Positions 1 through 64,000 of a DNA stretch of 64,000 nt are shown here, piece by piece. The DNA is from Spirochaetota bacterium. GTDB lineage: Bacteria; Spirochaetota; Spirochaetia; Treponematales; UBA12059. The translations under genes and the position numbers were made by a program. The stretch spans positions 124,001 through 188,000 of the forward strand of contig JADFDI010000001.1 in assembly GCA_018262985.1 (NCBI GenBank), written 5' to 3'. The notes below the pieces were generated by a model, which worked only from the letters and a program-made list of their open reading frames with translations, did no database searches and was not told the DNA's origin. The number at the start of each line of letters is the position of its first letter. Position 1 is the stretch's first letter.

Positions 1-1
1 G

Positions 2-898
2 CTGCTCGCCGAGCTCGGACGGGAGATCCGCGAGGCTTCCATACACCACGGCGACGCGACCATCCACGTCACCGCCAGCGTCGGCTTCGCCTTCCTGTCC
101 CAGGGCATGACGGTGGAGGACGCCTACCGGCGCGCCGACATGGCGCTCTACATGGCCAAGAGCCGCGGCCGCGACCGCCAGGTCTGCGACGACCTGGCCT
201 GGGACGCGGCCGAGTCCGATCCCACCCGCGTGGCGCTCGAACACTTCGAGAACGTCACGAAGGTCTGGACCGACCGCATGTCCGAGCTGATCCGCTCGGT
301 GGGGCGCCGCGCCATGGAGGAAACCCGGAAAAGCGCCGAGCGCGACGGCCTCACGGGACTCTACAACCGGTCCTACTGGGATCGTCGCATCGCGCGCGAG
401 CTGGCCAACGCCGCGAAATCGGGGCAGCCCCTCTCCATCGCCATGTTCGACATCGACGACTTCCACTGGGTCAACGTCGATTTCGGCTATCCGACCGGCG
501 ACCTCGCGCTCAAGGCCGTCGCGGAGCTGGCCCAGAACCATTCGCGCCTGACCGACTGGGTGGCCCGCTACGGAGGCGAGGAATTCATGATCGTCATGCC
601 GGGGACCCAGGCTAACGACGCGGCCCTGGTCGCCGAGCGCTTCCGGGCCGCTCTCGAGGCGGCGGAGGTGCCCAAGTACGGCGGCGGGACCATGAAGCTC
701 ACCGCCAGCGTCGGCGTCGCCTCGCTCGCGGACCTCGCGCCGGCCGCGTTCGATCCCGTCTCGCTCGTGCAGGCGGCGAGCGACCGCGTCATGGCCGCCA
801 AGGCGGCCGGCAAGAACCGCGTCGCGGGCGCCGCCGGCATGAGTTCGGGCGCGGCCATCGCCCCGAAGCCGGAGAGGCCGGGCAAGAAGCGGGGCTGA
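2..898 (+). CDS. Tandem GGDEF diguanylate cyclase, 5' end outside the window
   Basis: Only the last 298 residues are present; the reading frame is open to the left edge. The first 60 residues are the C-terminal half of one GGDEF domain (ITASVG-like strand, then YRRADMALYMAKSRGRDR). A helical linker of about 50 residues follows, then a complete second GGDEF domain starting at ERDGLTGLYNR. The active-site GGEEF is at bases 572-586, preceded five residues earlier by RLTD, an intact RxxD inhibitory site. The second domain should therefore make cyclic di-GMP from two GTP and be feedback-inhibited. Whether the first domain is active cannot be judged, because its signature is outside the window. The gene converges on the chorismate mutase gene with 29 bases between stops. 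Confidence 0.93.
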   Translation: MLAELGREIREASIHHGDATIHVTASVGFAFLSQGMTVEDAYRRADMALYMAKSRGRDRQVCDDLAWDAAESDPTRVALEHFENVTKVWTDRMSELIRSVGRRAMEETRKSAERDGLTGLYNRSYWDRRIARELANAAKSGQPLSIAMFDIDDFHWVNVDFGYPTGDLALKAVAELAQNHSRLTDWVARYGGEEFMIVMPGTQANDAALVAERFRAALEAAEVPKYGGGTMKLTASVGVASLADLAPAAFDPVSLVQAASDRVMAAKAAGKNRVAGAAGMSSGAAIAPKPERPGKKRG

Positions 899-927
899 GC
901 GGGCGGCGCGAGCGTCCCCGCGGCGCC

Positions 928-1236
928 TCAGCCCGGCCCGCCGCCGTCGCGCGCCGCCTCCTGCATCCGCCGCGACTCCGCCATGATCGCCATCCAGAGC
1001 GACTCCGCGAACCCGGGCGAAAGCCCCTCGGCCTCGGCCAGGGCGCGCACCCGGGCGAGGACTCGCGACTCGCGGCCCGGGTCGGCGACGCCCGCCTTGA
1101 AGCGCCGCGTGCCGAGGGCGGCTCGCATGCGCTCGCCGAGCAGGCGGACCAAAGCCGCGTCCGCCGCGTCGATCGTGGCGCGGAGGCTCTCGAGGCCCTC
1201 GGCGTCGCCGCTTCCGGGGCGTCCCGTCGCGTTCAT
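928..1236 (-). CDS. Chorismate mutase, AroQ type
   Basis: A 102-residue protein with the AroQ pattern: LRATIDAADAALVRLLGER near residues 18-36, then the RFKAG stretch where AroQ enzymes carry a lysine active-site residue, and a C-terminal helix. It would convert chorismate to prephenate for phenylalanine and tyrosine. Its ATG overlaps the aroC stop as ATGA, so it is the third gene of aroB-aroC-CM and probably translationally coupled. It has no fused prephenate dehydratase or dehydrogenase domain. The alternative, a small AroQ-like protein of another role, is unlikely next to aroC. Confidence 0.88.
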   Translation of the reverse strand: MNATGRPGSGDAEGLESLRATIDAADAALVRLLGERMRAALGTRRFKAGVADPGRESRVLARVRALAEAEGLSPGFAESLWMAIMAESRRMQEAARDGGGPG

Positions 1237-2288
1237 GAGGAGCCTTCCGCCGAGGCCCCGCGCCCGCCCGGCCCGGCGCCCGGACCCTGGGCGGCCGGCC
1301 GGCCGAGCGGCGCGGTCGCGCGGGCGACGAGGGCCAGGTCCGCGAGGACGACGGCGAGCGCCGCCTCGAGGGCGACCGCGCCGCGCAGCGCGATGCAGGC
1401 GTCGTGCCGGCCGCCGATTTCCAGCGTGCCCATGGCGCCCGTCCCGAAGTCGAAGGTCTCCTGGGGCAGCGCTATCGAGGACGCCGGCTTCACGGCCACC
1501 CTCGCCACGAGCTCGTTCCCGTTCGAGATGCCGCCGTTGACCCCGCCCGAGCCGTTCCGCGCGGTGCGGCCCGCGGCGTCGACGAAGGGGTCGTTGTGCT
1601 CCGAGCCTCGCATGCGGGCGGCGCGGAAGCCGTCGCCGAACTCGACGCCGCGCGTCCCGGGCACCGCGAAGATGGCGTGCGCCGCGAGGCTCTCGAGCGC
1701 GTCGAACCAGGGCTCGCCGAGCCCGGCGGGAAGGCCCGAGACGCGGAGCTCCACCAGGGCTCCGACCGAGTCGCCCGCGGCGGCCGCCTCGGACGCCGCG
1801 GCCTCCACGTCGCTCCGGCCGCCGGCCTCGACGACGCGCGTCGTGAACGACACGCCCGGCAGCAGCTTCTTCGCGACGGCGCCCGCCGCCACGAGGCCGA
1901 CCGTGAGCCGCCCGGAGAAGTGCCCCGAGCCGCGCAGGTCGGCGTAGCCGCCGTATTTCAGCCCCGCGCTGAAGTCGGCGTGCCCGGGGCGCGGCACCTC
2001 GCGGAAGCGCTCGTAATCGGCGCTCCGCGTGTCGGCGTTGCGCACGGCCACGAGGATCGGCGCGCCGGTCGTGAAGCCCCCGTACACGCCCGAAAGGAGC
2101 TCCGGCACGTCGGCCTCGCGGCGCGAGGTGGTGCCGCCCGCTCCGGCGCGCCGCCGGGCCAGGTCGCCCTCGAGATCGGCGGGGGCGAGCGGCAGGCCGG
2201 GCGGGCAACCGTCGATGACGGCGCCGACGAGCGGGCCGTGCGACTCCCCCAGGATTTCCACGCGGAAAATGCGGCCGAACGAGTTCAT
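1233..2288 (-). CDS. aroC: Chorismate synthase
   Basis: A 351-residue protein, close to the usual 350-390. It has the family signatures GESHGPLVGAVIDGCPPG near residue 12, the central SGRLT and GGVNGGISNG segments, and the RHD box (EIGGRHDACIALRG) near residue 305. The enzyme removes phosphate from EPSP to form chorismate using reduced FMN. The start is fixed by an ATGA overlap with the aroB stop. The C-terminal 30 residues are rich in Gly, Ala and Pro and have no known role. It is the middle gene of the aromatic operon. Confidence 0.96.
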   Translation of the reverse strand: MNSFGRIFRVEILGESHGPLVGAVIDGCPPGLPLAPADLEGDLARRRAGAGGTTSRREADVPELLSGVYGGFTTGAPILVAVRNADTRSADYERFREVPRPGHADFSAGLKYGGYADLRGSGHFSGRLTVGLVAAGAVAKKLLPGVSFTTRVVEAGGRSDVEAAASEAAAAGDSVGALVELRVSGLPAGLGEPWFDALESLAAHAIFAVPGTRGVEFGDGFRAARMRGSEHNDPFVDAAGRTARNGSGGVNGGISNGNELVARVAVKPASSIALPQETFDFGTGAMGTLEIGGRHDACIALRGAVALEAALAVVLADLALVARATAPLGRPAAQGPGAGPGGRGASAEGSS

Positions 2289-3361
2289 GGCGCCTCCATG
2301 ACGAAACGGGAAAGCTCCGCGAGCTCGACGCGTTCCACTCGCACGGCGCCGATGCCCGCGGGCAGCGAGGCGAACAATCCGGAACCATCGCGCTTCTTGT
2401 CCGCGGGCAGCGCCCTGGCTACCCTCGAGCGGAAGGCGGGGTCGTCGTCGAGGCCCGCGAGCGCCGCGGTCTCCGCCACCGAGGCCGGAAGGCCGAAGGA
2501 TTCGAGGAGCCGCGCGATCCGTTCCGCATCCCTGTCCGGAAGCGCGCCGCGCGAGGCCTGGAAGCGGCAGATGGAGGCGAGGCCCGCGGCCACCGCGCGG
2601 CCGTGACCCAGCCCCGCGGCGGCCTCGAGCGCGTGGCCGATCGTGTGCCCCAGGTTGAGGACGCGGCGCGAGAGCGGGGCTTCGGGCGGCAGCTCCTCGA
2701 AGGGGTCGGCCTCGACGTAGCGCGCCTTGCACGCGAGCGAACGCCCGACGAGCTCCCCGAGCGCCGCTCCGGAGGGCCGCGCCCTTCCCAGGCCCTCGAG
2801 GAAGGCGAAGTGCGCGCCGCCCTCGATGACGCCGTGCTTCACGGCCTCCGCCATGCCGGCGGCGAATTCCGCGTCCGGCAGGGTGTCGAGCAACGCGACG
2901 TCCACGAGCACCTCGCGCGGCGGGCGGAAGACGCCGACCTGGTTCTTGAGGGAACCGAGGTCGAGCCCGTTCTTGCCGCCGACCGAGGCGTCCACCATGG
3001 CCAGCAGGGTGCTCGGGACGAAGACCGCGTCCACGCCCCGCAGCCAGGTGGCGGCCGCGAAGCCCGCGAGGTCGAGGACGGCGCCGCCGCCCACCGCGAC
3101 CACGGTCCAGCGCCGGCCGACGCCGAGACCCGAGAAGGCCTCCGCGAGCGTCACGAACGAGGCGAACGATTTGCCTTCCTCGCCCCTCGGCGCCTCGACG
3201 ACGGGGCAGGGCGGGAACTTCGCGCCGTGGAGCCTGCGGACTTCCGGGTCGCATACGAGGACGGCGCGCGCCGGGTCGACGAGCACCGCGAGCGATTCCA
3301 GGTCGCCCGTGCGGACGCGCGTGGCCTGGCGGCGGACGCTTTCGAGCCTTAAGTCGATCAT
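2285..3361 (-). CDS. aroB: 3-dehydroquinate synthase
   Basis: A 358-residue protein with the NAD-binding GGGAVLDLAGFAAATW segment near residue 85, the PSTLLAMVDASVGGKNG motif near residue 110, the AEAVKHG metal-ligand region and LNLGHTIGHALE with the zinc-binding histidines. It makes dehydroquinate from DAHP in the shikimate pathway. It is the first gene of aroB-aroC-CM. The -10 box ends 7 bases from the ATG and no ribosome-binding site is visible, so the transcript may be leaderless. Two copies of the GTGTCACGAAGCTTC element lie directly upstream of its -35 box. Confidence 0.96.
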   Translation of the reverse strand: MIDLRLESVRRQATRVRTGDLESLAVLVDPARAVLVCDPEVRRLHGAKFPPCPVVEAPRGEEGKSFASFVTLAEAFSGLGVGRRWTVVAVGGGAVLDLAGFAAATWLRGVDAVFVPSTLLAMVDASVGGKNGLDLGSLKNQVGVFRPPREVLVDVALLDTLPDAEFAAGMAEAVKHGVIEGGAHFAFLEGLGRARPSGAALGELVGRSLACKARYVEADPFEELPPEAPLSRRVLNLGHTIGHALEAAAGLGHGRAVAAGLASICRFQASRGALPDRDAERIARLLESFGLPASVAETAALAGLDDDPAFRSRVARALPADKKRDGSGLFASLPAGIGAVRVERVELAELSRFVMEAP

Positions 3362-3368
3362 CGCGCAC

Positions 3369-3397
3369 AGCCTAGCCCGGGCGGGCTTCCGGCTCAA
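3369..3397 (-). promoter_or_regulatory. aroB promoter, leaderless type
   Basis: On the minus strand TTGAGC is at 3397-3392, followed by a 17-base spacer and TAGGCT at 3374-3369. Only seven bases separate the -10 from the ATG, so transcription should begin at or beside the start codon. Confidence 0.5.
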
Positions 3398-3404
3398 GCC
3401 CGAC

Positions 3405-3447
3405 GCGGTGTCACGAAGCTTCCGGGCGGTGTCACGAAGCTTCCGGG
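3405..3447 (-). repeat. Two tandem copies of the GTGTCACGAAGCTTC element
   Basis: GGTGTCACGAAGCTTCCGGG occurs twice with a 21-base period, which is two helical turns. Each copy contains two short palindromic cores, GTGTCAC and GAAGCTTC. The pair sits seven bases upstream of the aroB -35 box. Other copies are at 31386-31407 and 49409-49430, each upstream of a minus-strand promoter. It looks like a binding site for a transcription factor. Confidence 0.7.
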
Positions 3448-3547
3448 TCCCTCGCGCGGAGCGCTCGTCCCCCAAGGCATCGTCTTTCCCTCCATTATCT
3501 CGAATTGCTTGACCCCGAGGCCCCGCCCGGGACACACTCCGCCCCAG

Positions 3548-5032
3548 ATGGCAAGCGAGCACGCGTACCACGACAGCGCCTATGACGACCTCTCGCTCGA
3601 GCTCGAGGATCTCGCCGCCTCGGGAGCGGGCGAGGCCGCGCGGATACGCTTCATCGAGAAAGTCCACGTGAACCGCAACCGCGCCATCCGCGACCTGGAC
3701 TTCAAGGCCCTGGACCCGCGCTCGGTCGCCGACGACTTCCTGCTGCCCCGCAAGGACCTTTCGCGCTTCGCGGTCGAGGCCTGGGTCCGCCACGTCTGCC
3801 TGCCGCGCCTCGGCGCCCGCCTCGCGGACCGCCTCCTCGTGTTCGGGCTCGGCCGCCTCTTCTCGGCCTACAACGAGCTCGGCGCCCAGTACTGCACCGA
3901 CGCCGACCTCAACGTCATCGCCGATGACGGCCTCTCCGCGAAGGACCTCGCCGCAGTCTCCGCGGCCCTCGCGCCCCTGCGCGGCGAGCTCCACGAGCGC
4001 TTCGGCGTCGTGCTCGAGCTGCATCCGGATTTCACCCTGCAGCGCGAAGGCGCGGTGCTCGGGGCCCTCGAGGATCCGGATCCGAAGCGCCGCTTCGCCA
4101 CGGCCCTCTTCTACCGCGCCAACGAGCGCGGCATCCGCGTGCTCAAGGACCACCCGGCCATCCGCGAGCGGATCTTCTCCAAGGTCCGCCGCCTGCCCGA
4201 CGCGGCCCTGTTCGAGCACTTCCTCGGCCTCGGCGGCGCGGGTCCCGCCTTCGCGAAGCTCCGCTCGGGCGCGCCCCTGCCCGTCGGCCTCGACGGCTCC
4301 TGCGACAAGGCCCTGGCCGCCGAGGTGGTGGGCTCGCGGGCCTTCGCGCTGCGCTGGCGGCGGCTCTTCCCCCAGGGCCTGTTCGTCTCGCCGCCGGAGT
4401 GGCACTTCTCGATGAAGTACTTCGTCAACCGGGTCTACGACTACCTTTCGGCCATGCGCACGGCCGGCCGCGGCCTTCCGGAGCTCGGCTTCGGCGAGCC
4501 GGGGCCGGACGGCCTCGATCCCGACTGGCGCTGGCTCCGCGACGCCCACAAGCTCATGCTGCACCTGCAGGAGCTCGTCATGGCGCACATCGGGGCCTTC
4601 GGCGTCGAGGTGGACTACGGCTGGATGTCCGCCACGCGTTTCGCCCGCCTCGCGGACCTGGGCGGTCCCCGCTTCATCGCCGACTTCGACGCCATGGTGC
4701 TCGACGGCGGACTACTCAAGGCCAGCGAGGTCGAGCGCTACCGCGAGCTGCGCCGAAAGATCGCGACGCGCGCGAACGACCGCGTGCTCGAGGGCCCGGC
4801 CGCGGACCGCGCCAGATTCCCCGAGGGCTTCCGCTTCGAGAACCTTTCCGCGGACGAGGGCCGCTACCGCATCCGCGTGCCGTACCATTGGGGCGACCTC
4901 GCCTTCTTCGCCTTCTCCTCCATCGCGGCCCGCGTCGCGCGCATCGTCGAGTCGCGCATCCTGCCCTCCATGCCGCGCCTCGGCATGCCCCGAGAAGACC
5001 TCGAGGCCTACCTGAAGGTGTTCGGAGCCTGA
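3548..5032 (+). CDS. Putative nucleotidyltransferase-fold protein
   Basis: A 494-residue protein that I do not recognise as a named enzyme. Residues about 100-135 read GLGRLFSAYNELGAQYCTDA followed by DLNV. This resembles the G-R-x-E-x(n)-DxD core of nucleotidyltransferases such as GlnD and DUF294 proteins, with the DAD pair as likely metal ligands. The rest is mostly helical, with no signal peptide or membrane segment. An ATG at 3548 is chosen over the TTG at 3509; TTGACC at 3509-3514 may instead be a -35 box with a weak CACACT -10 about ten bases before the ATG. It is divergent from aroB and stands alone. The function is unknown. Confidence 0.6.
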   Translation: MASEHAYHDSAYDDLSLELEDLAASGAGEAARIRFIEKVHVNRNRAIRDLDFKALDPRSVADDFLLPRKDLSRFAVEAWVRHVCLPRLGARLADRLLVFGLGRLFSAYNELGAQYCTDADLNVIADDGLSAKDLAAVSAALAPLRGELHERFGVVLELHPDFTLQREGAVLGALEDPDPKRRFATALFYRANERGIRVLKDHPAIRERIFSKVRRLPDAALFEHFLGLGGAGPAFAKLRSGAPLPVGLDGSCDKALAAEVVGSRAFALRWRRLFPQGLFVSPPEWHFSMKYFVNRVYDYLSAMRTAGRGLPELGFGEPGPDGLDPDWRWLRDAHKLMLHLQELVMAHIGAFGVEVDYGWMSATRFARLADLGGPRFIADFDAMVLDGGLLKASEVERYRELRRKIATRANDRVLEGPAADRARFPEGFRFENLSADEGRYRIRVPYHWGDLAFFAFSSIAARVARIVESRILPSMPRLGMPREDLEAYLKVFGA

Positions 5033-5272
5033 GGACGGAGGGAGCGCGGACGGGGGAGGGGGGAACAGGCGCCGGGGCCCCAAGCTCGCTTCGCGTCGAC
5101 CCGAGGCGGCGGGCCCGCCCTTTTCTCGCGGGGGCGCCGCCGCGCTCGACGCGGCGCTCCGCGCCGGGTCTCGGGCCGCCCGCTTGACGGAGCCGCCCTG
5201 CCGGCCGCACGATGGCTTCCACGGTCATCCGAACCCGGAAGGAAGACGCCCCGCCATGAGCCTGTAAGGACC

Positions 5273-5372
5273 GGAACCCGACAGGGTTCCCCGAGATCGC
5301 CCCGAATCCCGCGCGCTTCGCGCCGGGGTTCGCTTCCGCGTCCGCGGAAGCGCGCCGGCCCGCGGGCCGGCG
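5273..5372. other. Run of four consecutive hairpins in a 422-base gap
   Basis: The gap 5033-5454 holds no convincing gene. Within it lie four adjacent hairpins: 5273-5290 (GGAACCC/GGGTTCC), 5303-5332 (eight pairs with one G-U and an inner CGC/GCG stem), 5332-5351 (GCTTCCGCG/CGCGGAAGC with a two-base loop) and a perfect 20-base palindrome at 5353-5372. The last ends 82 bases before the GNAT start. This may be a structured leader, a small RNA or a terminator region. Confidence 0.5.
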
Positions 5373-5454
5373 GGGCGATGCGCCTGAGGCCGGAACGCCG
5401 CCCCGAACACGAAACCCGCGAGGACCCGAGGGCGGCCTTCCATCGGAGCGTTCC

Positions 5455-6381
5455 ATGACCGCATCCCTTCGTTTCAAACCCTACGCGGCCGCAGATTGGC
5501 GGACCGTCCTCGACTTCCTCGTCGACTCGTTCGCGCGGACGGGCCGTCCCTTCGACTGGCTCGTCGACCGCTGGTGCTTCGTCTCGGTGATCGGCCACCG
5601 CTTCCACGATTGCCCGCTCGAGGCCTGGGAGGGCCGGATCGGCCTCTGGTCCGACGCCTCGGGCCGTATCGTGGCCATGGCCAACGAGGAGGAAGGGAAA
5701 GGCGACGTCTTCCTCCAGTTCCTCGAACCCTCGATCGCCACGCCCGGGCTCGTCGCGGAAATGCTCGAGTTCGCGGAGCGGGCCTGCGTCCGGCCCCGCG
5801 ACGGCGGCAGGGGCTTCGCGCTCCGCGTACCCGAGAGCCTCCCGTGGGTCGGCGCCCTGGCCCTGGAGCGCGGCTACATGCGCGCCGACTGGACCGAGCC
5901 CATGGGCAGGCGCGCGCTCGAAGCGGCGCCCGCGATCCCGTCCCTCCCCGAAGGCCTCCGCCTCGCCGACGGCCGGGAGACTAGCGGCGCGACGCGCGCG
6001 GACGCCCACCGCCGCGCCTTCGGCTACGACGACCCGGGCTACGTGGCTCGCGGTCCGGCCGCCTTCTCGGCCGTGCGCGAAAGCCCGCTCTGGCGCGCGG
6101 AGCTCGACGCCGCGGTGCTCGACCCGGGCGGCCGCGAGGTCTCGTTCGCCTGCGGCTGGTACGACGAGCGGAACCGCCTCGTGGTGCTCGAGCCGGTCGG
6201 CACCGATCCCGCCTTCCGCCGCCAGGGGCTGGCCGACGCGGCCATCGCCCTCGTCCTCTCCCGGGCTTTCGCGCTCGGGGCGCGCTCCGCCTGGGTCGGC
6301 TCCGACCAGGCGTTCTACCGCGCCATCGGCTTCGAGGTCGCGCACCGCTTCGCGGTGTACGAGTATCGCGCCTCCTCGTGA
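5455..6381 (+). CDS. GNAT-family N-acetyltransferase, double-domain
   Basis: A 308-residue protein about twice the length of a single GNAT domain. The C-terminal half has the acetyl-CoA motif A region EPVGTDPAFRRQGLADAAI at about residues 245-263 and a following FYRAIGFE segment near the end, which is motif B. The N-terminal half (residues 5-150) looks like a degenerate second GNAT fold. The substrate cannot be read from the sequence. The gene is flanked by the hairpin run upstream and a strong hairpin nine bases downstream, so it is probably monocistronic. The start ATG has a weak GGAG upstream. Confidence 0.8.
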   Translation: MTASLRFKPYAAADWRTVLDFLVDSFARTGRPFDWLVDRWCFVSVIGHRFHDCPLEAWEGRIGLWSDASGRIVAMANEEEGKGDVFLQFLEPSIATPGLVAEMLEFAERACVRPRDGGRGFALRVPESLPWVGALALERGYMRADWTEPMGRRALEAAPAIPSLPEGLRLADGRETSGATRADAHRRAFGYDDPGYVARGPAAFSAVRESPLWRAELDAAVLDPGGREVSFACGWYDERNRLVVLEPVGTDPAFRRQGLADAAIALVLSRAFALGARSAWVGSDQAFYRAIGFEVAHRFAVYEYRASS

Positions 6382-6389
6382 TCCATCCC

Positions 6390-6414
6390 GGCGGGAGCCC
6401 CGAGGGCTCCCGCC
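6390..6414 (+). terminator. GC-rich terminator hairpin after the GNAT gene
   Basis: GGCGGGAGCCC and GGGCTCCCGCC form an 11-base-pair stem with a CGA loop, starting nine bases after the stop. A pyrimidine-rich stretch follows, but there is no pure T tract. Confidence 0.65.
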
Positions 6415-6436
6415 CCTTCCTTCCCCCATCCCCCAT

Positions 6437-6485
6437 CCCCTTTCCCCTTTCCCCTTTCCCCTTTCCCCTTTCCCCTTTCCCCTTT
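6437..6485. repeat. Seven exact copies of CCCCTTT
   Basis: A 7-base microsatellite, purely pyrimidine on the plus strand and mirror-symmetric. Such tracts can form triplex (H-DNA) structures under supercoiling. It lies about 85 bases upstream of the predicted -35 box of the DUF5320 operon. Confidence 0.85.
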
Positions 6486-6500
6486 CCTCCATCCCCAATC

Positions 6501-6568
6501 CTGTTCATCCTCTTCCATCCTGTTATCCTGTCCTGATTCTCTTCCTCTTCCTCTTCCTCTTCCTCTCC
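6501..6568. repeat. ATCCTGTTATCCTGTC repeat plus CTTCCT microsatellite
   Basis: A CTGTTCATCC/ATCCTGTTATCCTGTC block is followed by a CTCTTC hexamer repeat that ends at the -35 box. Nearly the same block followed by a TTC-rich tract occurs at 9203-9266 before the second promoter of the same gene cluster. No coding potential is visible in the 258-base gap 6382-6639. Confidence 0.7.
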
Positions 6569-6597
6569 TTGACTAAACGAGCATATGCCCTTATATT
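6569..6597 (+). promoter_or_regulatory. Promoter of the DUF5320-MinD-MinD-NifX operon
   Basis: TTGACT at 6569-6574, a 17-base spacer and TATATT at 6592-6597 make a near-consensus housekeeping promoter. The expected start point is about 6604. One GAGCATATGCCC site lies inside the spacer and a second site covers the start point. A good ribosome-binding site (AAGGAGG) precedes the ATG at 6640. Confidence 0.75.
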
Positions 6598-6616
6598 GGA
6601 TAAAGGGCATAAGCCC
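6579..6616. promoter_or_regulatory. Two near-palindromic GGGCATAWGCCC operator candidates
   Basis: GAGCATATGCCC (6579-6590) and GGGCATAAGCCC (6605-6616) each differ by one base from the perfect palindrome GGGCATATGCCC. The segment TATGCCCTT...AAGGGCATA (6584-6611) also forms a nine-base-pair inverted repeat. Their positions in the spacer and at the start point are those of a repressor. The DUF134 HTH protein encoded 3.6 kb downstream is the likely ligand (inference). Confidence 0.65.
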
Positions 6617-6639
6617 GTAAATACCGCAAGGAGGCAAAC

Positions 6640-6963
6640 ATGCCTGCACGGAATGGAATGGGTCCGGAAGGCCTCGGTCCCCTGACCGGACGGGGAATGG
6701 GCGAGTGCGGCGGCCGCGGTGGCGTCGGGTTCGCGAGACGCGGGATGGGCCGCGGCTTCGGACGAGGCGCTGGCGATGGAGTTGGCCGCGGCCGTGGTTG
6801 CGGCTACGGCGCCGCCTACGGCTACGGTGGCGGCTTCGAAGCCCGCGCCCGGAGCGCGTCGGAAATCCGCGACGAACTCCTCGCACGCAAGGCGGCGCTC
6901 GAGGCCGCGCTCGGCAAGCTCGAGGATCAGATCAAGGCGAACGCCGTCGCCAAGGACGAGTAG
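6640..6963 (+). CDS. DUF5320 family protein
   Basis: A 107-residue protein with the family N-terminus MPARNGMGPEGLGPLTGRGM and a following Gly/Arg/Tyr-rich stretch (residues 20-66). It ends in a predicted coiled coil (residues 72-105, EIRDELLARKAALEAALGKL). DUF5320 proteins are found in anaerobes beside MinD/Mrp ATPases and NifX-like proteins; their biochemical role is unknown. It has a strong AAGGAGG site and is the first gene of the operon, six bases before the first MinD gene. A single Cys in GMGECGG may matter for metal or cluster binding, but this is a guess. Confidence 0.88.
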   Translation: MPARNGMGPEGLGPLTGRGMGECGGRGGVGFARRGMGRGFGRGAGDGVGRGRGCGYGAAYGYGGGFEARARSASEIRDELLARKAALEAALGKLEDQIKANAVAKDE

Positions 6964-6969
6964 GACGGC

Positions 6970-7863
6970 GTGGATAATCGAACGGGCTTCGCGCCTCTCC
7001 GCGTCGCCGTGGCCTCGGGCAAGGGCGGGACCGGCAAGACCAGCCTCGCCGTCGCCCTGGCCCTTTCGGCGTCCGCATCGGTCCGCGTACGGCTCGTCGA
7101 CCTCGACGTCGAGGCTCCCGACTCCCTGGCCTACCTGCCCGACGCGGTCGCGTCCGGCGAACGCCGGACCGTCGAAATCGCGGTACCCGCGGTCGACCGG
7201 GACGCGTGCGATTCCTGCGGACTCTGCGCCCGCGCGTGCCGCTTCGGCGCCATCCTGGTGCTGCCGGGCGTCACGCAGATAGACACGAACCTCTGCAAGG
7301 GGTGCGGCCGCTGCGTGCGGGTCTGTCCCCGCAAAGCCCTGACGGAGCGGCCCGTGGAGGCCGGTTCCGTACAGAGCTACGAGCACGGGTCGCTTTCCGT
7401 CATCGAAGGCAGGCTCCGCCCGGGCGATGTCCGCGTCACCGCGGTCATCGACGGCGCCCTCTCCGCGGCTTCCGGGATTCCCGCCGACCTGGAAATCCGC
7501 GACTGCCCTCCGGGCGCCACCTGCCCGCTGACGCGCTCGCTGCGCGGGGCCGACTACGCCGTCCTGGTGGCCGAGCCGAGCGCCTATTCGGCGCACGACC
7601 TGGTCGCCGCCGCGCGCGTGGTCCGCGAGATGGGCATCCCGGGGGGCATCGTCGTGAACAAGGCGGGCGCCTCGAGCCCCGAGCTCGACGCGGCGATCGC
7701 CGGTTCGGGCCTCGTCCCGCTCGGCTCGGTGCCCTTCGACGCGGACCTGGCCCGCGAAGGCGCGGACGCCAAACCCTGGCGCATGGACGGCCCCGCGGGT
7801 CCGGCGGTCCGCGCCGTGCTCGATGCGCTGAAGGCGCTCGAGGCTTCCCGGAGGACGGCGTGA
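6970..7863 (+). CDS. MinD/ParA-type ATPase with two [4Fe-4S] motifs (first paralogue)
   Basis: A 297-residue protein. The deviant Walker A KGGTGKTS lies near residue 20. A ferredoxin insert follows at about residues 75-125 with CDSCGLCARAC and CKGCGRCVRVC, each C-x2-C-x2-C-x3-C, so two [4Fe-4S] clusters. The expected switch region reads IRDCPPGATCPL, where most family members have DxPPG. Such ATPases occur in pairs in the orange-protein complex of Desulfovibrio and in many anaerobes beside NifX-like proteins, where they are thought to handle metal clusters. GTG start six bases after DUF5320. It overlaps its paralogue by GTGA. Confidence 0.9.
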   Translation: MDNRTGFAPLRVAVASGKGGTGKTSLAVALALSASASVRVRLVDLDVEAPDSLAYLPDAVASGERRTVEIAVPAVDRDACDSCGLCARACRFGAILVLPGVTQIDTNLCKGCGRCVRVCPRKALTERPVEAGSVQSYEHGSLSVIEGRLRPGDVRVTAVIDGALSAASGIPADLEIRDCPPGATCPLTRSLRGADYAVLVAEPSAYSAHDLVAAARVVREMGIPGGIVVNKAGASSPELDAAIAGSGLVPLGSVPFDADLAREGADAKPWRMDGPAGPAVRAVLDALKALEASRRTA

Positions 7864-8792
7864 AGACCATCGTGGTGGCGAGCGGCAAGGGCGGCGCCGG
7901 CAAGACCTCCTTCGCGGCGTCCTTGATGGCCTGGCTCCACGGCCAGGGAATCCAGGCCGTGGCGGCCGACGCCGACGTCGACGCGGCCAACCTCGGCCTC
8001 GCGCTCAAGGCGGGCGTCCCGGTCGAGCGCAGGACCTACCTCGCCGGCGATGCCCGGGAAGTGCGCGCGGAAGCCTGCACCGGTTGCGGCTCCTGCGCCG
8101 CGGCGTGCCGCTTCGACGCCATTTCGCTGGCCGCGGGCGTCGCCCGCATCGATCCCTTCTCGTGCGAGCGCTGCGGCGCCTGCGCCGACGTCTGCCCGAA
8201 CGGCGCCGTCCGGAGCGTACCCGCCCATGCCGGCGAGCTGCTCCGTTCGCCGGTCGCCTACGGCGAGGCGTTGGCCCACGGCGAGCTCGTGCCCGGCGAG
8301 GACGCGAGCGGCAAGCTCGTTCGCCAGGTGCGCGAAAGCGCCGCGCGCATCGCGGGACCGGCGGGGCTCGTGGTGGTCGACGCGCCTCCGGGCATCGGTT
8401 GCCCCGCCATGGCCGCCATCTCCGGCGCCGACCTGCTGGTGGTACTGATGGAGGCGGGAGCGTCAGGCATCCGCGACGCCGCGCGCCTCCTGGACAACGC
8501 GGCCATAGCGAAGGTGCCCGCGGTCGCCGTGCTCAACAAGGCGGGGCTCTCGCCCGAGCGCGACCGCGAAGCCCGGGACCTCGCCCGCGACCGCGCGCTG
8601 GACGTGCTGGGGCGGATTCCCTTCGACGCCGCCTTCAGACGCGCCGCCGAACGCGGCGGCACCTGGCTCGACTCCGGCTCCCCCGGGCCCGTCGAGGCCG
8701 TCAGCGAGGCCTGCGCCGCCGTCGCCGCGCGCGCGGGCCTCGTTCCCGCGATTTCCGCAGCCGGCGCCACGCCGGAAAGGACCCTGCCATGA
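7860..8792 (+). CDS. MinD/ParA-type ATPase with two [4Fe-4S] motifs (second paralogue)
   Basis: A 310-residue paralogue of the preceding gene. Walker A is KGGAGKTS at about residue 10. The ferredoxin insert has CTGCGSCAAAC and CERCGACADVC, and the switch region is VVVDAPPGIGCPAM, with the canonical DxPPG form that the first paralogue lacks. The GTG start overlaps the upstream stop as GTGA, and the stop overlaps the NifX-like ATG as ATGA, so three products are likely made in fixed ratio. The two ATPases may form a heterodimer, with only one having standard switch residues (inference). Confidence 0.9.
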   Translation: MKTIVVASGKGGAGKTSFAASLMAWLHGQGIQAVAADADVDAANLGLALKAGVPVERRTYLAGDAREVRAEACTGCGSCAAACRFDAISLAAGVARIDPFSCERCGACADVCPNGAVRSVPAHAGELLRSPVAYGEALAHGELVPGEDASGKLVRQVRESAARIAGPAGLVVVDAPPGIGCPAMAAISGADLLVVLMEAGASGIRDAARLLDNAAIAKVPAVAVLNKAGLSPERDREARDLARDRALDVLGRIPFDAAFRRAAERGGTWLDSGSPGPVEAVSEACAAVAARAGLVPAISAAGATPERTLP

Positions 8793-9097
8793 TCCACGCC
8801 AGTCCCACGGTCGACGGCGCTTCCGTCTGCGAAAGCTTCGGCCGCGCTCCTTCGTACGTCCTCTACGACGACGGGGCGAAGACCCTTCGGGTCATCGAAA
8901 ACGTCGGCTCCGAGGCCGAGCACGGAGCCGGGACCGGAGCCATCGCCCTTTTGGCCGCCGCCGGCGTCCGCTCCATCAAGGCTCCGCACCTCGGGCCCAA
9001 GGCGGCCGGGGCCGCCGCCGCGGCCGGCATGTCGGTCGAGCGCGTCGACGCGGGAACGAGCTTCGAGACGCTCTTCGCGGGAGCTACCCGGGCCTGA
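8789..9097 (+). CDS. NifX/NifB-type dinitrogenase Fe-Mo cofactor family protein
   Basis: A 102-residue single-domain member of the DIMCO family (NifX, NafY, MTH1175, ORP). The C-terminal half, GTGAIALLAAAGVRSIKAPHLGPKAAGAAAAAGM, matches the conserved G-x-G...G-x-x-A core; the N-terminal half carries FGRAPSYVLYD. In characterised relatives the fold binds an iron-molybdenum or molybdenum-copper cluster. It is translationally coupled to the second MinD ATPase. It is a candidate for the cluster-carrying partner. No nitrogenase structural genes are in the window, so a role in nitrogen fixation is not supported here. Confidence 0.85.
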   Translation: MIHASPTVDGASVCESFGRAPSYVLYDDGAKTLRVIENVGSEAEHGAGTGAIALLAAAGVRSIKAPHLGPKAAGAAAAAGMSVERVDAGTSFETLFAGATRA

Positions 9098-9111
9098 GCC
9101 CGCGGCCCGAA

Positions 9112-9145
9112 CCCGGGCGCGAGCCTCACCGAAGCCGCGCCCGGG
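9112..9145 (+). terminator. Hairpin after the NifX-like gene
   Basis: CCCGGGCGCG (9112-9121) pairs with CGCGCCCGGG (9136-9145), ten perfect pairs, 14 bases after the stop. There is no T tract. The 3' arm overlaps the GGGCATATGTCC site. Confidence 0.5.
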
Positions 9146-9156
9146 CATATGTCCGG
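9141..9156. promoter_or_regulatory. CCGGGCATATGTCCGG near-palindrome
   Basis: A 16-base palindrome with one mismatched pair, containing GGGCATATGTCC, one base from the GGGCATATGCCC palindrome. It is one of four such sites, all inside this gene cluster. It lies about 150 bases upstream of the mrp promoter. Confidence 0.5.
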
Positions 9157-9202
9157 ACTCTCCCGCCCCGCCTTCACCCCTCTTCTCCCCCTTTCGTCCT
9201 CC

Positions 9203-9266
9203 TGTTCATCCTCTCCATCCTGTTATCCTGTCTTCTTCTTCTTTTTCTTCTTCTTCTTCTTTCTCC
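9203..9266. repeat. Second copy of the ATCCTGTTATCCTGTC block with TTC-rich tract
   Basis: The block repeats the one at 6501-6568 almost exactly (CTGTTCATCC, CCATCC, ATCCTGTTATCCTGTC) and is followed by a pyrimidine-only TTC-type microsatellite. The 267-base gap 9098-9364 has no gene. Confidence 0.7.
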
Positions 9267-9295
9267 TTACCAAGCCGCATCGAGCTTCCGGGGAC

Positions 9296-9336
9296 TTTAC
9301 CGCCGCCGGCCTCGAGGGTACTATAGGCATAAGCCC
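9296..9336 (+). promoter_or_regulatory. mrp promoter with overlapping operator candidate
   Basis: TTTACC (9296-9301), a 17-base spacer and TACTAT (9319-9324) form a promoter. AGGCATAAGCCC (9325-9336) covers the expected start point and matches the operator at 6605-6616 (GGGCATAAGCCC) except for its first base. The two transcription units of the cluster are thus likely co-regulated. Confidence 0.65.
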
Positions 9337-9364
9337 GAAACCCCGGGCGGAGGAGTATCGTTCC

Positions 9365-10228
9365 ATGGAACCGTTCAAACCCGAAAAGAAGTCGGCCGGC
9401 GGGAAGGACGCGAAGGTCATAGGCGTCGCGTCCGGCAAGGGCGGAGTCGGCAAGTCGTCCGTCGCGGCCCTGCTGGCCCAGGCCCTGGCCGCCTCGGGCG
9501 GCCGCGTCGGCCTGCTTGACGCCGACATAACCGGACCGTCCGCCCCGCGCCTCATGGGCGTGGAATCGTTCCGCGCCGGCGCGGAGGACCATAAGCTCGT
9601 TCCCGTCGTGGCCGAGGGCGGCGTCAAGGTCATGTCCATCAACTTCCTCATGGAAGAGGAAAGCACCCCCGTCATCTGGCGCGGACCCCTGCTCTCGCAG
9701 GCGGTCAAGCAGTTCATGGACGACACCGCCTGGGACGAGCTCGACTGGCTCGTCGTCGACCTGCCGCCGGGCACGGGCGACGTCATGCTGACCGCCCTGC
9801 AGAGCTTCCGCTTCGACGGCCTCGTCTTCGTCGCCACGCCCCAGGACTTCGTCTCGATGATCGTCGCCAAGACCGTCCACATGGCCGCCCAGACCGGCAC
9901 CAGGAGCCTGGGCGTCGTGGTGAACATGGGCAGCATGGTCTGCCCGAAGTGCGGCGAGGAATTCCCGCTCTTCTCCGACGACGGCGCCGAGCGCCTCGGC
10001 CTGCCAGTCCTGGCGCGCCTGCCCTGGCTGGCTCCCATCGCGCAGGGGCGCAACCTGCTCCGCTCGGGGCTCCCGGAGCGCGTCGTGAAGGCCTCGGACG
10101 CCCTGGCCTCCGCGGTCAAGGGCGTGCTGGCAGCGGTCGAGGCCGGACCCGGCACCGGTCTCGACGTACCGGCGCGCGAAGCGGAGCGGAGCGCCGGAGC
10201 CGCGCCCGAAGGCTCGGCGGCCGACTGA
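9365..10228 (+). CDS. mrp: Mrp/NBP35-type iron-sulfur cluster carrier ATPase
   Basis: A 287-residue protein of the Mrp/ApbC/NBP35 family. Residues 20-35 hold the deviant Walker A SGKGGVGKSS. The LDADITGPSAPRLMG and DLPPGTGDVMLT segments follow, and the paired CPKC motif near residue 198 is the site where dimers bridge a [4Fe-4S] cluster. Its likely job is transfer of an iron-sulfur or related cluster within this gene cluster. It starts at an ATG with GGAGGAG upstream, and its stop overlaps the next ATG by one base (TGATG). The C-terminal 25 residues are Ala/Gly-rich. Confidence 0.92.
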   Translation: MEPFKPEKKSAGGKDAKVIGVASGKGGVGKSSVAALLAQALAASGGRVGLLDADITGPSAPRLMGVESFRAGAEDHKLVPVVAEGGVKVMSINFLMEEESTPVIWRGPLLSQAVKQFMDDTAWDELDWLVVDLPPGTGDVMLTALQSFRFDGLVFVATPQDFVSMIVAKTVHMAAQTGTRSLGVVVNMGSMVCPKCGEEFPLFSDDGAERLGLPVLARLPWLAPIAQGRNLLRSGLPERVVKASDALASAVKGVLAAVEAGPGTGLDVPAREAERSAGAAPEGSAAD

Positions 10229-10908
10229 TGCCGCGCCCCGTTTCGAGGCGCCGCGTCGGGGCCAGCCCCGTCGCCCGCGCCTACAAGCCCGCCGGCGTCC
10301 CGCTCCGCGAGCTCGAGGAAGTCACCCTGAGCCTCGACGAGCTCGAGGCGCTGCGCCTGGCGGATCTCGAGGGGCTCTACCAGGAAGCCTGCGCGGTCCG
10401 CATGGGCATCTCCCGGCAGACCTTCGGCCGCATCGTCGAGTCGGCGCGGCGCAAGGTCGCCGACGCGCTCGTCAACGGAAAAGCCCTCGCCTTCGAAGGC
10501 GGGAAGATCCAGATGGAGGAAACAATGAACGAGTACAAGATCGCCGTGCCCGCCGACGGCGAGAACGTCAACCTGCATTTCGGGTCCTCGCGCGACTTCG
10601 CCGTGTTCACCGTCAAGGACGGAGAGGTCATCGACTCGGAGATGTACCCCGCCCCGAACGGCGCCGGCTGCAAGTCCGGCTCGGCCGGCGGCCTCGCGAG
10701 GAAGGGCGTCACCGTGATGCTCGCGGGCGGCATGGGCGAGGGCGCCGCGCGCGTCATGGAGTCCTACGGCATCAAGGCCGTGCGCGGCGTCTCGGGCGAG
10801 ATCCGCGCCGCCGTCGAAGCTTACGTCGAGGGCAAGCTCAAGGATTCCGGTTCCAACTGCGCCGGCCACGAGCACGGCGACGGGCACGACTGCGGACACC
10901 ACCACTAG
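10228..10908 (+). CDS. DUF134 HTH regulator fused to a NifX-type domain
   Basis: A 226-residue two-domain protein. Residues 1-95 are DUF134: MPRPVSRRRVG, then the acidic DELEALRLADLEGLYQEA and a helix-turn-helix (AVRMGISRQTFGRIVESA). Residues 99-200 are a DIMCO domain (NEYKIAVPADGENVNLHFGS, MLAGGMGEGA). The C-terminus is His/Cys-rich (HEHGDGHDCGHHH), a probable metal-binding tail. The design suggests a regulator that senses a metal cofactor through its own NifX-like domain. An internal ATG at 10525 has a strong GGAGGA four bases upstream and could yield the second domain alone. It is the last gene of the cluster. Confidence 0.88.
   Translation: MPRPVSRRRVGASPVARAYKPAGVPLRELEEVTLSLDELEALRLADLEGLYQEACAVRMGISRQTFGRIVESARRKVADALVNGKALAFEGGKIQMEETMNEYKIAVPADGENVNLHFGSSRDFAVFTVKDGEVIDSEMYPAPNGAGCKSGSAGGLARKGVTVMLAGGMGEGAARVMESYGIKAVRGVSGEIRAAVEAYVEGKLKDSGSNCAGHEHGDGHDCGHHH
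10525..10908 (+). other. Possible internal start giving a free NifX-type domain
   Basis: In frame with the DUF134 fusion, ATG at 10525 follows GGAGGA at 10515-10520. The product would be 127 residues beginning MNEYKIAVPADG, exactly at the usual start of stand-alone NifX-like proteins. Either a relic of an earlier separate gene or a live dual-start arrangement. Confidence 0.5.
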
Positions 10909-10946
10909 AGGCCGCGCGCGGCCAGGGATGAGGGGGGCCGGGGGAG

Positions 10947-10966
10947 AAGGGGCGCGAGCCCCTTTT
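10947..10966 (+). terminator. Intrinsic terminator after the DUF134 gene
   Basis: AAGGGGC-GCGA-GCCCCTT, seven pairs with a GNRA-type loop, followed by TT and CCCC. A 14-base palindrome GGCCGCGCGCGGCC (10910-10923) lies just before it. The T run of the terminator overlaps the -35 box of the next promoter. Confidence 0.7.
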
Positions 10967-10991
10967 CCCCAGGACGAGGCATTTCTATAAT
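10963..10991 (+). promoter_or_regulatory. Esterase promoter, leaderless type
   Basis: TTTTCC (10963-10968), a 17-base spacer and a perfect TATAAT (10986-10991). The -10 ends six bases before the ATG at 10998 and no ribosome-binding site is present. Confidence 0.65.
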
Positions 10992-10997
10992 CGATCC

Positions 10998-11843
10998 ATG
11001 GAAATCGAGATCGAGACCGTGCGGATGCCCGAGCTCGGGATGCGCGAGCGGACCGTGCGCGTGCTCCTGCCCCCGGGCTACGGGCTGGAGACCGGGCGCC
11101 GTTACCCGGTGCTCTACATGCAGGACGGCCACAACCTTTTCGATCCCGCCACGGCGACCTACGGCACTCACTGGGCCGTCGGCGAGACCATGGACGCGCT
11201 CGCGGCCTCGGGCGAGGCGGGACGCTGGATCGTGGTCGGCGTCGACTGCAACCACGGCGACCAGGGGATGAAGCGACTCGACGAGTACTCGCCCTGGGTG
11301 AACGCTGAGCTCGGCCTCGAGCTTTCGAGGGCGGCGGGGCGTCCGGCAGCGGGCGGCGAGGGAGGGGCGTATTTGGACTTCCTGGCCGATACGCTCAAGC
11401 CCTGGGTCGACTCGCGCTTCCGCACCCTTCCGGGGCCCCGCTCGACGGGCATCGCGGGGTCGTCCATGGGCGGCCTCTTCTCGCTCTACGCCCTCCACGA
11501 GCGGCCCGACCTTTTCTCGCTCGCGGGCGCCTTCTCCACCGCGGCCTGGTTCGCCATGGACGAGCTCGTCGCGCACATCGGGGAGCGCTTCCGGCCGGAC
11601 CAGGCCGTGTACCTGGACATCGGCACGCTCGAGACCTCCGACCCCTCGAAGCCGGAATTCCCGAAGCGCTACCTGGACGAGACGCTCGCGCTGCGCGACC
11701 TCTACCGTTCCAGGGGCTTGCCGCCCGAGCGGCTCCTCTGCGTGGTGGACGAGGGCGCCGACCATTCCGAGCGCTCGTGGGCGCGGCGCTTCCCCGTCTT
11801 CGCGCGCTGGGCGCTGGGCCTGCTCGAGGGCGCGCGGGGCTGA
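10998..11843 (+). CDS. Esterase D / putative esterase family alpha-beta hydrolase
   Basis: A 281-residue protein of the putative-esterase (Fes/esterase D) family. It contains RRYPVLYMQDGHNLF near residue 35, the nucleophile elbow GSSMGGL near residue 155, and an EGADHSERSWARRFP segment near residue 256 that should give the catalytic histidine. There is no signal peptide, so it acts in the cytoplasm. Substrate unknown; relatives hydrolyse formylglutathione, siderophore esters or acetyl-xylan. It is monocistronic, between a terminator and the 13-base repeat array. Confidence 0.85.
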   Translation: MEIEIETVRMPELGMRERTVRVLLPPGYGLETGRRYPVLYMQDGHNLFDPATATYGTHWAVGETMDALAASGEAGRWIVVGVDCNHGDQGMKRLDEYSPWVNAELGLELSRAAGRPAAGGEGGAYLDFLADTLKPWVDSRFRTLPGPRSTGIAGSSMGGLFSLYALHERPDLFSLAGAFSTAAWFAMDELVAHIGERFRPDQAVYLDIGTLETSDPSKPEFPKRYLDETLALRDLYRSRGLPPERLLCVVDEGADHSERSWARRFPVFARWALGLLEGARG

Positions 11844-11932
11844 GCCTCGGGGGAGGCGCCCCGCGCCTTTCCAGGCGAGGCCGCCGCGGAGCCTCCCGCG
11901 GGGAAGGTCCGCGCTCGCCCGCAGCGCTCGAC

Positions 11933-12023
11933 CGACGCGCTCGCCCGACGCGCTTGTCCGACGCGCTTGTCCGACGCGCTTGTCCGACGCGCTTGTCCGA
12001 CGCGCTTGTCCGACGCGCCGTCC
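11933..12023. repeat. 13-base minisatellite CGACGCGCTTGTC
   Basis: Five exact copies at 11946-12010, flanked by one variant copy on each side (11933-11945 and 12011-12023). The last exact copy supplies the TTGTCC used as the -35 box for mgtC. Copy number could change by slippage. Confidence 0.9.
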
Positions 12024-12034
12024 GCGCCGATATT
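12006..12034 (+). promoter_or_regulatory. mgtC promoter
   Basis: TTGTCC (12006-12011), a 17-base spacer and GATATT (12029-12034), preceded by GCC. It ends six bases before the ATG at 12041. Confidence 0.5.
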
Positions 12035-12040
12035 GGAAGG

Positions 12041-12724
12041 ATGCAACCTGAACCTCTCGGAGTCGTGGAAATGTTGCTCCGCCTCGGCGCGGGCTTCCTC
12101 GCGGGCGGTATAATCGGATTCGAGAGGGCCTCGCGGCGGCAGATCGCGGGCCTGCGCACCCACGTGCTCATCGCCCTCGGCGCGACCCTGCTCATGGTGC
12201 TGTCGATCTCGATCGCGGAGGCCTACTTCGAGGACGGCGACCCGGGCCGCATCGCGGCGCAGGTGGTGTCGGGCATCGGCTTCCTCGGCGCGGGCGCCAT
12301 CATCCGGCTCGGCAACAACGTGAAGGGCCTGACCACGGCGGCCTCGCTCTGGCTCGTGTCGGGCGTCGGCCTCGCCTTCGGCGCCGGCCTCTGGATACCG
12401 GCGGCCGTGGCGACGGCGGTCGCGCTCTTCACCCTGACCGCGCTCGACTCGGTGGAAAAGCGCTTCTTCCCGCCGCGGCGCACCAAGCTGCTCGAGCTCC
12501 ACTACAAGGGCGAGTACCCCGAGCACGCCAAGGCGCTGGCCGTGCTGACGGCGTTCAGCGTGGGCGTCCAGAGCCTCGACGTGGTGCAGAACCTCGGCCG
12601 CAAGGGCGGCTCGCGGATGCGCCTGCTCGTGAGCATCCCGGAACGGACCGACATGCCGCGCCTGTCCGAGGCCCTGCGCAAGACCGGCGACCTGGACCGG
12701 CTCGAGATCAAGGAAAAGTACTAG
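12041..12724 (+). CDS. mgtC: MgtC/SapB family inner-membrane protein
   Basis: A 227-residue protein with the MgtC N-terminus LRLGAGFLAGGIIGFERASR, then LRTHVLIALGATLLMVLS and VSGIGFLGAGAIIR, and about five membrane helices in residues 10-135. A soluble C-terminal domain (residues 150-227) is probably ACT-like. MgtC proteins affect growth at low magnesium and, in pathogens, survival in macrophages; the biochemical activity is not settled. The ATG at 12041 would be leaderless; an ATG at 12071 with GGAG eight bases upstream is an alternative that starts at the first conserved residues. The gene converges on the metal ATPase with three bases between. Confidence 0.88.
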   Translation: MQPEPLGVVEMLLRLGAGFLAGGIIGFERASRRQIAGLRTHVLIALGATLLMVLSISIAEAYFEDGDPGRIAAQVVSGIGFLGAGAIIRLGNNVKGLTTAASLWLVSGVGLAFGAGLWIPAAVATAVALFTLTALDSVEKRFFPPRRTKLLELHYKGEYPEHAKALAVLTAFSVGVQSLDVVQNLGRKGGSRMRLLVSIPERTDMPRLSEALRKTGDLDRLEIKEKY

Positions 12725-12727
12725 CCT

Positions 12728-14848
12728 TCACCGCATCGCGCGCGTCGAGTTGAGCACGGCCGCCAGGGCCACGCCGACGTCGCCGATGACGGCCATCCAC
12801 ATCGGGGCCTCGCCCGCGGCGCCGAGGGCCAGGAAGGCGCCCTTCACCGCGAGCGCGCCGACGATGTTCTGGACGACGATGGTCCGCGTGCGCCCGGCGC
12901 GCTCGACGGCTTCGGCCGCGCGCGAAGGTTCGTCCGTCATGAGCACCGCATCGGCGGTCTCGACGGCCACGTCGGCGCCGGCGCCGCCCATGGCGATACC
13001 GCAGTCGGCGCGCGCGAGCACCGGCGCGTCGTTGATGCCGTCGCCCACGAAGAGGACCTTCCCCTTGGGGTTCCGCGCCCGCTCTTCCGCGATGATGGCC
13101 TCGAGGCGCTCGAGCTTGTCCTCCGGCAGGAGCTCCCAGGCGGCCGAATCCGCGCCGACCGTCCCGGCCGCCGCCCGCACCGGCGCTTCCGCGTCGCCCG
13201 AGAGTATCTCCACGCGGCGGACGCCCGCGGCGCGGAAGCGGCGCACCGCCTCGCCGGCATCGGCGCGCAGCTCGTCGCCGAGCAGGAAGCGGCCGGCCCA
13301 GGCCCCGTCGACGGCGGCCTGGACGATGGTGGCGCCGGAAACGTCCTCCGCGAAGGCCGCGGGGGGCAGGGATACGCCGCGCTCCGCGAGGAAGGCCGCG
13401 GTGCCGACGAGCGCGGACCTGCCGCCGACCGTCGCTTCCAGCCCTTTTCCGGCACGCTCCGCGAGTCCTTCGGGTTCCGCGAGGGACAGCCCCCGTTTCT
13501 CCGCGGCGGCGACCAGGGCGCGGGCAAGCGGGTGGGTCGAGCGCGATTCGGCGGAGGCCGCGAGCGCGAGCAGGGCGTCCGCTTCCCCGGGGGCCGAGCT
13601 TTCGACGGCGCGGAGCTCGAAGACGCCGCGCGTCAGGGTGCCGGTCTTGTCGAGCACGACGACGCTGGCCTCCGCGAGCGCGTCGAGGACGTTGGCGCCT
13701 TTCACGAGGATGCCGCGCCGGGCCGCCCCGCCCAGGCCCCCGAAATAGCCGAGGGGCACCGAGACCACCAGGGCGCAGGGGCAGGAGATGACCAGCATGA
13801 CGAGGGCGCGGTAGCCCCAGGCCGCGAGGGTCTGTCCCTCGAGGAGGAGCGGCGGGAGGAAGGCGACGGCAGCCGCCAGGCCGACCACGGCGGGCGTGTA
13901 GTAGCGCGCGAAACGGGCGACGAGCCGCTCCGTCGGGGCCTTGGCGTGCGCGGCGTTCTCCACGAGCTCGACGATGCGGGCCGCGGACGACTCGCCCGCG
14001 AGCTTCCGCGCGCGCACGACCAGGGCCGCGTCGCGGACGATGAAACCCGAGAGCACCGCGTCGCCGGCGCCGATCGCGCGGGGGACCGATTCCCCCGTCA
14101 TGGCCGCGGTGTCCACTGAACCGGAACCCTCGAGCACCTCGCCGTCGAGCGGCACGCGCTCGCCGGGCCGGACGAGCAGGGTCTCGCCGACCGCCACCTC
14201 CTCCGGCGCGACGCGGAGCCACTCGCCGGAGCGGCGGACGGTCGCCGAGTCGGGCCGGAGCGCCAGAAGGGCGCGGATGGAGCGGCGGCTCTTCAGCGTG
14301 GCGCTCTCCTGCAGCAGCTCGCCGACCTTGTAGAAGACCATGACGCCGACGGCTTCCTCGTACTCGCCGAGGACGAAGGCGCCGATCGTGGCGACGGTCA
14401 TGAGGAAGAGCTCGCCGAGGGGCTGGCCGCGGAGGAGTTCGCGCGCGGCGCCGAGCGCGACGTTCCAGCCGGCCAGGGCCCAGGCGGCCAGGTAGAGCGC
14501 GAGGCTCAGGCCGGGGGCTCCGAGGCGGCCGAAGACGGGGGCCAGGACCCAGCCCGCCACGGCGAGGACGAGGGCGGCGCCGAGCAGGGCGGCCTCGCGC
14601 CGCGGCCGGTAGTCCCCGGTTTCCTCGATGGCGGGCGCGAGGGGGCCGGCGGATTTCTCGAAGGCGAGGCCCGGCTCCAGTCGGGCCGCGGCGGCCAGCG
14701 CCGCCTCGTGGTCCTCGGCCTCGAGCTTGAGCGAGAGCGTGGCGAAGTCGATGCTGGCGGACTTCACCCCGGGGAATTTCCGGAGGCCCTCCTCCACCTT
14801 CGCGGCGCAGACGGGACAGTCGAGGTTCGATACCTTGTAGGTGCTCAT
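12728..14848 (-). CDS. P1B-type heavy-metal ATPase (Zn/Cd/Pb class)
   Basis: A 706-residue transporter. An N-terminal metal-binding domain carries LDCPVCAAKVE (residues 7-17). Eight membrane helices follow, with the CPC motif in SCPCALVV near residue 355, DKTGTLT near residue 398 (phosphorylated Asp), the HP motif in THPLARAL near 440 and GDGINDAPVLARAD near 610. The CPC motif and the adjoining CadC/SmtB-type repressor fit export of Zn(II), Cd(II) or Pb(II) rather than copper. Its ATG overlaps the repressor stop as ATGA, so the pair form one operon. Confidence 0.92.
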   Translation of the reverse strand: MSTYKVSNLDCPVCAAKVEEGLRKFPGVKSASIDFATLSLKLEAEDHEAALAAAARLEPGLAFEKSAGPLAPAIEETGDYRPRREAALLGAALVLAVAGWVLAPVFGRLGAPGLSLALYLAAWALAGWNVALGAARELLRGQPLGELFLMTVATIGAFVLGEYEEAVGVMVFYKVGELLQESATLKSRRSIRALLALRPDSATVRRSGEWLRVAPEEVAVGETLLVRPGERVPLDGEVLEGSGSVDTAAMTGESVPRAIGAGDAVLSGFIVRDAALVVRARKLAGESSAARIVELVENAAHAKAPTERLVARFARYYTPAVVGLAAAVAFLPPLLLEGQTLAAWGYRALVMLVISCPCALVVSVPLGYFGGLGGAARRGILVKGANVLDALAEASVVVLDKTGTLTRGVFELRAVESSAPGEADALLALAASAESRSTHPLARALVAAAEKRGLSLAEPEGLAERAGKGLEATVGGRSALVGTAAFLAERGVSLPPAAFAEDVSGATIVQAAVDGAWAGRFLLGDELRADAGEAVRRFRAAGVRRVEILSGDAEAPVRAAAGTVGADSAAWELLPEDKLERLEAIIAEERARNPKGKVLFVGDGINDAPVLARADCGIAMGGAGADVAVETADAVLMTDEPSRAAEAVERAGRTRTIVVQNIVGALAVKGAFLALGAAGEAPMWMAVIGDVGVALAAVLNSTRAMR

Positions 14849-15222
14849 GCGGCCCCCCCCCGCTCGCACGCGTGCTCGCGGGCCAGGGCCACGAGCCGTC
14901 CGACGTGGTCGTCGTCGAGCGAGTAGTGGACCACCTTGCCGTCGCGGCGGTAGCGGACGAGGCGCGCGCGCTTCAGGACGGCGAGCTGGTGGCTGACCGC
15001 GGACTGGCTCATGCCGAGCACGGCGGAGAGGTCGCAGACGCAGAGCTCCGCCGCGCCGAGCGCGTTCGCGATGCGGAGCCGGGTCGGGTCGGCGAGCACC
15101 TTGAAGAGCTCGGCGGTGCCGAGCAGTTCGGCGGTGGGCAGTTCGACCGCCGCGGCCCGCTCCACGAGCTCGGGGTGGACGATGCCGCAGGAGCAGACCT
15201 CGATATCGTTCGGTACGGGCAT
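14845..15222 (-). CDS. ArsR/SmtB (CadC-like) metal-responsive repressor
   Basis: A 125-residue winged-helix protein. The N-terminus has a Cys pair and His (VCSCGIVHPELV, residues 8-19). The recognition helix region reads ELCVCDLSAVLGMSQSAVSHQLAVL, with the ELCVC metal box, and the C-terminus has YSLDDDHVGRL, the alpha-5 region that holds zinc ligands in SmtB. Both Cys and alpha-5 sites appear present, as in CadC. It should repress its own operon until Zn/Cd/Pb binds. Start ATG at 15222 has GGAGG upstream; a longer start near 15258 would run into the operator region. Confidence 0.9.
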   Translation of the reverse strand: MPVPNDIEVCSCGIVHPELVERAAAVELPTAELLGTAELFKVLADPTRLRIANALGAAELCVCDLSAVLGMSQSAVSHQLAVLKRARLVRYRRDGKVVHYSLDDDHVGRLVALAREHACERGGAA

Positions 15223-15234
15223 CGCGCCCTCCTT

Positions 15235-15265
15235 TGTTTCACATGAACGTATGAACAAGTAAACA
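15235..15265. promoter_or_regulatory. Candidate SmtB-type operator of the repressor-ATPase operon
   Basis: An AT-rich island in this G+C-rich sequence. Two ATGAAC half-sites (15243-15248 and 15251-15256) are nested in an outer TGTTT/AAACA inverted repeat. ATGAAC matches the half-site seen in SmtB/ZiaR operators. It lies 13 bases upstream of the repressor start. Confidence 0.55.
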
Positions 15266-15379
15266 TATATCGCGCCGCGAGAGGGCCGTCAAGCGGGAAA
15301 ACGGACGACCGCCGGCTCCGACCGTGCTAGAATGCGGCCGCCGGCCCTCCGGGCGGACCTCGCGGGAAGGGGAAACTCG

Positions 15380-16627
15380 ATGAGAAAAAGGCGTGCGCCG
15401 GGAGCGCGGACGGGAATGGGCGTGACGATGCTGGCGATCATGGTCGTGGCGGGTTCGGTCGCCGCCCTCGGCGCGTGCGCCGGGACGCCCGCCGCCGCGC
15501 CGGAACCGAGGCTCGTGGCCCTCGTCTCGATCGTCGCGGACGGATACGAGGCGACCGGTCCGGGCGCCGCCAGGCTCGCGGAGGTCGCGGGCTACGCGGG
15601 ACGGGGCGGCCGCGTGCTGCGACTCGAGCTGGAAGCGGCCGACGACCGGATCTCCCTGCCGGAGGGCGCCCTGGAAGCCCTCGCGGCGGACTCGCGGATC
15701 GGCGCCATCGTCGTGGCGCCGGCCGTACCCGGCACCGTCGCGGCCTTCGAGGCCGTACGGAAAGCGCGCCCGGACATCCTCTTGCTCGCCGCCCTCCCGG
15801 ACGAAGACTATCGCCTCTACGAACCGGTGGCGGACCTCGTCGTCGACCTCGACTATCTCGAGCGCGGCTGGGCCATCCCCTGGACGGCGAAGGCCCTCGG
15901 CGCGGAAACCTTCGTCCACGTTTCCTTCGCCCGGCATCGCTCGACGGACCGCTTCCGGATGCAAAAAGACCTGATGCGCCTCGCGTGCCGCGAGCTCGGC
16001 CTCGAGTTCGTCGAGCTCGACGCGCCCGACCCGGCCACGGAAGGCGGACCGCAGCAGGTCTACAGCTTCGTCTCGGCGCGCGCGCCGCTCTGGATCGGCA
16101 AGTACGGAAGGCGGGCCGCCTTCTACGCGACGAACGACGCGGTCGCCGAACCGCTCATGGAGGCGATCCGGACCTACGGCGGCCTCTTCGTCGAAACGGT
16201 GGAGCCCTCGGCGCGGAACGCGTATCCCTACGTGTTCACGCTCGATCCGGCCCTCGTCGAGGGGGATTACCGCGGAGCCTTCAAGGATCTGGAGAAGAAG
16301 GCCGCGGCCAACGGGTCGGCGGGACGTTTCGGCGTCTGGGCCTGGTCCTTCGGCGAGGCGGTCTTCGAGGCGCTCGGCCGGGCGGCCGTCGCGGCGCTCG
16401 ACTCGGGCGAAGCCCTCGGCGCGGACGCCCTGCTCCGCGCGCTCGAGGCGTCGACGCCCGGAACCGCCTGGGCGCTGTCGCCGGGCTACGACTTCGACGC
16501 GCGCGCGACCGTGCCCAAGTCGTTCGCCGCGCGCATGGACACCTGGATACTCGGCAAGGGCCCTTCGGGCTCCGCGGGCACGAAGCCGCCCGAGGCCCTG
16601 CTCGCGCGCGTCATCGGGCTCAAGTAG
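15380..16627 (+). CDS. DUF3798 family substrate-binding lipoprotein
   Basis: A 415-residue protein. A Lys/Arg-rich N-terminus and hydrophobic segment end in the lipobox ALGAC with Cys at about residue 33, so it is an envelope lipoprotein. The body follows the DUF3798 pattern: IGAIVVAPAVPGTVAAFE, RPDILLLAALPDEDYRLYE, GAETFVHVSFARH, RAAFYATNDAVAEPLMEAI, VFTLDPALVEGDYRGAF. The family resembles periplasmic binding proteins of the BMP/Med type; the ligand is unknown. No permease genes are next to it. Start ATG follows GGAAGGGG. It ends at a shared hairpin with the convergent signal peptidase gene. Confidence 0.85.
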   Translation: MRKRRAPGARTGMGVTMLAIMVVAGSVAALGACAGTPAAAPEPRLVALVSIVADGYEATGPGAARLAEVAGYAGRGGRVLRLELEAADDRISLPEGALEALAADSRIGAIVVAPAVPGTVAAFEAVRKARPDILLLAALPDEDYRLYEPVADLVVDLDYLERGWAIPWTAKALGAETFVHVSFARHRSTDRFRMQKDLMRLACRELGLEFVELDAPDPATEGGPQQVYSFVSARAPLWIGKYGRRAAFYATNDAVAEPLMEAIRTYGGLFVETVEPSARNAYPYVFTLDPALVEGDYRGAFKDLEKKAAANGSAGRFGVWAWSFGEAVFEALGRAAVAALDSGEALGADALLRALEASTPGTAWALSPGYDFDARATVPKSFAARMDTWILGKGPSGSAGTKPPEALLARVIGLK

Positions 16628-16664
16628 GAGGAACCCCTTTCGCTCGAAACGAAAGGGGGCCTCC
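16627..16664. terminator. Bidirectional terminator between DUF3798 and lepB genes
   Basis: CCCCTTTCG (16634-16642) pairs with CGAAAGGGG (16650-16658) around a seven-base loop. An outer GGAGG/CCTCC adds five pairs (16627-16631 with 16660-16664). It lies between two convergent stops. Confidence 0.75.
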
Positions 16665-16673
16665 ACCCGTCGG

Positions 16674-18323
16674 TCAGGGAGCGGAAAGGATCTTCGCGCT
16701 GGAAAGCGGCCAGCCCACGAAGAGGGGCTTGGCGAAGAAGAGCTTGCCGGGGATGGCGAAGGGCTCGAGCAGCGAGGGGTACGTGAAGGAGGCCGGGTCG
16801 CCTTCGCGGATGGGCCGGTCCCGCCAGGAGAACCTGAGGTGGCGGCCGTCGAGCGAGTCGTAGCGGTTGTCGCCCATCAGGAACCATTCGTCCTCGCCCA
16901 GGTAGCCTTCGGCCGGGAAGGGCGCGAAGTTGCGCGCGTCGTAGTGGCGGAGGAGCCAGGTCTCGAGCACGTAGCGCAGGCGCTCGTCGTCGAAGGCCCG
17001 GGCCGCGGCCTCGCCGCCCGAGAGCAGGGCTTCGACGGACTCCGCGAGCTTGAGCTTGAGCCAGGCGTCCACCTTGGCGGCCTGGGTCTCGTGGAGGCTC
17101 CGCGGGGCGCGCGCGTAGGGCGCGAGGAAGAAGCCTTCGAAGGAACGCCAGGACAGCTCCCCGCGGGCGAGGCCGGAAGCGAAGCCGACCGCCGCGTTGC
17201 GGAATTCCTGGACGCCCGGGCCCGAGAGCGCGCCGGCGCCGCTCGCCGGGTTCGCCCCGTAGCGCGCGCCGAGCCTGGCCAGCGCCTCGCGCGTCGAAGC
17301 CTCGAGGGATGCGAGCTCGAGCGAGGCGAAGAAGGCGTCGGTCTCGAGGACCTTGCCCGCGCCCGCCGACAGGGCCATGGCGGAGCCTGGGTTGGCGAAG
17401 GTCTGGACGTAGGGCTCGGCGAGCGCGCGCGGCTCCCCGCCCTCGCGCTCGACGTACACGACGTCGTTCACCATGGAAATCCGCTCGCCGGGCACGCCGA
17501 CGATGCGCTTCACCAAGGGTTCGGCCACCGCCTGCGCGGAACTCTCGCGGAAGAACGCGTTCGAGAGGAACTGCAGGTACTGCCCGAAGATGAAGGAAAG
17601 CTCGCGGCGCTCGGCCTCGGGTATCCGCGGGTTGTGGAGTATGACGATGTCTCCGCGGTCGGGCCGCGCGAGCCGCGGCAGCTTGACGTCGGAGAAGGGC
17701 GGCTCGATGCCGTCGGCCACTTTCAGCGCCATCAGGCGATCGCCCACGAGCAGGGTCTTCTCCATCGAGCCGGAGGGGATTACGTAGCACTGGACCAGCA
17801 GGGAATTGAGGTAGACGACGAGGACGAAGGCGCCGACGATGGCGTCCACCCAGTCGAGGACGCCGAGCAGCACGCCGCCCTCGAATCCGTGGCGGTACTT
17901 CCCCTTTTCCTTGACCATGACGCCGCGCTCGACCAGGGCCTTGTTGCCGAAGGCTTTCAGGTAGAAGGCGACCGCCGGCAGGACCGCCGTGGCGAGCGAG
18001 GCGTAGAAGACGAGGTACTTCAGGGCGCCGTCCGGCACCAGCGAAACGCCGTAGAAGTGCTGGAAGCCCTGCAGCGCCGCCGCGTAGAAGAGGGCGATGC
18101 GCGAGAGGAAGTAGGAGCGCTTCCAGTCGGGACTCCGCGCGGCGCGCGATTGGATCGCGAGGAAGAGCGCGGCCGCGATCCACTTCACCCCGGTGAAGAT
18201 CCACGCGGCGCTCCGGAGCGGCTCGGCGAGCACGAGGAGCAGGACGTCGAACGCCGCGGTCCAGCCGAGGGCGATCCAGAAGAGGCGCCGGAGCGCCGGC
18301 TTCGCGAACTCGAGGAACTTCAT
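16674..18323 (-). CDS. lepB: Signal peptidase I with large insertion
   Basis: A 549-residue membrane protease, much longer than the usual 200-320. About five membrane helices occupy residues 10-180. The catalytic serine is in VIPSGSMEKTLLVGDRL near residue 186 and the general-base lysine in LVKRIVGVPGERI near residue 270. Box E (GDNRYDSLDGRHLRF) is near residue 482. Between the lysine and box E there are about 200 extra residues without recognisable motifs. It cleaves signal peptides on the outer face of the membrane. ATG at 18323 is preferred to GTG at 18329, as GGGAAGG sits nine bases upstream. It directly follows purK. Confidence 0.9.
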   Translation of the reverse strand: MKFLEFAKPALRRLFWIALGWTAAFDVLLLVLAEPLRSAAWIFTGVKWIAAALFLAIQSRAARSPDWKRSYFLSRIALFYAAALQGFQHFYGVSLVPDGALKYLVFYASLATAVLPAVAFYLKAFGNKALVERGVMVKEKGKYRHGFEGGVLLGVLDWVDAIVGAFVLVVYLNSLLVQCYVIPSGSMEKTLLVGDRLMALKVADGIEPPFSDVKLPRLARPDRGDIVILHNPRIPEAERRELSFIFGQYLQFLSNAFFRESSAQAVAEPLVKRIVGVPGERISMVNDVVYVEREGGEPRALAEPYVQTFANPGSAMALSAGAGKVLETDAFFASLELASLEASTREALARLGARYGANPASGAGALSGPGVQEFRNAAVGFASGLARGELSWRSFEGFFLAPYARAPRSLHETQAAKVDAWLKLKLAESVEALLSGGEAAARAFDDERLRYVLETWLLRHYDARNFAPFPAEGYLGEDEWFLMGDNRYDSLDGRHLRFSWRDRPIREGDPASFTYPSLLEPFAIPGKLFFAKPLFVGWPLSSAKILSAP

Positions 18324-18329
18324 CGTCAC

Positions 18330-19553
18330 CTACCTTCCCGTTATCCGAATGCAGTCGAGAGCGGCCTCGGCGCGTTCCCGGGCTTCCGCCGCCGTGCGGC
18401 CGAGCGCCGTCAGGTGGCCCATTTTGCGGAAGGGCCGGACTTCGGCCTTCCCGTAGAGGTGGACCGAGACGCCCGGCACCGCGAGCGCCCGTTCGAGACC
18501 GAGGAACTCGGGTTCCCCGGACGAGCCGGGGGCGCCGAGCAGGTTCATCATCATGGCGGGACGGAGGAGCTCGACCGAGCCCGGGGGCAGCCCCGCCAAT
18601 ACGCGAAAATACTGGTCGAACTGGCTCGACGCACAGGCCTCGATGCTGAAATGGCCGGAATTGTGGGGTCGCGGCGCCACCTCGTTGACCAGGATGGAAA
18701 GGTCGCGCATGAGGAAGAGCTCGACGCCGAACACGCCGGCGGCGCCGATCGGGGACCCGGCGGCCTTCGCGGCCTCGTCGAGGGCGCGCACCACGCGCAG
18801 GGCCAGCTCCTCGGCGGCGCGGCGGACCGGCTCCGGCTCGTCGGCGGGGGCCAGGACCGACTCGCACAGGTTGGCCCGCGGGTCGAAGACCATCTCGACG
18901 CAGGGGTAGACCGCCGTCTCGCCGTCCGGCGCGCGGACCACGACCACCGCGAGCTCCTTGGCGAAGTCGAGCCTGCGCTCGACCAGGCTCGGGACTGGCA
19001 GGGCCTTCGCGACCGCGTCGCCCGGGCCGTCGAGCGACGCGACGCCGCGGCCGTCGTAGCCGCCGCGCCTCGCCTTCTGGACGACGGGGAAGCCGCCGAT
19101 CCGTTCCGCGGCCTTCGAGACGGCGGCGGCGCGGAGCGCGCCCGCGCGCATGGGCTCGAGCGCGGCGAGCTCCGCCTCGTCGGGATCCTCCACGGGGGCC
19201 CAGGGCGCGCTCGGGATGCCGGCCTTTTCCCACAGCTCCTTCTGCCTCGCCTTGTCCTGGGCGATGGCGAGCACGGCGGCGCCGGGGACGACGGTCTTGC
19301 CTTCGCGCTCGAGCGCGGCCAGGGTCGCGGCGTCCACCTTCTCTATCTCGTACGAGAGGACGTCGACGCGCGCGGCGAGCTCGCGGATGGCCTCCGGGTC
19401 GTCGAGGGCGCCGATCACCGCCTCGTCGGCCAGAACGGCCGCGGGGCTCGGCCATTCGGGCGCGAGCACGTCGATCGCGCCTCCGTACTTGCGCGCTTCC
19501 TCGATGGTCATGCGGCCGAGCTGTCCGCCGCCGATGATGCCGATGCGCCTCAC
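18330..19553 (-). CDS. purK: N5-carboxyaminoimidazole ribonucleotide synthetase
   Basis: A 407-residue ATP-grasp enzyme. It begins RIGIIGGGQLGRM, carries GGFPVVQKARRGGYDGRG near residue 150, and GVFGVELFLMRDLSILVNEVAPRPHNSGH near residue 250 with the metal-binding Glu and Asn. It makes N5-CAIR from AIR, ATP and bicarbonate. The partner purE is 24 kb away in this window rather than adjacent. The GTG start overlaps the ftsK stop as GTGA, an unusual functional pairing that implies translational coupling of purK to a cell-division gene. Confidence 0.95.
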   Translation of the reverse strand: MRRIGIIGGGQLGRMTIEEARKYGGAIDVLAPEWPSPAAVLADEAVIGALDDPEAIRELAARVDVLSYEIEKVDAATLAALEREGKTVVPGAAVLAIAQDKARQKELWEKAGIPSAPWAPVEDPDEAELAALEPMRAGALRAAAVSKAAERIGGFPVVQKARRGGYDGRGVASLDGPGDAVAKALPVPSLVERRLDFAKELAVVVVRAPDGETAVYPCVEMVFDPRANLCESVLAPADEPEPVRRAAEELALRVVRALDEAAKAAGSPIGAAGVFGVELFLMRDLSILVNEVAPRPHNSGHFSIEACASSQFDQYFRVLAGLPPGSVELLRPAMMMNLLGAPGSSGEPEFLGLERALAVPGVSVHLYGKAEVRPFRKMGHLTALGRTAAEARERAEAALDCIRITGR

Positions 19554-22261
19554 GCTTCCTCCGCTTCCGGGTCCTCTCCCTCGTCGTAGCCGGTCTCCCC
19601 GGACCGCGCGGAGGGGTGGGGCGAACGGCCGAGCACTTCGGGATTGCGCACCACGTCGCGCGGCTTCGAGCCCTTGGCCGGCCCGACTATGCCCTTCTCC
19701 TCCATCAGCTCCACGAGCCGCGCCGAGCGGTTGTAGCCGATCTTGAGCTTGCGCTGGATGTACGACGCGCTCGCCTTGCCCTGCTGCAGCACGATCTCGA
19801 GGGCCTTCTCGAAGAGCGGGTCGTCGTCCTCGTCGTCGAAGAGGCTGGGGCCGGAATCCTCGTCCTCGTCGTCGATGAAGATCTCGTCGTCGATGTACTC
19901 GGGCTCGCCCAGGGTCCTCACGTGCTCGGCGACGCGCTCGACCTCCTCCTCGGAGACGAAGGCGCCCTGCATGCGGTAGGGGAAGGCGTCCCACGCGCTC
20001 GAGAGCAGCATGTCGCCCTTCCCCAGGAGCTTCTCCGCGCCGACCGCGTCGATGATGATGCGGCTGTCGAACTTCGAGGCCACCATGAACGCGATGCGGC
20101 TCGGGATGTTCGCCTTGATGAGGCCCGTGATGACGTCGATCGAGGGCCGCTGCGTGGCCAGCACCAGGTGGATGCCGATGGCCCGGGACATGGCCGCGAG
20201 CCGCGCCAGGGTGGACTCGAGCTCCTTGCCGGTGGTGGCCATCAGGTCCGCGAACTCGTCGATGACCACGACGATGTAGGGCAGGCGCTCGGCGGCCATC
20301 TTCTTGTCGACTATCTTGCGGTTGTACGAGCGGATGTCGCGGACGCCCATGTGGTCGAGCAGGCTGTAGCGGCGCTCCATCTCGCAGATGCAGTACTGCA
20401 GCGCCTGGAAGGCCTTCTTCGGCTCGGTGATGACGGGGGTCAGGAGGTGGGCCACGCCGTTGTAGAGCTTGAGCTCGACGATCTTCGGGTCGATCAGGAT
20501 CAGCCGGACCTCGCTCGGCGCGCGGCGGTAGAGGATGGAGAGGATCAGCGCGTTGACGCAGACCGACTTGCCGGAGCCCGTCGCGCCCGCGATGAGGAGG
20601 TGCGGCGTCTGGACCAGGTCGATGATCTGCGGCTCGCCCGCGATGTCCTTGCCGAGCGCCACGGGAATCTCCAGCTTGGCGGCGCGGAAGGCCTCGTTCT
20701 CCACGAGCTCGCGGAAGCTGACGATGTTGCGCCGGTCGTTCGGCACCTCGATGCCCACCGCGTGCTTGCCGGGGATGGGCGCCACGATGCGGACGCTCGA
20801 GGCCGCGAGGCGGAGCGCGATGTTGTCGGACAGGTTGGCGATCTTCGAGAGGCGCACGCCGGGCGCGGGCAGGATCTCGAACATGGTGATGACCGGGCCC
20901 TTCCGGATGCCGGTCACCTCGGCCTCGATGCCGAACTCGCGGAGGGTCTCGCGGAGGGTCTCGGCGGCCTTGCGGGTCTTGTCGTCGACGATCCAGTACT
21001 CGCCGTCGGGGTACTGGGTCAGGATGTTCGTGGGCACCGCGTAGGGCGCCACGGTCTTGCGGCCGAGCAGGGTCTTCCGCTCCGGCTCCCGGCCGGCCAG
21101 GGCCGGCGGCTCCTCGAGGCGCGGGGCGGGCGGCACGGTCTCCACCGGGAGTACCCGGTCCGGGAGTACCCGGTCCGGGAGTACCCAGTCCGAGGGTGCT
21201 CGGTCCGAGGCTCCGCGCGGGGACGGGACGTCGCCGGGCGCGCCTCCGGATACGCCCGAGCGCACCGGGTCGCGGATCAGGGCCGGACGGCGCGTCGAGG
21301 CGGGGCCGAGCGACGCGTCGTCCTCCGCGTCCGGGACCGACCCGAAGCCGTCTCGCCCGCCGAAGAAGACCGGGATCGGCTCCTCGTCGTCACCTTCCGC
21401 TTCGTCGTCGAGGGGCAGTTCATCCAGGGCCTCTTCATCGTCGTCGCCCGGCTCCGGCTGGAAGCCGTCGGGGCCTCGGGCGGGCGGGCCTCCGGCCTGG
21501 TCCGGTCCGGCGCGGCGCGGCGCGGCGGCGTCTTCGGTGAAGAGCGCGTACTCTCCGTCGGGGAAGTCCTCGACCGCGCCGTCGCGGCTCCCCGTCGGCG
21601 ACCCGCCCCGAAGGGCGGGCTCGGCGCCCGCCGGCGCGACCGGGGCGAAGCCCCCCTCGCCCAGCAAGGGGAGGAAGCCGGGCCGGGCCTTGGTGAACGC
21701 CTCGTCCCCGAGGTCGTCCGAGGCGCGGAAAGGCGTCGGCCCTTCGACCGGCCCGTCAGCCTCCGGGTACGCGCGACCGGCCGCGTCGTCATGGCCCTCG
21801 GAACCCGGGCGGGGGAAGAAGAGGAAGCGGAGCCTGATGACGAGGGCGGTGGCCGCGAGGGTCAACAGCACGCCGCCCGCTCCGAGGATGGGGCTGCCGA
21901 GCTCTGGCCTGCCGAAGAAGCGCGCGCCGAAGGCCGCGCCGAGCCCGGGTTCGCCGAAGGCGCGGAGCGCCGCCACCAGGCAGGCGAAGGGCAGGAGCGA
22001 GCCGGCGAGCAGGAAGTGCGCCTCGGGGCGGTAGCCCGTCCTGAGCAGCAGCAGGGCGCCGCCGAGCAGCCAGAGCGGCAGGAAGGCGGCCGCCGGACCG
22101 AAGGCTTCGAACAGGGTGGCGCCCGCTTCCGCGAGCGCGCCCGGGCCGTCGGGCGCGGCCAGACCCGCGATCAACGGCGCCGCGAAGAGCGCGGAGGCGA
22201 GGAGGAGGAAGAGGCCGATCAGGACGGAAAGGCCACGGCCGGGACTGGTGCTGCTGTTCAC
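19550..22261 (-). CDS. ftsK: DNA translocase FtsK/SpoIIIE
   Basis: A 903-residue protein. About four membrane helices lie in residues 12-170. A long acidic, Pro-rich linker (about 180-400) includes a VLPDR peptide repeat. The alpha-beta motor follows with GATGSGKSVCVNALIL near residue 560, DPKIVELKLYNGV and VVVIDEFADLM. The C-terminal winged-helix gamma domain (GKASASYIQRKLKIGYNRSA) is near residue 825. It pumps the chromosome ends through the septum at division. The ORF begins at a GTG; an upstream GCCGATATT box near 22384 may be its -10. Confidence 0.95.
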   Translation of the reverse strand: MNSSTSPGRGLSVLIGLFLLLASALFAAPLIAGLAAPDGPGALAEAGATLFEAFGPAAAFLPLWLLGGALLLLRTGYRPEAHFLLAGSLLPFACLVAALRAFGEPGLGAAFGARFFGRPELGSPILGAGGVLLTLAATALVIRLRFLFFPRPGSEGHDDAAGRAYPEADGPVEGPTPFRASDDLGDEAFTKARPGFLPLLGEGGFAPVAPAGAEPALRGGSPTGSRDGAVEDFPDGEYALFTEDAAAPRRAGPDQAGGPPARGPDGFQPEPGDDDEEALDELPLDDEAEGDDEEPIPVFFGGRDGFGSVPDAEDDASLGPASTRRPALIRDPVRSGVSGGAPGDVPSPRGASDRAPSDWVLPDRVLPDRVLPVETVPPAPRLEEPPALAGREPERKTLLGRKTVAPYAVPTNILTQYPDGEYWIVDDKTRKAAETLRETLREFGIEAEVTGIRKGPVITMFEILPAPGVRLSKIANLSDNIALRLAASSVRIVAPIPGKHAVGIEVPNDRRNIVSFRELVENEAFRAAKLEIPVALGKDIAGEPQIIDLVQTPHLLIAGATGSGKSVCVNALILSILYRRAPSEVRLILIDPKIVELKLYNGVAHLLTPVITEPKKAFQALQYCICEMERRYSLLDHMGVRDIRSYNRKIVDKKMAAERLPYIVVVIDEFADLMATTGKELESTLARLAAMSRAIGIHLVLATQRPSIDVITGLIKANIPSRIAFMVASKFDSRIIIDAVGAEKLLGKGDMLLSSAWDAFPYRMQGAFVSEEEVERVAEHVRTLGEPEYIDDEIFIDDEDEDSGPSLFDDEDDDPLFEKALEIVLQQGKASASYIQRKLKIGYNRSARLVELMEEKGIVGPAKGSKPRDVVRNPEVLGRSPHPSARSGETGYDEGEDPEAEEA
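21151..21210. repeat. 15-base tandem repeat inside ftsK
   Basis: Four units of GTACCCGGTCCGGGA or variants, two exact and two diverged. In frame it encodes a five-residue VLPDR-type repeat in the flexible linker, so unit changes would alter only linker length. Confidence 0.85.
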
Positions 22262-22438
22262 GCGTTCGCTCTCCGCTCGTCCGATGATGGAATCCGCGCC
22301 TCGCCCGGGGCGCCGCGCGCTTCCGGACTCAAGGCCATGCGGGTCGTCCCGCCTCGCGGCGCGGACGGCCCTCCTCTCGTCAATATCGGCGCTTGTCCGG
22401 GGCGTCGAAAGCGGTCGAAGGCGTCAATCGACGGCCGC

Positions 22439-23230
22439 TCAGGGGAGCAGGAGCAAGCCGAGCGCGCCGGCCGGTACGAGGTAGGCGGCGAACCAGGCCA
22501 GCTTGCCCTTGCGCACGACCGGCATGAGGAGCTTCAGCGAGACGACGCCCACCGCGAAGGCGACCGCCATGCCGAGGGCGAGGGGACCGGCGGGCACCGC
22601 GCTCGTCATCTCCCCGAGGTCCGGGAGCTCGAGGACGAGCGCGCCCAGGATGGCGGGTATCGACACCAGGAAGGCGAATTCGCCGGCCACCTCGCGGCGC
22701 ATGCCCGTCGCGAGGCCCGCGGCGATGGTGATGCCGGAGCGGCTGATGCCGGGCAGCACGCCGACTCCCTGGGCGAGGCCCACCGCGAGTCCGCGGGGGA
22801 TCCCGAGGTCGCGGAAGCCCGCGGCGCCGCCCAGGAAGCTCGAGGCCACCAGGACGGCCGCGGTGGCCAGCATGAGACCGGCGACGACGCGGGTGGACGG
22901 CTCGATGTCCTTGATGGCGAAGCCGATGGCGGCGGTAACGGCGGTGGCGACGAGCAGCGGAACCACGATGCCGAGGTTCTCCGCGTCGTCCTGGCCGGCG
23001 CGGCCGCCTATCCAGCGCGCCAGCGAGGCCAGGATGCCCGCGATGCGCCTGCGGAACACGAGCGCGACGGCGGCCAGCGTGGCGACGTGCAGGGAGACGT
23101 CGAACAGGAGCGGCACGTCGCCGAGGCCGAGCAGCTCCTGCCCGATCCTGAGGTGTCCGCTCGACGAGATCGGGAGGAATTCGGCGACGCCCTGGAGGGC
23201 GCCGAGCAGAAGGGCCTGTAGGTAGTTCAC
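22439..23230 (-). CDS. uppP: Undecaprenyl-diphosphatase
   Basis: A 263-residue integral membrane enzyme of the UppP/BacA family. The first signature LQGVAEFLPISSSGHL is at residues 13-28 and the second, GVLPGISRSGITIAAGLATG, near residue 155. There are about eight membrane helices. It recycles undecaprenyl diphosphate, the lipid carrier of peptidoglycan synthesis, and gives bacitracin resistance when abundant. GTG start with GGAAAGGAAG upstream. The 177-base gap to ftsK holds no gene, only a candidate promoter near 22384. Confidence 0.95.
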   Translation of the reverse strand: MNYLQALLLGALQGVAEFLPISSSGHLRIGQELLGLGDVPLLFDVSLHVATLAAVALVFRRRIAGILASLARWIGGRAGQDDAENLGIVVPLLVATAVTAAIGFAIKDIEPSTRVVAGLMLATAAVLVASSFLGGAAGFRDLGIPRGLAVGLAQGVGVLPGISRSGITIAAGLATGMRREVAGEFAFLVSIPAILGALVLELPDLGEMTSAVPAGPLALGMAVAFAVGVVSLKLLMPVVRKGKLAWFAAYLVPAGALGLLLLP

Positions 23231-23517
23231 TTGTCTTGCTTCCTTTCCGGTCGGGCACTATACCACGCGGCGGACCGACGGTTAAGCGGTCCCTCCCGGA
23301 ACGCCGGCCGCCCCGTCGCGACCCCGCGCGCGGCTTGCCGGAAGGCGTCCGTTCAGGGTACATTCATGCGACGCGTCGCGCGCCCGGGTCGTCGATCCGG
23401 GCGCCGTTTCCCTACCCTGAATCAACCGCGCGAGGCCCGAGCCCGGCTTCGCGTTCCCGACGGACGCCGGATCCGCCCGAGAGCGGGCGTCATACTCCCT
23501 TCCAGGAAGGTGTTTCC

Positions 23518-24057
23518 ATGATCATCGAGAAGGACCGCGTGGTCTCCATCGAGTATTCCCTGACGGACGACGAGGGCACCCTCGTCGATTCCTCCGACGG
23601 CTCCGAGCCCCTGGTCTACCTGCACGGCAACGGAAACATCATCGAGGGTCTCGAGACCCAGCTGGCCGGCAAGAAGGCCGGCGACCACCTCACCTGCGTG
23701 GTGGAGCCCGCCCAGGGCTACGGCGAGCGCGACGACGCCCTCGTCTTCACGGTCGAGCGCTCGCAGTTCGCCTCCGGCGAGAAGGTCGAGGAGGGCATGC
23801 AGTTCGAGGCGCACGACGAGAACGGCGCCCGCATCGTCACCGTCGTCGGCGTCGAGGGCGACAAGGTCACCATCGACGCGAACCACCCGCTGGCCGGAGC
23901 CAAGCTCCACTTCGACGTCAAGGTCGTCGAGGTGCGCGAGGCGCTGCCTGAGGAACTCGAGCACGGCCACGTCCACGGCGGCCACGAGCACGGCTGCGGC
24001 GACGACTGCGATTGCGAGGGCGGCTGCGACGAGGGCGGCTGCGGCTGCGGACACTGA
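23518..24057 (+). CDS. SlyD-like FKBP peptidyl-prolyl isomerase with metal-binding tail
   Basis: A 179-residue protein. Residues 1-75 give the FKBP core interrupted by an insert-in-flap domain (residues 70-125), as in SlyD: VSIEYSLTDDEGTLVDSS, LVYLHGNGNIIEGLE and EPAQGYGERDDALV, then NHPLAGAKLHFDVKVVEV. The tail from residue 145 is packed with His and Cys (HGHVHGGHEHGCGDDCDCEG) and should bind Ni(II) or similar metals, as in E. coli SlyD. It acts as a cytoplasmic folding helper. ATG with AGGAAGG upstream. The 287-base gap before it contains a possible promoter, TTGCCG-N18-TACATT at 23335-23364. Confidence 0.93.
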   Translation: MIIEKDRVVSIEYSLTDDEGTLVDSSDGSEPLVYLHGNGNIIEGLETQLAGKKAGDHLTCVVEPAQGYGERDDALVFTVERSQFASGEKVEEGMQFEAHDENGARIVTVVGVEGDKVTIDANHPLAGAKLHFDVKVVEVREALPEELEHGHVHGGHEHGCGDDCDCEGGCDEGGCGCGH

Positions 24058-24106
24058 TGCCGCGGGGCGGAGCCGGCGCGTCCGGAACCGCCCCGTCGCT
24101 GCTCCC

Positions 24107-24490
24107 ATGGAACGCCGCCGCTCGCCGGTCAAGCCCATCGACCTCGCCATAGTCGCCGCGGCGGTCCTCGCGACGGCGCTCGGAGCCGTTTCGGCGCTCG
24201 GCGCCGAGGGAACCCCGCGCGTCATCGTCTCCGACGGCGAGGCCGAATGGATCTATCCCCTGGACGCCGACCGTACCCTGGCCGTCGAGGGACCGCTCGG
24301 CGTCACGCGGGTGGTCATCGAGGGCGGGCGGGTCCATGTCCACGAATCGCCCTGCAGCAACCAGACCTGCGTCGCGGCCGGGGAGATCGAGAGGCCCGGG
24401 CAATGGGTCGCCTGCCTGCCGAACAAGGTGTTCGTCCGCGTGGACGGCGCCCGGGAGGACGACGCGACTCCCGACGCCGGCTCCTGGTAG
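24107..24490 (+). CDS. NusG domain II-containing membrane-anchored protein
   Basis: A 127-residue protein with one N-terminal membrane helix (residues 10-33) and a NusG-II domain outside the membrane. The diagnostic segment ESPCSNQTCVAAGEIERPGQ followed by VACLPN is at residues 80-107, with a conserved Cys pair plus a third Cys. Family members occur in Firmicutes and spirochaetes, often near RnfG or ApbE-type redox genes; their function is not known. It follows the SlyD-like gene by 49 bases and may be co-transcribed. No ribosome-binding site is obvious. Confidence 0.85.
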   Translation: MERRRSPVKPIDLAIVAAAVLATALGAVSALGAEGTPRVIVSDGEAEWIYPLDADRTLAVEGPLGVTRVVIEGGRVHVHESPCSNQTCVAAGEIERPGQWVACLPNKVFVRVDGAREDDATPDAGSW

Positions 24491-24568
24491 GGGCCCGGGA
24501 CTCCGCGGGACTCCGGCTTTCCTGTTTCGCTACGGCGGAAAGCGGCCTCGGCCGATATTCAACCATGG

Positions 24569-24574
24569 TATAAT
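24569..24574 (+). promoter_or_regulatory. TATAAT -10 element upstream of the chemoreceptor gene
   Basis: A perfect TATAAT lies 50 bases before the TTG start. A GCCGATAT motif, like the -10 of flagellar sigma-28 promoters, lies 11 bases further upstream (24551-24558), but I find no TAAA box at the right distance. Which is used cannot be decided from sequence. Confidence 0.45.
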
Positions 24575-24624
24575 CTGCGTTTCCCGGGCGGCGTTCCGCC
24601 CGATTCCGACCGCGGAGGTACGCG

Positions 24625-26760
24625 TTGACCGTCCGTTCCAAGCTGCTCGTGCTCAACCTCGCGCCGCTCCTGCTGGCGCTCGGCCTCGCGACCTACGTCA
24701 TCCTCAACCAGGTCTCCAACCTGGACCGCATCGCCGAGACCGAGAAGGACCTCGATCTCGTGCTTTCGTCCATGTCCGTCGTGGAGGCCACCCAGGACGA
24801 GCGAGTGCTGACCGTCTTCGCGGTCGCCGGCATCGAGGCCCCCGCCAGCCTGCAGGAAGCCAGGACCGGGCACGACCGGGTCCTCGGCGAGCAGCTGGGC
24901 CGCCTGCTCGAGTCGGGCGCCCAGGAGGACACCCGCAACCTGATCGGCATGGCCGTCAACGAGCTCCCCGAGCTGCGGCTCCGCGTGGACGAGGGCAGCA
25001 TCCACGAGCTCACCGCCTTCAACGACTTCTCGCGGCGGATCGAGCTGTTGCAGCGCCTCTCGCGGGAGATCATCGAGCGCGGCGCCTCCGATCCGAACTT
25101 GAACCGCCGCCTCGTCGGCCTCATGACCCTCGACAACGCCCGGGAATTCGCGAGCAAGATCCAGGCGAACCTGACCCTGCTCGTGGCGGCCAACCGGACC
25201 GCCGCCGCGAACGTCCAGGCCGACCTGCTGACTTCCGTGGCGCAGGTGAACACCTCGCTCTACTCGCCCTCGCTGGTCCTCGACCCGAGCGTCGTCACCC
25301 GCCGCGACGTCCTCATGGGCGGCACCGAATGGCGCCGCGCCAACGAGATCGTGCGGCTCGTGATCGAGCAGGGCGCCTCGGGCGACTACGGCGCCGACGC
25401 GGCGCAGGTGTTCGGCCTGATGACGACCATAGTCGACGAGATCGGCGCCTTCATCGGCGACGAGGTCGCTTCGATCCGGACCGCCCTGGACCTCAGGCGC
25501 TCTACCATCTTCCGGACCATGCTGGCCATCGGGCTCGGCGTCGGCTTCGTCACCTTTTCCGTCGCCATCCTCTCGCTCGTCATCCTGAGCGGCGTCTCGC
25601 GACGCATCAACGAGATCGTCATGTCGATGGAGGTCATCTCGCGCGGCGAGGCCGACCTGACCGCCGACCTGGCCGTGCGCTCGCGCGACGAGTTCGGCCG
25701 CATGGCCCGCTACTTCAACCGCTTCGTCGCCTCGCTGCGCGAGCTCATCGGCCGCATCAAGAACGAGTCGCGATCGCTATCCGAAGGCGTGACGCGGCTC
25801 TCGGCCAACACCGAGGAGACCGCCGGCGCGGTGCGGCAGATCGCCGCCAACATCGAGAGCCTCAAGCGCCAGACCGCCGACCAGAGCGCCAGCGCCGTCG
25901 AGTCGAGCGCGACCGTCGAGCAGATCGCCCGCAACATCCACGAGCTCCACAAGCTGATCGCCAAGCAGGGCGAGGGCGTGCAGACCTCCTCGAGCTCGAT
26001 CGAGGAGATGGTCGCCAACATCCAGTCGGTGACCGCCAACGTCGAGCGCATGGGCGGCTACTACCAGCGCCTGCTCGGCCGCTCCGAGGCGGGGCGCGGC
26101 GTCATCAGGGCCGTGGCCGAGGAAGTGCGCACCATCGAGGACCGTTCCGAGAGCCTCCAGGACGCCAACACCCTGATCGCGAGCATCGCCGCGCAGACCA
26201 ACCTGCTCGCCATGAACGCGGCCATCGAGGCCGCCCACGCCGGCGACGCGGGCGCGGGCTTCGCGGTCGTCGCCGACGAGATCCGCAAGCTGGCCGAGAA
26301 CGCCTCGCGCCAGTCGAAGGTCATCACCGAAAGCTCGGGTTCCATCCGGGGCCTGATCGGCAAGGTGGTCGACTCGTCCGGCGAGGCCGAGCGCATCTTC
26401 GACGAGATGGTCGAGCAGATCGAAACCCTCTCGCGCCTCGAGGAGGAGGTGAAGTACGCCATGCAGGAGCAGAGCTCCGGCAGCGTGCAGATCCTCGAAT
26501 CCCTCTCCGCCATCAACGAGGTCACCCGCGACGTGCGCGCCTCCGCCGACGAGATGGAGGAAGGCTCCGGCTCCATCCTCAAGGAGACCAAGCGCCTCCT
26601 GCAGCTCGCGAGCGAGCTCGAGAACGGCATGAACGAGATGGCCGCCGGCGCCGACGAGATCCGCCGGGCCGCCACGGACACCAACGAGCTGTCCGTGGGC
26701 GCCGCCGAGAGCGTCCGCAGCCTCGTCGCGGAGACCGAGAAGTTCAGGACGGAGAAGTAG
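24625..26760 (+). CDS. Methyl-accepting chemotaxis protein
   Basis: A 711-residue receptor. A first membrane helix (residues 5-25) is followed by an extracellular helical ligand-binding region to about 290, a second membrane helix (300-325), a HAMP domain (about 325-380) and a long signalling coiled coil. The hairpin tip reads IASIAAQTNLLAMNAAIEAAHAGDAGAGFAVVADEIRKLAE near residue 530, split here only to describe it: the core is NLLAMNAAIEAAHAG. It controls CheA. The start is a TTG with GGAGG eight bases upstream. No other chemotaxis genes are adjacent. Confidence 0.95.
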   Translation: MTVRSKLLVLNLAPLLLALGLATYVILNQVSNLDRIAETEKDLDLVLSSMSVVEATQDERVLTVFAVAGIEAPASLQEARTGHDRVLGEQLGRLLESGAQEDTRNLIGMAVNELPELRLRVDEGSIHELTAFNDFSRRIELLQRLSREIIERGASDPNLNRRLVGLMTLDNAREFASKIQANLTLLVAANRTAAANVQADLLTSVAQVNTSLYSPSLVLDPSVVTRRDVLMGGTEWRRANEIVRLVIEQGASGDYGADAAQVFGLMTTIVDEIGAFIGDEVASIRTALDLRRSTIFRTMLAIGLGVGFVTFSVAILSLVILSGVSRRINEIVMSMEVISRGEADLTADLAVRSRDEFGRMARYFNRFVASLRELIGRIKNESRSLSEGVTRLSANTEETAGAVRQIAANIESLKRQTADQSASAVESSATVEQIARNIHELHKLIAKQGEGVQTSSSSIEEMVANIQSVTANVERMGGYYQRLLGRSEAGRGVIRAVAEEVRTIEDRSESLQDANTLIASIAAQTNLLAMNAAIEAAHAGDAGAGFAVVADEIRKLAENASRQSKVITESSGSIRGLIGKVVDSSGEAERIFDEMVEQIETLSRLEEEVKYAMQEQSSGSVQILESLSAINEVTRDVRASADEMEEGSGSILKETKRLLQLASELENGMNEMAAGADEIRRAATDTNELSVGAAESVRSLVAETEKFRTEK

Positions 26761-27063
26761 GACCATCGCCGGAAATCAGACACTCACAGGCTCAAGCGGC
26801 GATGAGCGCTATCGGAATCTTCCCGAGCGGGTCCTGGCGCTTATGAACACACCCTCTCCCTGACGGTCGAGGGCGCGTTCCTCAGCGCCACCCGCCGATC
26901 GGGTAAATTCCGTTCGGGCGACAGCGGGTTGAGCCCTTGAACGCCGCATTTCCGTGTGGGATCTCCTTCCTGGGCGATTGCGGCGGCGGGATGGCGCGAG
27001 CACGCTGCTTGCGCCGAGAGGCGGTCGCGCGCAGGCGAGCGGGATTAACGGTATATTTACACT
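26761..27063. other. Intergenic gap of 303 bases
   Basis: No open reading frame with plausible coding or ribosome-binding site is seen, and no riboswitch pattern was recognised. TATATT at 27052-27057 ends six bases before the next ATG and is the likely -10 for the downstream gene; its -35 is not evident. Confidence 0.5.
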
Positions 27064-28857
27064 ATGCTGGAACGCCTCCGGAAATCCCGCGGCCCCCTCG
27101 GGCCGACGCGCCTCATGCCCGACAAGAAGCGCTGGATCGCCGCGGCGACCCTCCTCGCCCTGGCGCTGTCCGCGGCGCTCTCGGCGGCGATGGAGGAGGC
27201 GCGGCTCGCCGGCGCGCGCGAGAAGACCCGCGCCAGGGCCGAGTCGTACGCGGCGGCAGTCTCCTTCCACCTTCACGCTTCCCTGCACCCCGCGTTCTAC
27301 GTCGAAGGCGCCGCCCGGGACGGCGAGCTTCCGGAGGCGGAATTCCGCTCGATCGCGGACGCGGCTTTCTCGACCGACCACGAGCTCACGGCGCTCGCCT
27401 TCGCCGAAGGGAGCGTCGTGCGCCACGTCGCGCCGCCCGGGGCCGCCTTCCCGGAACCCGGGCTCGACCTGTTCCGCTCGGCCGAGACCTCGTCCGCGGC
27501 CATCCGTTCGAGGTACGCGGGTCAGACCTCGATCGTCGTCGCGCCCGGCGGCGGGGCCGAAGCGAGCGCGCGCGCCATGGCCCTCCTGCCGATCTCGATA
27601 GGGAGCGGACCCGGCGCGGGCGGCTTCCTCGGCTTCACGGTCGTGGTCATCGACCTGCCGGGCATCCTGGCCGACGCCGGGCTCGCCGAGCTGGCTTCCG
27701 AGGCTTACGACTACCGCCTCGTCGCCCTGGACGATCCCGCGGCCGGCCCGGTGACGCTCGGAGCTTCGCGCGGCGCGCTGGCGAAGGATCCCGTTAGGGT
27801 GACGGTGCTCACCGAGGGCGGGAGCTGGATCCTCGAGGCCGCGCCCGCCGTCGGCTGGATCGACCCCGCGGCGCACGCGCTCTACGCCCTCGCCGCGTTC
27901 GCGTTCGGCTCGCTCGCGTTCGCTTTGTCCCTGGCCGCCGCGCGCTACCTCGAGAGCGAGCGGCGCTACCGGCTCATCGCCGAGAACGCGAGCGACGTCA
28001 TCTGGACCGCCTCGTTCCCGGATCTGCGCTTCACCTACCTGAGCCCCTCGTTCGAGCAACTCACGGGTTACCCGGTCGAGGAAGCGCTCGGCCAGCCCGT
28101 CGTCGACGCCCTCCCGGACGAATCGGCCGAACTGCTGCGCGAGGCCATCGAGCGGCGCGTGCCGCGAGCCGTCATGGGCGATCCCGCGGCGCGGTCCGGG
28201 CGTTCGGAATACCTGCAGCGCCGGAAGGACGGCGGCTCGGTCTGGGTCGGCCTCGAGACCACCTTCATCGCCGACCGGCGCGGGCGCATCCGCGCCGTGC
28301 TCGGCATCGCGCGGGACATCGACGAACGGAAGAAGGCGGAGCTCGAGCTCGCGCGGCTCGCGACCACCGATCCCCTGACCGGCCTCGCGAACCGGCGCCT
28401 GTTCTTCGAGGAGGCCGCGCGCGAGCTCGCCCGCGCGGCCCGCTCGGGCACGCCGACCGGCTTCGTGATGATGGATCTCGACCGGTTCAAGGCCCTGAAC
28501 GACGCGCGCGGCCACCAAGCGGGAGACCGCGTCCTGGCGACGACCGCGCGGGCGATCCGCTCCGCCGTGCGCCTCGAGGATCTGGCGGGGCGCTACGGCG
28601 GCGAGGAGTTCGCCCTGCTGCTGCCCGGGCTGGGCCCGGCTCCCGCGCTCGCGCTGGCCGAGCGGCTCCGCGCCATGGTGGAGGCGATGCGCTTCGAGGA
28701 CGAAAGCGGCCCGTACGGCGTCACCGCGAGCTTCGGCGTCGCGGCCGCCGCGCCCGGGGAGCTCGACCTCGACGCGCTCGTCGCGGCGGCGGACGCGGCC
28801 CTCTACGAGGCCAAGCGCTCGGGCAGGAACCTCGTCAGGGGCGCGGCGCGCCCCTGA
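27064..28857 (+). CDS. CHASE-PAS-GGDEF diguanylate cyclase
   Basis: A 597-residue sensor. One membrane helix (residues 25-43), an extracellular CHASE-like domain (about 50-270, with FHLHASLHPAFYVEGAA and EAEFRSIADAAF), a second helix (280-302), a PAS domain (about 305-430, YRLIAENASDVIWTA) and a GGDEF domain (435-597). The active site is RYGGEEF, with RLED five residues before it as the inhibitory site, so it should be an active, feedback-controlled cyclic di-GMP synthase responding to an outside signal. It lacks a ribosome-binding site and may be leaderless. It converges on leuS with seven bases between stops. Confidence 0.92.
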   Translation: MLERLRKSRGPLGPTRLMPDKKRWIAAATLLALALSAALSAAMEEARLAGAREKTRARAESYAAAVSFHLHASLHPAFYVEGAARDGELPEAEFRSIADAAFSTDHELTALAFAEGSVVRHVAPPGAAFPEPGLDLFRSAETSSAAIRSRYAGQTSIVVAPGGGAEASARAMALLPISIGSGPGAGGFLGFTVVVIDLPGILADAGLAELASEAYDYRLVALDDPAAGPVTLGASRGALAKDPVRVTVLTEGGSWILEAAPAVGWIDPAAHALYALAAFAFGSLAFALSLAAARYLESERRYRLIAENASDVIWTASFPDLRFTYLSPSFEQLTGYPVEEALGQPVVDALPDESAELLREAIERRVPRAVMGDPAARSGRSEYLQRRKDGGSVWVGLETTFIADRRGRIRAVLGIARDIDERKKAELELARLATTDPLTGLANRRLFFEEAARELARAARSGTPTGFVMMDLDRFKALNDARGHQAGDRVLATTARAIRSAVRLEDLAGRYGGEEFALLLPGLGPAPALALAERLRAMVEAMRFEDESGPYGVTASFGVAAAAPGELDLDALVAAADAALYEAKRSGRNLVRGAARP

Positions 28858-28864
28858 CGGGTTC

Positions 28865-31303
<2,439 letters not shown>

Positions 31304-31348
31304 GCCTGACTCCTCGTTCCCGCCACGCTGAACGCGCCGCGTCCGGGC

Positions 31349-31378
31349 ATAGTAGCGGCTCCCGGCTCGTGTTTTCAA
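31349..31378 (-). promoter_or_regulatory. leuS promoter
   Basis: On the minus strand TTGAAA (31378-31373), an 18-base spacer and TACTAT (31354-31349). The leader is about 40 bases and carries a normal ribosome-binding site. Confidence 0.6.
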
Positions 31379-31385
31379 GCTCTCC

Positions 31386-31407
31386 GCGGTGTCACGAAGC
31401 TTCGGGG
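31386..31407 (-). repeat. Third copy of the GTGTCACGAAGCTTC element
   Basis: GGTGTCACGAAGCTTCGGGG, one base different from the copies near aroB. It begins seven bases upstream of the leuS -35, the same spacing as at aroB. The remaining gap to rsmA holds no gene. Confidence 0.7.
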
Positions 31408-31539
31408 CAAGGAATCGTGCCGGCCTTCGACGCCAGCTCGCATGGCCCTTCGCGGAAGGGCCGGCGCGCGGCGGCTGTGCGGCGCCCTTCGCGGCGGGAC
31501 GCGGCGCCTTTCCGGCCCGCTATGGCGGAAGCCGAGCCG

Positions 31540-32490
31540 CTACGGTTTTCCGATGGCGCGGTAGAGCGCGAGCAGTTCCGCGGGGTCGAGGGCCTCGCCG
31601 CGAACGTCCTGCCTGAAACCGCAGGACTCGAGCGCGGCCGTCACGGCTCCGTCGGAGTAGCCGAGGGGTTTCAGGTTGTTGCGGGCGGTCTTGCGGCGGC
31701 TCGAGAAGAGGGCGCGGACGAAGGCGCCGAATTCCCGGGTACCGGCCTCGCTTGCGCGGTCGGCGCGGGCTTCCATGACCACCAGGCTGCTCGCGACCCG
31801 GGGCTGGGGCCAGAAGGCGCCCGAGCCGAGGTCGAAGGCCACCCGGACGCGGCACGAGGACGAGCAGAGCACCGAGAAGGAGGCGTAATCCTTCGTCCCC
31901 GGGCCCGCGGCCATGCGGCGGGCGGCTTCCTTCTGCACCATGAAGACCATGCGCTCGGGAACGCCGAGGCCTTCCACGAGGGCGGCGACCATGGCGGCGG
32001 CGGCGTTGTACGGCAGGTTGCCGAAGACGCGCTCCGGCCTGCCGCGCGCGGCCAGCTCGCCGCGCCAGGTCTTGAGGAAGTCGCCTTCCACCAGCGCGAA
32101 GCCGGGGACGGCCCCGTAGGCATCACGGAGCAGGGTTGCGAAGCCCTTGTCGATCTCGAAGGCCGAGAGCCGGGCTCCCGTCTCGAGCGCCGGGTGGGTC
32201 ATCGCGCCGATGCCCGGCCCGATCTCCCACGCGGCAGCGCCCCGTTCCAGGCCGATCTCCGCCATGACGCGCTCGCGGGCGTGTCGCGCCACGAGGAAGT
32301 TCTGGCCGTAGCGCTTGCGCATGGCCAGGCCCTCGGCCTCGAGCAGGGTCGAAATGGCCTGGGGAGAATCGTAGTCGATGGCGGGTTCGACGCGTACCGG
32401 CCGGGAGAGCGGCGCGTCCCGAGCGGTCGAGTTCGGCGAGTCGCCGGAAACGGTTTCGATGGAGGAGCTCGCGGGCATGGGGCCAAGCAT
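31540..32490 (-). CDS. rsmA: 16S rRNA (adenine1518-N6/adenine1519-N6)-dimethyltransferase
   Basis: A 316-residue KsgA homologue. RKRYGQNFL, the start of the SAM-binding region, is near residue 58; EIGPGIGAMT and AFEIDKGFATLL give the Rossmann motifs, and VFGNLPYNAAAAM the catalytic NLPY. The C-terminal domain includes RRKTARNNL. It dimethylates two adenines near the 3' end of 16S rRNA. The true start is uncertain: 32490 and 32478 are possible, and conserved sequence begins at DYDSPQAIS (about residue 40). Its 5' third overlaps the comEC reading frame by up to 368 bases. Confidence 0.93.
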   Translation of the reverse strand: MLGPMPASSSIETVSGDSPNSTARDAPLSRPVRVEPAIDYDSPQAISTLLEAEGLAMRKRYGQNFLVARHARERVMAEIGLERGAAAWEIGPGIGAMTHPALETGARLSAFEIDKGFATLLRDAYGAVPGFALVEGDFLKTWRGELAARGRPERVFGNLPYNAAAAMVAALVEGLGVPERMVFMVQKEAARRMAAGPGTKDYASFSVLCSSSCRVRVAFDLGSGAFWPQPRVASSLVVMEARADRASEAGTREFGAFVRALFSSRRKTARNNLKPLGYSDGAVTAALESCGFRQDVRGEALDPAELLALYRAIGKP

Positions 32491-34000
32491 ACACGAGCGC
32501 GCCGATCGTGGCCACCAGCGCGGCGCCGAGGGCTTTCGTTCGCGGGTCCGGCAGCTCGAAGGCGGGCGCGCGGGCGGCCGTCCGGACGAGGGCGACGAGG
32601 AGGTCGTACAGCAGGTCGCAGAGCGCGCCCGCGGGCTTCGCGAGCGCGGGAAGCGGAGCGGAGAGCGCCGCGCCGCCGAGCCCGCACCACATGAGCGCCG
32701 CCGCGAGCGCGCTGACCGGCGCCGCCGCGAAGGGGCCGACCAGCGGCACGCGGCCGAACGCGGCCGCCCCGAGCGCCGAGGAGGCGGTCCACGCCGCCAG
32801 CGAGGTCGCGAGGATCCTCGCCGCCTTTCCGGGCAGGACCGGCGCGAGCAGGTGGTCCCACGCGGGGGTCAGAAGGCCGATGCCGGCGAGCGCCAGGAAG
32901 CTGAACGCGAACGGGAGCGTGAAGGCGTCCTCGGGTTTCCGCGTCGCGAGGACGATGAAGGCGAGCCCCAGGGACTGCCCGAGCTGCTGGGGACGGTCCG
33001 CCGTCAGGGCCAAGGCTCCGTAGGCGAACATGAGGGCCGAGCGGAGGATGGGGCTCTCCCCGCCGGCGAGCCAGGCGTAGGCGAGCGCGAAGAGCGCCGC
33101 CGCCGTCCGTACGCGGCGCGGTCCGAGGAGGCGCCCCAGCAGGGCCGTGACGATCGAGGCGAGCACCGCCAGATGCTCTCCGGACAGCGCGATGACGTGG
33201 GCGCAACCCGCGGCCGCGAAGTCGTCCCGGAGCCCCGGCTCGAGTCCGTCGCGCCGTCCGGTCAGAAGCGCCGCGAGGAGGCCCGGCGCGCGCCGCCCCA
33301 GCGGGGAGAGCGCGCGCTCGAAGCCCTCGAGGAGCCTGGCGCGGATCGCTTCGGCCTCCGAGGCCCAGCCGAGCGCGCTCAAGTCCTTCCGGTCGGCGAA
33401 GAGGACGCGGCCGCCTTCGCGTTCCGGTTCGGGAGTCGCGGCGACGCGGAGCCGTTCGCCCTTCGAGGCCGGCGCGCCGTTCCTGACCAGCGCCGTGACG
33501 GTGCCGAAGGCGTCGGCGCGCGGAGCGAGGCCGCCCGGCGCGGCGGCTCCCTCGGACGCGGCGAGTGCCAGCTCGTAGCGGCGGAAGCCGCCCGAGCCGA
33601 GCCCGGCATCGCGGACCAGGACGCCTTCGACCGCGCGCACCGAGGATGGCGGCAGACCGTAGGAGAAGGCCGCCCGGCTTGCGGCGAGGCCGGGGAGCAG
33701 CGCGGCCGCGAGGAGGAGCCCCGCCGCGAAGGCGAGCATCCGACCGGCCGCGCTGGCGATCGCGCGAACCGGCTTGGCCCGGCCCGACCCTTTGGCGGCG
33801 CGCGCCGCGGCCAGGATCGCCGTCGCGATCGTCAGAGCGAGGACGGCGAGGCCGCGGGCGGCGGGCCCGGCCGGGAGGCCGAGCAGAACGGGCGGATAGA
33901 GCCCGAGCGCGAGGCCGAGCGCCGCCTCTCGGGCGGGTTCGAAGCGCGCGGGGGATGCTTTGGGTTCCACGGACGCGATACCGCGCGCGCCGGCCTGCAC
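32123..34000 (-). CDS. comEC: ComEC/Rec2-type competence membrane protein, C-terminus uncertain
   Basis: The open frame gives 625 residues. Residues 20-105 hold membrane helices, about 110-215 a beta-rich extracellular (DUF4131-like) domain, and 225-495 the Competence domain with GCAHVIALSGEHLAVLA, the family signature. No metallo-beta-lactamase domain follows. The recognisable protein ends near residue 500 (base about 32500). The last 120 residues, inside rsmA, are Arg/Pro/Gly-rich and look like an alternative-frame reading of rsmA. A lost stop, a frameshift or a true long overlap are all possible. It imports transforming DNA across the inner membrane in naturally competent bacteria. Confidence 0.8.
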   Translation of the reverse strand: MQAGARGIASVEPKASPARFEPAREAALGLALGLYPPVLLGLPAGPAARGLAVLALTIATAILAAARAAKGSGRAKPVRAIASAAGRMLAFAAGLLLAAALLPGLAASRAAFSYGLPPSSVRAVEGVLVRDAGLGSGGFRRYELALAASEGAAAPGGLAPRADAFGTVTALVRNGAPASKGERLRVAATPEPEREGGRVLFADRKDLSALGWASEAEAIRARLLEGFERALSPLGRRAPGLLAALLTGRRDGLEPGLRDDFAAAGCAHVIALSGEHLAVLASIVTALLGRLLGPRRVRTAAALFALAYAWLAGGESPILRSALMFAYGALALTADRPQQLGQSLGLAFIVLATRKPEDAFTLPFAFSFLALAGIGLLTPAWDHLLAPVLPGKAARILATSLAAWTASSALGAAAFGRVPLVGPFAAAPVSALAAALMWCGLGGAALSAPLPALAKPAGALCDLLYDLLVALVRTAARAPAFELPDPRTKALGAALVATIGALVYAWPHARELLHRNRFRRLAELDRSGRAALPAGTRRTRHRLRFSPGHFDPARGRGPGHAQALRPELPRGATRPRARHGGDRPGTGRCRVGDRAGHRRDDPPGARDGSPALGLRDRQGLRNPAP

Positions 34001-34079
34001 GCTTGCGTCCCGGGGAACCGGTCAGGGCGCCACGCTCCGGAGCGGGCCGCCGGGGGGCGGTGGGAGCCGGCCGGCCGGT

Positions 34080-35294
34080 CTACCAGCGGAGAAGCAGGAG
34101 CGCGTCGCGAGCGGCGCGCTTCACCGTCTCGGACCAGGGCAGGTAGCCCATGTAGAGCAGGTAGTCGAAGGCCATCTTGTCGCCGAGCTGCCCGAGGTTG
34201 CGGATCACGGCGAGCGCGACCTCCTCGTCGAAGGCGGCGCCCCGCTCGATCTCCGAGTTGGCGAACTGCAGGAAGATGGCGAGGGTCTGGGCCGCCTCGT
34301 TGGTGCCCATGGCGCCGAGCGTGTCGATGGCCTCGATCAGCTCGGATTCCGGCGAGCGGCCCTTGTTCCAGCCGTCCAGGATATCGTAGAAGTGCCGGGC
34401 CACGAGCGGCGAGGCGCGCTGCCAGCGGCGTACGCGGAGCTCGCGGGCGGCGCGGAAACGCACGGCGCGGACGATCTCCCTGCCGACCGGGTCGGCGCCC
34501 GGCTCGTCGAGGGCGCCCGCGAGCGCCTTCTCCGCGAGCATGCCCCGATCCTCGTCGGGAAGCCCGGCGTAGTCCAGCCCGGCCGAGAGCGCCGCGGCGC
34601 GTCGGGCGGCCGGTCCCGAGCCGACGAAGCCGGAAAGGAAGCCGCGGTAATCGCCCGCCAGCGAGGCCATGGCGCCCGCGGCCGCGGTCTTGAGGCCCTC
34701 GTCGCCGACGGCGGAGGCGCGGGCGAACAGGTCGAAGAGCTCGCCGTAGGCCGAGGGGGCGCCGAGCGATCCGAGGGCGGCCGCGCACGCGAGGAGCCTC
34801 GAGCGTTCGCCCGATTCCCGCAACTCCGGGGCGTCGGCCGACTCGAGGGTTTCCGCCTTCGCGGCGAGCCAGGCCTCGATGGTGGCGGACGCGTCCGGAT
34901 AGCCGCGTCCGAGCGTGCCGAGCGCCTCGAGCAGGGCGATTCCGACGGCGCTGTCGTCGAAGGCGGTGAAAAGCCCGAGGAGCAGGGGCGCGGCGTCGCC
35001 GATGCCGGCGGCGCGCGCGCCGCGCGCGGCCGCGATGGTCAGATCGGCGAGCCGGCGGTCGGGACCGAGGAGGGCGAGGTTGTCGGCCACGAACGCGAGC
35101 GCCCTCAGATGGAGCGGCGCGACCCGGGATCCCGGGTCCGCGGAGGACCGCAGCACCTCGACCTTGCCTTCGAGGTCGGTCGCGACGAATTCGCGCTCGA
35201 GGTCCGCGACCGAGGGCGCCTGGGAGTGGGCGCCGGTCGCGGCGAGCGCGAAGACGAGAGCCAGTGCGGGCAGGCCCGCGGTACGCTTCGTCAT
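34080..35294 (-). CDS. Secreted HEAT-repeat-like protein
   Basis: A 404-residue protein with a cleavable signal peptide (residues 1-24, ending AHSQA). The mature part is a chain of short amphipathic helix pairs such as ALLEALGTLGRGYPDASATI and AIDTLGAMGTNEAAQTLAIF, which is HEAT/ARM-like. A periplasmic or surface scaffold or adaptor role is likely; no enzyme motif is visible. Spirochaete genomes have several such secreted solenoids. ATG at 35294 has GAGGAG nine bases upstream. It lies between comEC and the PilZ gene on the same strand but 101 bases separate it from the PilZ stop. Confidence 0.75.
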   Translation of the reverse strand: MTKRTAGLPALALVFALAATGAHSQAPSVADLEREFVATDLEGKVEVLRSSADPGSRVAPLHLRALAFVADNLALLGPDRRLADLTIAAARGARAAGIGDAAPLLLGLFTAFDDSAVGIALLEALGTLGRGYPDASATIEAWLAAKAETLESADAPELRESGERSRLLACAAALGSLGAPSAYGELFDLFARASAVGDEGLKTAAAGAMASLAGDYRGFLSGFVGSGPAARRAAALSAGLDYAGLPDEDRGMLAEKALAGALDEPGADPVGREIVRAVRFRAARELRVRRWQRASPLVARHFYDILDGWNKGRSPESELIEAIDTLGAMGTNEAAQTLAIFLQFANSEIERGAAFDEEVALAVIRNLGQLGDKMAFDYLLYMGYLPWSETVKRAARDALLLLRW

Positions 35295-35395
35295 GATTAC
35301 TCCTCGGCCCTCGGCCCTCGGGGTTCGGGGCGATGGACCGGATCCGCCGATCCATCCGCCCATCCTCATAGGCAACAAGGCCGCGTCCCTTCCGG

Positions 35396-36481
35396 TTACG
35401 TCCGGCCGGAGCCCCAGCCGGTCGCGTCGGGAACGGCGAAAACGTTTTCCTCGCCATAGACGGACGCGCGCCGCGGCACGGCCGGCGAGGCTGCCTCGTA
35501 TACATAGGAACGGATGACGTCGCGGACGCGCGGGCTGGGCTTGAGGGCTTCGACGTGGAGCACGGAGCGGTTGCGGTCGGGGTACCAGTCGATGCTGCGG
35601 GCGACCCCGCTCATCACCACCTGCTCCTCGTCGAGGAAGAACTGCGCCTTGATCTGGAGGCCTTCCTTCCCCTTGCCGCCGATCAGCACGGCGAAGCCGT
35701 CGTCGGAGAGGTCCTGGACCACGCAGCGCATGCCGGGCTGGGTCTCCGGCTTCTCGTAGGCTCCCTCGAGCCGCTTCATGATGTAGAGGTAGGCGGGAAT
35801 CGAGGAGCGGGCGCGCACGGACTTGCGCTTCTGCGTCCGGAAGAGGGCCTCGCCGTGCGCCACGTGGACCACGGGCGTGCCGCGGATGCGGAGCTCGTCG
35901 ATGACGTAGGTATCGAACACGTAGCCCGCGTCCTCCTGGCGCCAGAAGTAGACCGAGACCCGTCGGCCCTTCCACGTGAAGCCGCTCGGCAGACCGCCGA
36001 TGGCCGAGCTCGGGCTGGAGACCACCAGGTAGCGCTCCGTGTTGTCGATCAAGGCGCAGTCGAAGACGCCGAGCCCGTGCACCAGGAGGCGGAGCTTCGT
36101 CCCCTGCGCGATCTGGCGCGAGCCGCGTATGCCCTGCTTGTAGCGGGGCTGGTCGAATTCGAGCTTGCGCCGGAATTCGTAGAGCTTCTCGAGGAGCTCG
36201 AGCGCGTCGCGGTCGCGTTCGCGGCCCTGGGCGCGGAGGCGGCGCCGCACCGCGCCGATGCAGACGTCCAGTTCGCGGGGGCTCCACAGGGCGGCAGCGG
36301 GATCGTCGAGCCCGGCCAGGCGGGCCGTGTCGCGCACGTAGCGCGCCTCGGAGAGGGACAGTCCCCCCTCCTTCGCGCGGAAGTAGTACTCCGCGGAGGA
36401 ATAGCGGCGCTCGCCCCCCGCCATGAGGGCGAGCGACACGAGGCCGAGGATGGCAACCAATATGGCGAGCAGGGCTGTCAT
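35396..36481 (-). CDS. PilZ-domain cyclic di-GMP receptor, membrane-anchored
   Basis: A 361-residue protein. One N-terminal membrane helix (residues 2-21), a charged helical region with RRRLRAQGRERDRDALELLE (about 75-110), a YcgR-N-like beta domain (120-225) and a PilZ domain (about 225-330). The PilZ binding residues are intact: RxxxR in RKSVRARS and DxSxxG in VQDLSDDGF. It should bind cyclic di-GMP made by the GGDEF proteins in this window. Similar proteins in spirochaetes affect motility. It is divergent from a CAAX protease with overlapping promoters. Confidence 0.88.
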   Translation of the reverse strand: MTALLAILVAILGLVSLALMAGGERRYSSAEYYFRAKEGGLSLSEARYVRDTARLAGLDDPAAALWSPRELDVCIGAVRRRLRAQGRERDRDALELLEKLYEFRRKLEFDQPRYKQGIRGSRQIAQGTKLRLLVHGLGVFDCALIDNTERYLVVSSPSSAIGGLPSGFTWKGRRVSVYFWRQEDAGYVFDTYVIDELRIRGTPVVHVAHGEALFRTQKRKSVRARSSIPAYLYIMKRLEGAYEKPETQPGMRCVVQDLSDDGFAVLIGGKGKEGLQIKAQFFLDEEQVVMSGVARSIDWYPDRNRSVLHVEALKPSPRVRDVIRSYVYEAASPAVPRRASVYGEENVFAVPDATGWGSGRT

Positions 36482-36501
36482 GGCACTCCACGGGGCGCTC
36501 C

Positions 36502-36530
36502 TTGCGGCGCGCGCGACACTATACTATAAA
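36502..36530 (+). promoter_or_regulatory. CAAX protease promoter, overlapping a divergent PilZ promoter
   Basis: TTGCGG (36502-36507), a 17-base spacer and TATAAA (36525-36530). The opposite strand carries TATAGT within the same bases, a candidate -10 for the PilZ gene. Confidence 0.5.
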
Positions 36531-36559
36531 CCAACGCCTGAGCGGAGGCGGAACCCGGA

Positions 36560-37228
36560 ATGAGGCGAAACGAAGCGAGCGTCGACCTCGTCCTGGCCGC
36601 CCTGCTCGCGCTGGTCTTCTCGCTGCCCGGGTCGGCCGGCGGCTCCGGGGTTCCGGACTGGGGCGCCGCGGCCACCCACCTGCGCAACGTGGCCGTGTTG
36701 GCTCCCCAAGCCCTGCTCTTCCTCTTGATTATCGACATCCGGCTCGGCGGATCCGCGCTCGAAACGAAACCGCGCTTCGCGCGGGAGTTGCCGGGCACCC
36801 TGCTCCTCGCGGGGCTGTTGCTCGGCGCGGGACTGGCCGTATCGCTGATCTTCCCGTCGGGCGCGGCCGGTCCGCCCGACGGCGCCGGGAACCTCGTCCC
36901 GGTCCCTCCTCCTCCCCCCGCGGCGCTGCTGCCCCTGATCGCCCTCTCCGCCCTCTCGGTGGGGTGGCGCGAGGAAGCCCTGTTCCGCGTCCTCGTGCCG
37001 GGCCTGCTCGAGCGCGGCGGAGCCCCGAGGGCGGCGGCGCTGGGGGGGCCGCTCGCGCTGTTCGCGGCGGCGCACGCGTGGCAAGGCGTATCCGGCGTCG
37101 TGTCGGCCCTCGTCCTCGGCGGCCTGCTCGCCCTCGCGCGCGCGCGCGGCGCCTCGCTCCGCCGCCTCGCCCTCGCGCACGCCGCCTACGACGCCGTGGC
37201 CATGGCCGCCCTGGCGTATGGAGCCTGA
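36560..37228 (+). CDS. CPBP-family (CAAX/Abi) intramembrane metalloprotease
   Basis: A 222-residue protein with about six membrane helices. The family motifs are present in order: EExxxR in GWREEALFRVLVPGLL near residue 138, a histidine in LFAAAHAWQG near residue 172, and a further His/Asp in LALAHAAYD near residue 208. Bacterial relatives serve as bacteriocin self-immunity or prenyl-protein protease-like enzymes; the substrate here is unknown. ATG has GGAGG upstream. It overlaps nothing and is followed 25 bases later by a small gene. Confidence 0.88.
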   Translation: MRRNEASVDLVLAALLALVFSLPGSAGGSGVPDWGAAATHLRNVAVLAPQALLFLLIIDIRLGGSALETKPRFARELPGTLLLAGLLLGAGLAVSLIFPSGAAGPPDGAGNLVPVPPPPPAALLPLIALSALSVGWREEALFRVLVPGLLERGGAPRAAALGGPLALFAAAHAWQGVSGVVSALVLGGLLALARARGASLRRLALAHAAYDAVAMAALAYGA

Positions 37229-37253
37229 GGCCCGGCTTCGCTATACTTCGCTC

Positions 37254-37640
37254 ATGAAACCCGTGGACAAGCTCGCTTCCGACCTCGAACGCCGCGCCGA
37301 CGCCCTGATCGCCGAAGGCCGCGGCTCGGCTCCGTCCGTCGAGGACTTCCGGACTTTCTTCCTGCGCTCGGTGGCCGGCGTGCCGGCCGAGGTGCTCGAG
37401 GACGTCTTCGCCCGCTTCCTCGAACTGCGCGCCGGTCGCGGGAAGCGCCCGGCGGCCGAAGCGGGCAAATGGCTCGCCTCGATCGCCAGCGCCTTCCTCG
37501 GGGATTGGGACGGCTTCGCGTTCTCCGCCGACGAGTGGCGCGAGCTCGCGGACTTCGCGGCCCTCGGCTCCGGCGAGATGGACCTCGAGACGCTCAACTA
37601 CGTGATGGCCCTGGCCCTCGAGCACGGCGGGCTATCGTGA
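37254..37640 (+). CDS. Small conserved-looking protein of unknown function
   Basis: A 128-residue, acidic, mostly helical soluble protein, not recognised. It has no signal peptide, membrane helix or cysteine motif. The reading frame has strong coding character and overlaps the methyltransferase start as GTGA, so it is real and coupled to that enzyme. The -10 box TATACT (37242-37247) ends six bases before the ATG and there is no ribosome-binding site, so the transcript may be leaderless. Confidence 0.75.
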   Translation: MKPVDKLASDLERRADALIAEGRGSAPSVEDFRTFFLRSVAGVPAEVLEDVFARFLELRAGRGKRPAAEAGKWLASIASAFLGDWDGFAFSADEWRELADFAALGSGEMDLETLNYVMALALEHGGLS

Positions 37641-38464
37641 GGAAGCTCCGCCCGGCGCGCGAAGGCTCCCGCTCCGCGGACGCCCCGACGGGCGCTCCGG
37701 CCGGGGACGGACCCGGCGGACCGGGCGGCTCCTGGTTCGAGGAAGCGGAATTCTGGGAACGTTTCGCTCCCGTCATGTTCGGCGAAAAGCGCTGGGCCGA
37801 GGTGCCCGAGGTGGTGGACGCGGCGCTCGCCCTCTCCGCTTGCCCGGCGGGCGGCGCGGTGCTCGATGCGGCCTGCGGCCCCGGGCGCCATTCAGTGGAG
37901 CTGGCCCTGCGCGGCTACCGCGTCACCGGCGTCGACCTGACCCCTTCCTTCCTCGAGGCCGCCCGCGAATCCGCCGAGGACGAGGGCGTCGAGGTGGAGT
38001 GGGTGCGCGAGGACCTCCGCCGCTTCCGCCGTCCCGGCGCCTTCGACCTGGCGATCAACCTTTTCACCAGCTTCGGCTACTGCGACGAACGGGAGGAGGA
38101 CCTGCTCGTCCTCCGCAACATCCGCGAGAGCCTGAAGCCCGGCGGCGCGCTGATCGTCGAGACGATAGGCAAGGAGACCGCGGTCCGCGACTTCACCGAG
38201 AGCGAATGGTACGACCGCGACGGCTGGACCGTGCTGGCCGACTACGAGGTGGTCGGACCCTGGCGGGGCCTCCGGAACCGCTGGGTGCTCTACCGGGGAA
38301 CCGAGCGCTACGAGCGCAGCTTCGTCCAGCGGCTCTACGCGGGCACCGAGATGGAAGCCCTCCTCCTGGAGGCGGGCTTCTCCGGGGCCGCCATCTACGG
38401 TTCGCTGGAGGGCGCTCCCTACGACCTCGACGCCGGGAGCCTCGTGGCGCTCGCGCGGGTCTGA
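37637..38464 (+). CDS. Class I SAM-dependent methyltransferase
   Basis: A 275-residue enzyme. The SAM motif VLDAACGPGRHSVELA is near residue 75, followed by VTGVDLTPSFLEAAR (motif II region), EDLRRFRRPGAFDLAINLFT and LKPGGALIVET. The substrate is not evident; the pattern fits small-molecule methyltransferases. The N-terminal 35 residues are Gly/Pro-rich and poorly conserved in style, so a later start is possible. It is coupled by GTGA to the preceding unknown gene. Confidence 0.88.
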   Translation: MRKLRPAREGSRSADAPTGAPAGDGPGGPGGSWFEEAEFWERFAPVMFGEKRWAEVPEVVDAALALSACPAGGAVLDAACGPGRHSVELALRGYRVTGVDLTPSFLEAARESAEDEGVEVEWVREDLRRFRRPGAFDLAINLFTSFGYCDEREEDLLVLRNIRESLKPGGALIVETIGKETAVRDFTESEWYDRDGWTVLADYEVVGPWRGLRNRWVLYRGTERYERSFVQRLYAGTEMEALLLEAGFSGAAIYGSLEGAPYDLDAGSLVALARV

Positions 38465-38662
38465 GCGGGACGGCGCGAAGCGCGGCCGCGCCCCGGCCGG
38501 CTCGGGATCGGCTCGGGAACGGCGCCGCGATCGAGGCTCGCGCGGTCGAGGTCCGCCGCGTTTTCCGCGAACGACTGGCGCGTGAATGAAATGCGCATTA
38601 TACTTTCCTGAAACGACCCACGTCGCGTCGGGTGAGTCCTGAGCGGCGCCGCGAGGAACACG

Positions 38663-39625
38663 ATGGCGGAAAAGCGCATAGGCATCAAGCTCGCCGACGG
38701 CGAGTTCTACCCGATCCTTCCCGAGAACCGTCCGGCCCGCAAAAGGCTCATAGTCACCACGGTGAAGGACGACCAGGCTTCGGTCCAGATCGACCTGTAC
38801 CGCGGCGAGGCGGCCCGCGTCACCGGCGACGACTACATCGGCAGCCTCCTCATCACCTCCATCGAACCGCGCCCCGCGGGAGAGCCCGACATCCGCCTCG
38901 ACGTCTCGCTCGACGCGGCGGGCGAGCTGGCCGCCACCGCCACCGACGAGTCCTCCGGCGTCTCGCGGAGCCTCAGGGTCTCGCTGGCCTCGCTGCCGCC
39001 CGAGGAGCACTTCGAGGTGCCCGACTTCGAGTTCGAGGAACTCGCCGAATCGCCGCTCTCCGGCGGCGGGGACGGCCCCGATTTCAACCCCTTCGAGGCG
39101 GAGACCGCGGCCCTGACCGGAGCGGGGCTCGAGGTCGAGGATGCCTCCCTGCTGGGCAAGGCCGAGCTGGCCCGAGGGGTCAAGGGCGGAAGGCGCTTCC
39201 CCTGGATCGTCATCCCGATCGCGCTCGCCGCGGTCGGACTCGTTGTGCTGGTCCTGTTCCTGCTCCGCGGCTGTCCCGCCGGAACGACGGTCGCTCCCGA
39301 GCCCGTGGCCGCGGTCGAAGCGAAGCCCGCCCCGGCGCCCGCTCCGGCGCCGGCCGAGGCGAAGCCCGCGACTCCCGCTCCCGCTCCGGTCGAGGCGAAG
39401 CCCGCCGCGACGCCCGCTCCCGCCCCGACGGCGCCGAAACCCGCCACGCCCGCCGCGAAGACCCCGGGCGTCAATTATAAAATCAGGTGGGGAGACACCC
39501 TCTGGGACCTCGCGTACGCCTACTACCGGAACCCGTGGCTCTATCCGAAGATCGCCGCGGCCAACTCGATCAAGAATCCGGACCTGATCATCTCCGGCAC
39601 CACCATCTGGATACCGGCGAAGTGA
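38663..39625 (+). CDS. Membrane protein joining an Hsp70 substrate-binding domain to LysM
   Basis: A 320-residue protein. Residues 1-115 match the beta-sandwich substrate-binding domain of DnaK (SVQIDLYRGE, IGSLLITSIEPRPAGEPDIR, LDAAGELAATATDESSG) with no nucleotide-binding domain before it. An acidic linker leads to a membrane helix (about 180-202, FPWIVIPIALAAVGLVVLVL). Then comes an Ala/Pro/Lys-rich repeat linker (210-265) and a LysM domain (268-320, YKIRWGDTLWDLAYAYY). The Hsp70-like part should be cytoplasmic and LysM periplasmic, bound to peptidoglycan. It may link cytoplasmic proteins to the wall. TATACT at 38599-38604 is a possible -10. Confidence 0.85.
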   Translation: MAEKRIGIKLADGEFYPILPENRPARKRLIVTTVKDDQASVQIDLYRGEAARVTGDDYIGSLLITSIEPRPAGEPDIRLDVSLDAAGELAATATDESSGVSRSLRVSLASLPPEEHFEVPDFEFEELAESPLSGGGDGPDFNPFEAETAALTGAGLEVEDASLLGKAELARGVKGGRRFPWIVIPIALAAVGLVVLVLFLLRGCPAGTTVAPEPVAAVEAKPAPAPAPAPAEAKPATPAPAPVEAKPAATPAPAPTAPKPATPAAKTPGVNYKIRWGDTLWDLAYAYYRNPWLYPKIAAANSIKNPDLIISGTTIWIPAK

Positions 39626-39633
39626 CGGTCCGA

Positions 39634-39662
39634 CCGCCGGGTTCGCTTTCGGAACCCGGCGG
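39634..39662 (+). terminator. Hairpin between the LysM and Slt genes
   Basis: CCGCCGGGTTC pairs with GAACCCGGCGG (11 pairs) around a seven-base loop. There is no T tract. It may end LysM transcription or be an internal processing site. Confidence 0.5.
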
Positions 39663-39680
39663 AGCGTCAGGAGACCACGC

Positions 39681-42047
39681 ATGAATCCGCATGCCGCGCG
39701 GCGCCCCGAGGGGCGCCGCCTCGCATCTTCGCGCCGCTTTCCCGGCGCCGCGCCCCTGGCCGTCCTCGCTCTCGCCGGCCTCCTTCTCGCGGCCTGCGGC
39801 GGGAACCGCGCCCTCGGCGTCGAGCTCGGCGAACTCCGCGCGCTGCTCGCGCGCGGCGAGGGCGGCCTCCTGCTCGAGGTGCCGGAAAAGCGCTACGCCG
39901 AACTCGAGCGGCTCGGTCCCGGCGCCTTCCATTACGCCGCCCGCCTGGCGCGGAAGCTCGGCTCGCCGGAGCGGGCGCTCGTCCTGCTTCGCCTCGCGTT
40001 CGAGCGCGAGACGGGCTTCCACCGGGCGCGCGCCCGCGTCCTCCTAGTCGACGCCCTCCTGGAGTCCGGCGACGACGGGGCGCTCGTCGCCTTCGTCGAC
40101 GGGCTGGACCGGGAAGCGGCCGCGGCCCGGCCCTCCGCCGACGGCGGAGCGGCGGATCCCCCGACCGCCGCTCCGCCGACCGCGAGGGAGCTCGAGGCGC
40201 GCGCGGCCGCCCTTTCGCGGCTCGGTCGCCATGAAGAGGCGCTCGCGGCGCTGGACGCCCTCTTCGCCGCCCGGCCGGAGCGCCGGAACGCGCCCGCCCT
40301 CCGCGTCCTCGAAGCCGCGTCGGCGTTCGCCCTCGAACCCGATTCCCCGAGGGGCGCGGAAGCGCTCCGCGCCGTCCTCGCTTCAAGCGCCGCCGGAAGG
40401 GACGAGCTCGACAAGGCGCGGGCTTTCTCGGCCGCCGTGCCCGAGGGGAGTCGGGGAGGGCTCGGGCCGGTCGAGCGCCTGGCGCTCGACGCGCGCGCGG
40501 CGGTCGCCGCGGGAGACCAAGGCGCCGCCGTCCGGCTCGCCGACGCGAACCTCGAGGCGCTGTCGGGCGCCCTGAGCCAGGACGCGGCGCTCTCCGACCT
40601 CGGCCGGGCCTTCCTCGCCCTGAAGGAGTTCACCCGCGGCGAAACGTTCTTCGAGCGGGTGGCGGCCTCCGCCGCGGCCGCCCCGACGGCTCCCGGCGCT
40701 GCGCGCGCCGCCTTCCTCGCGGCCTTCTACCGCGCGCGCATCCTCCGCGACCGCGAACGCCACGACGCGGCCGCCGCGGCTTTCGCCGAGGCGGCCGCCC
40801 TCGCCGAGCGGCCGGCGGACCGCGACGCCTGCCTTTGGTACCGCGTGGACGCCCTTTCGAAGCGTTCGCGCGCCGAGGCTTTGCGCGCCCTCGACGAGGC
40901 GACGCCTTCCCTGTCCGCGCCGGGGAATTTCACCGACCTCATGGACGGCCTGGTCCGCGCCGCGCTTATCGCGCGAGACGGCGCGGCCATCCGGACCCTG
41001 GCGACCGGCTTCGGCCTCCGCGCCCCGGCGGCGGCGCGGGCGCGGCTCTACTGGACCCTCGCCCGCGCCGCCGAGGCGGGCTTCGTCCCGGGCTTGGATA
41101 CCCCCGAGGCGCGACGCGCCTACGCCCTGCCGCTCTACCGGGAAGTCGCTTCCCTGAGCCGAGAGCACTACTACCTCGCCGCGTCCGCGGCGATGACGGG
41201 CGAGGCCGCCTGGCGCTTCGACCCCGACCCCTCCGCGCTTGAGGCCGCTCCGCCCGCCTCCGCCGACCCCGCGCCCGCGGCAGCCGCCGCTCCGGCGAGC
41301 GCGGAGGAGTCCTTCCCTGACGCGGCCGCGCTGGACTACCTCCTCGGCTTCGCCGACTGGGGACTCTCGGAGCTCCTCTACGCGGAACTCCGCGAGCTGC
41401 CGGGCTGGGAATCGCTTTCGCCCGCCGCCTATCGCGTCCTCGCGCAGCGCCTCGCGGCCGACGGGCTCTGGAGCGACTCGATGCTGGTCGCCTCGCGGCT
41501 CTGGTACCTGCCGGGCTTCGCGCCGGAGCGCAAGGATTGGGAGCTCCTCTGGCCGCGGCCCTGGCTGGACGCGATCAGCGCCGCCGCGGCCGCCGCCTCG
41601 GTGCCGGACCGCTTCCTCCTGGGCCTCGTCCGCTCGGAAAGCCATTTCCGCCCCGCGGTGGTCTCGAGCGCCGGCGCGATCGGGCTCGCCCAGTTCATGC
41701 CCGCCACCGCGGCCGAGGCCGCCAAGGCCCTGGGCATGACCGAGTACGACCTGACCCGTCCGGAGGACAACCTGCGCCTCGCGGGGCGGCACCTGGCCGG
41801 CCTGACGCGCGCCCTTTCCGGCGACCTGCCGCGCGTGGCGGCGGCCTACAACGCGGGGCTCTCGCGCCCGCGCGCCTGGGACCGCGAATTCGGCTTCCTG
41901 CCGGTCGAGCTCTGGATCGAGGCCATCCCCTTCCCGGAGACGCGGCAGTACGTCAAGAACGTGCTCGGCGCAGCCGCGCTGTACGGCGCCCTCCACGAAG
42001 GCCTCGACGGCCCGCTCGACCTGGTGGCGCTGCTGGGGATGGATTGA
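39681..42047 (+). CDS. Slt-type lytic transglycosylase lipoprotein
   Basis: A 788-residue protein. A signal sequence ends in the lipobox LLAAC (Cys near residue 38). Residues 50-600 are a helical superhelix of TPR-like repeats typical of Slt70. The C-terminal SLT domain (about 635-780) holds the catalytic Glu in LLGLVRSESHFRPAVVSSAG, then IGLAQFMPATA and VAAAYNAG, all diagnostic. It cleaves peptidoglycan glycan strands to 1,6-anhydro products in the periplasm. It follows the LysM protein by 55 bases, so the two may act together on the wall. Confidence 0.93.
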   Translation: MNPHAARRPEGRRLASSRRFPGAAPLAVLALAGLLLAACGGNRALGVELGELRALLARGEGGLLLEVPEKRYAELERLGPGAFHYAARLARKLGSPERALVLLRLAFERETGFHRARARVLLVDALLESGDDGALVAFVDGLDREAAAARPSADGGAADPPTAAPPTARELEARAAALSRLGRHEEALAALDALFAARPERRNAPALRVLEAASAFALEPDSPRGAEALRAVLASSAAGRDELDKARAFSAAVPEGSRGGLGPVERLALDARAAVAAGDQGAAVRLADANLEALSGALSQDAALSDLGRAFLALKEFTRGETFFERVAASAAAAPTAPGAARAAFLAAFYRARILRDRERHDAAAAAFAEAAALAERPADRDACLWYRVDALSKRSRAEALRALDEATPSLSAPGNFTDLMDGLVRAALIARDGAAIRTLATGFGLRAPAAARARLYWTLARAAEAGFVPGLDTPEARRAYALPLYREVASLSREHYYLAASAAMTGEAAWRFDPDPSALEAAPPASADPAPAAAAAPASAEESFPDAAALDYLLGFADWGLSELLYAELRELPGWESLSPAAYRVLAQRLAADGLWSDSMLVASRLWYLPGFAPERKDWELLWPRPWLDAISAAAAAASVPDRFLLGLVRSESHFRPAVVSSAGAIGLAQFMPATAAEAAKALGMTEYDLTRPEDNLRLAGRHLAGLTRALSGDLPRVAAAYNAGLSRPRAWDREFGFLPVELWIEAIPFPETRQYVKNVLGAAALYGALHEGLDGPLDLVALLGMD

Positions 42048-42056
42048 GGGCGGGGT

Positions 42057-42446
42057 TCAGGCGGCTATCGAGAGCACGGAGCCGGGCGCGGGGAGCGAGG
42101 CGGGAGCGATCGGGCGGGCGGCCAGGGACTTGAGCTCCCTGGTGTACTGCTCGATGAGCGCGTCGGCGCGCGAAGCGTCCTTCTCGCGTCCCTTGCGGTC
42201 CTTGATGGAAGGGTCGGACTTCGCGGCGGCCAGGCGGTCGATCAGGAGGTCGAGCAGCTTGAGCTTGTCGATGGAGAAGCCGCGCACGCCGGACTCCGCG
42301 GAAGTGGCCACGCCCGCGACGTGCTCGAAGTGGGCGTAGAGCGCTTGCGAGGGGAGCACCGGCACGCTGACGCGACCGGAGGAGTAGCGGGCTCCGTTCA
42401 CGTAGGAAAGCGGCAGGCGGTTGGTGGCTCCGACGACGGCGTCCAT
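42057..42446 (-). CDS. Protein of unknown function
   Basis: A 129-residue protein, not recognised. The centre reads SQALYAHFEHVAGVATSAES and GFSIDKLKLLDLLIDRL, then a charged helix. It has no signal peptide or membrane helix. It has a good GGAGG site ten bases before the ATG, and a TCCGATAAT box 25 bases upstream (about 42468-42476 on the minus strand), similar to boxes before other genes here. It converges on the Slt gene with nine bases between stops. Confidence 0.7.
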   Translation of the reverse strand: MDAVVGATNRLPLSYVNGARYSSGRVSVPVLPSQALYAHFEHVAGVATSAESGVRGFSIDKLKLLDLLIDRLAAAKSDPSIKDRKGREKDASRADALIEQYTRELKSLAARPIAPASLPAPGSVLSIAA

Positions 42447-42593
42447 CTCTCGCGTCCTCCGCTTTCATTATCGGAAGAGGCGGGCGCGCTGATTATCGCG
42501 GAAATTTTCCCCGTCGGGCCGCCGGCCGCCGGCCGGCGCGTCGAGGGGTCTAGGGCGGCTCGAGCGGCTCGGGCGGCTTGGGCCGTAGCCGCG

Positions 42594-43598
42594 CTACTTT
42601 TCCGAAGCCTTGTAGAGCCGGTCGTTGACCGCGCGGCCGAGGCCCGCGTCCGGCACGCGCTCCGCCCAGATCTCGGTGACGCCCGAGGCATCGAGCGCGT
42701 GCAAGCGCTCGAAGAGTTCGGCGGCCGCCTCCACGAGTTCGCCGGAGGGCGAGAGGACGAGGATGCGCGCGAAGAGCCCCGGCGCCTCGGCGCGGAGCCT
42801 CGCCGCGGAGGCGTCGTCGAAGCAGAGGGCGACGGCGTCCGGCGCGGGGTCGCAGAGGGGCAGGGCTCCCGCGGGCACCAGCTTGAGCCGGGCGCGCGGC
42901 GCGTAGTGGCTCGGCAGCTGGCCGGGCGCCTTAGGGCTCGTGGTGGAGCGGTCGAAGACCTCCACGGTTCCGAGCAGGGCCTCGAGGCGATCGAGCGAAA
43001 GCCCGCCCGGCCTCAGCACGAGGGGCGGATCGACGGTGAGGTCGAGCACCGTGCTCTCGACGCCGACGGGGCAGCGACCCCCGTCGACGATGAAGTCGAC
43101 GCGGTCGCCGAGCTGGTCGGCCACGTGGGCGGCCCGCGTGGGCGAAAGGTAGCCGAAGGGATTGGCCGAGGGGGCCGCCACCGCGCCCGTGGAGAGCTCG
43201 ATCAGGCGGCGCGCCACCGGGTGGGCGGGCAGGCGGACCGCCACGCTCGGCAGGGCGCTCGTGGCCAGGTCCGGCACCTCGGCCCGCTTCGGCAGGATCA
43301 GGGTGAGCGGTCCCGGCCAGAAGGCCTGCATCAGGGCGCGCGCGCGCGCGGCGCCCGCGTTCCCGAGCGCGGCCAGGTCGGCCACCCGGTCCACCGCCTC
43401 GACGGCCGCCACGTGGACGATGAGCGGGTCGAAGTGCGGGCGGTTCTTGGCCTCGAAGACGCGGGCCAGGGCGCGGGGGTTGAAGGCGTCGGCGCCCAGC
43501 CCGTAGACGGTCTCGGTGGGCAGGGCCACGAGCTTGCCCTCGCGGAGCGCGTCGGCGGCGAGGCGGAGGTTCTCCTCGCTCGGGTCGAGCATGCGCAT
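42594..43598 (-). CDS. tsaC: L-threonylcarbamoyladenylate synthase (Sua5/TsaC)
   Basis: A 334-residue protein of the longer Sua5 type. KLVALPTETVYGLGADAFNP near residue 23 and FWPGPLTLIL near 92 give the ATP and threonine pockets; APSANPFGYLSPT and DGGRCPVGVESTVLDLT follow. The linker SHYAPRARL near 235 leads to the smaller C-terminal domain. It makes threonylcarbamoyl-AMP for the t6A modification of ANN-decoding tRNAs. It starts two bases after the purE stop, so the two form an operon. Confidence 0.95.
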   Translation of the reverse strand: MRMLDPSEENLRLAADALREGKLVALPTETVYGLGADAFNPRALARVFEAKNRPHFDPLIVHVAAVEAVDRVADLAALGNAGAARARALMQAFWPGPLTLILPKRAEVPDLATSALPSVAVRLPAHPVARRLIELSTGAVAAPSANPFGYLSPTRAAHVADQLGDRVDFIVDGGRCPVGVESTVLDLTVDPPLVLRPGGLSLDRLEALLGTVEVFDRSTTSPKAPGQLPSHYAPRARLKLVPAGALPLCDPAPDAVALCFDDASAARLRAEAPGLFARILVLSPSGELVEAAAELFERLHALDASGVTEIWAERVPDAGLGRAVNDRLYKASEK

Positions 43599-43600
43599 GG

Positions 43601-44137
43601 TCAGGCCTTGGCCTTTCGCGCCAGGTACGCTTCCGGACCGAGCTCCTCGAGCCTGCCCGCCTTGCCGAGCGCCTCGGTCTCGAGCCGGGACGCGTGGGCC
43701 GCGAGCCGGTCGGCCAGCTCGGGCCGCGTCGCGGCCAGCATGCGGAGGGCGAGGAGCCCCGCGTTGCGTCCCCCGTCGACGGCGACTGTAGCCACGGGCA
43801 CGCCCGAGGGCATCTGGACGATGGAGAGGAGCGAATCGAGCCCCTCGAAGCTTTTTCCTTTGACCGGCACGCCGATGACGGGCAGGGTCGTCAGGGACGC
43901 CACCATGCCCGGCAGGTGGGCCGCGCCGCCGGCCCCCGCCACGATGACCTCGAGGCCGCGGCCCCGCGCGGCGCGCGCGTACTCGTAGAGCCGCTCCGGC
44001 GTCCGGTGCGCCGACACGATGCTCGTCTCGTGCGCCACGCCGAATTCGGCCAGGACCTTCGAGGCCTCCGCCATGACGGCGAGGTCGGAATCCGAACCCA
44101 TGATGACGCCGACGAGCGGCGCTGCCTTTCGTTCCAT
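43601..44137 (-). CDS. purE: N5-CAIR mutase
   Basis: A 178-residue PurE. The N-terminal [14 protein letters not shown] and [16 protein letters not shown] carry the phosphate-binding Ser and catalytic His, followed by [17 protein letters not shown] and the VPVKG loop. It interconverts N5-CAIR and CAIR, acting after PurK, whose gene is 24 kb away. A promoter TTGTAA-N18-TATCCT ends six bases before the ATG, and no ribosome-binding site is visible. Confidence 0.95.
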
Positions 44138-44143
44138 ACGCGG

Positions 44144-44173
44144 AGGATAGTCCGAAGCGGCCGCGGCTTACAA
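44144..44173 (-). promoter_or_regulatory. purE promoter, leaderless type
   Basis: Minus strand TTGTAA (44173-44168), 18-base spacer, TATCCT (44149-44144), then six bases to the ATG. Confidence 0.5.
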
Positions 44174-44202
44174 CTCGCGGCCAAGCCGCCCGGGGCCGTC
44201 CG

Positions 44203-45480
44203 TCACGGCCGTTTCCCGGGGGCCGCCCGGTCGTGGGCCGAGCCGGCGAGGAAGAGGACGAGGCCGCCCGCGATGGAGACCGCGGCCGCGGCGATGAAGA
44301 CCGCCCGGCTTCCGTAGCGCGCCATGAGGAGGCCCGCGACCGGGGCGACCACCGCCCGTCCGAGCTCCGAGGCCACCGACAGCCCCTGGTAGCGGCCGAG
44401 CAGGGCGGGCCTCGCGTGCTCCGGCACGAAGCGGGTCTGCACCGCCGAGCCCCAGATCTCGCCGGTCGAGAGGACGAGCATGGCCAGCACCGCCGAAACG
44501 GGGAAGGGCAGGAAGGCGAAGCCGAGGAAGCCCGCGGCGTAGGCCAGCTTGGAGAAGCCGGCCGACGGGGCGATCGGCGCCGTCCGGAGGAGCCTCGAGA
44601 GGGGCAGCTGGCCGAGCACGCAGACCGCCGCGTTGGCGAAGAGGACGGCGCCGTAGGTCGAGAGCGGCTGTCCCGACTCGCGGAGGTGGAGGGGCAGGAA
44701 GCTCTGGATGAGGTCGTAGGCGCCCCAGACCAGGGCCATGCCCGCGGTCCAGGCCCAGAAGACGCCGTCGCGGAGGATGGCGCCCCACTCGGCGGCGGCC
44801 TCGCCCCGTCGCGCCCGCGGCGAGCGGGGAGCCGCGGCGCGCGCGCGCAGGGCGGGCGCCGATTCCGGCACGACGAGGGCGATGTAGATGCCGGCCGCCA
44901 GGTTGAGGAGCCCGCCCGCCACGAAACCGAGCCGCGGCGCCACCGGGAAGATGGCGAGCCCGACGAGCGGTCCCCAGGCGTACGCGGCGTTGAGCGCGAT
45001 GCGGTTGAGCGCGTAGGCCTCCGAGCGCCGCTCCGGCGGGCAGTGGTCCGCGAGGGCCGCCTGGGTGGCGGGGCGGTAGAAGGTGCGCGTCATGCCGTTG
45101 AGGAAGTTGAGCACCCCGAGCACGAGCGGGTCGGCGCCCGCGAAGGCGAAACCGATCAGCGCGAGGCCGCTCGTCGCGACGCCGGCGATCTGCACGGGCT
45201 TGCGCCCGATCCGGTCGGCCAGGGTGCCGCCCCAGGCTCCGAAGATGACGCTGGCGAGCGGCGCCGCGCCGAGCACCGCGCCGAGCGCGCCGAGGCCCAC
45301 CCCGGCGTCGCGCATGCGGAGCGTCAGGTAGGGCACCGCCATGAAGCGGCCCGTCGACTCGATCATGGTGGCCAGGGTGAGCAGCAGGACGGGCCGCGGG
45401 AAGCCGCGGAGGTAGGCGAGGCCCCGGCCGGGCAGGGCGGCCGCGCGGGCGGCGAGGGCTGAGAGCTTCGGGTGGCGCAT
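44203..45480 (-). CDS. Major facilitator superfamily transporter
   Basis: A 425-residue protein with about 12 membrane helices. The loop 2-3 signature GGTLADRIGRKPVQIAG is near residue 88 and a weaker copy appears in the second half. The layout (NRIALNAAYAWGPLVG) is that of drug or sugar-efflux MFS proteins of the MdtH/YfkF kind. The substrate is unknown. TATACT lies nine bases before the ATG. It runs toward purE on the same strand, 65 bases away. Confidence 0.88.
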   Translation of the reverse strand: MRHPKLSALAARAAALPGRGLAYLRGFPRPVLLLTLATMIESTGRFMAVPYLTLRMRDAGVGLGALGAVLGAAPLASVIFGAWGGTLADRIGRKPVQIAGVATSGLALIGFAFAGADPLVLGVLNFLNGMTRTFYRPATQAALADHCPPERRSEAYALNRIALNAAYAWGPLVGLAIFPVAPRLGFVAGGLLNLAAGIYIALVVPESAPALRARAAAPRSPRARRGEAAAEWGAILRDGVFWAWTAGMALVWGAYDLIQSFLPLHLRESGQPLSTYGAVLFANAAVCVLGQLPLSRLLRTAPIAPSAGFSKLAYAAGFLGFAFLPFPVSAVLAMLVLSTGEIWGSAVQTRFVPEHARPALLGRYQGLSVASELGRAVVAPVAGLLMARYGSRAVFIAAAAVSIAGGLVLFLAGSAHDRAAPGKRP

Positions 45481-45540
45481 GAGGCCGGCAGTATAGCGTC
45501 GCGTCGCCGCGCGCGGCGAGACGGGCGGGGATGGATGGGC

Positions 45541-45578
45541 CTCGGGAAGGAAGCGGGTGGAACCCCTTCCTTCCCGAG
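45541..45578 (-). terminator. 13-base-pair hairpin after the B3/4 gene
   Basis: CTCGGGAAGGAAG (45541-45553) pairs perfectly with CTTCCTTCCCGAG (45566-45578) around a 12-base loop, 12 bases past the minus-strand stop. There is no T tract. Confidence 0.55.
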
Positions 45579-45590
45579 AGGGAAAACCCG

Positions 45591-46271
45591 CTACACGATC
45601 GTGTACGAAGCCTCCGTCGCGCCGGCTTCGCGCAGGAGCTCCGCGAAACGGGCGGCGCAGGCCTCGAGCGCGGCGACCGGGTCGGAGAGGGGCGCGTAGA
45701 CCACGCCGACCGCCTCGCGGCACGACTCGAAGACCTTGGTGGCCATGGAGTCCTTGACCGGGTTGCCGCAGGGGACGCGGGCGCCGTCCGGGCGGACCGC
45801 GCGCACGAGGAGGAGGTCCTCGAGCTCGATCACCTGACCCGAGGCGTTGAACGCGTAGGATTCGCCCGCCCGCCCGCGCGAAAGTTCGAGGGCGGGACCT
45901 GCGAGGGCGAGGTCGAAGACGCTGGCCGGGTAGCCGGATTCCAGGCTGGCGGCGTTGCAGGCGTCCACCGGGCCGTTCACGAAGGGGAAGCTCCCGTCGA
46001 GCGCCGCCGCGACCAGGTATTCGCTCGAGGGCTTGGCGCGGCCCGCGGGCTTGTAGACGCCGTGGCGCAGCAGGTCGCGCACGGCCTTCTTGCGCGCCTC
46101 GGGCAGCCAGGCTTCGCCCGCGGCGCGGACGCGAGCGAGGAGCTCCGCGAGGAAGGGACCGGGGGTTCCGGTCGGCGGGCAGCCGGGGAAGCCGCGCGCG
46201 ACGACGAGGGCCGCGCGTACGGAGCGCGGTTCGAGGGCGGGGTCGACGGAGAGGACGGGGTTCGCGTTCAT
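45591..46271 (-). CDS. B3/B4 tRNA-binding-domain protein
   Basis: A 226-residue protein made of a B3/4 domain, the editing domain of phenylalanyl-tRNA synthetase beta chain. The pattern VDACNAASLESGYPASVFDL at about residues 107-126, then ALELSRGRAGESYAFN, and GNPVKDSMATKVFE near 178 is typical of stand-alone members. These may edit misacylated tRNA; the amino acid is not known. There is no catalytic synthetase domain. It starts 29 bases after the stop of the upstream GGDEF gene. Confidence 0.85.
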   Translation of the reverse strand: MNANPVLSVDPALEPRSVRAALVVARGFPGCPPTGTPGPFLAELLARVRAAGEAWLPEARKKAVRDLLRHGVYKPAGRAKPSSEYLVAAALDGSFPFVNGPVDACNAASLESGYPASVFDLALAGPALELSRGRAGESYAFNASGQVIELEDLLLVRAVRPDGARVPCGNPVKDSMATKVFESCREAVGVVYAPLSDPVAALEACAARFAELLREAGATEASYTIV

Positions 46272-46299
46272 GCGGGGGAGCGTAGCACGCCGGGGCGCG

Positions 46300-47406
46300 T
46301 CACGCCATGCTGACCCGGTTCCGTCCCCCGTTCTTGGAGCGGTAGAGCTGCTCGTCGGCGCGGGCGACCAGCGACTCCATGGTGTCCGTGGAGGCCAGGG
46401 ACGCGACGCCGAGGCTGGTCGTGACAGCCCAGGGCACGCCGCGGAAGTCGTGGCCCTCGACCGTGGCGCGGATCCGCTCGGCCACCATGAAGGCGTCCTC
46501 CGCGCTCGTGCGCGGCAGCAGGATCAGGAACTCCTCGCCGCCGTAGCGGGCCGCGGTGTCGCTCGTGCGGACGCAACCCTGGATGATGGTGGAGAACTCC
46601 CGCAGCACGGAATCGCCTACCGGATGCCCGAGGGCGTCGTTGACCTTCTTGAAATGGTCGATGTCGAGCAGTACGCAATGCAGCTCGAGTCCGTAGCGCC
46701 TATGGTAGAGCACGATGTTCTGGCCCGCCTCGATGACGTAGAGGCGGTTGTAGAGCTTGGTCAGGGGATCGTGGAAGGAGATGTCGCGGAGCTCCTCGTT
46801 GCGCTCCTCGAGCTGGCGGCGCGCCACGAAGCTTTCCTTGCGGCCCTCCTCGAGGTAGGCCGCGATGAACCAGGCCACCACGGCGTAGATCCACGCGGCG
46901 ATGGCGGCGTCCACCTGCTCGCGGCCGCAGGCGAGCACCGAGCCGAGGGCCATGATCGCCGCCGAGACCGAGAGCGACGCCGCGGAGAAGGCGGCCGGCA
47001 TGCGGAAAATGGCCGAGGAGGCGATGAGGGCGAGCGCGTAGGCGGTCATGTCCTCGCCGTTCACCATGTCCGCGATGGCGATCCCGGTGCCCCAGAGCAT
47101 CACGACGACGATGAAGGCCGCGTGGGCGTTCGCCTCGCGCCGCGGGGCGTGGACCTTGGTCCGCCTGAGGAACAAGAGCGCGGCGAAGCCGGAAAAGGCG
47201 GCCATCGAGCCGTGCATGGCGCGGTAGAAACCGTGCAGGCTGCCGCCTGACGCGGTCTCGGGGTCGATCAGGTGGAAGCCGAGATAGAGCAGGGCCACCA
47301 CCGTGAGCACGATGGAGAAAACCAGCGCGCGCTCGCGGTTGCCGGCGATCCGGTCGTAGAGCGATTCGGCCCGGTACTTGACCGGGATCGGGCGGATCAG
47401 GTTCAT
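46300..47406 (-). CDS. Integral-membrane diguanylate cyclase
   Basis: A 368-residue protein. Six membrane helices lie in residues 28-190, a MASE-like sensor, then a short coiled coil (EEGRKESFVARRQLEERNEE) and a GGDEF domain (about 205-368). RYGGEEF is the active site and RTSD five residues earlier is an intact inhibitory site. It should make cyclic di-GMP in response to a membrane-borne signal. A GCCGATAATC box lies about 45-55 bases upstream on the minus strand. Confidence 0.92.
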   Translation of the reverse strand: MNLIRPIPVKYRAESLYDRIAGNRERALVFSIVLTVVALLYLGFHLIDPETASGGSLHGFYRAMHGSMAAFSGFAALLFLRRTKVHAPRREANAHAAFIVVVMLWGTGIAIADMVNGEDMTAYALALIASSAIFRMPAAFSAASLSVSAAIMALGSVLACGREQVDAAIAAWIYAVVAWFIAAYLEEGRKESFVARRQLEERNEELRDISFHDPLTKLYNRLYVIEAGQNIVLYHRRYGLELHCVLLDIDHFKKVNDALGHPVGDSVLREFSTIIQGCVRTSDTAARYGGEEFLILLPRTSAEDAFMVAERIRATVEGHDFRGVPWAVTTSLGVASLASTDTMESLVARADEQLYRSKNGGRNRVSMA

Positions 47407-47479
47407 GCAGGCGGCCCCCGGCGGACTTTATTCGATAAGCGGTCTTCCCCAGATTATCGGCGCCCGCGGGGGCGGGACT

Positions 47480-49369
47480 TCAAGGCCTTCGCGCTCCGCC
47501 CCGATCCGCGACGCGAGCGCCTCCGCCCTCCGCCCCCTTGCCGAGCAGGACGCCCGCCAGTTCCGCGCGGCCGGCCTCGCGAAGGGCTTCAAGCACGGTC
47601 GCGCGGTTCTCCGGCCGGTCGAACTGGAGCAGGGCCCGCTGCATGGCCCGCTCGCGGTCGCCGCGCGCGACGTGCACCGGCTCCAGGGTCAGCGGGTCGA
47701 GCCCCGCGCGGTACATGGCCGTGGCGAGCGTGCCCGGCGTCGGGTAGAAATCCTGCACCTGGTCCGGCACGAAGCCGTAGTCCTTGAGCCGGAGCGCGAG
47801 CTCGATCGCGTCGTCGAGCGTGGCGCCCGGGTGGCTCGCGATGAAGTAGGGCACCAGGAACTGCCGCTTGCCGAGCGCGTCGTTCGCCTTCCGCCATTCG
47901 GTCGCGAAGGCCTCGAAAACGCGGTGCGGGGGCTTTCCCATGAGCGCGAGCACGCGGTCGGAAACGTGCTCGGGCGCCACCTTGAGCTGGCCCGAGACGT
48001 GGTGCTCCGCCAGCTCGCGGAGCACGAGCGGGTCGCGTTCGAGCATGAGGTGGTCGAAGCGTATCCCCGAGCGCACGAAGACCTTGCGGACGCCGGGCAG
48101 GGCGCGGAGCGCGCGCAGGGTGCCGAGCCACTCGCGATGGTCGACCTCGAGGGCGGGGCAGGGTTCGGGCGAAAGGCAGCGCCGGTCCGGGCAGGGGCCG
48201 GAGCGGGCCTGCTTCGCGCACGCGGGGCCGAGGAAGTTGGCGGTCGGGCCGCCGACGTCGTGGACGATGCCCTTCCAGTCCGGGTCGCGCGCGAAGCGCT
48301 CCACCTCCGCCACGATCGATTCGCGCGAACGCGACGAGGGCACGCGGCCCTGGTGGAAGGCGATGGCGCAGAAGGCGCAGGCGCCGAAGCAGCCGCGCGT
48401 CGCGGCCACGGAGAACTTCACCTCGGAGAGCGCGGGAACGCCGCCGGCCGCCTCGTACAGCGGATGCGCGCGGCGCTCGAAGGGCAGGGCCCAGACCCGG
48501 TCGAGCTCCTCCCGCCCGAGCGGGAATTCCGGCGGCTCCACCACGACGAAGCGACCCTCGGCCTCCTCGACGAGCGGCTTCGCGCTCCAGGGGTCCGACG
48601 CGCGGTACTGCGCCGCGAAGCTCTCCGCGAAGGCGCGCCTCGACGCCTCGTCCGCCCCCGTCACCGCGGCGAAGGGCGGCAGGCGGACCGAGCCCGCGGG
48701 CAGCTCCGACTCCTTCGAGGTCCACCACGCCGTGCCGCGCAGGCCCCGGATCGCGCGCGCGTCCTCGCCCGCGGCCAGGCGCCGCGCGAGGGCGACGAGC
48801 TGCCGCTCGGCCATGCCGTGCACGAGCAGGTCGGCCTTCGAGTCGAGCAGTATCGAGCGGCGCACCGTGTCGGAGCGGTGGTCGTAGTGCGAGAGCCGCC
48901 GGAGCGAGGCCTCGAGGCCGCCGAGGACCACGGGAACGCCCTTGAAGGCCTCGCGGCACTTCGCCGCGTACGCGATGACGGCGCGGTCGGGGCGCGCGTT
49001 CGCCCGTCCCTCGACGCCGACCCCGATCGTGCCGTCGGCTCGCAGGCAGAGCGCCGGGTTCCCGCCGGGCGCGTAGGCGTCCTCCGAGCGCGGCCTGCGG
49101 TTGGCCGTGTAGCTCGAGACCATCGAGTCGAGCACGCCGGAGGCCGCGAGCCACGCGAGGCGGGGCCTGCCGGCCAGGCGGAACGCTTCCGCGTCGTCGG
49201 GGTCGGGTCGCGCGAGCACCGCGACGGAGAAGCCCTCCGCCTCGAGCACGCGGCCGACGATGGCCACGCCGAAGCTCGGATGGTCGACGTACGAGTCCCC
49301 GGTCACGATCACGAAGTCGAAGGGGCCGCGCGCGGCGTATTCCGCGGGGCAGGCGGGCAGGAAGGCCAT
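47480..49369 (-). CDS. ygiQ: YgiQ family radical SAM protein
   Basis: A 629-residue protein. The N-terminal part is the B12-binding-like YgiQ domain (VIVTGDSYVDHPSFGVAIVG). The radical SAM motif C-x3-C-x2-C is in TRGCFGACAFCAI near residue 330. Further cysteines (CAKQARSGPCPDRRC) near 390 may bind a second cluster. FYPTPGTLATAMYRAG near 575 is typical of the family. The reaction is unknown. The -10 TATACT ends seven bases before the ATG and no ribosome-binding site is seen. A GTGTCACGAAGCTTC element lies 26 bases upstream of the -10. Confidence 0.92.
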   Translation of the reverse strand: MAFLPACPAEYAARGPFDFVIVTGDSYVDHPSFGVAIVGRVLEAEGFSVAVLARPDPDDAEAFRLAGRPRLAWLAASGVLDSMVSSYTANRRPRSEDAYAPGGNPALCLRADGTIGVGVEGRANARPDRAVIAYAAKCREAFKGVPVVLGGLEASLRRLSHYDHRSDTVRRSILLDSKADLLVHGMAERQLVALARRLAAGEDARAIRGLRGTAWWTSKESELPAGSVRLPPFAAVTGADEASRRAFAESFAAQYRASDPWSAKPLVEEAEGRFVVVEPPEFPLGREELDRVWALPFERRAHPLYEAAGGVPALSEVKFSVAATRGCFGACAFCAIAFHQGRVPSSRSRESIVAEVERFARDPDWKGIVHDVGGPTANFLGPACAKQARSGPCPDRRCLSPEPCPALEVDHREWLGTLRALRALPGVRKVFVRSGIRFDHLMLERDPLVLRELAEHHVSGQLKVAPEHVSDRVLALMGKPPHRVFEAFATEWRKANDALGKRQFLVPYFIASHPGATLDDAIELALRLKDYGFVPDQVQDFYPTPGTLATAMYRAGLDPLTLEPVHVARGDRERAMQRALLQFDRPENRATVLEALREAGRAELAGVLLGKGAEGGGARVADRGGARRP

Positions 49370-49376
49370 GCGCGCG

Positions 49377-49382
49377 AGTATA
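49377..49382 (-). promoter_or_regulatory. ygiQ -10 box
   Basis: TATACT on the minus strand, seven bases from the ATG. No good -35 lies at 17 bases, which fits dependence on an activator at the adjacent repeat element. Confidence 0.5.
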
Positions 49383-49408
49383 CCGGAAAGGGCGGCGGCG
49401 CGTCGTCA

Positions 49409-49430
49409 GCGGTGTCACGAAGCTTCCGGG
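49409..49430 (-). repeat. Fourth copy of the GTGTCACGAAGCTTC element
   Basis: GGTGTCACGAAGCTTCCGGG, identical to both aroB copies. It starts 40 bases upstream of the ygiQ ATG. The rest of the 276-base gap shows only the promoter of the next plus-strand gene. Confidence 0.7.
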
Positions 49431-49610
49431 CGACGCGGAACCGGGGGAGGGGGCGGGGCGAGGGCCACGCGCCGCCCTCATGCGGCGGCGGCGCCGCTTC
49501 GCTCGGGGGCGGCACGCCGAGCCAGCTCCGCGCGCGGCCCGCCTTCGGAGGGCGGCAGCCCGCGCGTCCGGGCGTCGACGGAAGCGCGGGCGGTCGCGGG
49601 AGGGCCCGCC

Positions 49611-49639
49611 TTTCCCGGCGCGCGGAAGCCTGCTATCCT
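49611..49639 (+). promoter_or_regulatory. Promoter of the resolvase-like gene, leaderless type
   Basis: TTTCCC (49611-49616), 17-base spacer, TATCCT (49634-49639), then six bases to the ATG. Confidence 0.5.
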
Positions 49640-49645
49640 CGCCCC

Positions 49646-50176
49646 ATGCCGAGCCTCGACCCCGCCTCCTTCGCAGATCCGAACGCGATCACCCTCCTCG
49701 CCGCCGCCCTCCTCCTCGTCGCGCTCATCGCGGCGCTGGCCTTGTGGGCCGGCCTCGCGCTCGGCCGCCGCGCGGGCAGGCTCGAGGCGGAGCGGCTCTT
49801 CCGCGACCGGCTGGCCGCCGAGCGGGGCGACGCGGTCAAGCGGAGCCGCGCCGTGGTGGGCGGCCTCGCCCTCGAGCAGGTGGCGCCCTTCCTGCCGGGC
49901 TTCCCCGCGCGGCCCGACGAATGCCGCTTCGTCGGCAAGCCCGTGGACTTCGTGGCCTTTCCCGGCGCCGCCTCGGGCGAGGTGTCCGAGGTGGTCTTCG
50001 TCGAGGTGAAGTCCGGCGGCGCCCAGGCGAGCCGCGTCGAGCGCAGCCTCCGCGACGCGGTCAGGGCCGGCCGCGTGCGCTGGGTGGAATACCGCGCGCC
50101 CGACGCGCCGGTCGCGGCCGCCGCGCCCGGCGCCGGGGGGACGGGGGGCGGCGGCCGCCCGTCGCGCCGTGGCTAA
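49646..50176 (+). CDS. Holliday-junction-resolvase-related endonuclease-like protein
   Basis: A 176-residue protein with one N-terminal membrane helix (residues 15-40) and a charged helix, then a domain of the resolvase-related family: RSRAVVGGLALEQVAPFLPG near 70, RFVGKPVDFVAF near 97 and VVFVEVKSGGAQASRVERSL near 117. The D...E-V-K pattern resembles a PD-(D/E)XK nuclease core. The role is unknown. It overlaps the next gene by eight bases. Confidence 0.82.
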   Translation: MPSLDPASFADPNAITLLAAALLLVALIAALALWAGLALGRRAGRLEAERLFRDRLAAERGDAVKRSRAVVGGLALEQVAPFLPGFPARPDECRFVGKPVDFVAFPGAASGEVSEVVFVEVKSGGAQASRVERSLRDAVRAGRVRWVEYRAPDAPVAAAAPGAGGTGGGGRPSRRG

Positions 50177-50873
50177 CCGCTTCCTCGAGCGCCTCGGCTC
50201 GGGCGCGTCCGTGCCCGCGCTCAAGAAGCTCTGGCGGGCGGCCTCGCGCCGCGCCCACCCGGACTCGGGCGGCGAGGCTTCGACCTTCGTGGCCCTTAGG
50301 CGCGAGTACGAGGAGGCGCTCGCCTTCCTCGAGGCGGGCATCGAGCCCGCTTCGCGCCCGCCCGATCGTTCGGCGCCGGCCCCGTCCGCCGATCACCGTG
50401 CCGCCGGTCCGGATTCCCGGCCGGGTCCGGTGTCCCCTGAGCTCAAGGCGTTCCGCGATGCCATAGCCGCCCTCGGCGACGCGGCGCGCGTGGCGGGCTG
50501 CGATCCCTACCGCTGGAAGCCTCCGCGCGCTCTCGCGCTGGCCCTGGTCGAGGCCGCGCGCGGGTTCGATCCGTCCGCCGCCCTCGCGCTCTCGCGCCTC
50601 CTCGCCGCGCTCGCGGAATCCGGCGCGGAGTGGCGCCGCTACCCGGGCCTCATGAACCGCGCCTTCGCCTTCTACAAGGCCTGCGCCGCGCTGGCGGCGT
50701 GGAACCGCCGCGGCTGGAAGAGCGACGAGGACGCCTCTCGCACGCGGCTCGCGGACCTCGCCGAGCCGAGCGTCGCGCTCTTCGACTCGACGCGCTTTTC
50801 CGAGCTGCCCGCGCGCTTCGCGGCCGCCGCGTCCGCGCTCGAACGCGCCCTGCCGCCCGATCCGCGCGTCTGA
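50169..50873 (+). CDS. J-domain-like protein
   Basis: A 234-residue protein. Residues 15-55 look like a J domain (LKKLWRAASRRAHPDSGGEA, then FVALRREYEEALAFL) with the HPD tripeptide intact, so it could stimulate a DnaK. A Pro/Ala-rich linker (60-90) leads to a helical C-terminal domain (95-230) of unknown role. It starts at a GTG inside the end of the resolvase-like gene, so the two are coupled. Confidence 0.75.
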   Translation: MANRFLERLGSGASVPALKKLWRAASRRAHPDSGGEASTFVALRREYEEALAFLEAGIEPASRPPDRSAPAPSADHRAAGPDSRPGPVSPELKAFRDAIAALGDAARVAGCDPYRWKPPRALALALVEAARGFDPSAALALSRLLAALAESGAEWRRYPGLMNRAFAFYKACAALAAWNRRGWKSDEDASRTRLADLAEPSVALFDSTRFSELPARFAAAASALERALPPDPRV

Positions 50874-50938
50874 CGGCCCGGACGGCTCGGCCTTTCCGGA
50901 CTCCGCCGGCCCGGCGGCTCCGGCCGGCGGCTCCGCGG

Positions 50939-50967
50939 TTGACGTCGCAAGCGGACGGCCCTAGTCT
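50939..50967 (+). promoter_or_regulatory. Promoter of the M81 lipoprotein gene
   Basis: TTGACG (50939-50944), 17-base spacer, TAGTCT (50962-50967), nine bases before the ATG. Confidence 0.5.
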
Positions 50968-50976
50968 GGTGCCACC

Positions 50977-52635
50977 ATGAAAAGAAACCGCGCGCCCCGC
51001 CCTTCCGCGTCCCGCCCTTCAGCGTCCCCCGCCCGGGTCGGCCTGTTCGCCATCGCCATCGCCATCGCCCTCGCCCTCGCCGCGACCGCGTTCCTCGCGT
51101 CCTGCGCCGGCCCCGCTCCGGCCATCCCCGAAGGCGGCCCCTTCGTGGTGCTCTACGCCGAGTTCGCGCAGGAGGTGAACAGCTTCTCGCCCGTGCTCAC
51201 CACCGAGCGCGACTTCCGCGCCGGCGCCCTCCGCTTCGGCGACGAGGTCGCCCGGGAGGCCTCAGGGGAGAAGGGCCAGCTCGCCGGCTTCCTCGAGGCC
51301 GTGGAGAAGGCTGGCCGCGGCGCCATCGAGGCCGTGCCGATCCTGCAGGCGCGGTCCATGTCCGGCGGGCCCCTCGAGCGCGGCTTCTACGAGTCCGTCA
51401 AGGCGCGCATCGTCGAGGCCGCGCGCGCGGCGCCCCGCGTCGACGGCGTCTACCTTTCGCTCCACGGCGCCATGGGCGTCGAGGGCATGCTCGACCCGGA
51501 GGGCGATATCCTCGAAGCGCTCCGCGAGGTCCTCGGCCCCCGCGTACCCATAGCCGCCAGCTTCGACCTGCACGCCAACCAGACCGCGCGCCGCGCCCGC
51601 GACGCCACGATCCTCGTCGGCTACCGCACCAACCCCCACCGCGACTTCTTCGACACGGGCCGGCGCTCGGGCGAGCTCCTCGCCCGGACCGTGCTCGGCG
51701 AGATCGAGCCCGTCATGGTCGTCACCAAGATGGCCCTGCTCAAGGGCGGCGGCATCAACGTCGACTTCCTCGAACCCTTCAATAAAATCTTCCGCGCCAT
51801 GAAGGGCATGGAAAAGCGCGACGGCGCGCTCTCGGTCTCCTTCTTCCCGGTGCACATCTGGATCGACGACCCCGAGCTCGGCTACTCCACGGTGGCCATA
51901 GCCGACGCGAAGAAGCTCGACTCGGCCGCGGCGGCCCGCGCGCTCGCGACGGAGCTTTCCGAGGAGATCGCCGACCTGGCCTGGGCGGCGCGCGACGTGC
52001 CGCAGCCCGCGGGCTCCAGTCCCGAGGAGGCCGTCGATCTGGCGCGGAAGGCGAAGCTCGCCCGCGCGCTCGGCGCGGTCGTCTTCTGCGACGCCTCCGA
52101 CGCGGTCGGCACGGGCACGCCCGGCGAGAGCACCTGGATACTCAAGGCCCTGCTCGAGCGCGGCTCCGACCTGGTCTCGTACCTCGCGCTCCGCGACGCG
52201 GCGGCGGCGACGGCCGCTTTCGAGGCCGGCGTCGGCGCGGAAATCTCGTTGAGCGTCGGCGGCAAGCTCGACGCGGTCTACAACCGCCCGCTCGACTATT
52301 CCGGCACGGTGACCTGGGCCGCGGAGACCTCGTACGGAAAGACGGCCATCGTCCGCCACGAGGGCATCCACCTCATCCTCTCGGAGCTGCCCATGGCCTC
52401 GACGAAGCCCTCGGACTTCACGAAGCTCGGCCTCTCCGTCTGGAAGGCTGACGTCGTGGTGGTCAAGAACCTCTTCCCCTTCCGCTACAATTTCCTCTTG
52501 CAGAACCGCAAGACCGTCAACGTCATGTCGCGCGGCCTCTCGAGCACCGACGTGTTCACGCTCGAGTACCGCCTGGTCCCGCGGCCGATCTACCCCCTCG
52601 ATCCGATGGACGACTGGCGCCGCGCGGGCGACTGA
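50977..52635 (+). CDS. M81 (MlrC-type) metallopeptidase lipoprotein
   Basis: A 552-residue protein. A basic N-terminus and hydrophobic helix end at FLASC, a lipobox with Cys near residue 43. The mature part is the MlrC family: EFAQEVNSFSPVLTT, GVYLSLHGAMGVEGMLDPEG, ASFDLHANQT and YRTNPHRDFFDTG, which supply the His and Asp zinc ligands. MlrC of microcystin degraders hydrolyses linear peptides. Most relatives lack a signal; here the enzyme would be membrane-anchored outside the cytoplasm. The substrate is unknown. Confidence 0.88.
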   Translation: MKRNRAPRPSASRPSASPARVGLFAIAIAIALALAATAFLASCAGPAPAIPEGGPFVVLYAEFAQEVNSFSPVLTTERDFRAGALRFGDEVAREASGEKGQLAGFLEAVEKAGRGAIEAVPILQARSMSGGPLERGFYESVKARIVEAARAAPRVDGVYLSLHGAMGVEGMLDPEGDILEALREVLGPRVPIAASFDLHANQTARRARDATILVGYRTNPHRDFFDTGRRSGELLARTVLGEIEPVMVVTKMALLKGGGINVDFLEPFNKIFRAMKGMEKRDGALSVSFFPVHIWIDDPELGYSTVAIADAKKLDSAAAARALATELSEEIADLAWAARDVPQPAGSSPEEAVDLARKAKLARALGAVVFCDASDAVGTGTPGESTWILKALLERGSDLVSYLALRDAAAATAAFEAGVGAEISLSVGGKLDAVYNRPLDYSGTVTWAAETSYGKTAIVRHEGIHLILSELPMASTKPSDFTKLGLSVWKADVVVVKNLFPFRYNFLLQNRKTVNVMSRGLSSTDVFTLEYRLVPRPIYPLDPMDDWRRAGD

Positions 52636-52774
52636 GCGCGTCCGGGGCGGCGGAGAGGCGACGGAGGAATTCGGGGGAGAATGGCGCGGGCTTCGCTTCC
52701 CGGAGCGCTTCGCCTCCGAGGCGGGCCCGCCGTCGCGGAAGGGCGGCGGCGGGAGGCCCCGGGCGGCGCTCGCT

Positions 52775-53266
52775 TTACTCCAGCGCCTTCGCGAGCGCGC
52801 CGAAGCTCATGAGGGGGCTGATGTCCTCGACGAAGCGGACGCGCTCCGCGACGCCGCTCGCTATCGAGCCCTTGAGCACGATCGGGTCGACGTCGATGTC
52901 CTGCGCGCCTCGCACCGTCGAGAGGACGCAGTTCTCCGCGCGGTAGCCCGTCACCACCACCGTGTCGAGCCCGCGCTTCGCGAGCAGCTCCGCGAGGCCC
53001 GTGCCGTGGAACGAGTTGCCGTAGGTTTTCACCAGGCGGGCGTCGCCCGGCTCCGGCTTCAGGGCGTCGAGGAACTCGAAGCCCGGCGAGCCCGGCACGA
53101 CGCCGTCCCCGTCGTCGCGGTGCTGGATCCAGACCACGGGCAGGCCGCGCTTCCTGAACAGGGGGATGGCGGCGTTGATGTACTCGCAGGCCTGTTCCAT
53201 GGAGCGGCGGTTGTCGTCGTCGACGAAGGCCTTCTGCAGATCGATCACCAATAGGGCTGCTTTCAT
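52775..53266 (-). CDS. Isochorismatase-like cysteine hydrolase
   Basis: A 163-residue protein. The catalytic triad of the family is visible: Asp in LLVIDLQKAF (residue 9), Lys in RLVKTYGNSFHGTGL near 80 and Cys in GYRAENCVLSTVRGA near 113. Family members hydrolyse isochorismate, nicotinamide or other amides; the small size and triad fit a nicotinamidase/ureidohydrolase-like enzyme but the substrate is not clear. GGAGG precedes the ATG. It may follow the dehydrogenase gene in an operon; the gap is 82 bases. Confidence 0.88.
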   Translation of the reverse strand: MKAALLVIDLQKAFVDDDNRRSMEQACEYINAAIPLFRKRGLPVVWIQHRDDGDGVVPGSPGFEFLDALKPEPGDARLVKTYGNSFHGTGLAELLAKRGLDTVVVTGYRAENCVLSTVRGAQDIDVDPIVLKGSIASGVAERVRFVEDISPLMSFGALAKALE

Positions 53267-53348
53267 CGTTTCCTCCCGAGGCTGCGCCTTTCGCGCGCCG
53301 CCATGCCCATGCGTCGCCGGCCGGCGCCCCGCGGGGCCCGGTCCGCGT

Positions 53349-54410
53349 TCAGTACTCCAGCGGCGCCCCGCCCCGCGCGGAGCTCTCCCGCGCCAGGTCG
53401 AGGACCCGCGCGACGCGCCGGGCGTCCTCCGACGTCGCGGGCGGTTCGCCCTTCCCGCGGATCGCGTCGGCCAGGGCGCGGTAGAAGCGCCGCCAGTCGC
53501 CGCGGCCCGCCTCGGTGCGCTCGAAGACGGGCGAGCCGTCGACGGCGACGGTGACGAGCTCGCCGCGCTCGTTCTCGGCTTCGAGGCCCCAGTCGGCGCC
53601 TCCCGGCAGCTTCCCGGCGCGGAGCGGCGCCTCCTGCGGGTCGATGCCGCGCTTCAGCCACGAGCCCGAGGTGCCGCGGACGTGGAAGCGCGGCCCGGGA
53701 AAGGCACCGAGCGCGCTCGAGCCGAGCCGGCACTCGAAGCCGTCGTACGCGAGCGCGAGGTCGAAGGCGTCGTCGGCCTTGCCGCCGCGCTCGCTCCGCA
53801 CGGAGGCGGCCACGGTCCTCGGCGCTCCGAAGAGCGCGAGGGCCTGGTCCGCCAGGTGGGGCCCGAGATCGAGCAGCACCCCCGAGCCGGGCCCTCCCTC
53901 CTCGCGCCAGGCGCCCGCGCGCGGAACGGGCCGGAAGCGGTCCCAGCGCGCCTCGAACGAGACGACGCGGCCGAGCCTGCCCGAGGCCAGGATTCCCCGC
54001 AGGGTCAGGAAGTCGGAATCGAAACGGCGGTTGTGGAAGGGAACGAGGAGTCGCCCCGCGGCGTCGGCCGCCTCGGCCGTCGCCCGGACTTCCGCCTCGT
54101 CGAGGCCGAGGGGCTTGTCGACGAGGACGTGGAGCCCGGCCTCCAGGAAGGCGCGCGCGTGCGCCGCGTGCAGGGCCGTGGGCGTCGCCACGACCGCGAG
54201 CTCCGCGCCGAGCTCGCGCGCGGCCTCGAGCGCGCCGTCGAGGTCGCGGACCACGCGGGCGTCCGGGAAATCGGCGGCCGCCTGGGCCGGCGTGCGCTCG
54301 AGCGCGGCGACCGTCTCGAAGTCGGCGGACAGGGCCCTGAGCAGGGCCCCGTGGATGGACCTGCCCGCCAGCCCGTAGCCGGCCACGAGGACGCGGATTT
54401 TCCCGCTCAC
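53349..54410 (-). CDS. Gfo/Idh/MocA family oxidoreductase
   Basis: A 353-residue NAD(P)-dependent dehydrogenase. The Rossmann motif VLVAGYGLAGRSIHG is at residues 7-21, and the family EKP-like motif reads VDKPLGLDEAEV near residue 97. GGPGSGVLLDLGPHLADQAL near 170 carries the usual catalytic Asp/His region. Sugar or cyclitol substrates are typical. The GTG start overlaps the ABC permease stop as GTGA, so it is the third gene of an exporter operon, an unusual pairing. Confidence 0.9.
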   Translation of the reverse strand: MSGKIRVLVAGYGLAGRSIHGALLRALSADFETVAALERTPAQAAADFPDARVVRDLDGALEAARELGAELAVVATPTALHAAHARAFLEAGLHVLVDKPLGLDEAEVRATAEAADAAGRLLVPFHNRRFDSDFLTLRGILASGRLGRVVSFEARWDRFRPVPRAGAWREEGGPGSGVLLDLGPHLADQALALFGAPRTVAASVRSERGGKADDAFDLALAYDGFECRLGSSALGAFPGPRFHVRGTSGSWLKRGIDPQEAPLRAGKLPGGADWGLEAENERGELVTVAVDGSPVFERTEAGRGDWRRFYRALADAIRGKGEPPATSEDARRVARVLDLARESSARGGAPLEY

Positions 54411-56077
54411 GGTTCCAGCGCGGCGAAGCGCCGCCTCGACCAGGCCGGGAAGGCCGCGAGCAGCGCCGCGACCAGGGCGAGCGAGCCGCCGCCGTAGAGG
54501 GCGGCCATGGCCAAGGTGCCGAGCGCCAGCTTGGTGGAGAGGTAGCCGAGGCCGCCGATCAGGGCCATGGCCCCGAGGATGACCGCCACCGAATTCACGT
54601 TCTGCTTGAGCGCCGAGATGGGGTTCTCCCAGCGGAGCTTCGGCATGGCCATGTCGAGGTAGAGCCCCGCCAGGTTGACCAGGGTCGAGAACGAAAGCCC
54701 CACGAGGCCGCCGAGGAGGGCGTCGACCGGGCCGAGCTTGAGGGCGTACCCGACGAGCCCCGCGCCGACCGCGGCGCCGAAGAGCCCGAAGACTTCCGCG
54801 TGCGCCAGCTTGGCCAGGAAGTACGCGGCCGGGGAGACGGGCAGGGCCTTCACGCCCGCGAGCATCTTCGCGTCGCGCGACACCGCGGTGCTTGCGATGC
54901 TGGTGCCGGCCCCGAGGAAGGCCGCGGCGCCCGCGGCGATCAGCATCCCCGCCGAGGTGCCGGACAGGGCGCCGAGGAAGCCGAACTCCTCCGCCAGCGC
55001 GTCCTTCTGCACCACGAACATGATGCCGAAGATGAGCGGCATCAGCACGACGACGAAGGGGCCGTTGAGCAGGTACATCGGCTCGCGGTTCATCAGGACG
55101 AATTCGCGGCGGAACAGGGTCCGGAAGGCGGGCTTCGCGACGAGGCGGGTCGAGAGGAAGCTGTCCGCGCGCTCGAGCCGCTTGAACCTCCGCTCGCCGA
55201 AGCCGCGGAGGCTCGCGACGAAGGTCGGGCCGAGCGCCGTCACGAGTAGGCCCGCGGCGCCGAGCCCGAGGGCCAGGTTCGCGAGGGTCCAGAGCGCCGA
55301 GCTTCCCGCGAGCGGCGCCGACATGGCCCGGTACGCGAAGAGCGAGGGGGGCCAGGCGGTGCCGAGCCGCGCCATGATGGCGTCGGGGTTGCCCAGGTTC
55401 GCCAGCACCCAGGCCGGGTCCTGGAGCTTCACCACCATGCCTTGGTAGACGATGTTGAAGCCGAGCGCCATCACGAGGCCGATGACGCCGCCGACCAGCA
55501 TGAGGGCGTTCTTGTTCCGGAGGAAGCGCCCGACCCGCATCAGCAGGATGATGACGAGGTACGAGAGCGCGAGGGGCAGGAGCGGCACGGCCAGGGCGGC
55601 CAGGACGCCGTGGACGTAGAACGCGGCCGGCGGACTCGCCTTGATGCCGTAGACGACCATCGCGATGCCGAGCACGAAGAGCGAGACCGCGGCCTCCGAC
55701 GCCCACACCATGGCGAACTTCGCGCCGAGCAGGCTCCGCGGCCCGATGGGCAGGGCGTGCAGGTGGTCCTCCGCCTCGTTGAGCCAGTAGGTCGACAGGG
55801 CCATCAGGAAGCCGAAGACCAGGGTCATCATGGTGGCGGTGACCACCGCGTTGAGGATCAGCATGCCCTGGAGGCCGAGGGGGGCGAGCGCGTCGTACTG
55901 CGCCATGTTCATGAGGACGAACATGGCGCCGAAGGCGACGGCCATGTAGGCGACCAGGAGCGCGATGCCGACGGTCTTGGCCACCTGCTTGAAGGTGGGC
56001 TTGGTCTTTCCCTTGGGAAACGAGAGCCCGTAGACCGAGCCCAGGTAGAGCCGGGTCAGGCTGAGGAAGGCCTTCAC
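54407..56077 (-). CDS. ABC-2-type exporter permease
   Basis: A 556-residue protein with about 12 membrane helices in two similar halves, a fused double permease. A cytoplasmic loop near residues 280-310 is basic (GFGERRFKRLERADSF). There is no sequence clue to the substrate. It is coupled to the ATPase by GTGA at its start and to the dehydrogenase by GTGA at its end. Confidence 0.88.
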   Translation of the reverse strand: MKAFLSLTRLYLGSVYGLSFPKGKTKPTFKQVAKTVGIALLVAYMAVAFGAMFVLMNMAQYDALAPLGLQGMLILNAVVTATMMTLVFGFLMALSTYWLNEAEDHLHALPIGPRSLLGAKFAMVWASEAAVSLFVLGIAMVVYGIKASPPAAFYVHGVLAALAVPLLPLALSYLVIILLMRVGRFLRNKNALMLVGGVIGLVMALGFNIVYQGMVVKLQDPAWVLANLGNPDAIMARLGTAWPPSLFAYRAMSAPLAGSSALWTLANLALGLGAAGLLVTALGPTFVASLRGFGERRFKRLERADSFLSTRLVAKPAFRTLFRREFVLMNREPMYLLNGPFVVVLMPLIFGIMFVVQKDALAEEFGFLGALSGTSAGMLIAAGAAAFLGAGTSIASTAVSRDAKMLAGVKALPVSPAAYFLAKLAHAEVFGLFGAAVGAGLVGYALKLGPVDALLGGLVGLSFSTLVNLAGLYLDMAMPKLRWENPISALKQNVNSVAVILGAMALIGGLGYLSTKLALGTLAMAALYGGGSLALVAALLAAFPAWSRRRFAALEP

Positions 56078-56847
56078 TTGGCGCCTCCTCCGTTCGGGAC
56101 GGCCTCGGCGCGCTCGGCGCCTTCCTCGTCCACCAGCTCGAGGAAGAGGTTCTCGAGGGTGCCGTCGGAGCCGCGCTTCGAGCGGAGCTCCTCCAGGGTG
56201 CCCTGGAAGATGATGCGTCCCTTCGAGATGATGGCCAGGCGGTCGCAGATGCGCTCGGCCACTTCCATCACGTGGGTCGAGAAGAAGACGGTCTTGCCCT
56301 CGTCGGCCCTCGAGCGCATCAGTTCCTTGAGGCGGAAGGCGGCCATCGGGTCGAGGCCGACCATGGGTTCGTCGAGTATCCAGTTGGAGGGGTCGTGGAT
56401 CAGGCTCGCCGTGACCTGGAGCTTCTGCTTCATGCCGTGCGAGAAGCTGCCGATCTGCGCGTCGAGCGCGTCCTTGATCTCGAGGAGGCCCGCGTAGCGC
56501 GCGACCCGCTCCTGGCGGAGGGCGGTCGGGACGCCGTGCACGTCCGCCACGAAGTTGAGGTACTCCCAGGCGCGGAGCTTGGAGAAGACCTCGGGGTTGT
56601 CCGAGACGTAGCCGAGGCGGCGCTTGGCTTCCATGGGCTCCGAGGCCACGTCGATGCCGTCGAGCGAGGCCCTGCCCGAGTCGGGGGCCAGGACGCCGGT
56701 CACGATCTTGATGGTGGTGGTCTTGCCGGCGCCGTTCGGGCCCAGGAAGCCGAAGATCTCGCCGTTCCTCGCCTCGAGCGAGAGGCCGTCGACCGCCTTG
56801 ACGCCGCTCCGGGCGTAGGACTTGCTCACGTCGGAGAGCTTGATCAT
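56074..56847 (-). CDS. ABC transporter ATP-binding protein
   Basis: A 257-residue ATPase. Walker A GPNGAGKTTTIKI is near residue 36, the signature loop is FSHGMKQKLQ near 137, and Walker B is NWILDEPMVGLDP near 157. The SHGMKQKL signature, rather than LSGGQ, is common in ABC-2 exporters such as EcsA. It powers the double permease encoded next. ATG has GGAG upstream. It is divergent from the adenylate cyclase, with 198 bases between. Confidence 0.94.
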   Translation of the reverse strand: MIKLSDVSKSYARSGVKAVDGLSLEARNGEIFGFLGPNGAGKTTTIKIVTGVLAPDSGRASLDGIDVASEPMEAKRRLGYVSDNPEVFSKLRAWEYLNFVADVHGVPTALRQERVARYAGLLEIKDALDAQIGSFSHGMKQKLQVTASLIHDPSNWILDEPMVGLDPMAAFRLKELMRSRADEGKTVFFSTHVMEVAERICDRLAIISKGRIIFQGTLEELRSKRGSDGTLENLFLELVDEEGAERAEAVPNGGGAK

Positions 56848-57012
56848 GGGAACTCCTTTCGCCGCGCGGAGCCCCCCACGAGGCGCGGGTCCCGCGCGCG
56901 CTGTGATCAGGATACCGCCGGGACCGCCGGGCGTGAAGCGATGGGCGTGGATTTTCGTGCCATCCTTACCGATAATGCGACCGTGGACTATCCCCAATTC
57001 GAAACGACGGGC

Positions 57013-57018
57013 TATACT
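57013..57018 (+). promoter_or_regulatory. Candidate -10 of the cyclase gene
   Basis: TATACT, 27 bases before the ATG. An ACCGATAAT box also lies at about 56968-56976 with TGGATT 17 bases upstream. Either could be used. Confidence 0.4.
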
Positions 57019-57045
57019 CCGACGATCACCGACCGGAGCCGAACC

Positions 57046-58332
57046 ATGCACGAACTCCTCATAGCGGACCGTATCAAGGGAGAGCGGGAGATAGCGATCT
57101 TCCGCGGGGTGCTCCTGGCCCTGACCACCCTCATGGTCATCCCCTTCGTGGTCGACGCCGGCTACTGGAGCATCTCCGACATAGCCAACATGATCGCCGT
57201 CGGCGTCGCGACGATCTACACGGTGGGCATGCTGCTCGCGGTCCGGCGCTCGGGCTACCGGCGCGTCTGGGGCTTCCTTTCCTCCACCGTCGACGTGCTG
57301 ATGATCTCGGCGAGCATCTACCTGACCCGCTTCGCCCCGGAATCGTCGGTGGCCAGCCTCGTGTCCACCAGCGCCTTCGCGGTGTACTTCCCCATCATCC
57401 TCTTCACCATACGCCGCCACGACCCGGCCAACTCGCTCTACACGGGCCTGCTCGCCGCGGCGGCCTACGCGGTCATGATCCTGGTCATGGAGTTCGAAGG
57501 CTCGTTCGGCATCACGATGAAGGCCGGCGCCCTCTCGATCCGCAACGACCTGGTGAACGAGGCCATCAAGGCCGTGTTCCTGGCCGGTTCCGGCTGGATC
57601 GGCGCGGCGGCCTCGCGGCACTTCGACCGGCTCTTCGAGGACTCCATGCGCCAGCTGGCGGAGAAGGAGCACATCAAGAGCATGTTCGGCCGCTACGTGT
57701 CCGAGGAGCTCGTGGAGCGCATCCTCTCGCGCGAGATCGCCCTCGAGGGGGAGCGCCGCGAGGCCACCATCATGTTCATCGACATCCGGAATTTCACGCC
57801 GCTCGCGGAGAAGGTCGACCCGCGCACGCTCATCATGGTGCTCAACAACTTCTTCGACGTCTGCATCAACACCATCACCATGCACGGCGGCTTCATCGAC
57901 AAGTTCATCGGCGACGCCATCATGGTGGTGTTCGGCGCCCCCTCGCGCGACGAGAGGCACCGCGAGAACGCCATCCGCTGCGCGGTGGCCCTCGAACGCG
58001 CGCTGGCCACGATGGACGCCTGGGTCAAGTCGCTCGGCGTCGACTGGGAGTTCGGCTACGGCATCGGCGTCAACTCCGGCGAGGTCATCCTCGGAAACGT
58101 CGGCACCGACCGGCGCATGGAGTACACGGCCATGGGCGACGCGGTCAACATCGCGAGCCGCCTCGAGAACCTGACCCGGCAGGTGGGCAAGCCCATCCTG
58201 GTGGGCGAGGACTGCGCCCGGTCGTGCCCGGCCGAATTCATCCGCGAGGGTCCCTTCCTCGCCCGGCTCAAGGGCAAGAGCGGGGCCGTCAAGGTCTACG
58301 CCATCGCCGCGGCCCCCGAGGCCGCGCCGTGA
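57046..58332 (+). CDS. Class III adenylate cyclase with membrane sensor
   Basis: A 428-residue protein. Five or six membrane helices occupy residues 18-190, then a short coiled coil (SMRQLAEKEHIKSMFGRYVS) and a catalytic domain (about 235-410). Metal-binding Asp residues are in IMFIDIRNFTPLA and FIGDAIMVVFG. The Lys of DKFIGDA and Asp of YTAMGDAVN are the adenine-selecting pair, and NIASRLE supplies the transition-state Asn and Arg. It should therefore make cyclic AMP rather than cyclic GMP. Its stop overlaps the M28 peptidase start as GTGA. Confidence 0.92.
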   Translation: MHELLIADRIKGEREIAIFRGVLLALTTLMVIPFVVDAGYWSISDIANMIAVGVATIYTVGMLLAVRRSGYRRVWGFLSSTVDVLMISASIYLTRFAPESSVASLVSTSAFAVYFPIILFTIRRHDPANSLYTGLLAAAAYAVMILVMEFEGSFGITMKAGALSIRNDLVNEAIKAVFLAGSGWIGAAASRHFDRLFEDSMRQLAEKEHIKSMFGRYVSEELVERILSREIALEGERREATIMFIDIRNFTPLAEKVDPRTLIMVLNNFFDVCINTITMHGGFIDKFIGDAIMVVFGAPSRDERHRENAIRCAVALERALATMDAWVKSLGVDWEFGYGIGVNSGEVILGNVGTDRRMEYTAMGDAVNIASRLENLTRQVGKPILVGEDCARSCPAEFIREGPFLARLKGKSGAVKVYAIAAAPEAAP

Positions 58333-59969
58333 AGTTCAAGGCGCCCCCCGCCGGAGCGCCTTCCGCGCCCCCGGAGCCCCGCGCGCGCTCCGGCCGCGGC
58401 CGCAAGGCCGTCGCCCTCGAGCTCGTCCGCGAGATCTTCGCGCGCATGCGACCCCTGCCGGACCGGGCGAGCGGCACCTACCACGAGCGCCGGGCGGCGC
58501 GGCTCCTCCTCGAACAGGCCGAGGCGCGCTTCGCCCCCCGCTTCCGCGTCTCGCACCAGGGCTTCGCGGTCGACCTCTCGAGCGGGGCCGCCAACATCGC
58601 CGCGCACGGCGTCATCTTCGTCGCCTTCGCCGTCCTGCCGACCCTGGTCGGCCTCGGCCGCGTCTGGCTCGGGGAGTACGGCCCCGCGGCCGAGCTCGCC
58701 TCCCATCCCGCCCTCGCGCGCTTCGGCGCCTTCATGATCCCGAAGGCCTCGCTCGCGGTCTCGGCGCTCGGCGCCCTCGCGCTGTTCGTCGCGCGCTTCC
58801 TCCCGGGCGCGACGGGCTGGAGCGTCTTCAGCTTCATCGCCCCCAACCTGGAGTCGGGCAACGTCCTGGTCGACGAGCTGCCCGAGGTCCCGCGCCCGAA
58901 CCGCGACGAGGCCGGGGACGGGCCTTTCGACGTCGAGGCCGCCTGGTGGAAGGAACGCTTCCGCCTCGCCTGCGGCGCCGCGCCGTCCGACCCGCCCGGC
59001 TCGAATCCCCTCGGCCGCAGGCTCGCGGTGCTCGCCGCGCACTACGACTCCGCGCGGGCCCTGCCCGAGGCGCCGGCCCTGATGGGAAGCGGGACCCTGA
59101 CGTCCATCCTCAAGGCGGGCTTCGCCATCATTCCCGCGGCGAGCTACCTCGGCTGCGCGCTCGCCCTCGGGGGCGTCCTCGCCCTCGCCGAGTGGGCCGC
59201 GCCGGACGCGGGCGCGACCATCGCCGGCGCCGTCGGCCTCGGGGCGCTGTGGCTCGTCGGCCTCCTGTTCGCCGCCACCGAGATGGCCAAGGCGCTCGAG
59301 TCGTCGAACCTGCCCTACGTGCAGGGCTACAACGACAACCTGTCGGGCGTCGCCGCGGCCTTCGCCTGCCTCGACGACCTGGCCGGGACCGGCGAACGGC
59401 GGCCGGACGCGCCGCTCCTGATGATGGTCCTCACCGGCTCCGAGGAGAACGGCCTCCACGGCTCCATCGCCTTCGCGAAGCGCGTCCTCGTCCACGCGGT
59501 CGAGCGCTTCGGCGCGGCCAAGGTCGAAATCTGGAACTTCGAGAGCGTGTCGGGCGAGCGGCTACGGGTCTGCGACGGCGAGCGCACCTTCTCGGGCCTG
59601 ACCCGGCGCGGCGCGGCGGGCATGCTCGAAGCCTACGCCCGGAGCCTCGACCCTTCCGCGTCGCCGGGTCCGAAGGACGCGCTAATCTACTCGGGCGCGC
59701 CGGAGCTCGAACCGGGCTGGAGCTTCCCCCTCGAGGTCTCGCGGGAGCCCATGGCGGCCTGCACCGACCTGACCGGCTTCACCGCGCCGCGCTCGCTCCG
59801 GAAGCGGCTCCGCATCCTGACCTTCTCGTCGCCCTGGGCGAAGGACAGCCTCGAGCGGCCGCGCGACTACCACCGCCTCGAGGACGACGCGGAAAGCGCG
59901 GAGGGCTACACCGACTCGATCGCGGCCGCCGCCCTCCTCGTGGCCGACGCCGTCCGCTCCGGCCTCTGA
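58329..59969 (+). CDS. Membrane-anchored M28-family peptidase
   Basis: A 546-residue protein. Membrane helices occur near residues 95-120, 140-165 and twice around 255-325, interrupting an M28 fold. The zinc-ligand set is recognisable: HYDSARAL near 238, YNDNLSGVAAAF near 337, TGSEENGLHGSIAF near 368 and RDYHRLEDD near 515. It is likely an aminopeptidase-like enzyme at the membrane. The coupling to an adenylate cyclase by GTGA has no obvious meaning. Confidence 0.82.
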   Translation: MKFKAPPAGAPSAPPEPRARSGRGRKAVALELVREIFARMRPLPDRASGTYHERRAARLLLEQAEARFAPRFRVSHQGFAVDLSSGAANIAAHGVIFVAFAVLPTLVGLGRVWLGEYGPAAELASHPALARFGAFMIPKASLAVSALGALALFVARFLPGATGWSVFSFIAPNLESGNVLVDELPEVPRPNRDEAGDGPFDVEAAWWKERFRLACGAAPSDPPGSNPLGRRLAVLAAHYDSARALPEAPALMGSGTLTSILKAGFAIIPAASYLGCALALGGVLALAEWAAPDAGATIAGAVGLGALWLVGLLFAATEMAKALESSNLPYVQGYNDNLSGVAAAFACLDDLAGTGERRPDAPLLMMVLTGSEENGLHGSIAFAKRVLVHAVERFGAAKVEIWNFESVSGERLRVCDGERTFSGLTRRGAAGMLEAYARSLDPSASPGPKDALIYSGAPELEPGWSFPLEVSREPMAACTDLTGFTAPRSLRKRLRILTFSSPWAKDSLERPRDYHRLEDDAESAEGYTDSIAAAALLVADAVRSGL

Positions 59970-59973
59970 GCCT

Positions 59974-61173
59974 CTAGTTTTCCAGGATGATGATCTCGAC
60001 TCGGCGGTTGCGCGCCATGTTCGCCTCGGTGTCGTTGGGCGCCACGGGGCGCTCGGCGCCATAGCCTTCCACCACGATGCGGTCGGGGCTCCGCGCGCCC
60101 ATCGAAGCCAGCAGCTCGGCCACCGCGCGCGCGCGGGAAAGCGACAGGGCCATGCGCTGTTCCGCGGTGCCCGCCAGCGCCGTGTGGCCCGCCACGAGCA
60201 CGTCGCGCTCCGGATAGCGCGCGAGCACCTCGGCGATCAGGGCCAGCTTCGCCTCCTCGCCCGGCAGGAGCCGCGTCGAATCAGGCGCGAAGCGAAGGTT
60301 CTCCAGGGTCACCGCCACGCCGCGCTCGTCCTCGGCGACGCTCGCGCCCTCGACCTCGCCGAGCGCCTCGCGGAGTTCCTCGGCCACGGCCCCGCGGTCG
60401 AGCGGCGTCGCCTCCGTGAACGTCCCTTCGGCGGTGCCGCGGTATTCCACCGAATCGCCCGTCGACAGGTCGAACACGAAGCGGAAGGTCTCGTCGTAGC
60501 GTTCCAGGCGGCCCTCTTCCGCGTTCCAGTAGAGGCGCTGGCGCGAATGGCCGGCGATGCGCACGGGATAGGCGAAGTCCCAGGCCCTCGGGACGCCCGG
60601 CTCCTGGAAGACCGCGTAGCTCGACTCGATGAGGTGGAGCGTTTTCCCGTCGAGCTCCACCGGACCCGCGTAGGTGTAGGTCGCGTCGAAGGGGATGACG
60701 TAGGGGTCGGGAATGCCGAAGTCGCCGCGGAAGTCGTGGCGCTCCTCGCCGGGGGCGGTCCAGGTGTCGCCGGGCTCGAGCGCGCGAGCCGGGAAGCTCG
60801 GCACGTGCCGGACCACGGGCATGAAGTATTCCGGCCCGATCTCGAAGCGGCCCGCGGGCGTCTCCCAGTACTCCGAGCGGTACAGCTGCTCGGTCACCCA
60901 CGCGGCGCCGGATTCGGCCCGGCTCGAGACGCGGAATTCGCCGGAGAGCAGCCCCGCGCCGTCCGCGCGGACCTCGAGCACCTCGAAGGCGATGCGGTTG
61001 AGGATGGTCGCCCGGTGGGAGAGCCGGCGGTTTATGTATACCGTTTCATCGACCTCGGTCAGCGCGCGGAACATGGTTCCGGCCTGGAAGCGATGGACGA
61101 AGGTCTCCGCCCCCGCGCTCCCGAGGACGAGCGACGCGGCGAGAATCGCCGCCATCAGGGTACGCCTGTCCAT
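59974..61173 (-). CDS. OmpA-family outer-envelope protein
   Basis: A 399-residue protein. A signal peptide (residues 1-22, ending GSAGA) is followed by a beta-rich domain of about 250 residues with no recognised family. The C-terminal OmpA domain (about 290-399) has LRFAPDSTRLLPGEEAKL, VLVAGHTALAG, LSLSRARAVAELL and NMARNRRVEIIIL, the peptidoglycan-binding motif. It should anchor the outer membrane or a surface complex to the wall. AGGAGG precedes the ATG. A GCCGATAATC box lies about 65 bases upstream on the minus strand. Confidence 0.9.
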   Translation of the reverse strand: MDRRTLMAAILAASLVLGSAGAETFVHRFQAGTMFRALTEVDETVYINRRLSHRATILNRIAFEVLEVRADGAGLLSGEFRVSSRAESGAAWVTEQLYRSEYWETPAGRFEIGPEYFMPVVRHVPSFPARALEPGDTWTAPGEERHDFRGDFGIPDPYVIPFDATYTYAGPVELDGKTLHLIESSYAVFQEPGVPRAWDFAYPVRIAGHSRQRLYWNAEEGRLERYDETFRFVFDLSTGDSVEYRGTAEGTFTEATPLDRGAVAEELREALGEVEGASVAEDERGVAVTLENLRFAPDSTRLLPGEEAKLALIAEVLARYPERDVLVAGHTALAGTAEQRMALSLSRARAVAELLASMGARSPDRIVVEGYGAERPVAPNDTEANMARNRRVEIIILEN

Positions 61174-61417
61174 CCTCGCCTCCTGGTCCCGCGGGCGCGC
61201 CGCCTGAAGGCGGCGTTCGCGTCTTTCCTCGATTATCGGCGCGCCCGGCCGCGCACGCGTCAAGGAAAGCCCGGAGGCGCGCGGGGGTTACGCGCGGCCT
61301 CCGGTCGGAGAGTGCCGCGGATCGGAAAAAAGGAAGCGCGGCGAGCAGGGCCGCGGGGCGGAGGGGGTCCCGGGAAGCGGGAACCGGATCCGGCCGCGCG
61401 CTCCGCCCGCGACGGGA

Positions 61418-63334
61418 TCAGGCGCCCACGAAGGCTTCGATGCGTTCGAAGAGTTCCCGTTCGCGGATCGGCTTGGCCACGAAGGCGTTCATCCCCGCCT
61501 CGGCGCAGAGGCGGCGATCGGCGTCCAGGTCGTGGGCGCTCACGGCGATGATCGGCGTCGCGGCGTTCTTGCCGCCGCCCTGGCGGATCTCGACCGTCGC
61601 GTCGATGCCGCTCATGTCGGGCAGGCCGATGTCCATGAGCACCAGGTCGTAGCGGGAGCGGGCGGCGAGCTCGAGCGCGGCGGTGCCGTCCCGAGCCTCG
61701 TCCACGGCGTAGCCGGCCGACGCGAGCAGGGTGCGCTCATAGAGCCGGTTGATGGATTCGTCCTCCACGAGGAGGATGCGCGCCTTGCCCGGTTCCGCTC
61801 TCCGGTCCGCTTTCGGGCGAGCCGGGGCGCCGGCGGTTTCGACGACGCGGAGGGGAAAGCTCAGGCGGAACAGGGCTCCGCCGTCCCGGGCGTCATCGAC
61901 GACCGCGTCGCCGCCGTAGGCCCGGGCGATGCGCCGGGCTATGGCCAGGCCCAGTCCCGCGCCGCCGACCCTGCGTCGCTTCGGATCCTCGAGCCGCGCG
62001 AAGGGGGCGAACAATTCCTCGCGGCGCTCCGGGGGCACGCCCGGTCCGCGATCGGCCACCTCGACCACGAGCGTCCCCTCCCGCCACGCGAAGCGGAGCT
62101 CGACGGGGCCCGATTCGACGTGGCGCGAGGCGTTGGAAAGGAGCTGGCGGACGGCCTGCGCGATTTTCCGGATGTCTCCCAGGACCATCGCGGGCAGGCC
62201 GTCGGCGCTCGACGCGAGCTCCCGGCCGGAGCCCGCGAGGAACTCGCGACCGCAACGGGTCGATTCTTCCACGAGCTCAGCGGTCGGGAAGGGCGCGTCC
62301 GCGAGCTCGGGCGGCTCGCCGTCCACCTGGGCGGCCTCCATCATGCCGTCCACGATCGACGCGAGCACGCGCGCGCGTTCCCGGAGCTCGCCCAGGCGAC
62401 GCTCGAGCATGGACGGGTCCTCGGCTTCGAGCATGGAGATCAGGCCCGATATGCCGTTCAGGGGCGTGCGGAGCTCGTGGCTCGCGTTTTCGAGGAAGGC
62501 GGTCCTCGCGGCGGAGGCTGATTCGGCGACGGCGCGCGCCGCCTCGGCCTGGTCGCGCGCGACTTCGAGCGCGGCCTCGCGGGCGGACAGCGTGTCAGCC
62601 ATGGCCTCCAGGTCCGCGCCGAGTTCCCCGAGCTCGCGGATCCGCGTGGGCGGCGCCGGGGCCGTCGGCTCCCCCCGCGCGATGCGGCGGGCGTTCGCCG
62701 TCATGGCTTCCACGGGGATGGCTATCCTTCGCGCCAGCCTGATCGAGACGAAGGCCAAGAGGAGGTAGAGCAGGGCGAGCATGCCCGTCGTGGCCAGGCC
62801 AAGCCGCGCGAGATCGAGCTTGGTCGATTCGAGCGAGACCGAAACCACCACCGAGCCGAGCCGGGCGCCGGCGTAGGCTACCGGGCTCGCCCAGTCGACC
62901 GAGCCTTTCAGGAGCAGCCTGAACTTGTCGGACAGGTCGGCGAGGAAGCCCGGGGCGAAACGCTCCGCGTCCCGGCGGACGAAGAGGCTGGCCGCGGCGA
63001 CGGCCTCCACCGGCTTCCCTAGATGCTCCGAGTGCGGGCAGGCGACCACGATGCCGCCCGCGTCCACTATCTTCACGTCCGTGACGTCGAGCCGCCCGAT
63101 GGCCGCGGCCGCGAGTCCCTCGAGGGAGACGTGCATCTCGAGCAGCAGGTGCTCGAGGGCCGAATCCGCCAGGGCTTCCGCGAGCGACTCCGCGTAGTCG
63201 CGCGTCTTGTCCACGGAAACGTCCACGATGAGGATGAAGTTGATGCCGACCACCAGGACGGCCGAGAGCAGGCTCGCCGCGAGGGCGACGCCGAGCGTGG
63301 CCCGCCTGATCGTTTCGCCCGCGCGGCGCCTCAC
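61418..63334 (-). CDS. Hybrid sensor histidine kinase with receiver domain
   Basis: A 638-residue protein. Two membrane helices (residues 14-37 and 183-203) bracket a periplasmic sensor domain. A HAMP-like segment, coiled coil and HisKA domain follow, with the phospho-accepting His in ENASHELRTPLNGI near 286. The ATPase domain has LLSNASRHV (N box), VADRGPGVP (G1) and GGAGLGLAIARRI (G2). A C-terminal receiver (about 515-638) has its phosphorylated Asp in LVLMDIGLPDMSG near 568. There is no output domain. The GTG start overlaps the stop of a PhnD-like binding protein, its probable sensor partner. Confidence 0.93.
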   Translation of the reverse strand: MRRRAGETIRRATLGVALAASLLSAVLVVGINFILIVDVSVDKTRDYAESLAEALADSALEHLLLEMHVSLEGLAAAAIGRLDVTDVKIVDAGGIVVACPHSEHLGKPVEAVAAASLFVRRDAERFAPGFLADLSDKFRLLLKGSVDWASPVAYAGARLGSVVVSVSLESTKLDLARLGLATTGMLALLYLLLAFVSIRLARRIAIPVEAMTANARRIARGEPTAPAPPTRIRELGELGADLEAMADTLSAREAALEVARDQAEAARAVAESASAARTAFLENASHELRTPLNGISGLISMLEAEDPSMLERRLGELRERARVLASIVDGMMEAAQVDGEPPELADAPFPTAELVEESTRCGREFLAGSGRELASSADGLPAMVLGDIRKIAQAVRQLLSNASRHVESGPVELRFAWREGTLVVEVADRGPGVPPERREELFAPFARLEDPKRRRVGGAGLGLAIARRIARAYGGDAVVDDARDGGALFRLSFPLRVVETAGAPARPKADRRAEPGKARILLVEDESINRLYERTLLASAGYAVDEARDGTAALELAARSRYDLVLMDIGLPDMSGIDATVEIRQGGGKNAATPIIAVSAHDLDADRRLCAEAGMNAFVAKPIRERELFERIEAFVGA

Positions 63335-64000
63335 CGGGTGCTACCGATGAGCTTGCCGTAGAAGGCGCGGAACTCGTCGTAATCGGAGTCGTCGGCCGCC
63401 CTGATCCGCTCGAGCTTCAGTTCCTCGAGGAAGCTGCGTTCGACGGGGGAGTCCCCGTCGACGTCCCCGAGCGCCGCGCTGATGGCGAGCGCGAGCGCCG
63501 GATCCAGGCCCGTCCGGACGACGAAGGGAAATTGCGGGATTTCCGGAGAGCGCGCGATGACGCGGAGCCTGTCCTTGGTGGATTCGTAGAAGGACGAGCG
63601 GGCGTAGGTGTCCTCGGCGAAGACCCCGGCGTCCGCCTTGCCCTCGATGACCATGAAGGGAATGGCCTCGACTCGGGCGGTAAACTCGACGACGGCGTCC
63701 TTCATGATGTCCATGCCGGCTTCGGCGAAGGCCACCTTCATGAAGAGGTATCCCGCCACCGAGTCGGGAGCCACGCAGGCGAGTCGCTTGCCTTTCAGGT
63801 CCGCCACGGTCCGGATGGGCGAATCGACCGCCACGAGCGCGAGGCCGCGGAACGAGGGCTCTCCGCGGGCCACCACGGTCGCCTTGCGCGCGGCGTGGAG
63901 CCTCACGTAACCGGCGTTGTTGATCCACATCAGGTCGAAATCGCCCTCCAGGGCCCGGGAAACGAAGGTTTCGCGGTCGCTCGCGGAGACGAGCCGGACG
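63331..64000 (-). CDS. PhnD-like periplasmic binding protein, 5' end outside the window
   Basis: The C-terminal 222 residues are present and the frame is open to the right edge. FRGLALVAVDSPIRTVADLKGKRLACVAPDSVAGYLFMK is the core of phosphonate-type (PhnD/THI5-like) binding proteins: the Ser-x-x-G pattern lies in APDSVAGYLF. GKADAGVFAEDTYAR follows. The ligand may be phosphonate, phosphite or another small anion. It is coupled by GTGA to the histidine kinase, not to a permease, so it is more likely a sensor subunit than part of an importer. Confidence 0.85.
   Translation of the reverse strand, partial: VRLVSASDRETFVSRALEGDFDLMWINNAGYVRLHAARKATVVARGEPSFRGLALVAVDSPIRTVADLKGKRLACVAPDSVAGYLFMKVAFAEAGMDIMKDAVVEFTARVEAIPFMVIEGKADAGVFAEDTYARSSFYESTKDRLRVIARSPEIPQFPFVVRTGLDPALALAISAALGDVDGDSPVERSFLEELKLERIRAADDSDYDEFRAFYGKLIGSTR

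What the first reader, a model, noticed from the sequence alone, without database searches (positions are those of the whole stretch)
38663..39625. Hsp70 substrate-binding domain without an ATPase domain, tied through the membrane to LysM
Residues 1-115 align by eye with the DnaK substrate-binding beta domain, including the SVQIDLYRGE, GEPDIRLDVSLDAAGEL and DESSG segments. A single membrane helix and an Ala/Pro/Lys linker then lead to a peptidoglycan-binding LysM domain. A cytoplasmic chaperone-like pocket anchored to the wall would be a new way to hold or place proteins at the cell envelope. The Slt gene next door suggests wall remodelling.
Basis: partly seen in the sequence, partly recalled or inferred. 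Interest (0 to 1): 0.65.

Follow-up and report, generated by a model that had tools for sequence, protein, structure and literature searches.

The report
Orphan Hsp70 peptide-binding domain tethered to wall
Many spirochaetes carry a membrane protein that joins the peptide-gripping half-domain of the chaperone Hsp70, without its ATP motor or lid, across the inner membrane to a cell-wall-binding LysM domain, beside the gene for the flagellar wall-cutting enzyme, so it probably helps fit the internal flagella through the wall.

Summary
ORF 38663-39625 (320 aa) begins with a complete Hsp70 substrate-binding beta domain (HSP70 profile 394-501 only, E 4e-11; model Z about 14 to solved Hsp70 SBDs), with no ATPase domain, linker or lid. 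An acidic linker, one membrane helix, a Pro/Ala/Lys linker and LysM follow. It belongs to a family separated from true Hsp70s by one branch and found only in Spirochaetota (limited test), including the T. pallidum genome, where it is annotated only as 'LysM'. The next gene is of the family of BB0259, the flagellum-specific lytic transglycosylase; the pair is adjacent in 24 genomes. In the order, 119 of 125 FliF-positive genomes have the gene and 19 of 24 FliF-negative ones lack it; the other five have FliG or are poor assemblies. In a flagellum-less clade it is missing from between its two neighbours although slt stays (8 of 8 loci). Groove positions are more conserved than the rest; several Hsp70-invariant features outside it are lost. 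Best reading: an ATP-free, lidless peptide clamp on the cytoplasmic face, coupled to the flagellar wall-opening enzyme. Ligand unknown, peptide binding untested, LysM dispensable in several families.

The parts
38663..39625 (+). Hsp70-SBDbeta / membrane helix / LysM protein, 320 aa
   Evidence: orthologs
38669..39001 (+). Hsp70 substrate-binding beta domain (residues 3-113), starting at the equivalent of DnaK residue ~396, so without the interdomain linker
   Evidence: PF00012 4e-11, PDB 3h0x 1.4e-13, models and fold matches, alignment
39002..39205 (+). acidic, disordered linker (inferred cytoplasmic) ending in a basic KGGRR motif; conserved PDF at its start
   Evidence: pLDDT under 50 for 113-181; net acid in nearly all relatives; P120 D121 F122 invariant in A1
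39206..39262 (+). single membrane helix (residues 182-200)
   Evidence: hydropathy, helix 183-202 in model, positive-inside bias on the N side
39278..39466 (+). Ala/Pro/Lys-rich linker (inferred periplasmic)
   Evidence: sequence; disordered in model
39470..39616 (+). LysM domain (residues 270-318)
   Evidence: PF01476 1.8e-8; strand-helix-helix-strand in model
39681..42047 (+). slt: lytic transglycosylase of the BB0259 flagellar-assembly family, with a probable lipobox (LLLAACGG, by eye)
   Evidence: NF047373 3.5e-112, score 376.5 against cut-off 234; SLT PF01464 1.9e-23; N terminus
37469..38464 (+). SAM-dependent methyltransferase, upstream neighbour in the window's family and one other family of the order; marks the empty site in flagellum-less genomes
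   Evidence: PF13649 7e-19; L080-L082, L118-L122

Best explanation
It is a spirochaetal inner-membrane adaptor for flagellum assembly. SHOWN by sequence: an orphan Hsp70 substrate-binding beta domain, a single membrane helix and, in most members, a LysM domain; one family, separated from true Hsp70s by one branch; tight linkage to the flagellar lytic transglycosylase gene; presence following flagella. INFERRED: the beta domain lies in the cytoplasm and LysM binds the wall. INFERRED, less certain: with no ATPase and no lid the beta domain acts as a permanently open, fast-exchange peptide clamp that catches an extended segment of a cytoplasmic or polar flagellar partner. LysM (or, where LysM is lost, the membrane helix alone together with the co-encoded transglycosylase) then keeps that partner and the wall-opening enzyme in register, so that the hole in the peptidoglycan is made where a flagellum is being built.
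For: Fold and sequence. Family separated from the Hsp70s sampled by one branch, SH-aLRT 99.9 (short domain). Gene directly upstream of slt on the same strand in 24 genomes of many families, in several with overlapping ORFs (e.g. L055, L058, L059, L065). NF047373 is named for BB0259, whose catalytic activity is needed for the hook to pass the wall and which interacts with FlgJ (PMC8517470). Co-occurrence in 149 genomes of the order: 119 of 125 FliF-positive genomes carry it; 19 of 24 FliF-negative genomes lack it, and of the five exceptions three (the window's own genome among them, where fliG lies at a contig end) have FliG and two are 57-64% complete. In the flagellum-less clade slt is mostly kept but this gene is missing from between methyltransferase and slt in 8 of 8 loci read. 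A second flagellum-less family (f13) shows none of the three. Groove positions (DnaK 401, 403, 404, 426, 427, 429, 433, 435-438) average 1.06 bits of entropy against 2.07 elsewhere, permutation p 1e-4; the Gln433 equivalent is invariant in 45 of 45; E402, P419, Q442-G443 and N451, invariant in the Hsp70s sampled, are changed, and the linker is absent. A lidless DnaK SBD still binds peptide with fast exchange (koff 12.5 per s; PMC6017645).
Against: No ligand, localisation or mutant data. Groove strands are also core of the sandwich, so their conservation partly reflects folding. Phe426 is replaced by Leu/Val, and the Borrelia-like domain lacks the Gln433 equivalent, so peptide binding may not be universal. 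The flagellar linkage rests on about two independent co-losses (one clade, one family f13). Six flagellated genomes of the order lack the gene; one (G027) has only a degraded LysM remnant beside an intact slt. Families such as f26 and f31 are flagellated without it. ftsK and a TPR gene are neighbours too.
Confidence: 0.5

Rival explanations
1. The beta domain is only a folded protein-protein interaction or dimerisation module that lost peptide binding; it docks a fixed partner, for example the divergently encoded membrane TPR protein, by a new surface.
For: Family-specific conserved positions outside the groove (F15, Y16, P17, K27, R28, D44, Y46, R47); Phe426 to Leu/Val; degenerate groove in the Borrelia-like and f14 members; TPR gene adjacent in about half of the loci.
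Against: The Gln433 equivalent and other groove-lining positions are among the most conserved of the domain, including positions in loops or arch that are not core (A11, T32, Q38).
Confidence: 0.3
2. A general envelope or division tether (pole or septum) whose link with flagella is indirect.
For: ftsK lies downstream in many families and directly downstream in f10 genomes without the slt; f10 g69 genomes keep the gene with only weak flagellar hits.
Against: Flagellum-less genomes keep methyltransferase and slt but lack this gene; the co-encoded enzyme belongs to a flagellum-specific family (PMC8517470); the f10 genomes do have a FliG hit over cut-off.
Confidence: 0.15
3. Membrane-bound partner of the DnaK system: it competes with or hands over clients to DnaK at the membrane.
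For: Same fold and groove as DnaK.
Against: Linker and several Hsp70-invariant positions lost; no heat-shock gene among the recurrent neighbours; DnaK-level hits occur in nearly all genomes but this gene follows flagella.
Confidence: 0.05

Closest known systems
Hsp70/DnaK substrate-binding domain (C-terminal part of PF00012; PDB 3h0x, 1dkz, 6zhi, 4po2)
   Same: Eight-stranded beta sandwich, about 25-33% identity, groove positions kept
   Different: No nucleotide-binding domain, no interdomain linker, no helical lid; NTTIP loop two residues shorter and not conserved; membrane-anchored
BB0259 / LTase-Bb flagellar lytic transglycosylase (NF047373)
   Same: Its family is the co-directional downstream gene of this one in most loci, so probably the same pathway
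   Different: Different protein; kept in a flagellum-less clade that lacks the beta-domain protein
Treponema pallidum WP_010881491.1, 'Peptidoglycan-binding protein LysM', 49,513-50,445 (PMC6953169)
   Same: Same gene by coordinates (L055:7512-8444, about 49511-50443 of a 1.14 Mb genome): diverged beta domain, membrane helix, LysM, slt next
   Different: Beta domain too diverged for Pfam HSP70, which would explain why only LysM is named
Inner-membrane wall-binding tethers (MotB/Pal-type OmpA-like proteins; other membrane LysM proteins)
   Same: One membrane helix, flexible linker, wall-binding domain
   Different: The cytoplasmic part here is an Hsp70 peptide-binding domain; comparison from general knowledge, not tested

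Membership tests
Hsp70 chaperones | substrate-binding beta subdomain | tested here: met
Hsp70 chaperones | nucleotide-binding domain | tested here: not met
   the Pfam match covers profile positions 394-501 only and the ORF starts there; full-length Hsp70s lie elsewhere in the genome
Hsp70 chaperones | conserved hydrophobic interdomain linker (VLLLDV) | tested here: not met
   absent in the window protein and throughout the family alignment
Hsp70 chaperones | alpha-helical lid | tested here: not met
   no helix after residue 107 until the membrane helix; residues 113-181 low-confidence and acidic
Hsp70 chaperones | ATP-controlled peptide binding | not testable with these tools
   needs biochemistry; ATP control in cis is excluded by the missing NBD
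LysM domain proteins (PF01476) | LysM domain over Pfam cut-off | tested here: met
   34.6 bits against 20.9
LysM domain proteins (PF01476) | binding to peptidoglycan | not testable with these tools
   inferred from the family
BB0259-type flagellar lytic transglycosylase (neighbour gene) | NF047373 over curated cut-off | tested here: met
   376.5 bits against 234
BB0259-type flagellar lytic transglycosylase (neighbour gene) | catalytic activity required for flagellar wall passage | not testable with these tools
   shown for B. burgdorferi (PMC8517470)

The most novel reading that the evidence does not exclude
A family in which an Hsp70 peptide-binding domain, freed from ATP control and lid, still uses its canonical groove as a transmembrane adaptor: it reads a segment of a cytoplasmic flagellar protein and so tells the wall-opening enzyme where to cut.
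Probability: 0.25. Interest if true: 0.8.

Novelty: new variant of a known kind. Interest (0 to 1): 0.62.

Why it matters
How flagellar assembly is coordinated with cutting the wall is not well understood in spirochaetes, whose flagella lie inside the cell envelope. This family names a candidate conserved across much of the phylum, including the T. pallidum genome, where it is annotated only as a LysM protein. It would also be a natural case of an Hsp70 substrate-binding domain working without nucleotide control, useful for asking what the groove does on its own.

Tried and rejected
Chance match rejected (orthologs). Generic wall-remodelling Slt rejected in favour of the BB0259 family. Own genome lacking flagella: suggested by no FliF hit, rejected because FliG is present at a contig end. 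Slt presence as the marker of flagella: rejected, it is kept in the flagellum-less clade. LysM as a defining part: rejected. Literature: no paper found on BB0260, TP0042 or TP0043 (those locus tags were my guess from gene order) and none on an Hsp70-LysM protein; only open-licence papers were searched. VIA-align lists one ciliary chain (6u42_5F, Z 12.9) that I did not identify.

Full report
CHECK. ORF 38663-39625 encodes 320 aa. Pfam finds HSP70 over residues 7-111, matched only to profile positions 395-501, and LysM over 272-318; the first 148 residues alone score 4e-11. DnaK models agree and the nearest solved chain is the peptide-binding domain of yeast Kar2. Two AlphaFold2 models give eight strands at residues 5-107 with block pLDDT about 66-89. 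Foldseek and VIA-align place the domain on Hsp70 SBDs, rmsd mostly about 2.1-2.5 A, Z about 14.

WHAT IS MISSING. The ORF starts at the equivalent of DnaK residue ~396: no NBD, no linker, and after the beta domain no lid but an acidic low-confidence stretch. The genome has its own full-length DnaK and a second Hsp70 elsewhere.

FAMILY. In 149 genomes of the order nearly every flagellated one has a strong ortholog; a beta-domain profile reaches further families of the class and two families (f19, f32) outside it. Separately, one pattern scan of GTDB contigs returned only spirochaetes, but this reaches close relatives only. The family is separated from the Hsp70s sampled by one branch, SH-aLRT 99.9, on a short domain. 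One member sits at about 49,511-50,443 of a 1.14 Mb genome, the place where PMC6953169 lists T. pallidum WP_010881491.1, 'Peptidoglycan-binding protein LysM' (49,513-50,445); Pfam sees only LysM there.

ARCHITECTURE VARIES. Constant: beta domain, a linker that is acidic in most members (about 30 to over 300 aa), one membrane helix. LysM is present in most but was not found at the slt locus in L056 (Borrelia-like), L062, L064, L074, L083, L085, L087, L113, L114 and L127, nor in L084; a diverged beta-domain-like ORF with a membrane helix and no LysM also lies upstream of slt in L115, read by eye. Genomes G154 and G345 have a LysM-less copy at slt and a LysM copy elsewhere. K/R are more frequent on the N side of the helix in 34 of 40: N domain inside, LysM outside (inference).

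NEIGHBOURHOOD. The downstream gene belongs to NF047373 (3.5e-112), the family of BB0259, whose activity is needed for the flagellar hook to pass the wall and which interacts with FlgJ (PMC8517470). The beta-domain gene lies directly upstream, same strand, in 24 genomes, in several with overlapping ORFs. A divergent membrane TPR gene and a downstream ftsK recur.

FLAGELLA. FliF (PF08345) over the same 149 genomes: ortholog present in 119 of 125 FliF-positive genomes, absent in 19 of 24 FliF-negative ones. Of the five exceptions, G000, G105 and G133 have FliG; G074 and G086 are 64% and 57% complete. I called presence at E below about 2e-12; DnaK alone gives about 1e-7 to 1e-10. The eight of the 19 that I put on a tree form one clade. 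Most of the 19 keep slt over its cut-off; in the eight loci I read, methyltransferase is followed directly by slt and the beta-domain gene is missing. Family f13 shows no FliF, no slt and only a DnaK-level hit for this gene. So the gene was lost with flagella about twice, once while slt stayed. Exceptions: G066, G027, G031, G045, G099 and G119 are FliF-positive without it, and G027 has a LysM remnant upstream of slt. Flagellated families f26 and f31 lack both the gene and an over-cut-off slt, so it is not needed for flagella in general.

GROOVE. In 45 non-redundant members groove positions average 1.06 bits against 2.07 for the rest (p 1e-4 by permutation); in the Hsp70s sampled there is no significant contrast. 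The groove list is from general knowledge of DnaK. Q433 is invariant. Part of this is core packing: other hydrophobic core positions are about as conserved, so the argument rests mainly on loop positions such as Q433 and the arch position 404. Positions invariant in the Hsp70s here but changed in the family include E402 (now K/R), P419, Q442-G443 and N451; that some of these serve NBD docking is general knowledge, not tested. Lidless DnaK SBD binds peptide with fast exchange (PMC6017645), so binding without lid is feasible.

MECHANISM. I commit to an inner-membrane flagellar adaptor (0.5): clamp inside, wall or membrane anchor outside, coupled to the flagellar transglycosylase. Shown: architecture, linkage, co-occurrence. 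Inferred: topology. Least certain: that the groove binds a peptide, and which.

NOVELTY. Both domains are known; the combination, its conservation and its flagellar link were not found in the open literature searched. I call it a new variant of a known kind, not a member of the Hsp70 chaperones, since three defining features were tested and not met.

Noticed in passing
L058:8505-9884, L056:6516-7898 and equivalents: Divergently transcribed neighbour, found from Treponema-like to Borrelia-like genomes: in L058 an N-terminal membrane helix (by eye), TPR repeats and a C-terminal Mrr_cat-like (restriction-endonuclease) match, PF04471 5e-7; an odd combination.
   Followed up: partly
L056:9792-11252: Borrelia-like genome encodes a 486-aa Hsp70 with ATPase and beta domain but apparently no helical lid, about 3.4 kb from the degenerate beta-domain protein.
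   Followed up: partly
own genome C21:98782-100392 (L010), also L091-L094, L096: A second Hsp70 paralog distinct from DnaK occurs in several of these spirochaetes.
   Followed up: partly
L125 (G027), upstream of slt: Degraded LysM remnant beside an intact flagellar slt, apparently a pseudogene of this family in a flagellated genome.
   Followed up: partly
L063:2250-7115 and L072:9310-14133: The LysM-bearing copy in f6 genomes sits next to an about 1600-aa protein; the L063 one matches Big_7 repeats.
   Followed up: no
window 37469-38464: Methyltransferase relatives in the flagellum-less genomes align only from about residue 101, so the true start is probably downstream of the listed start, which overlaps the preceding ORF.
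   Followed up: no
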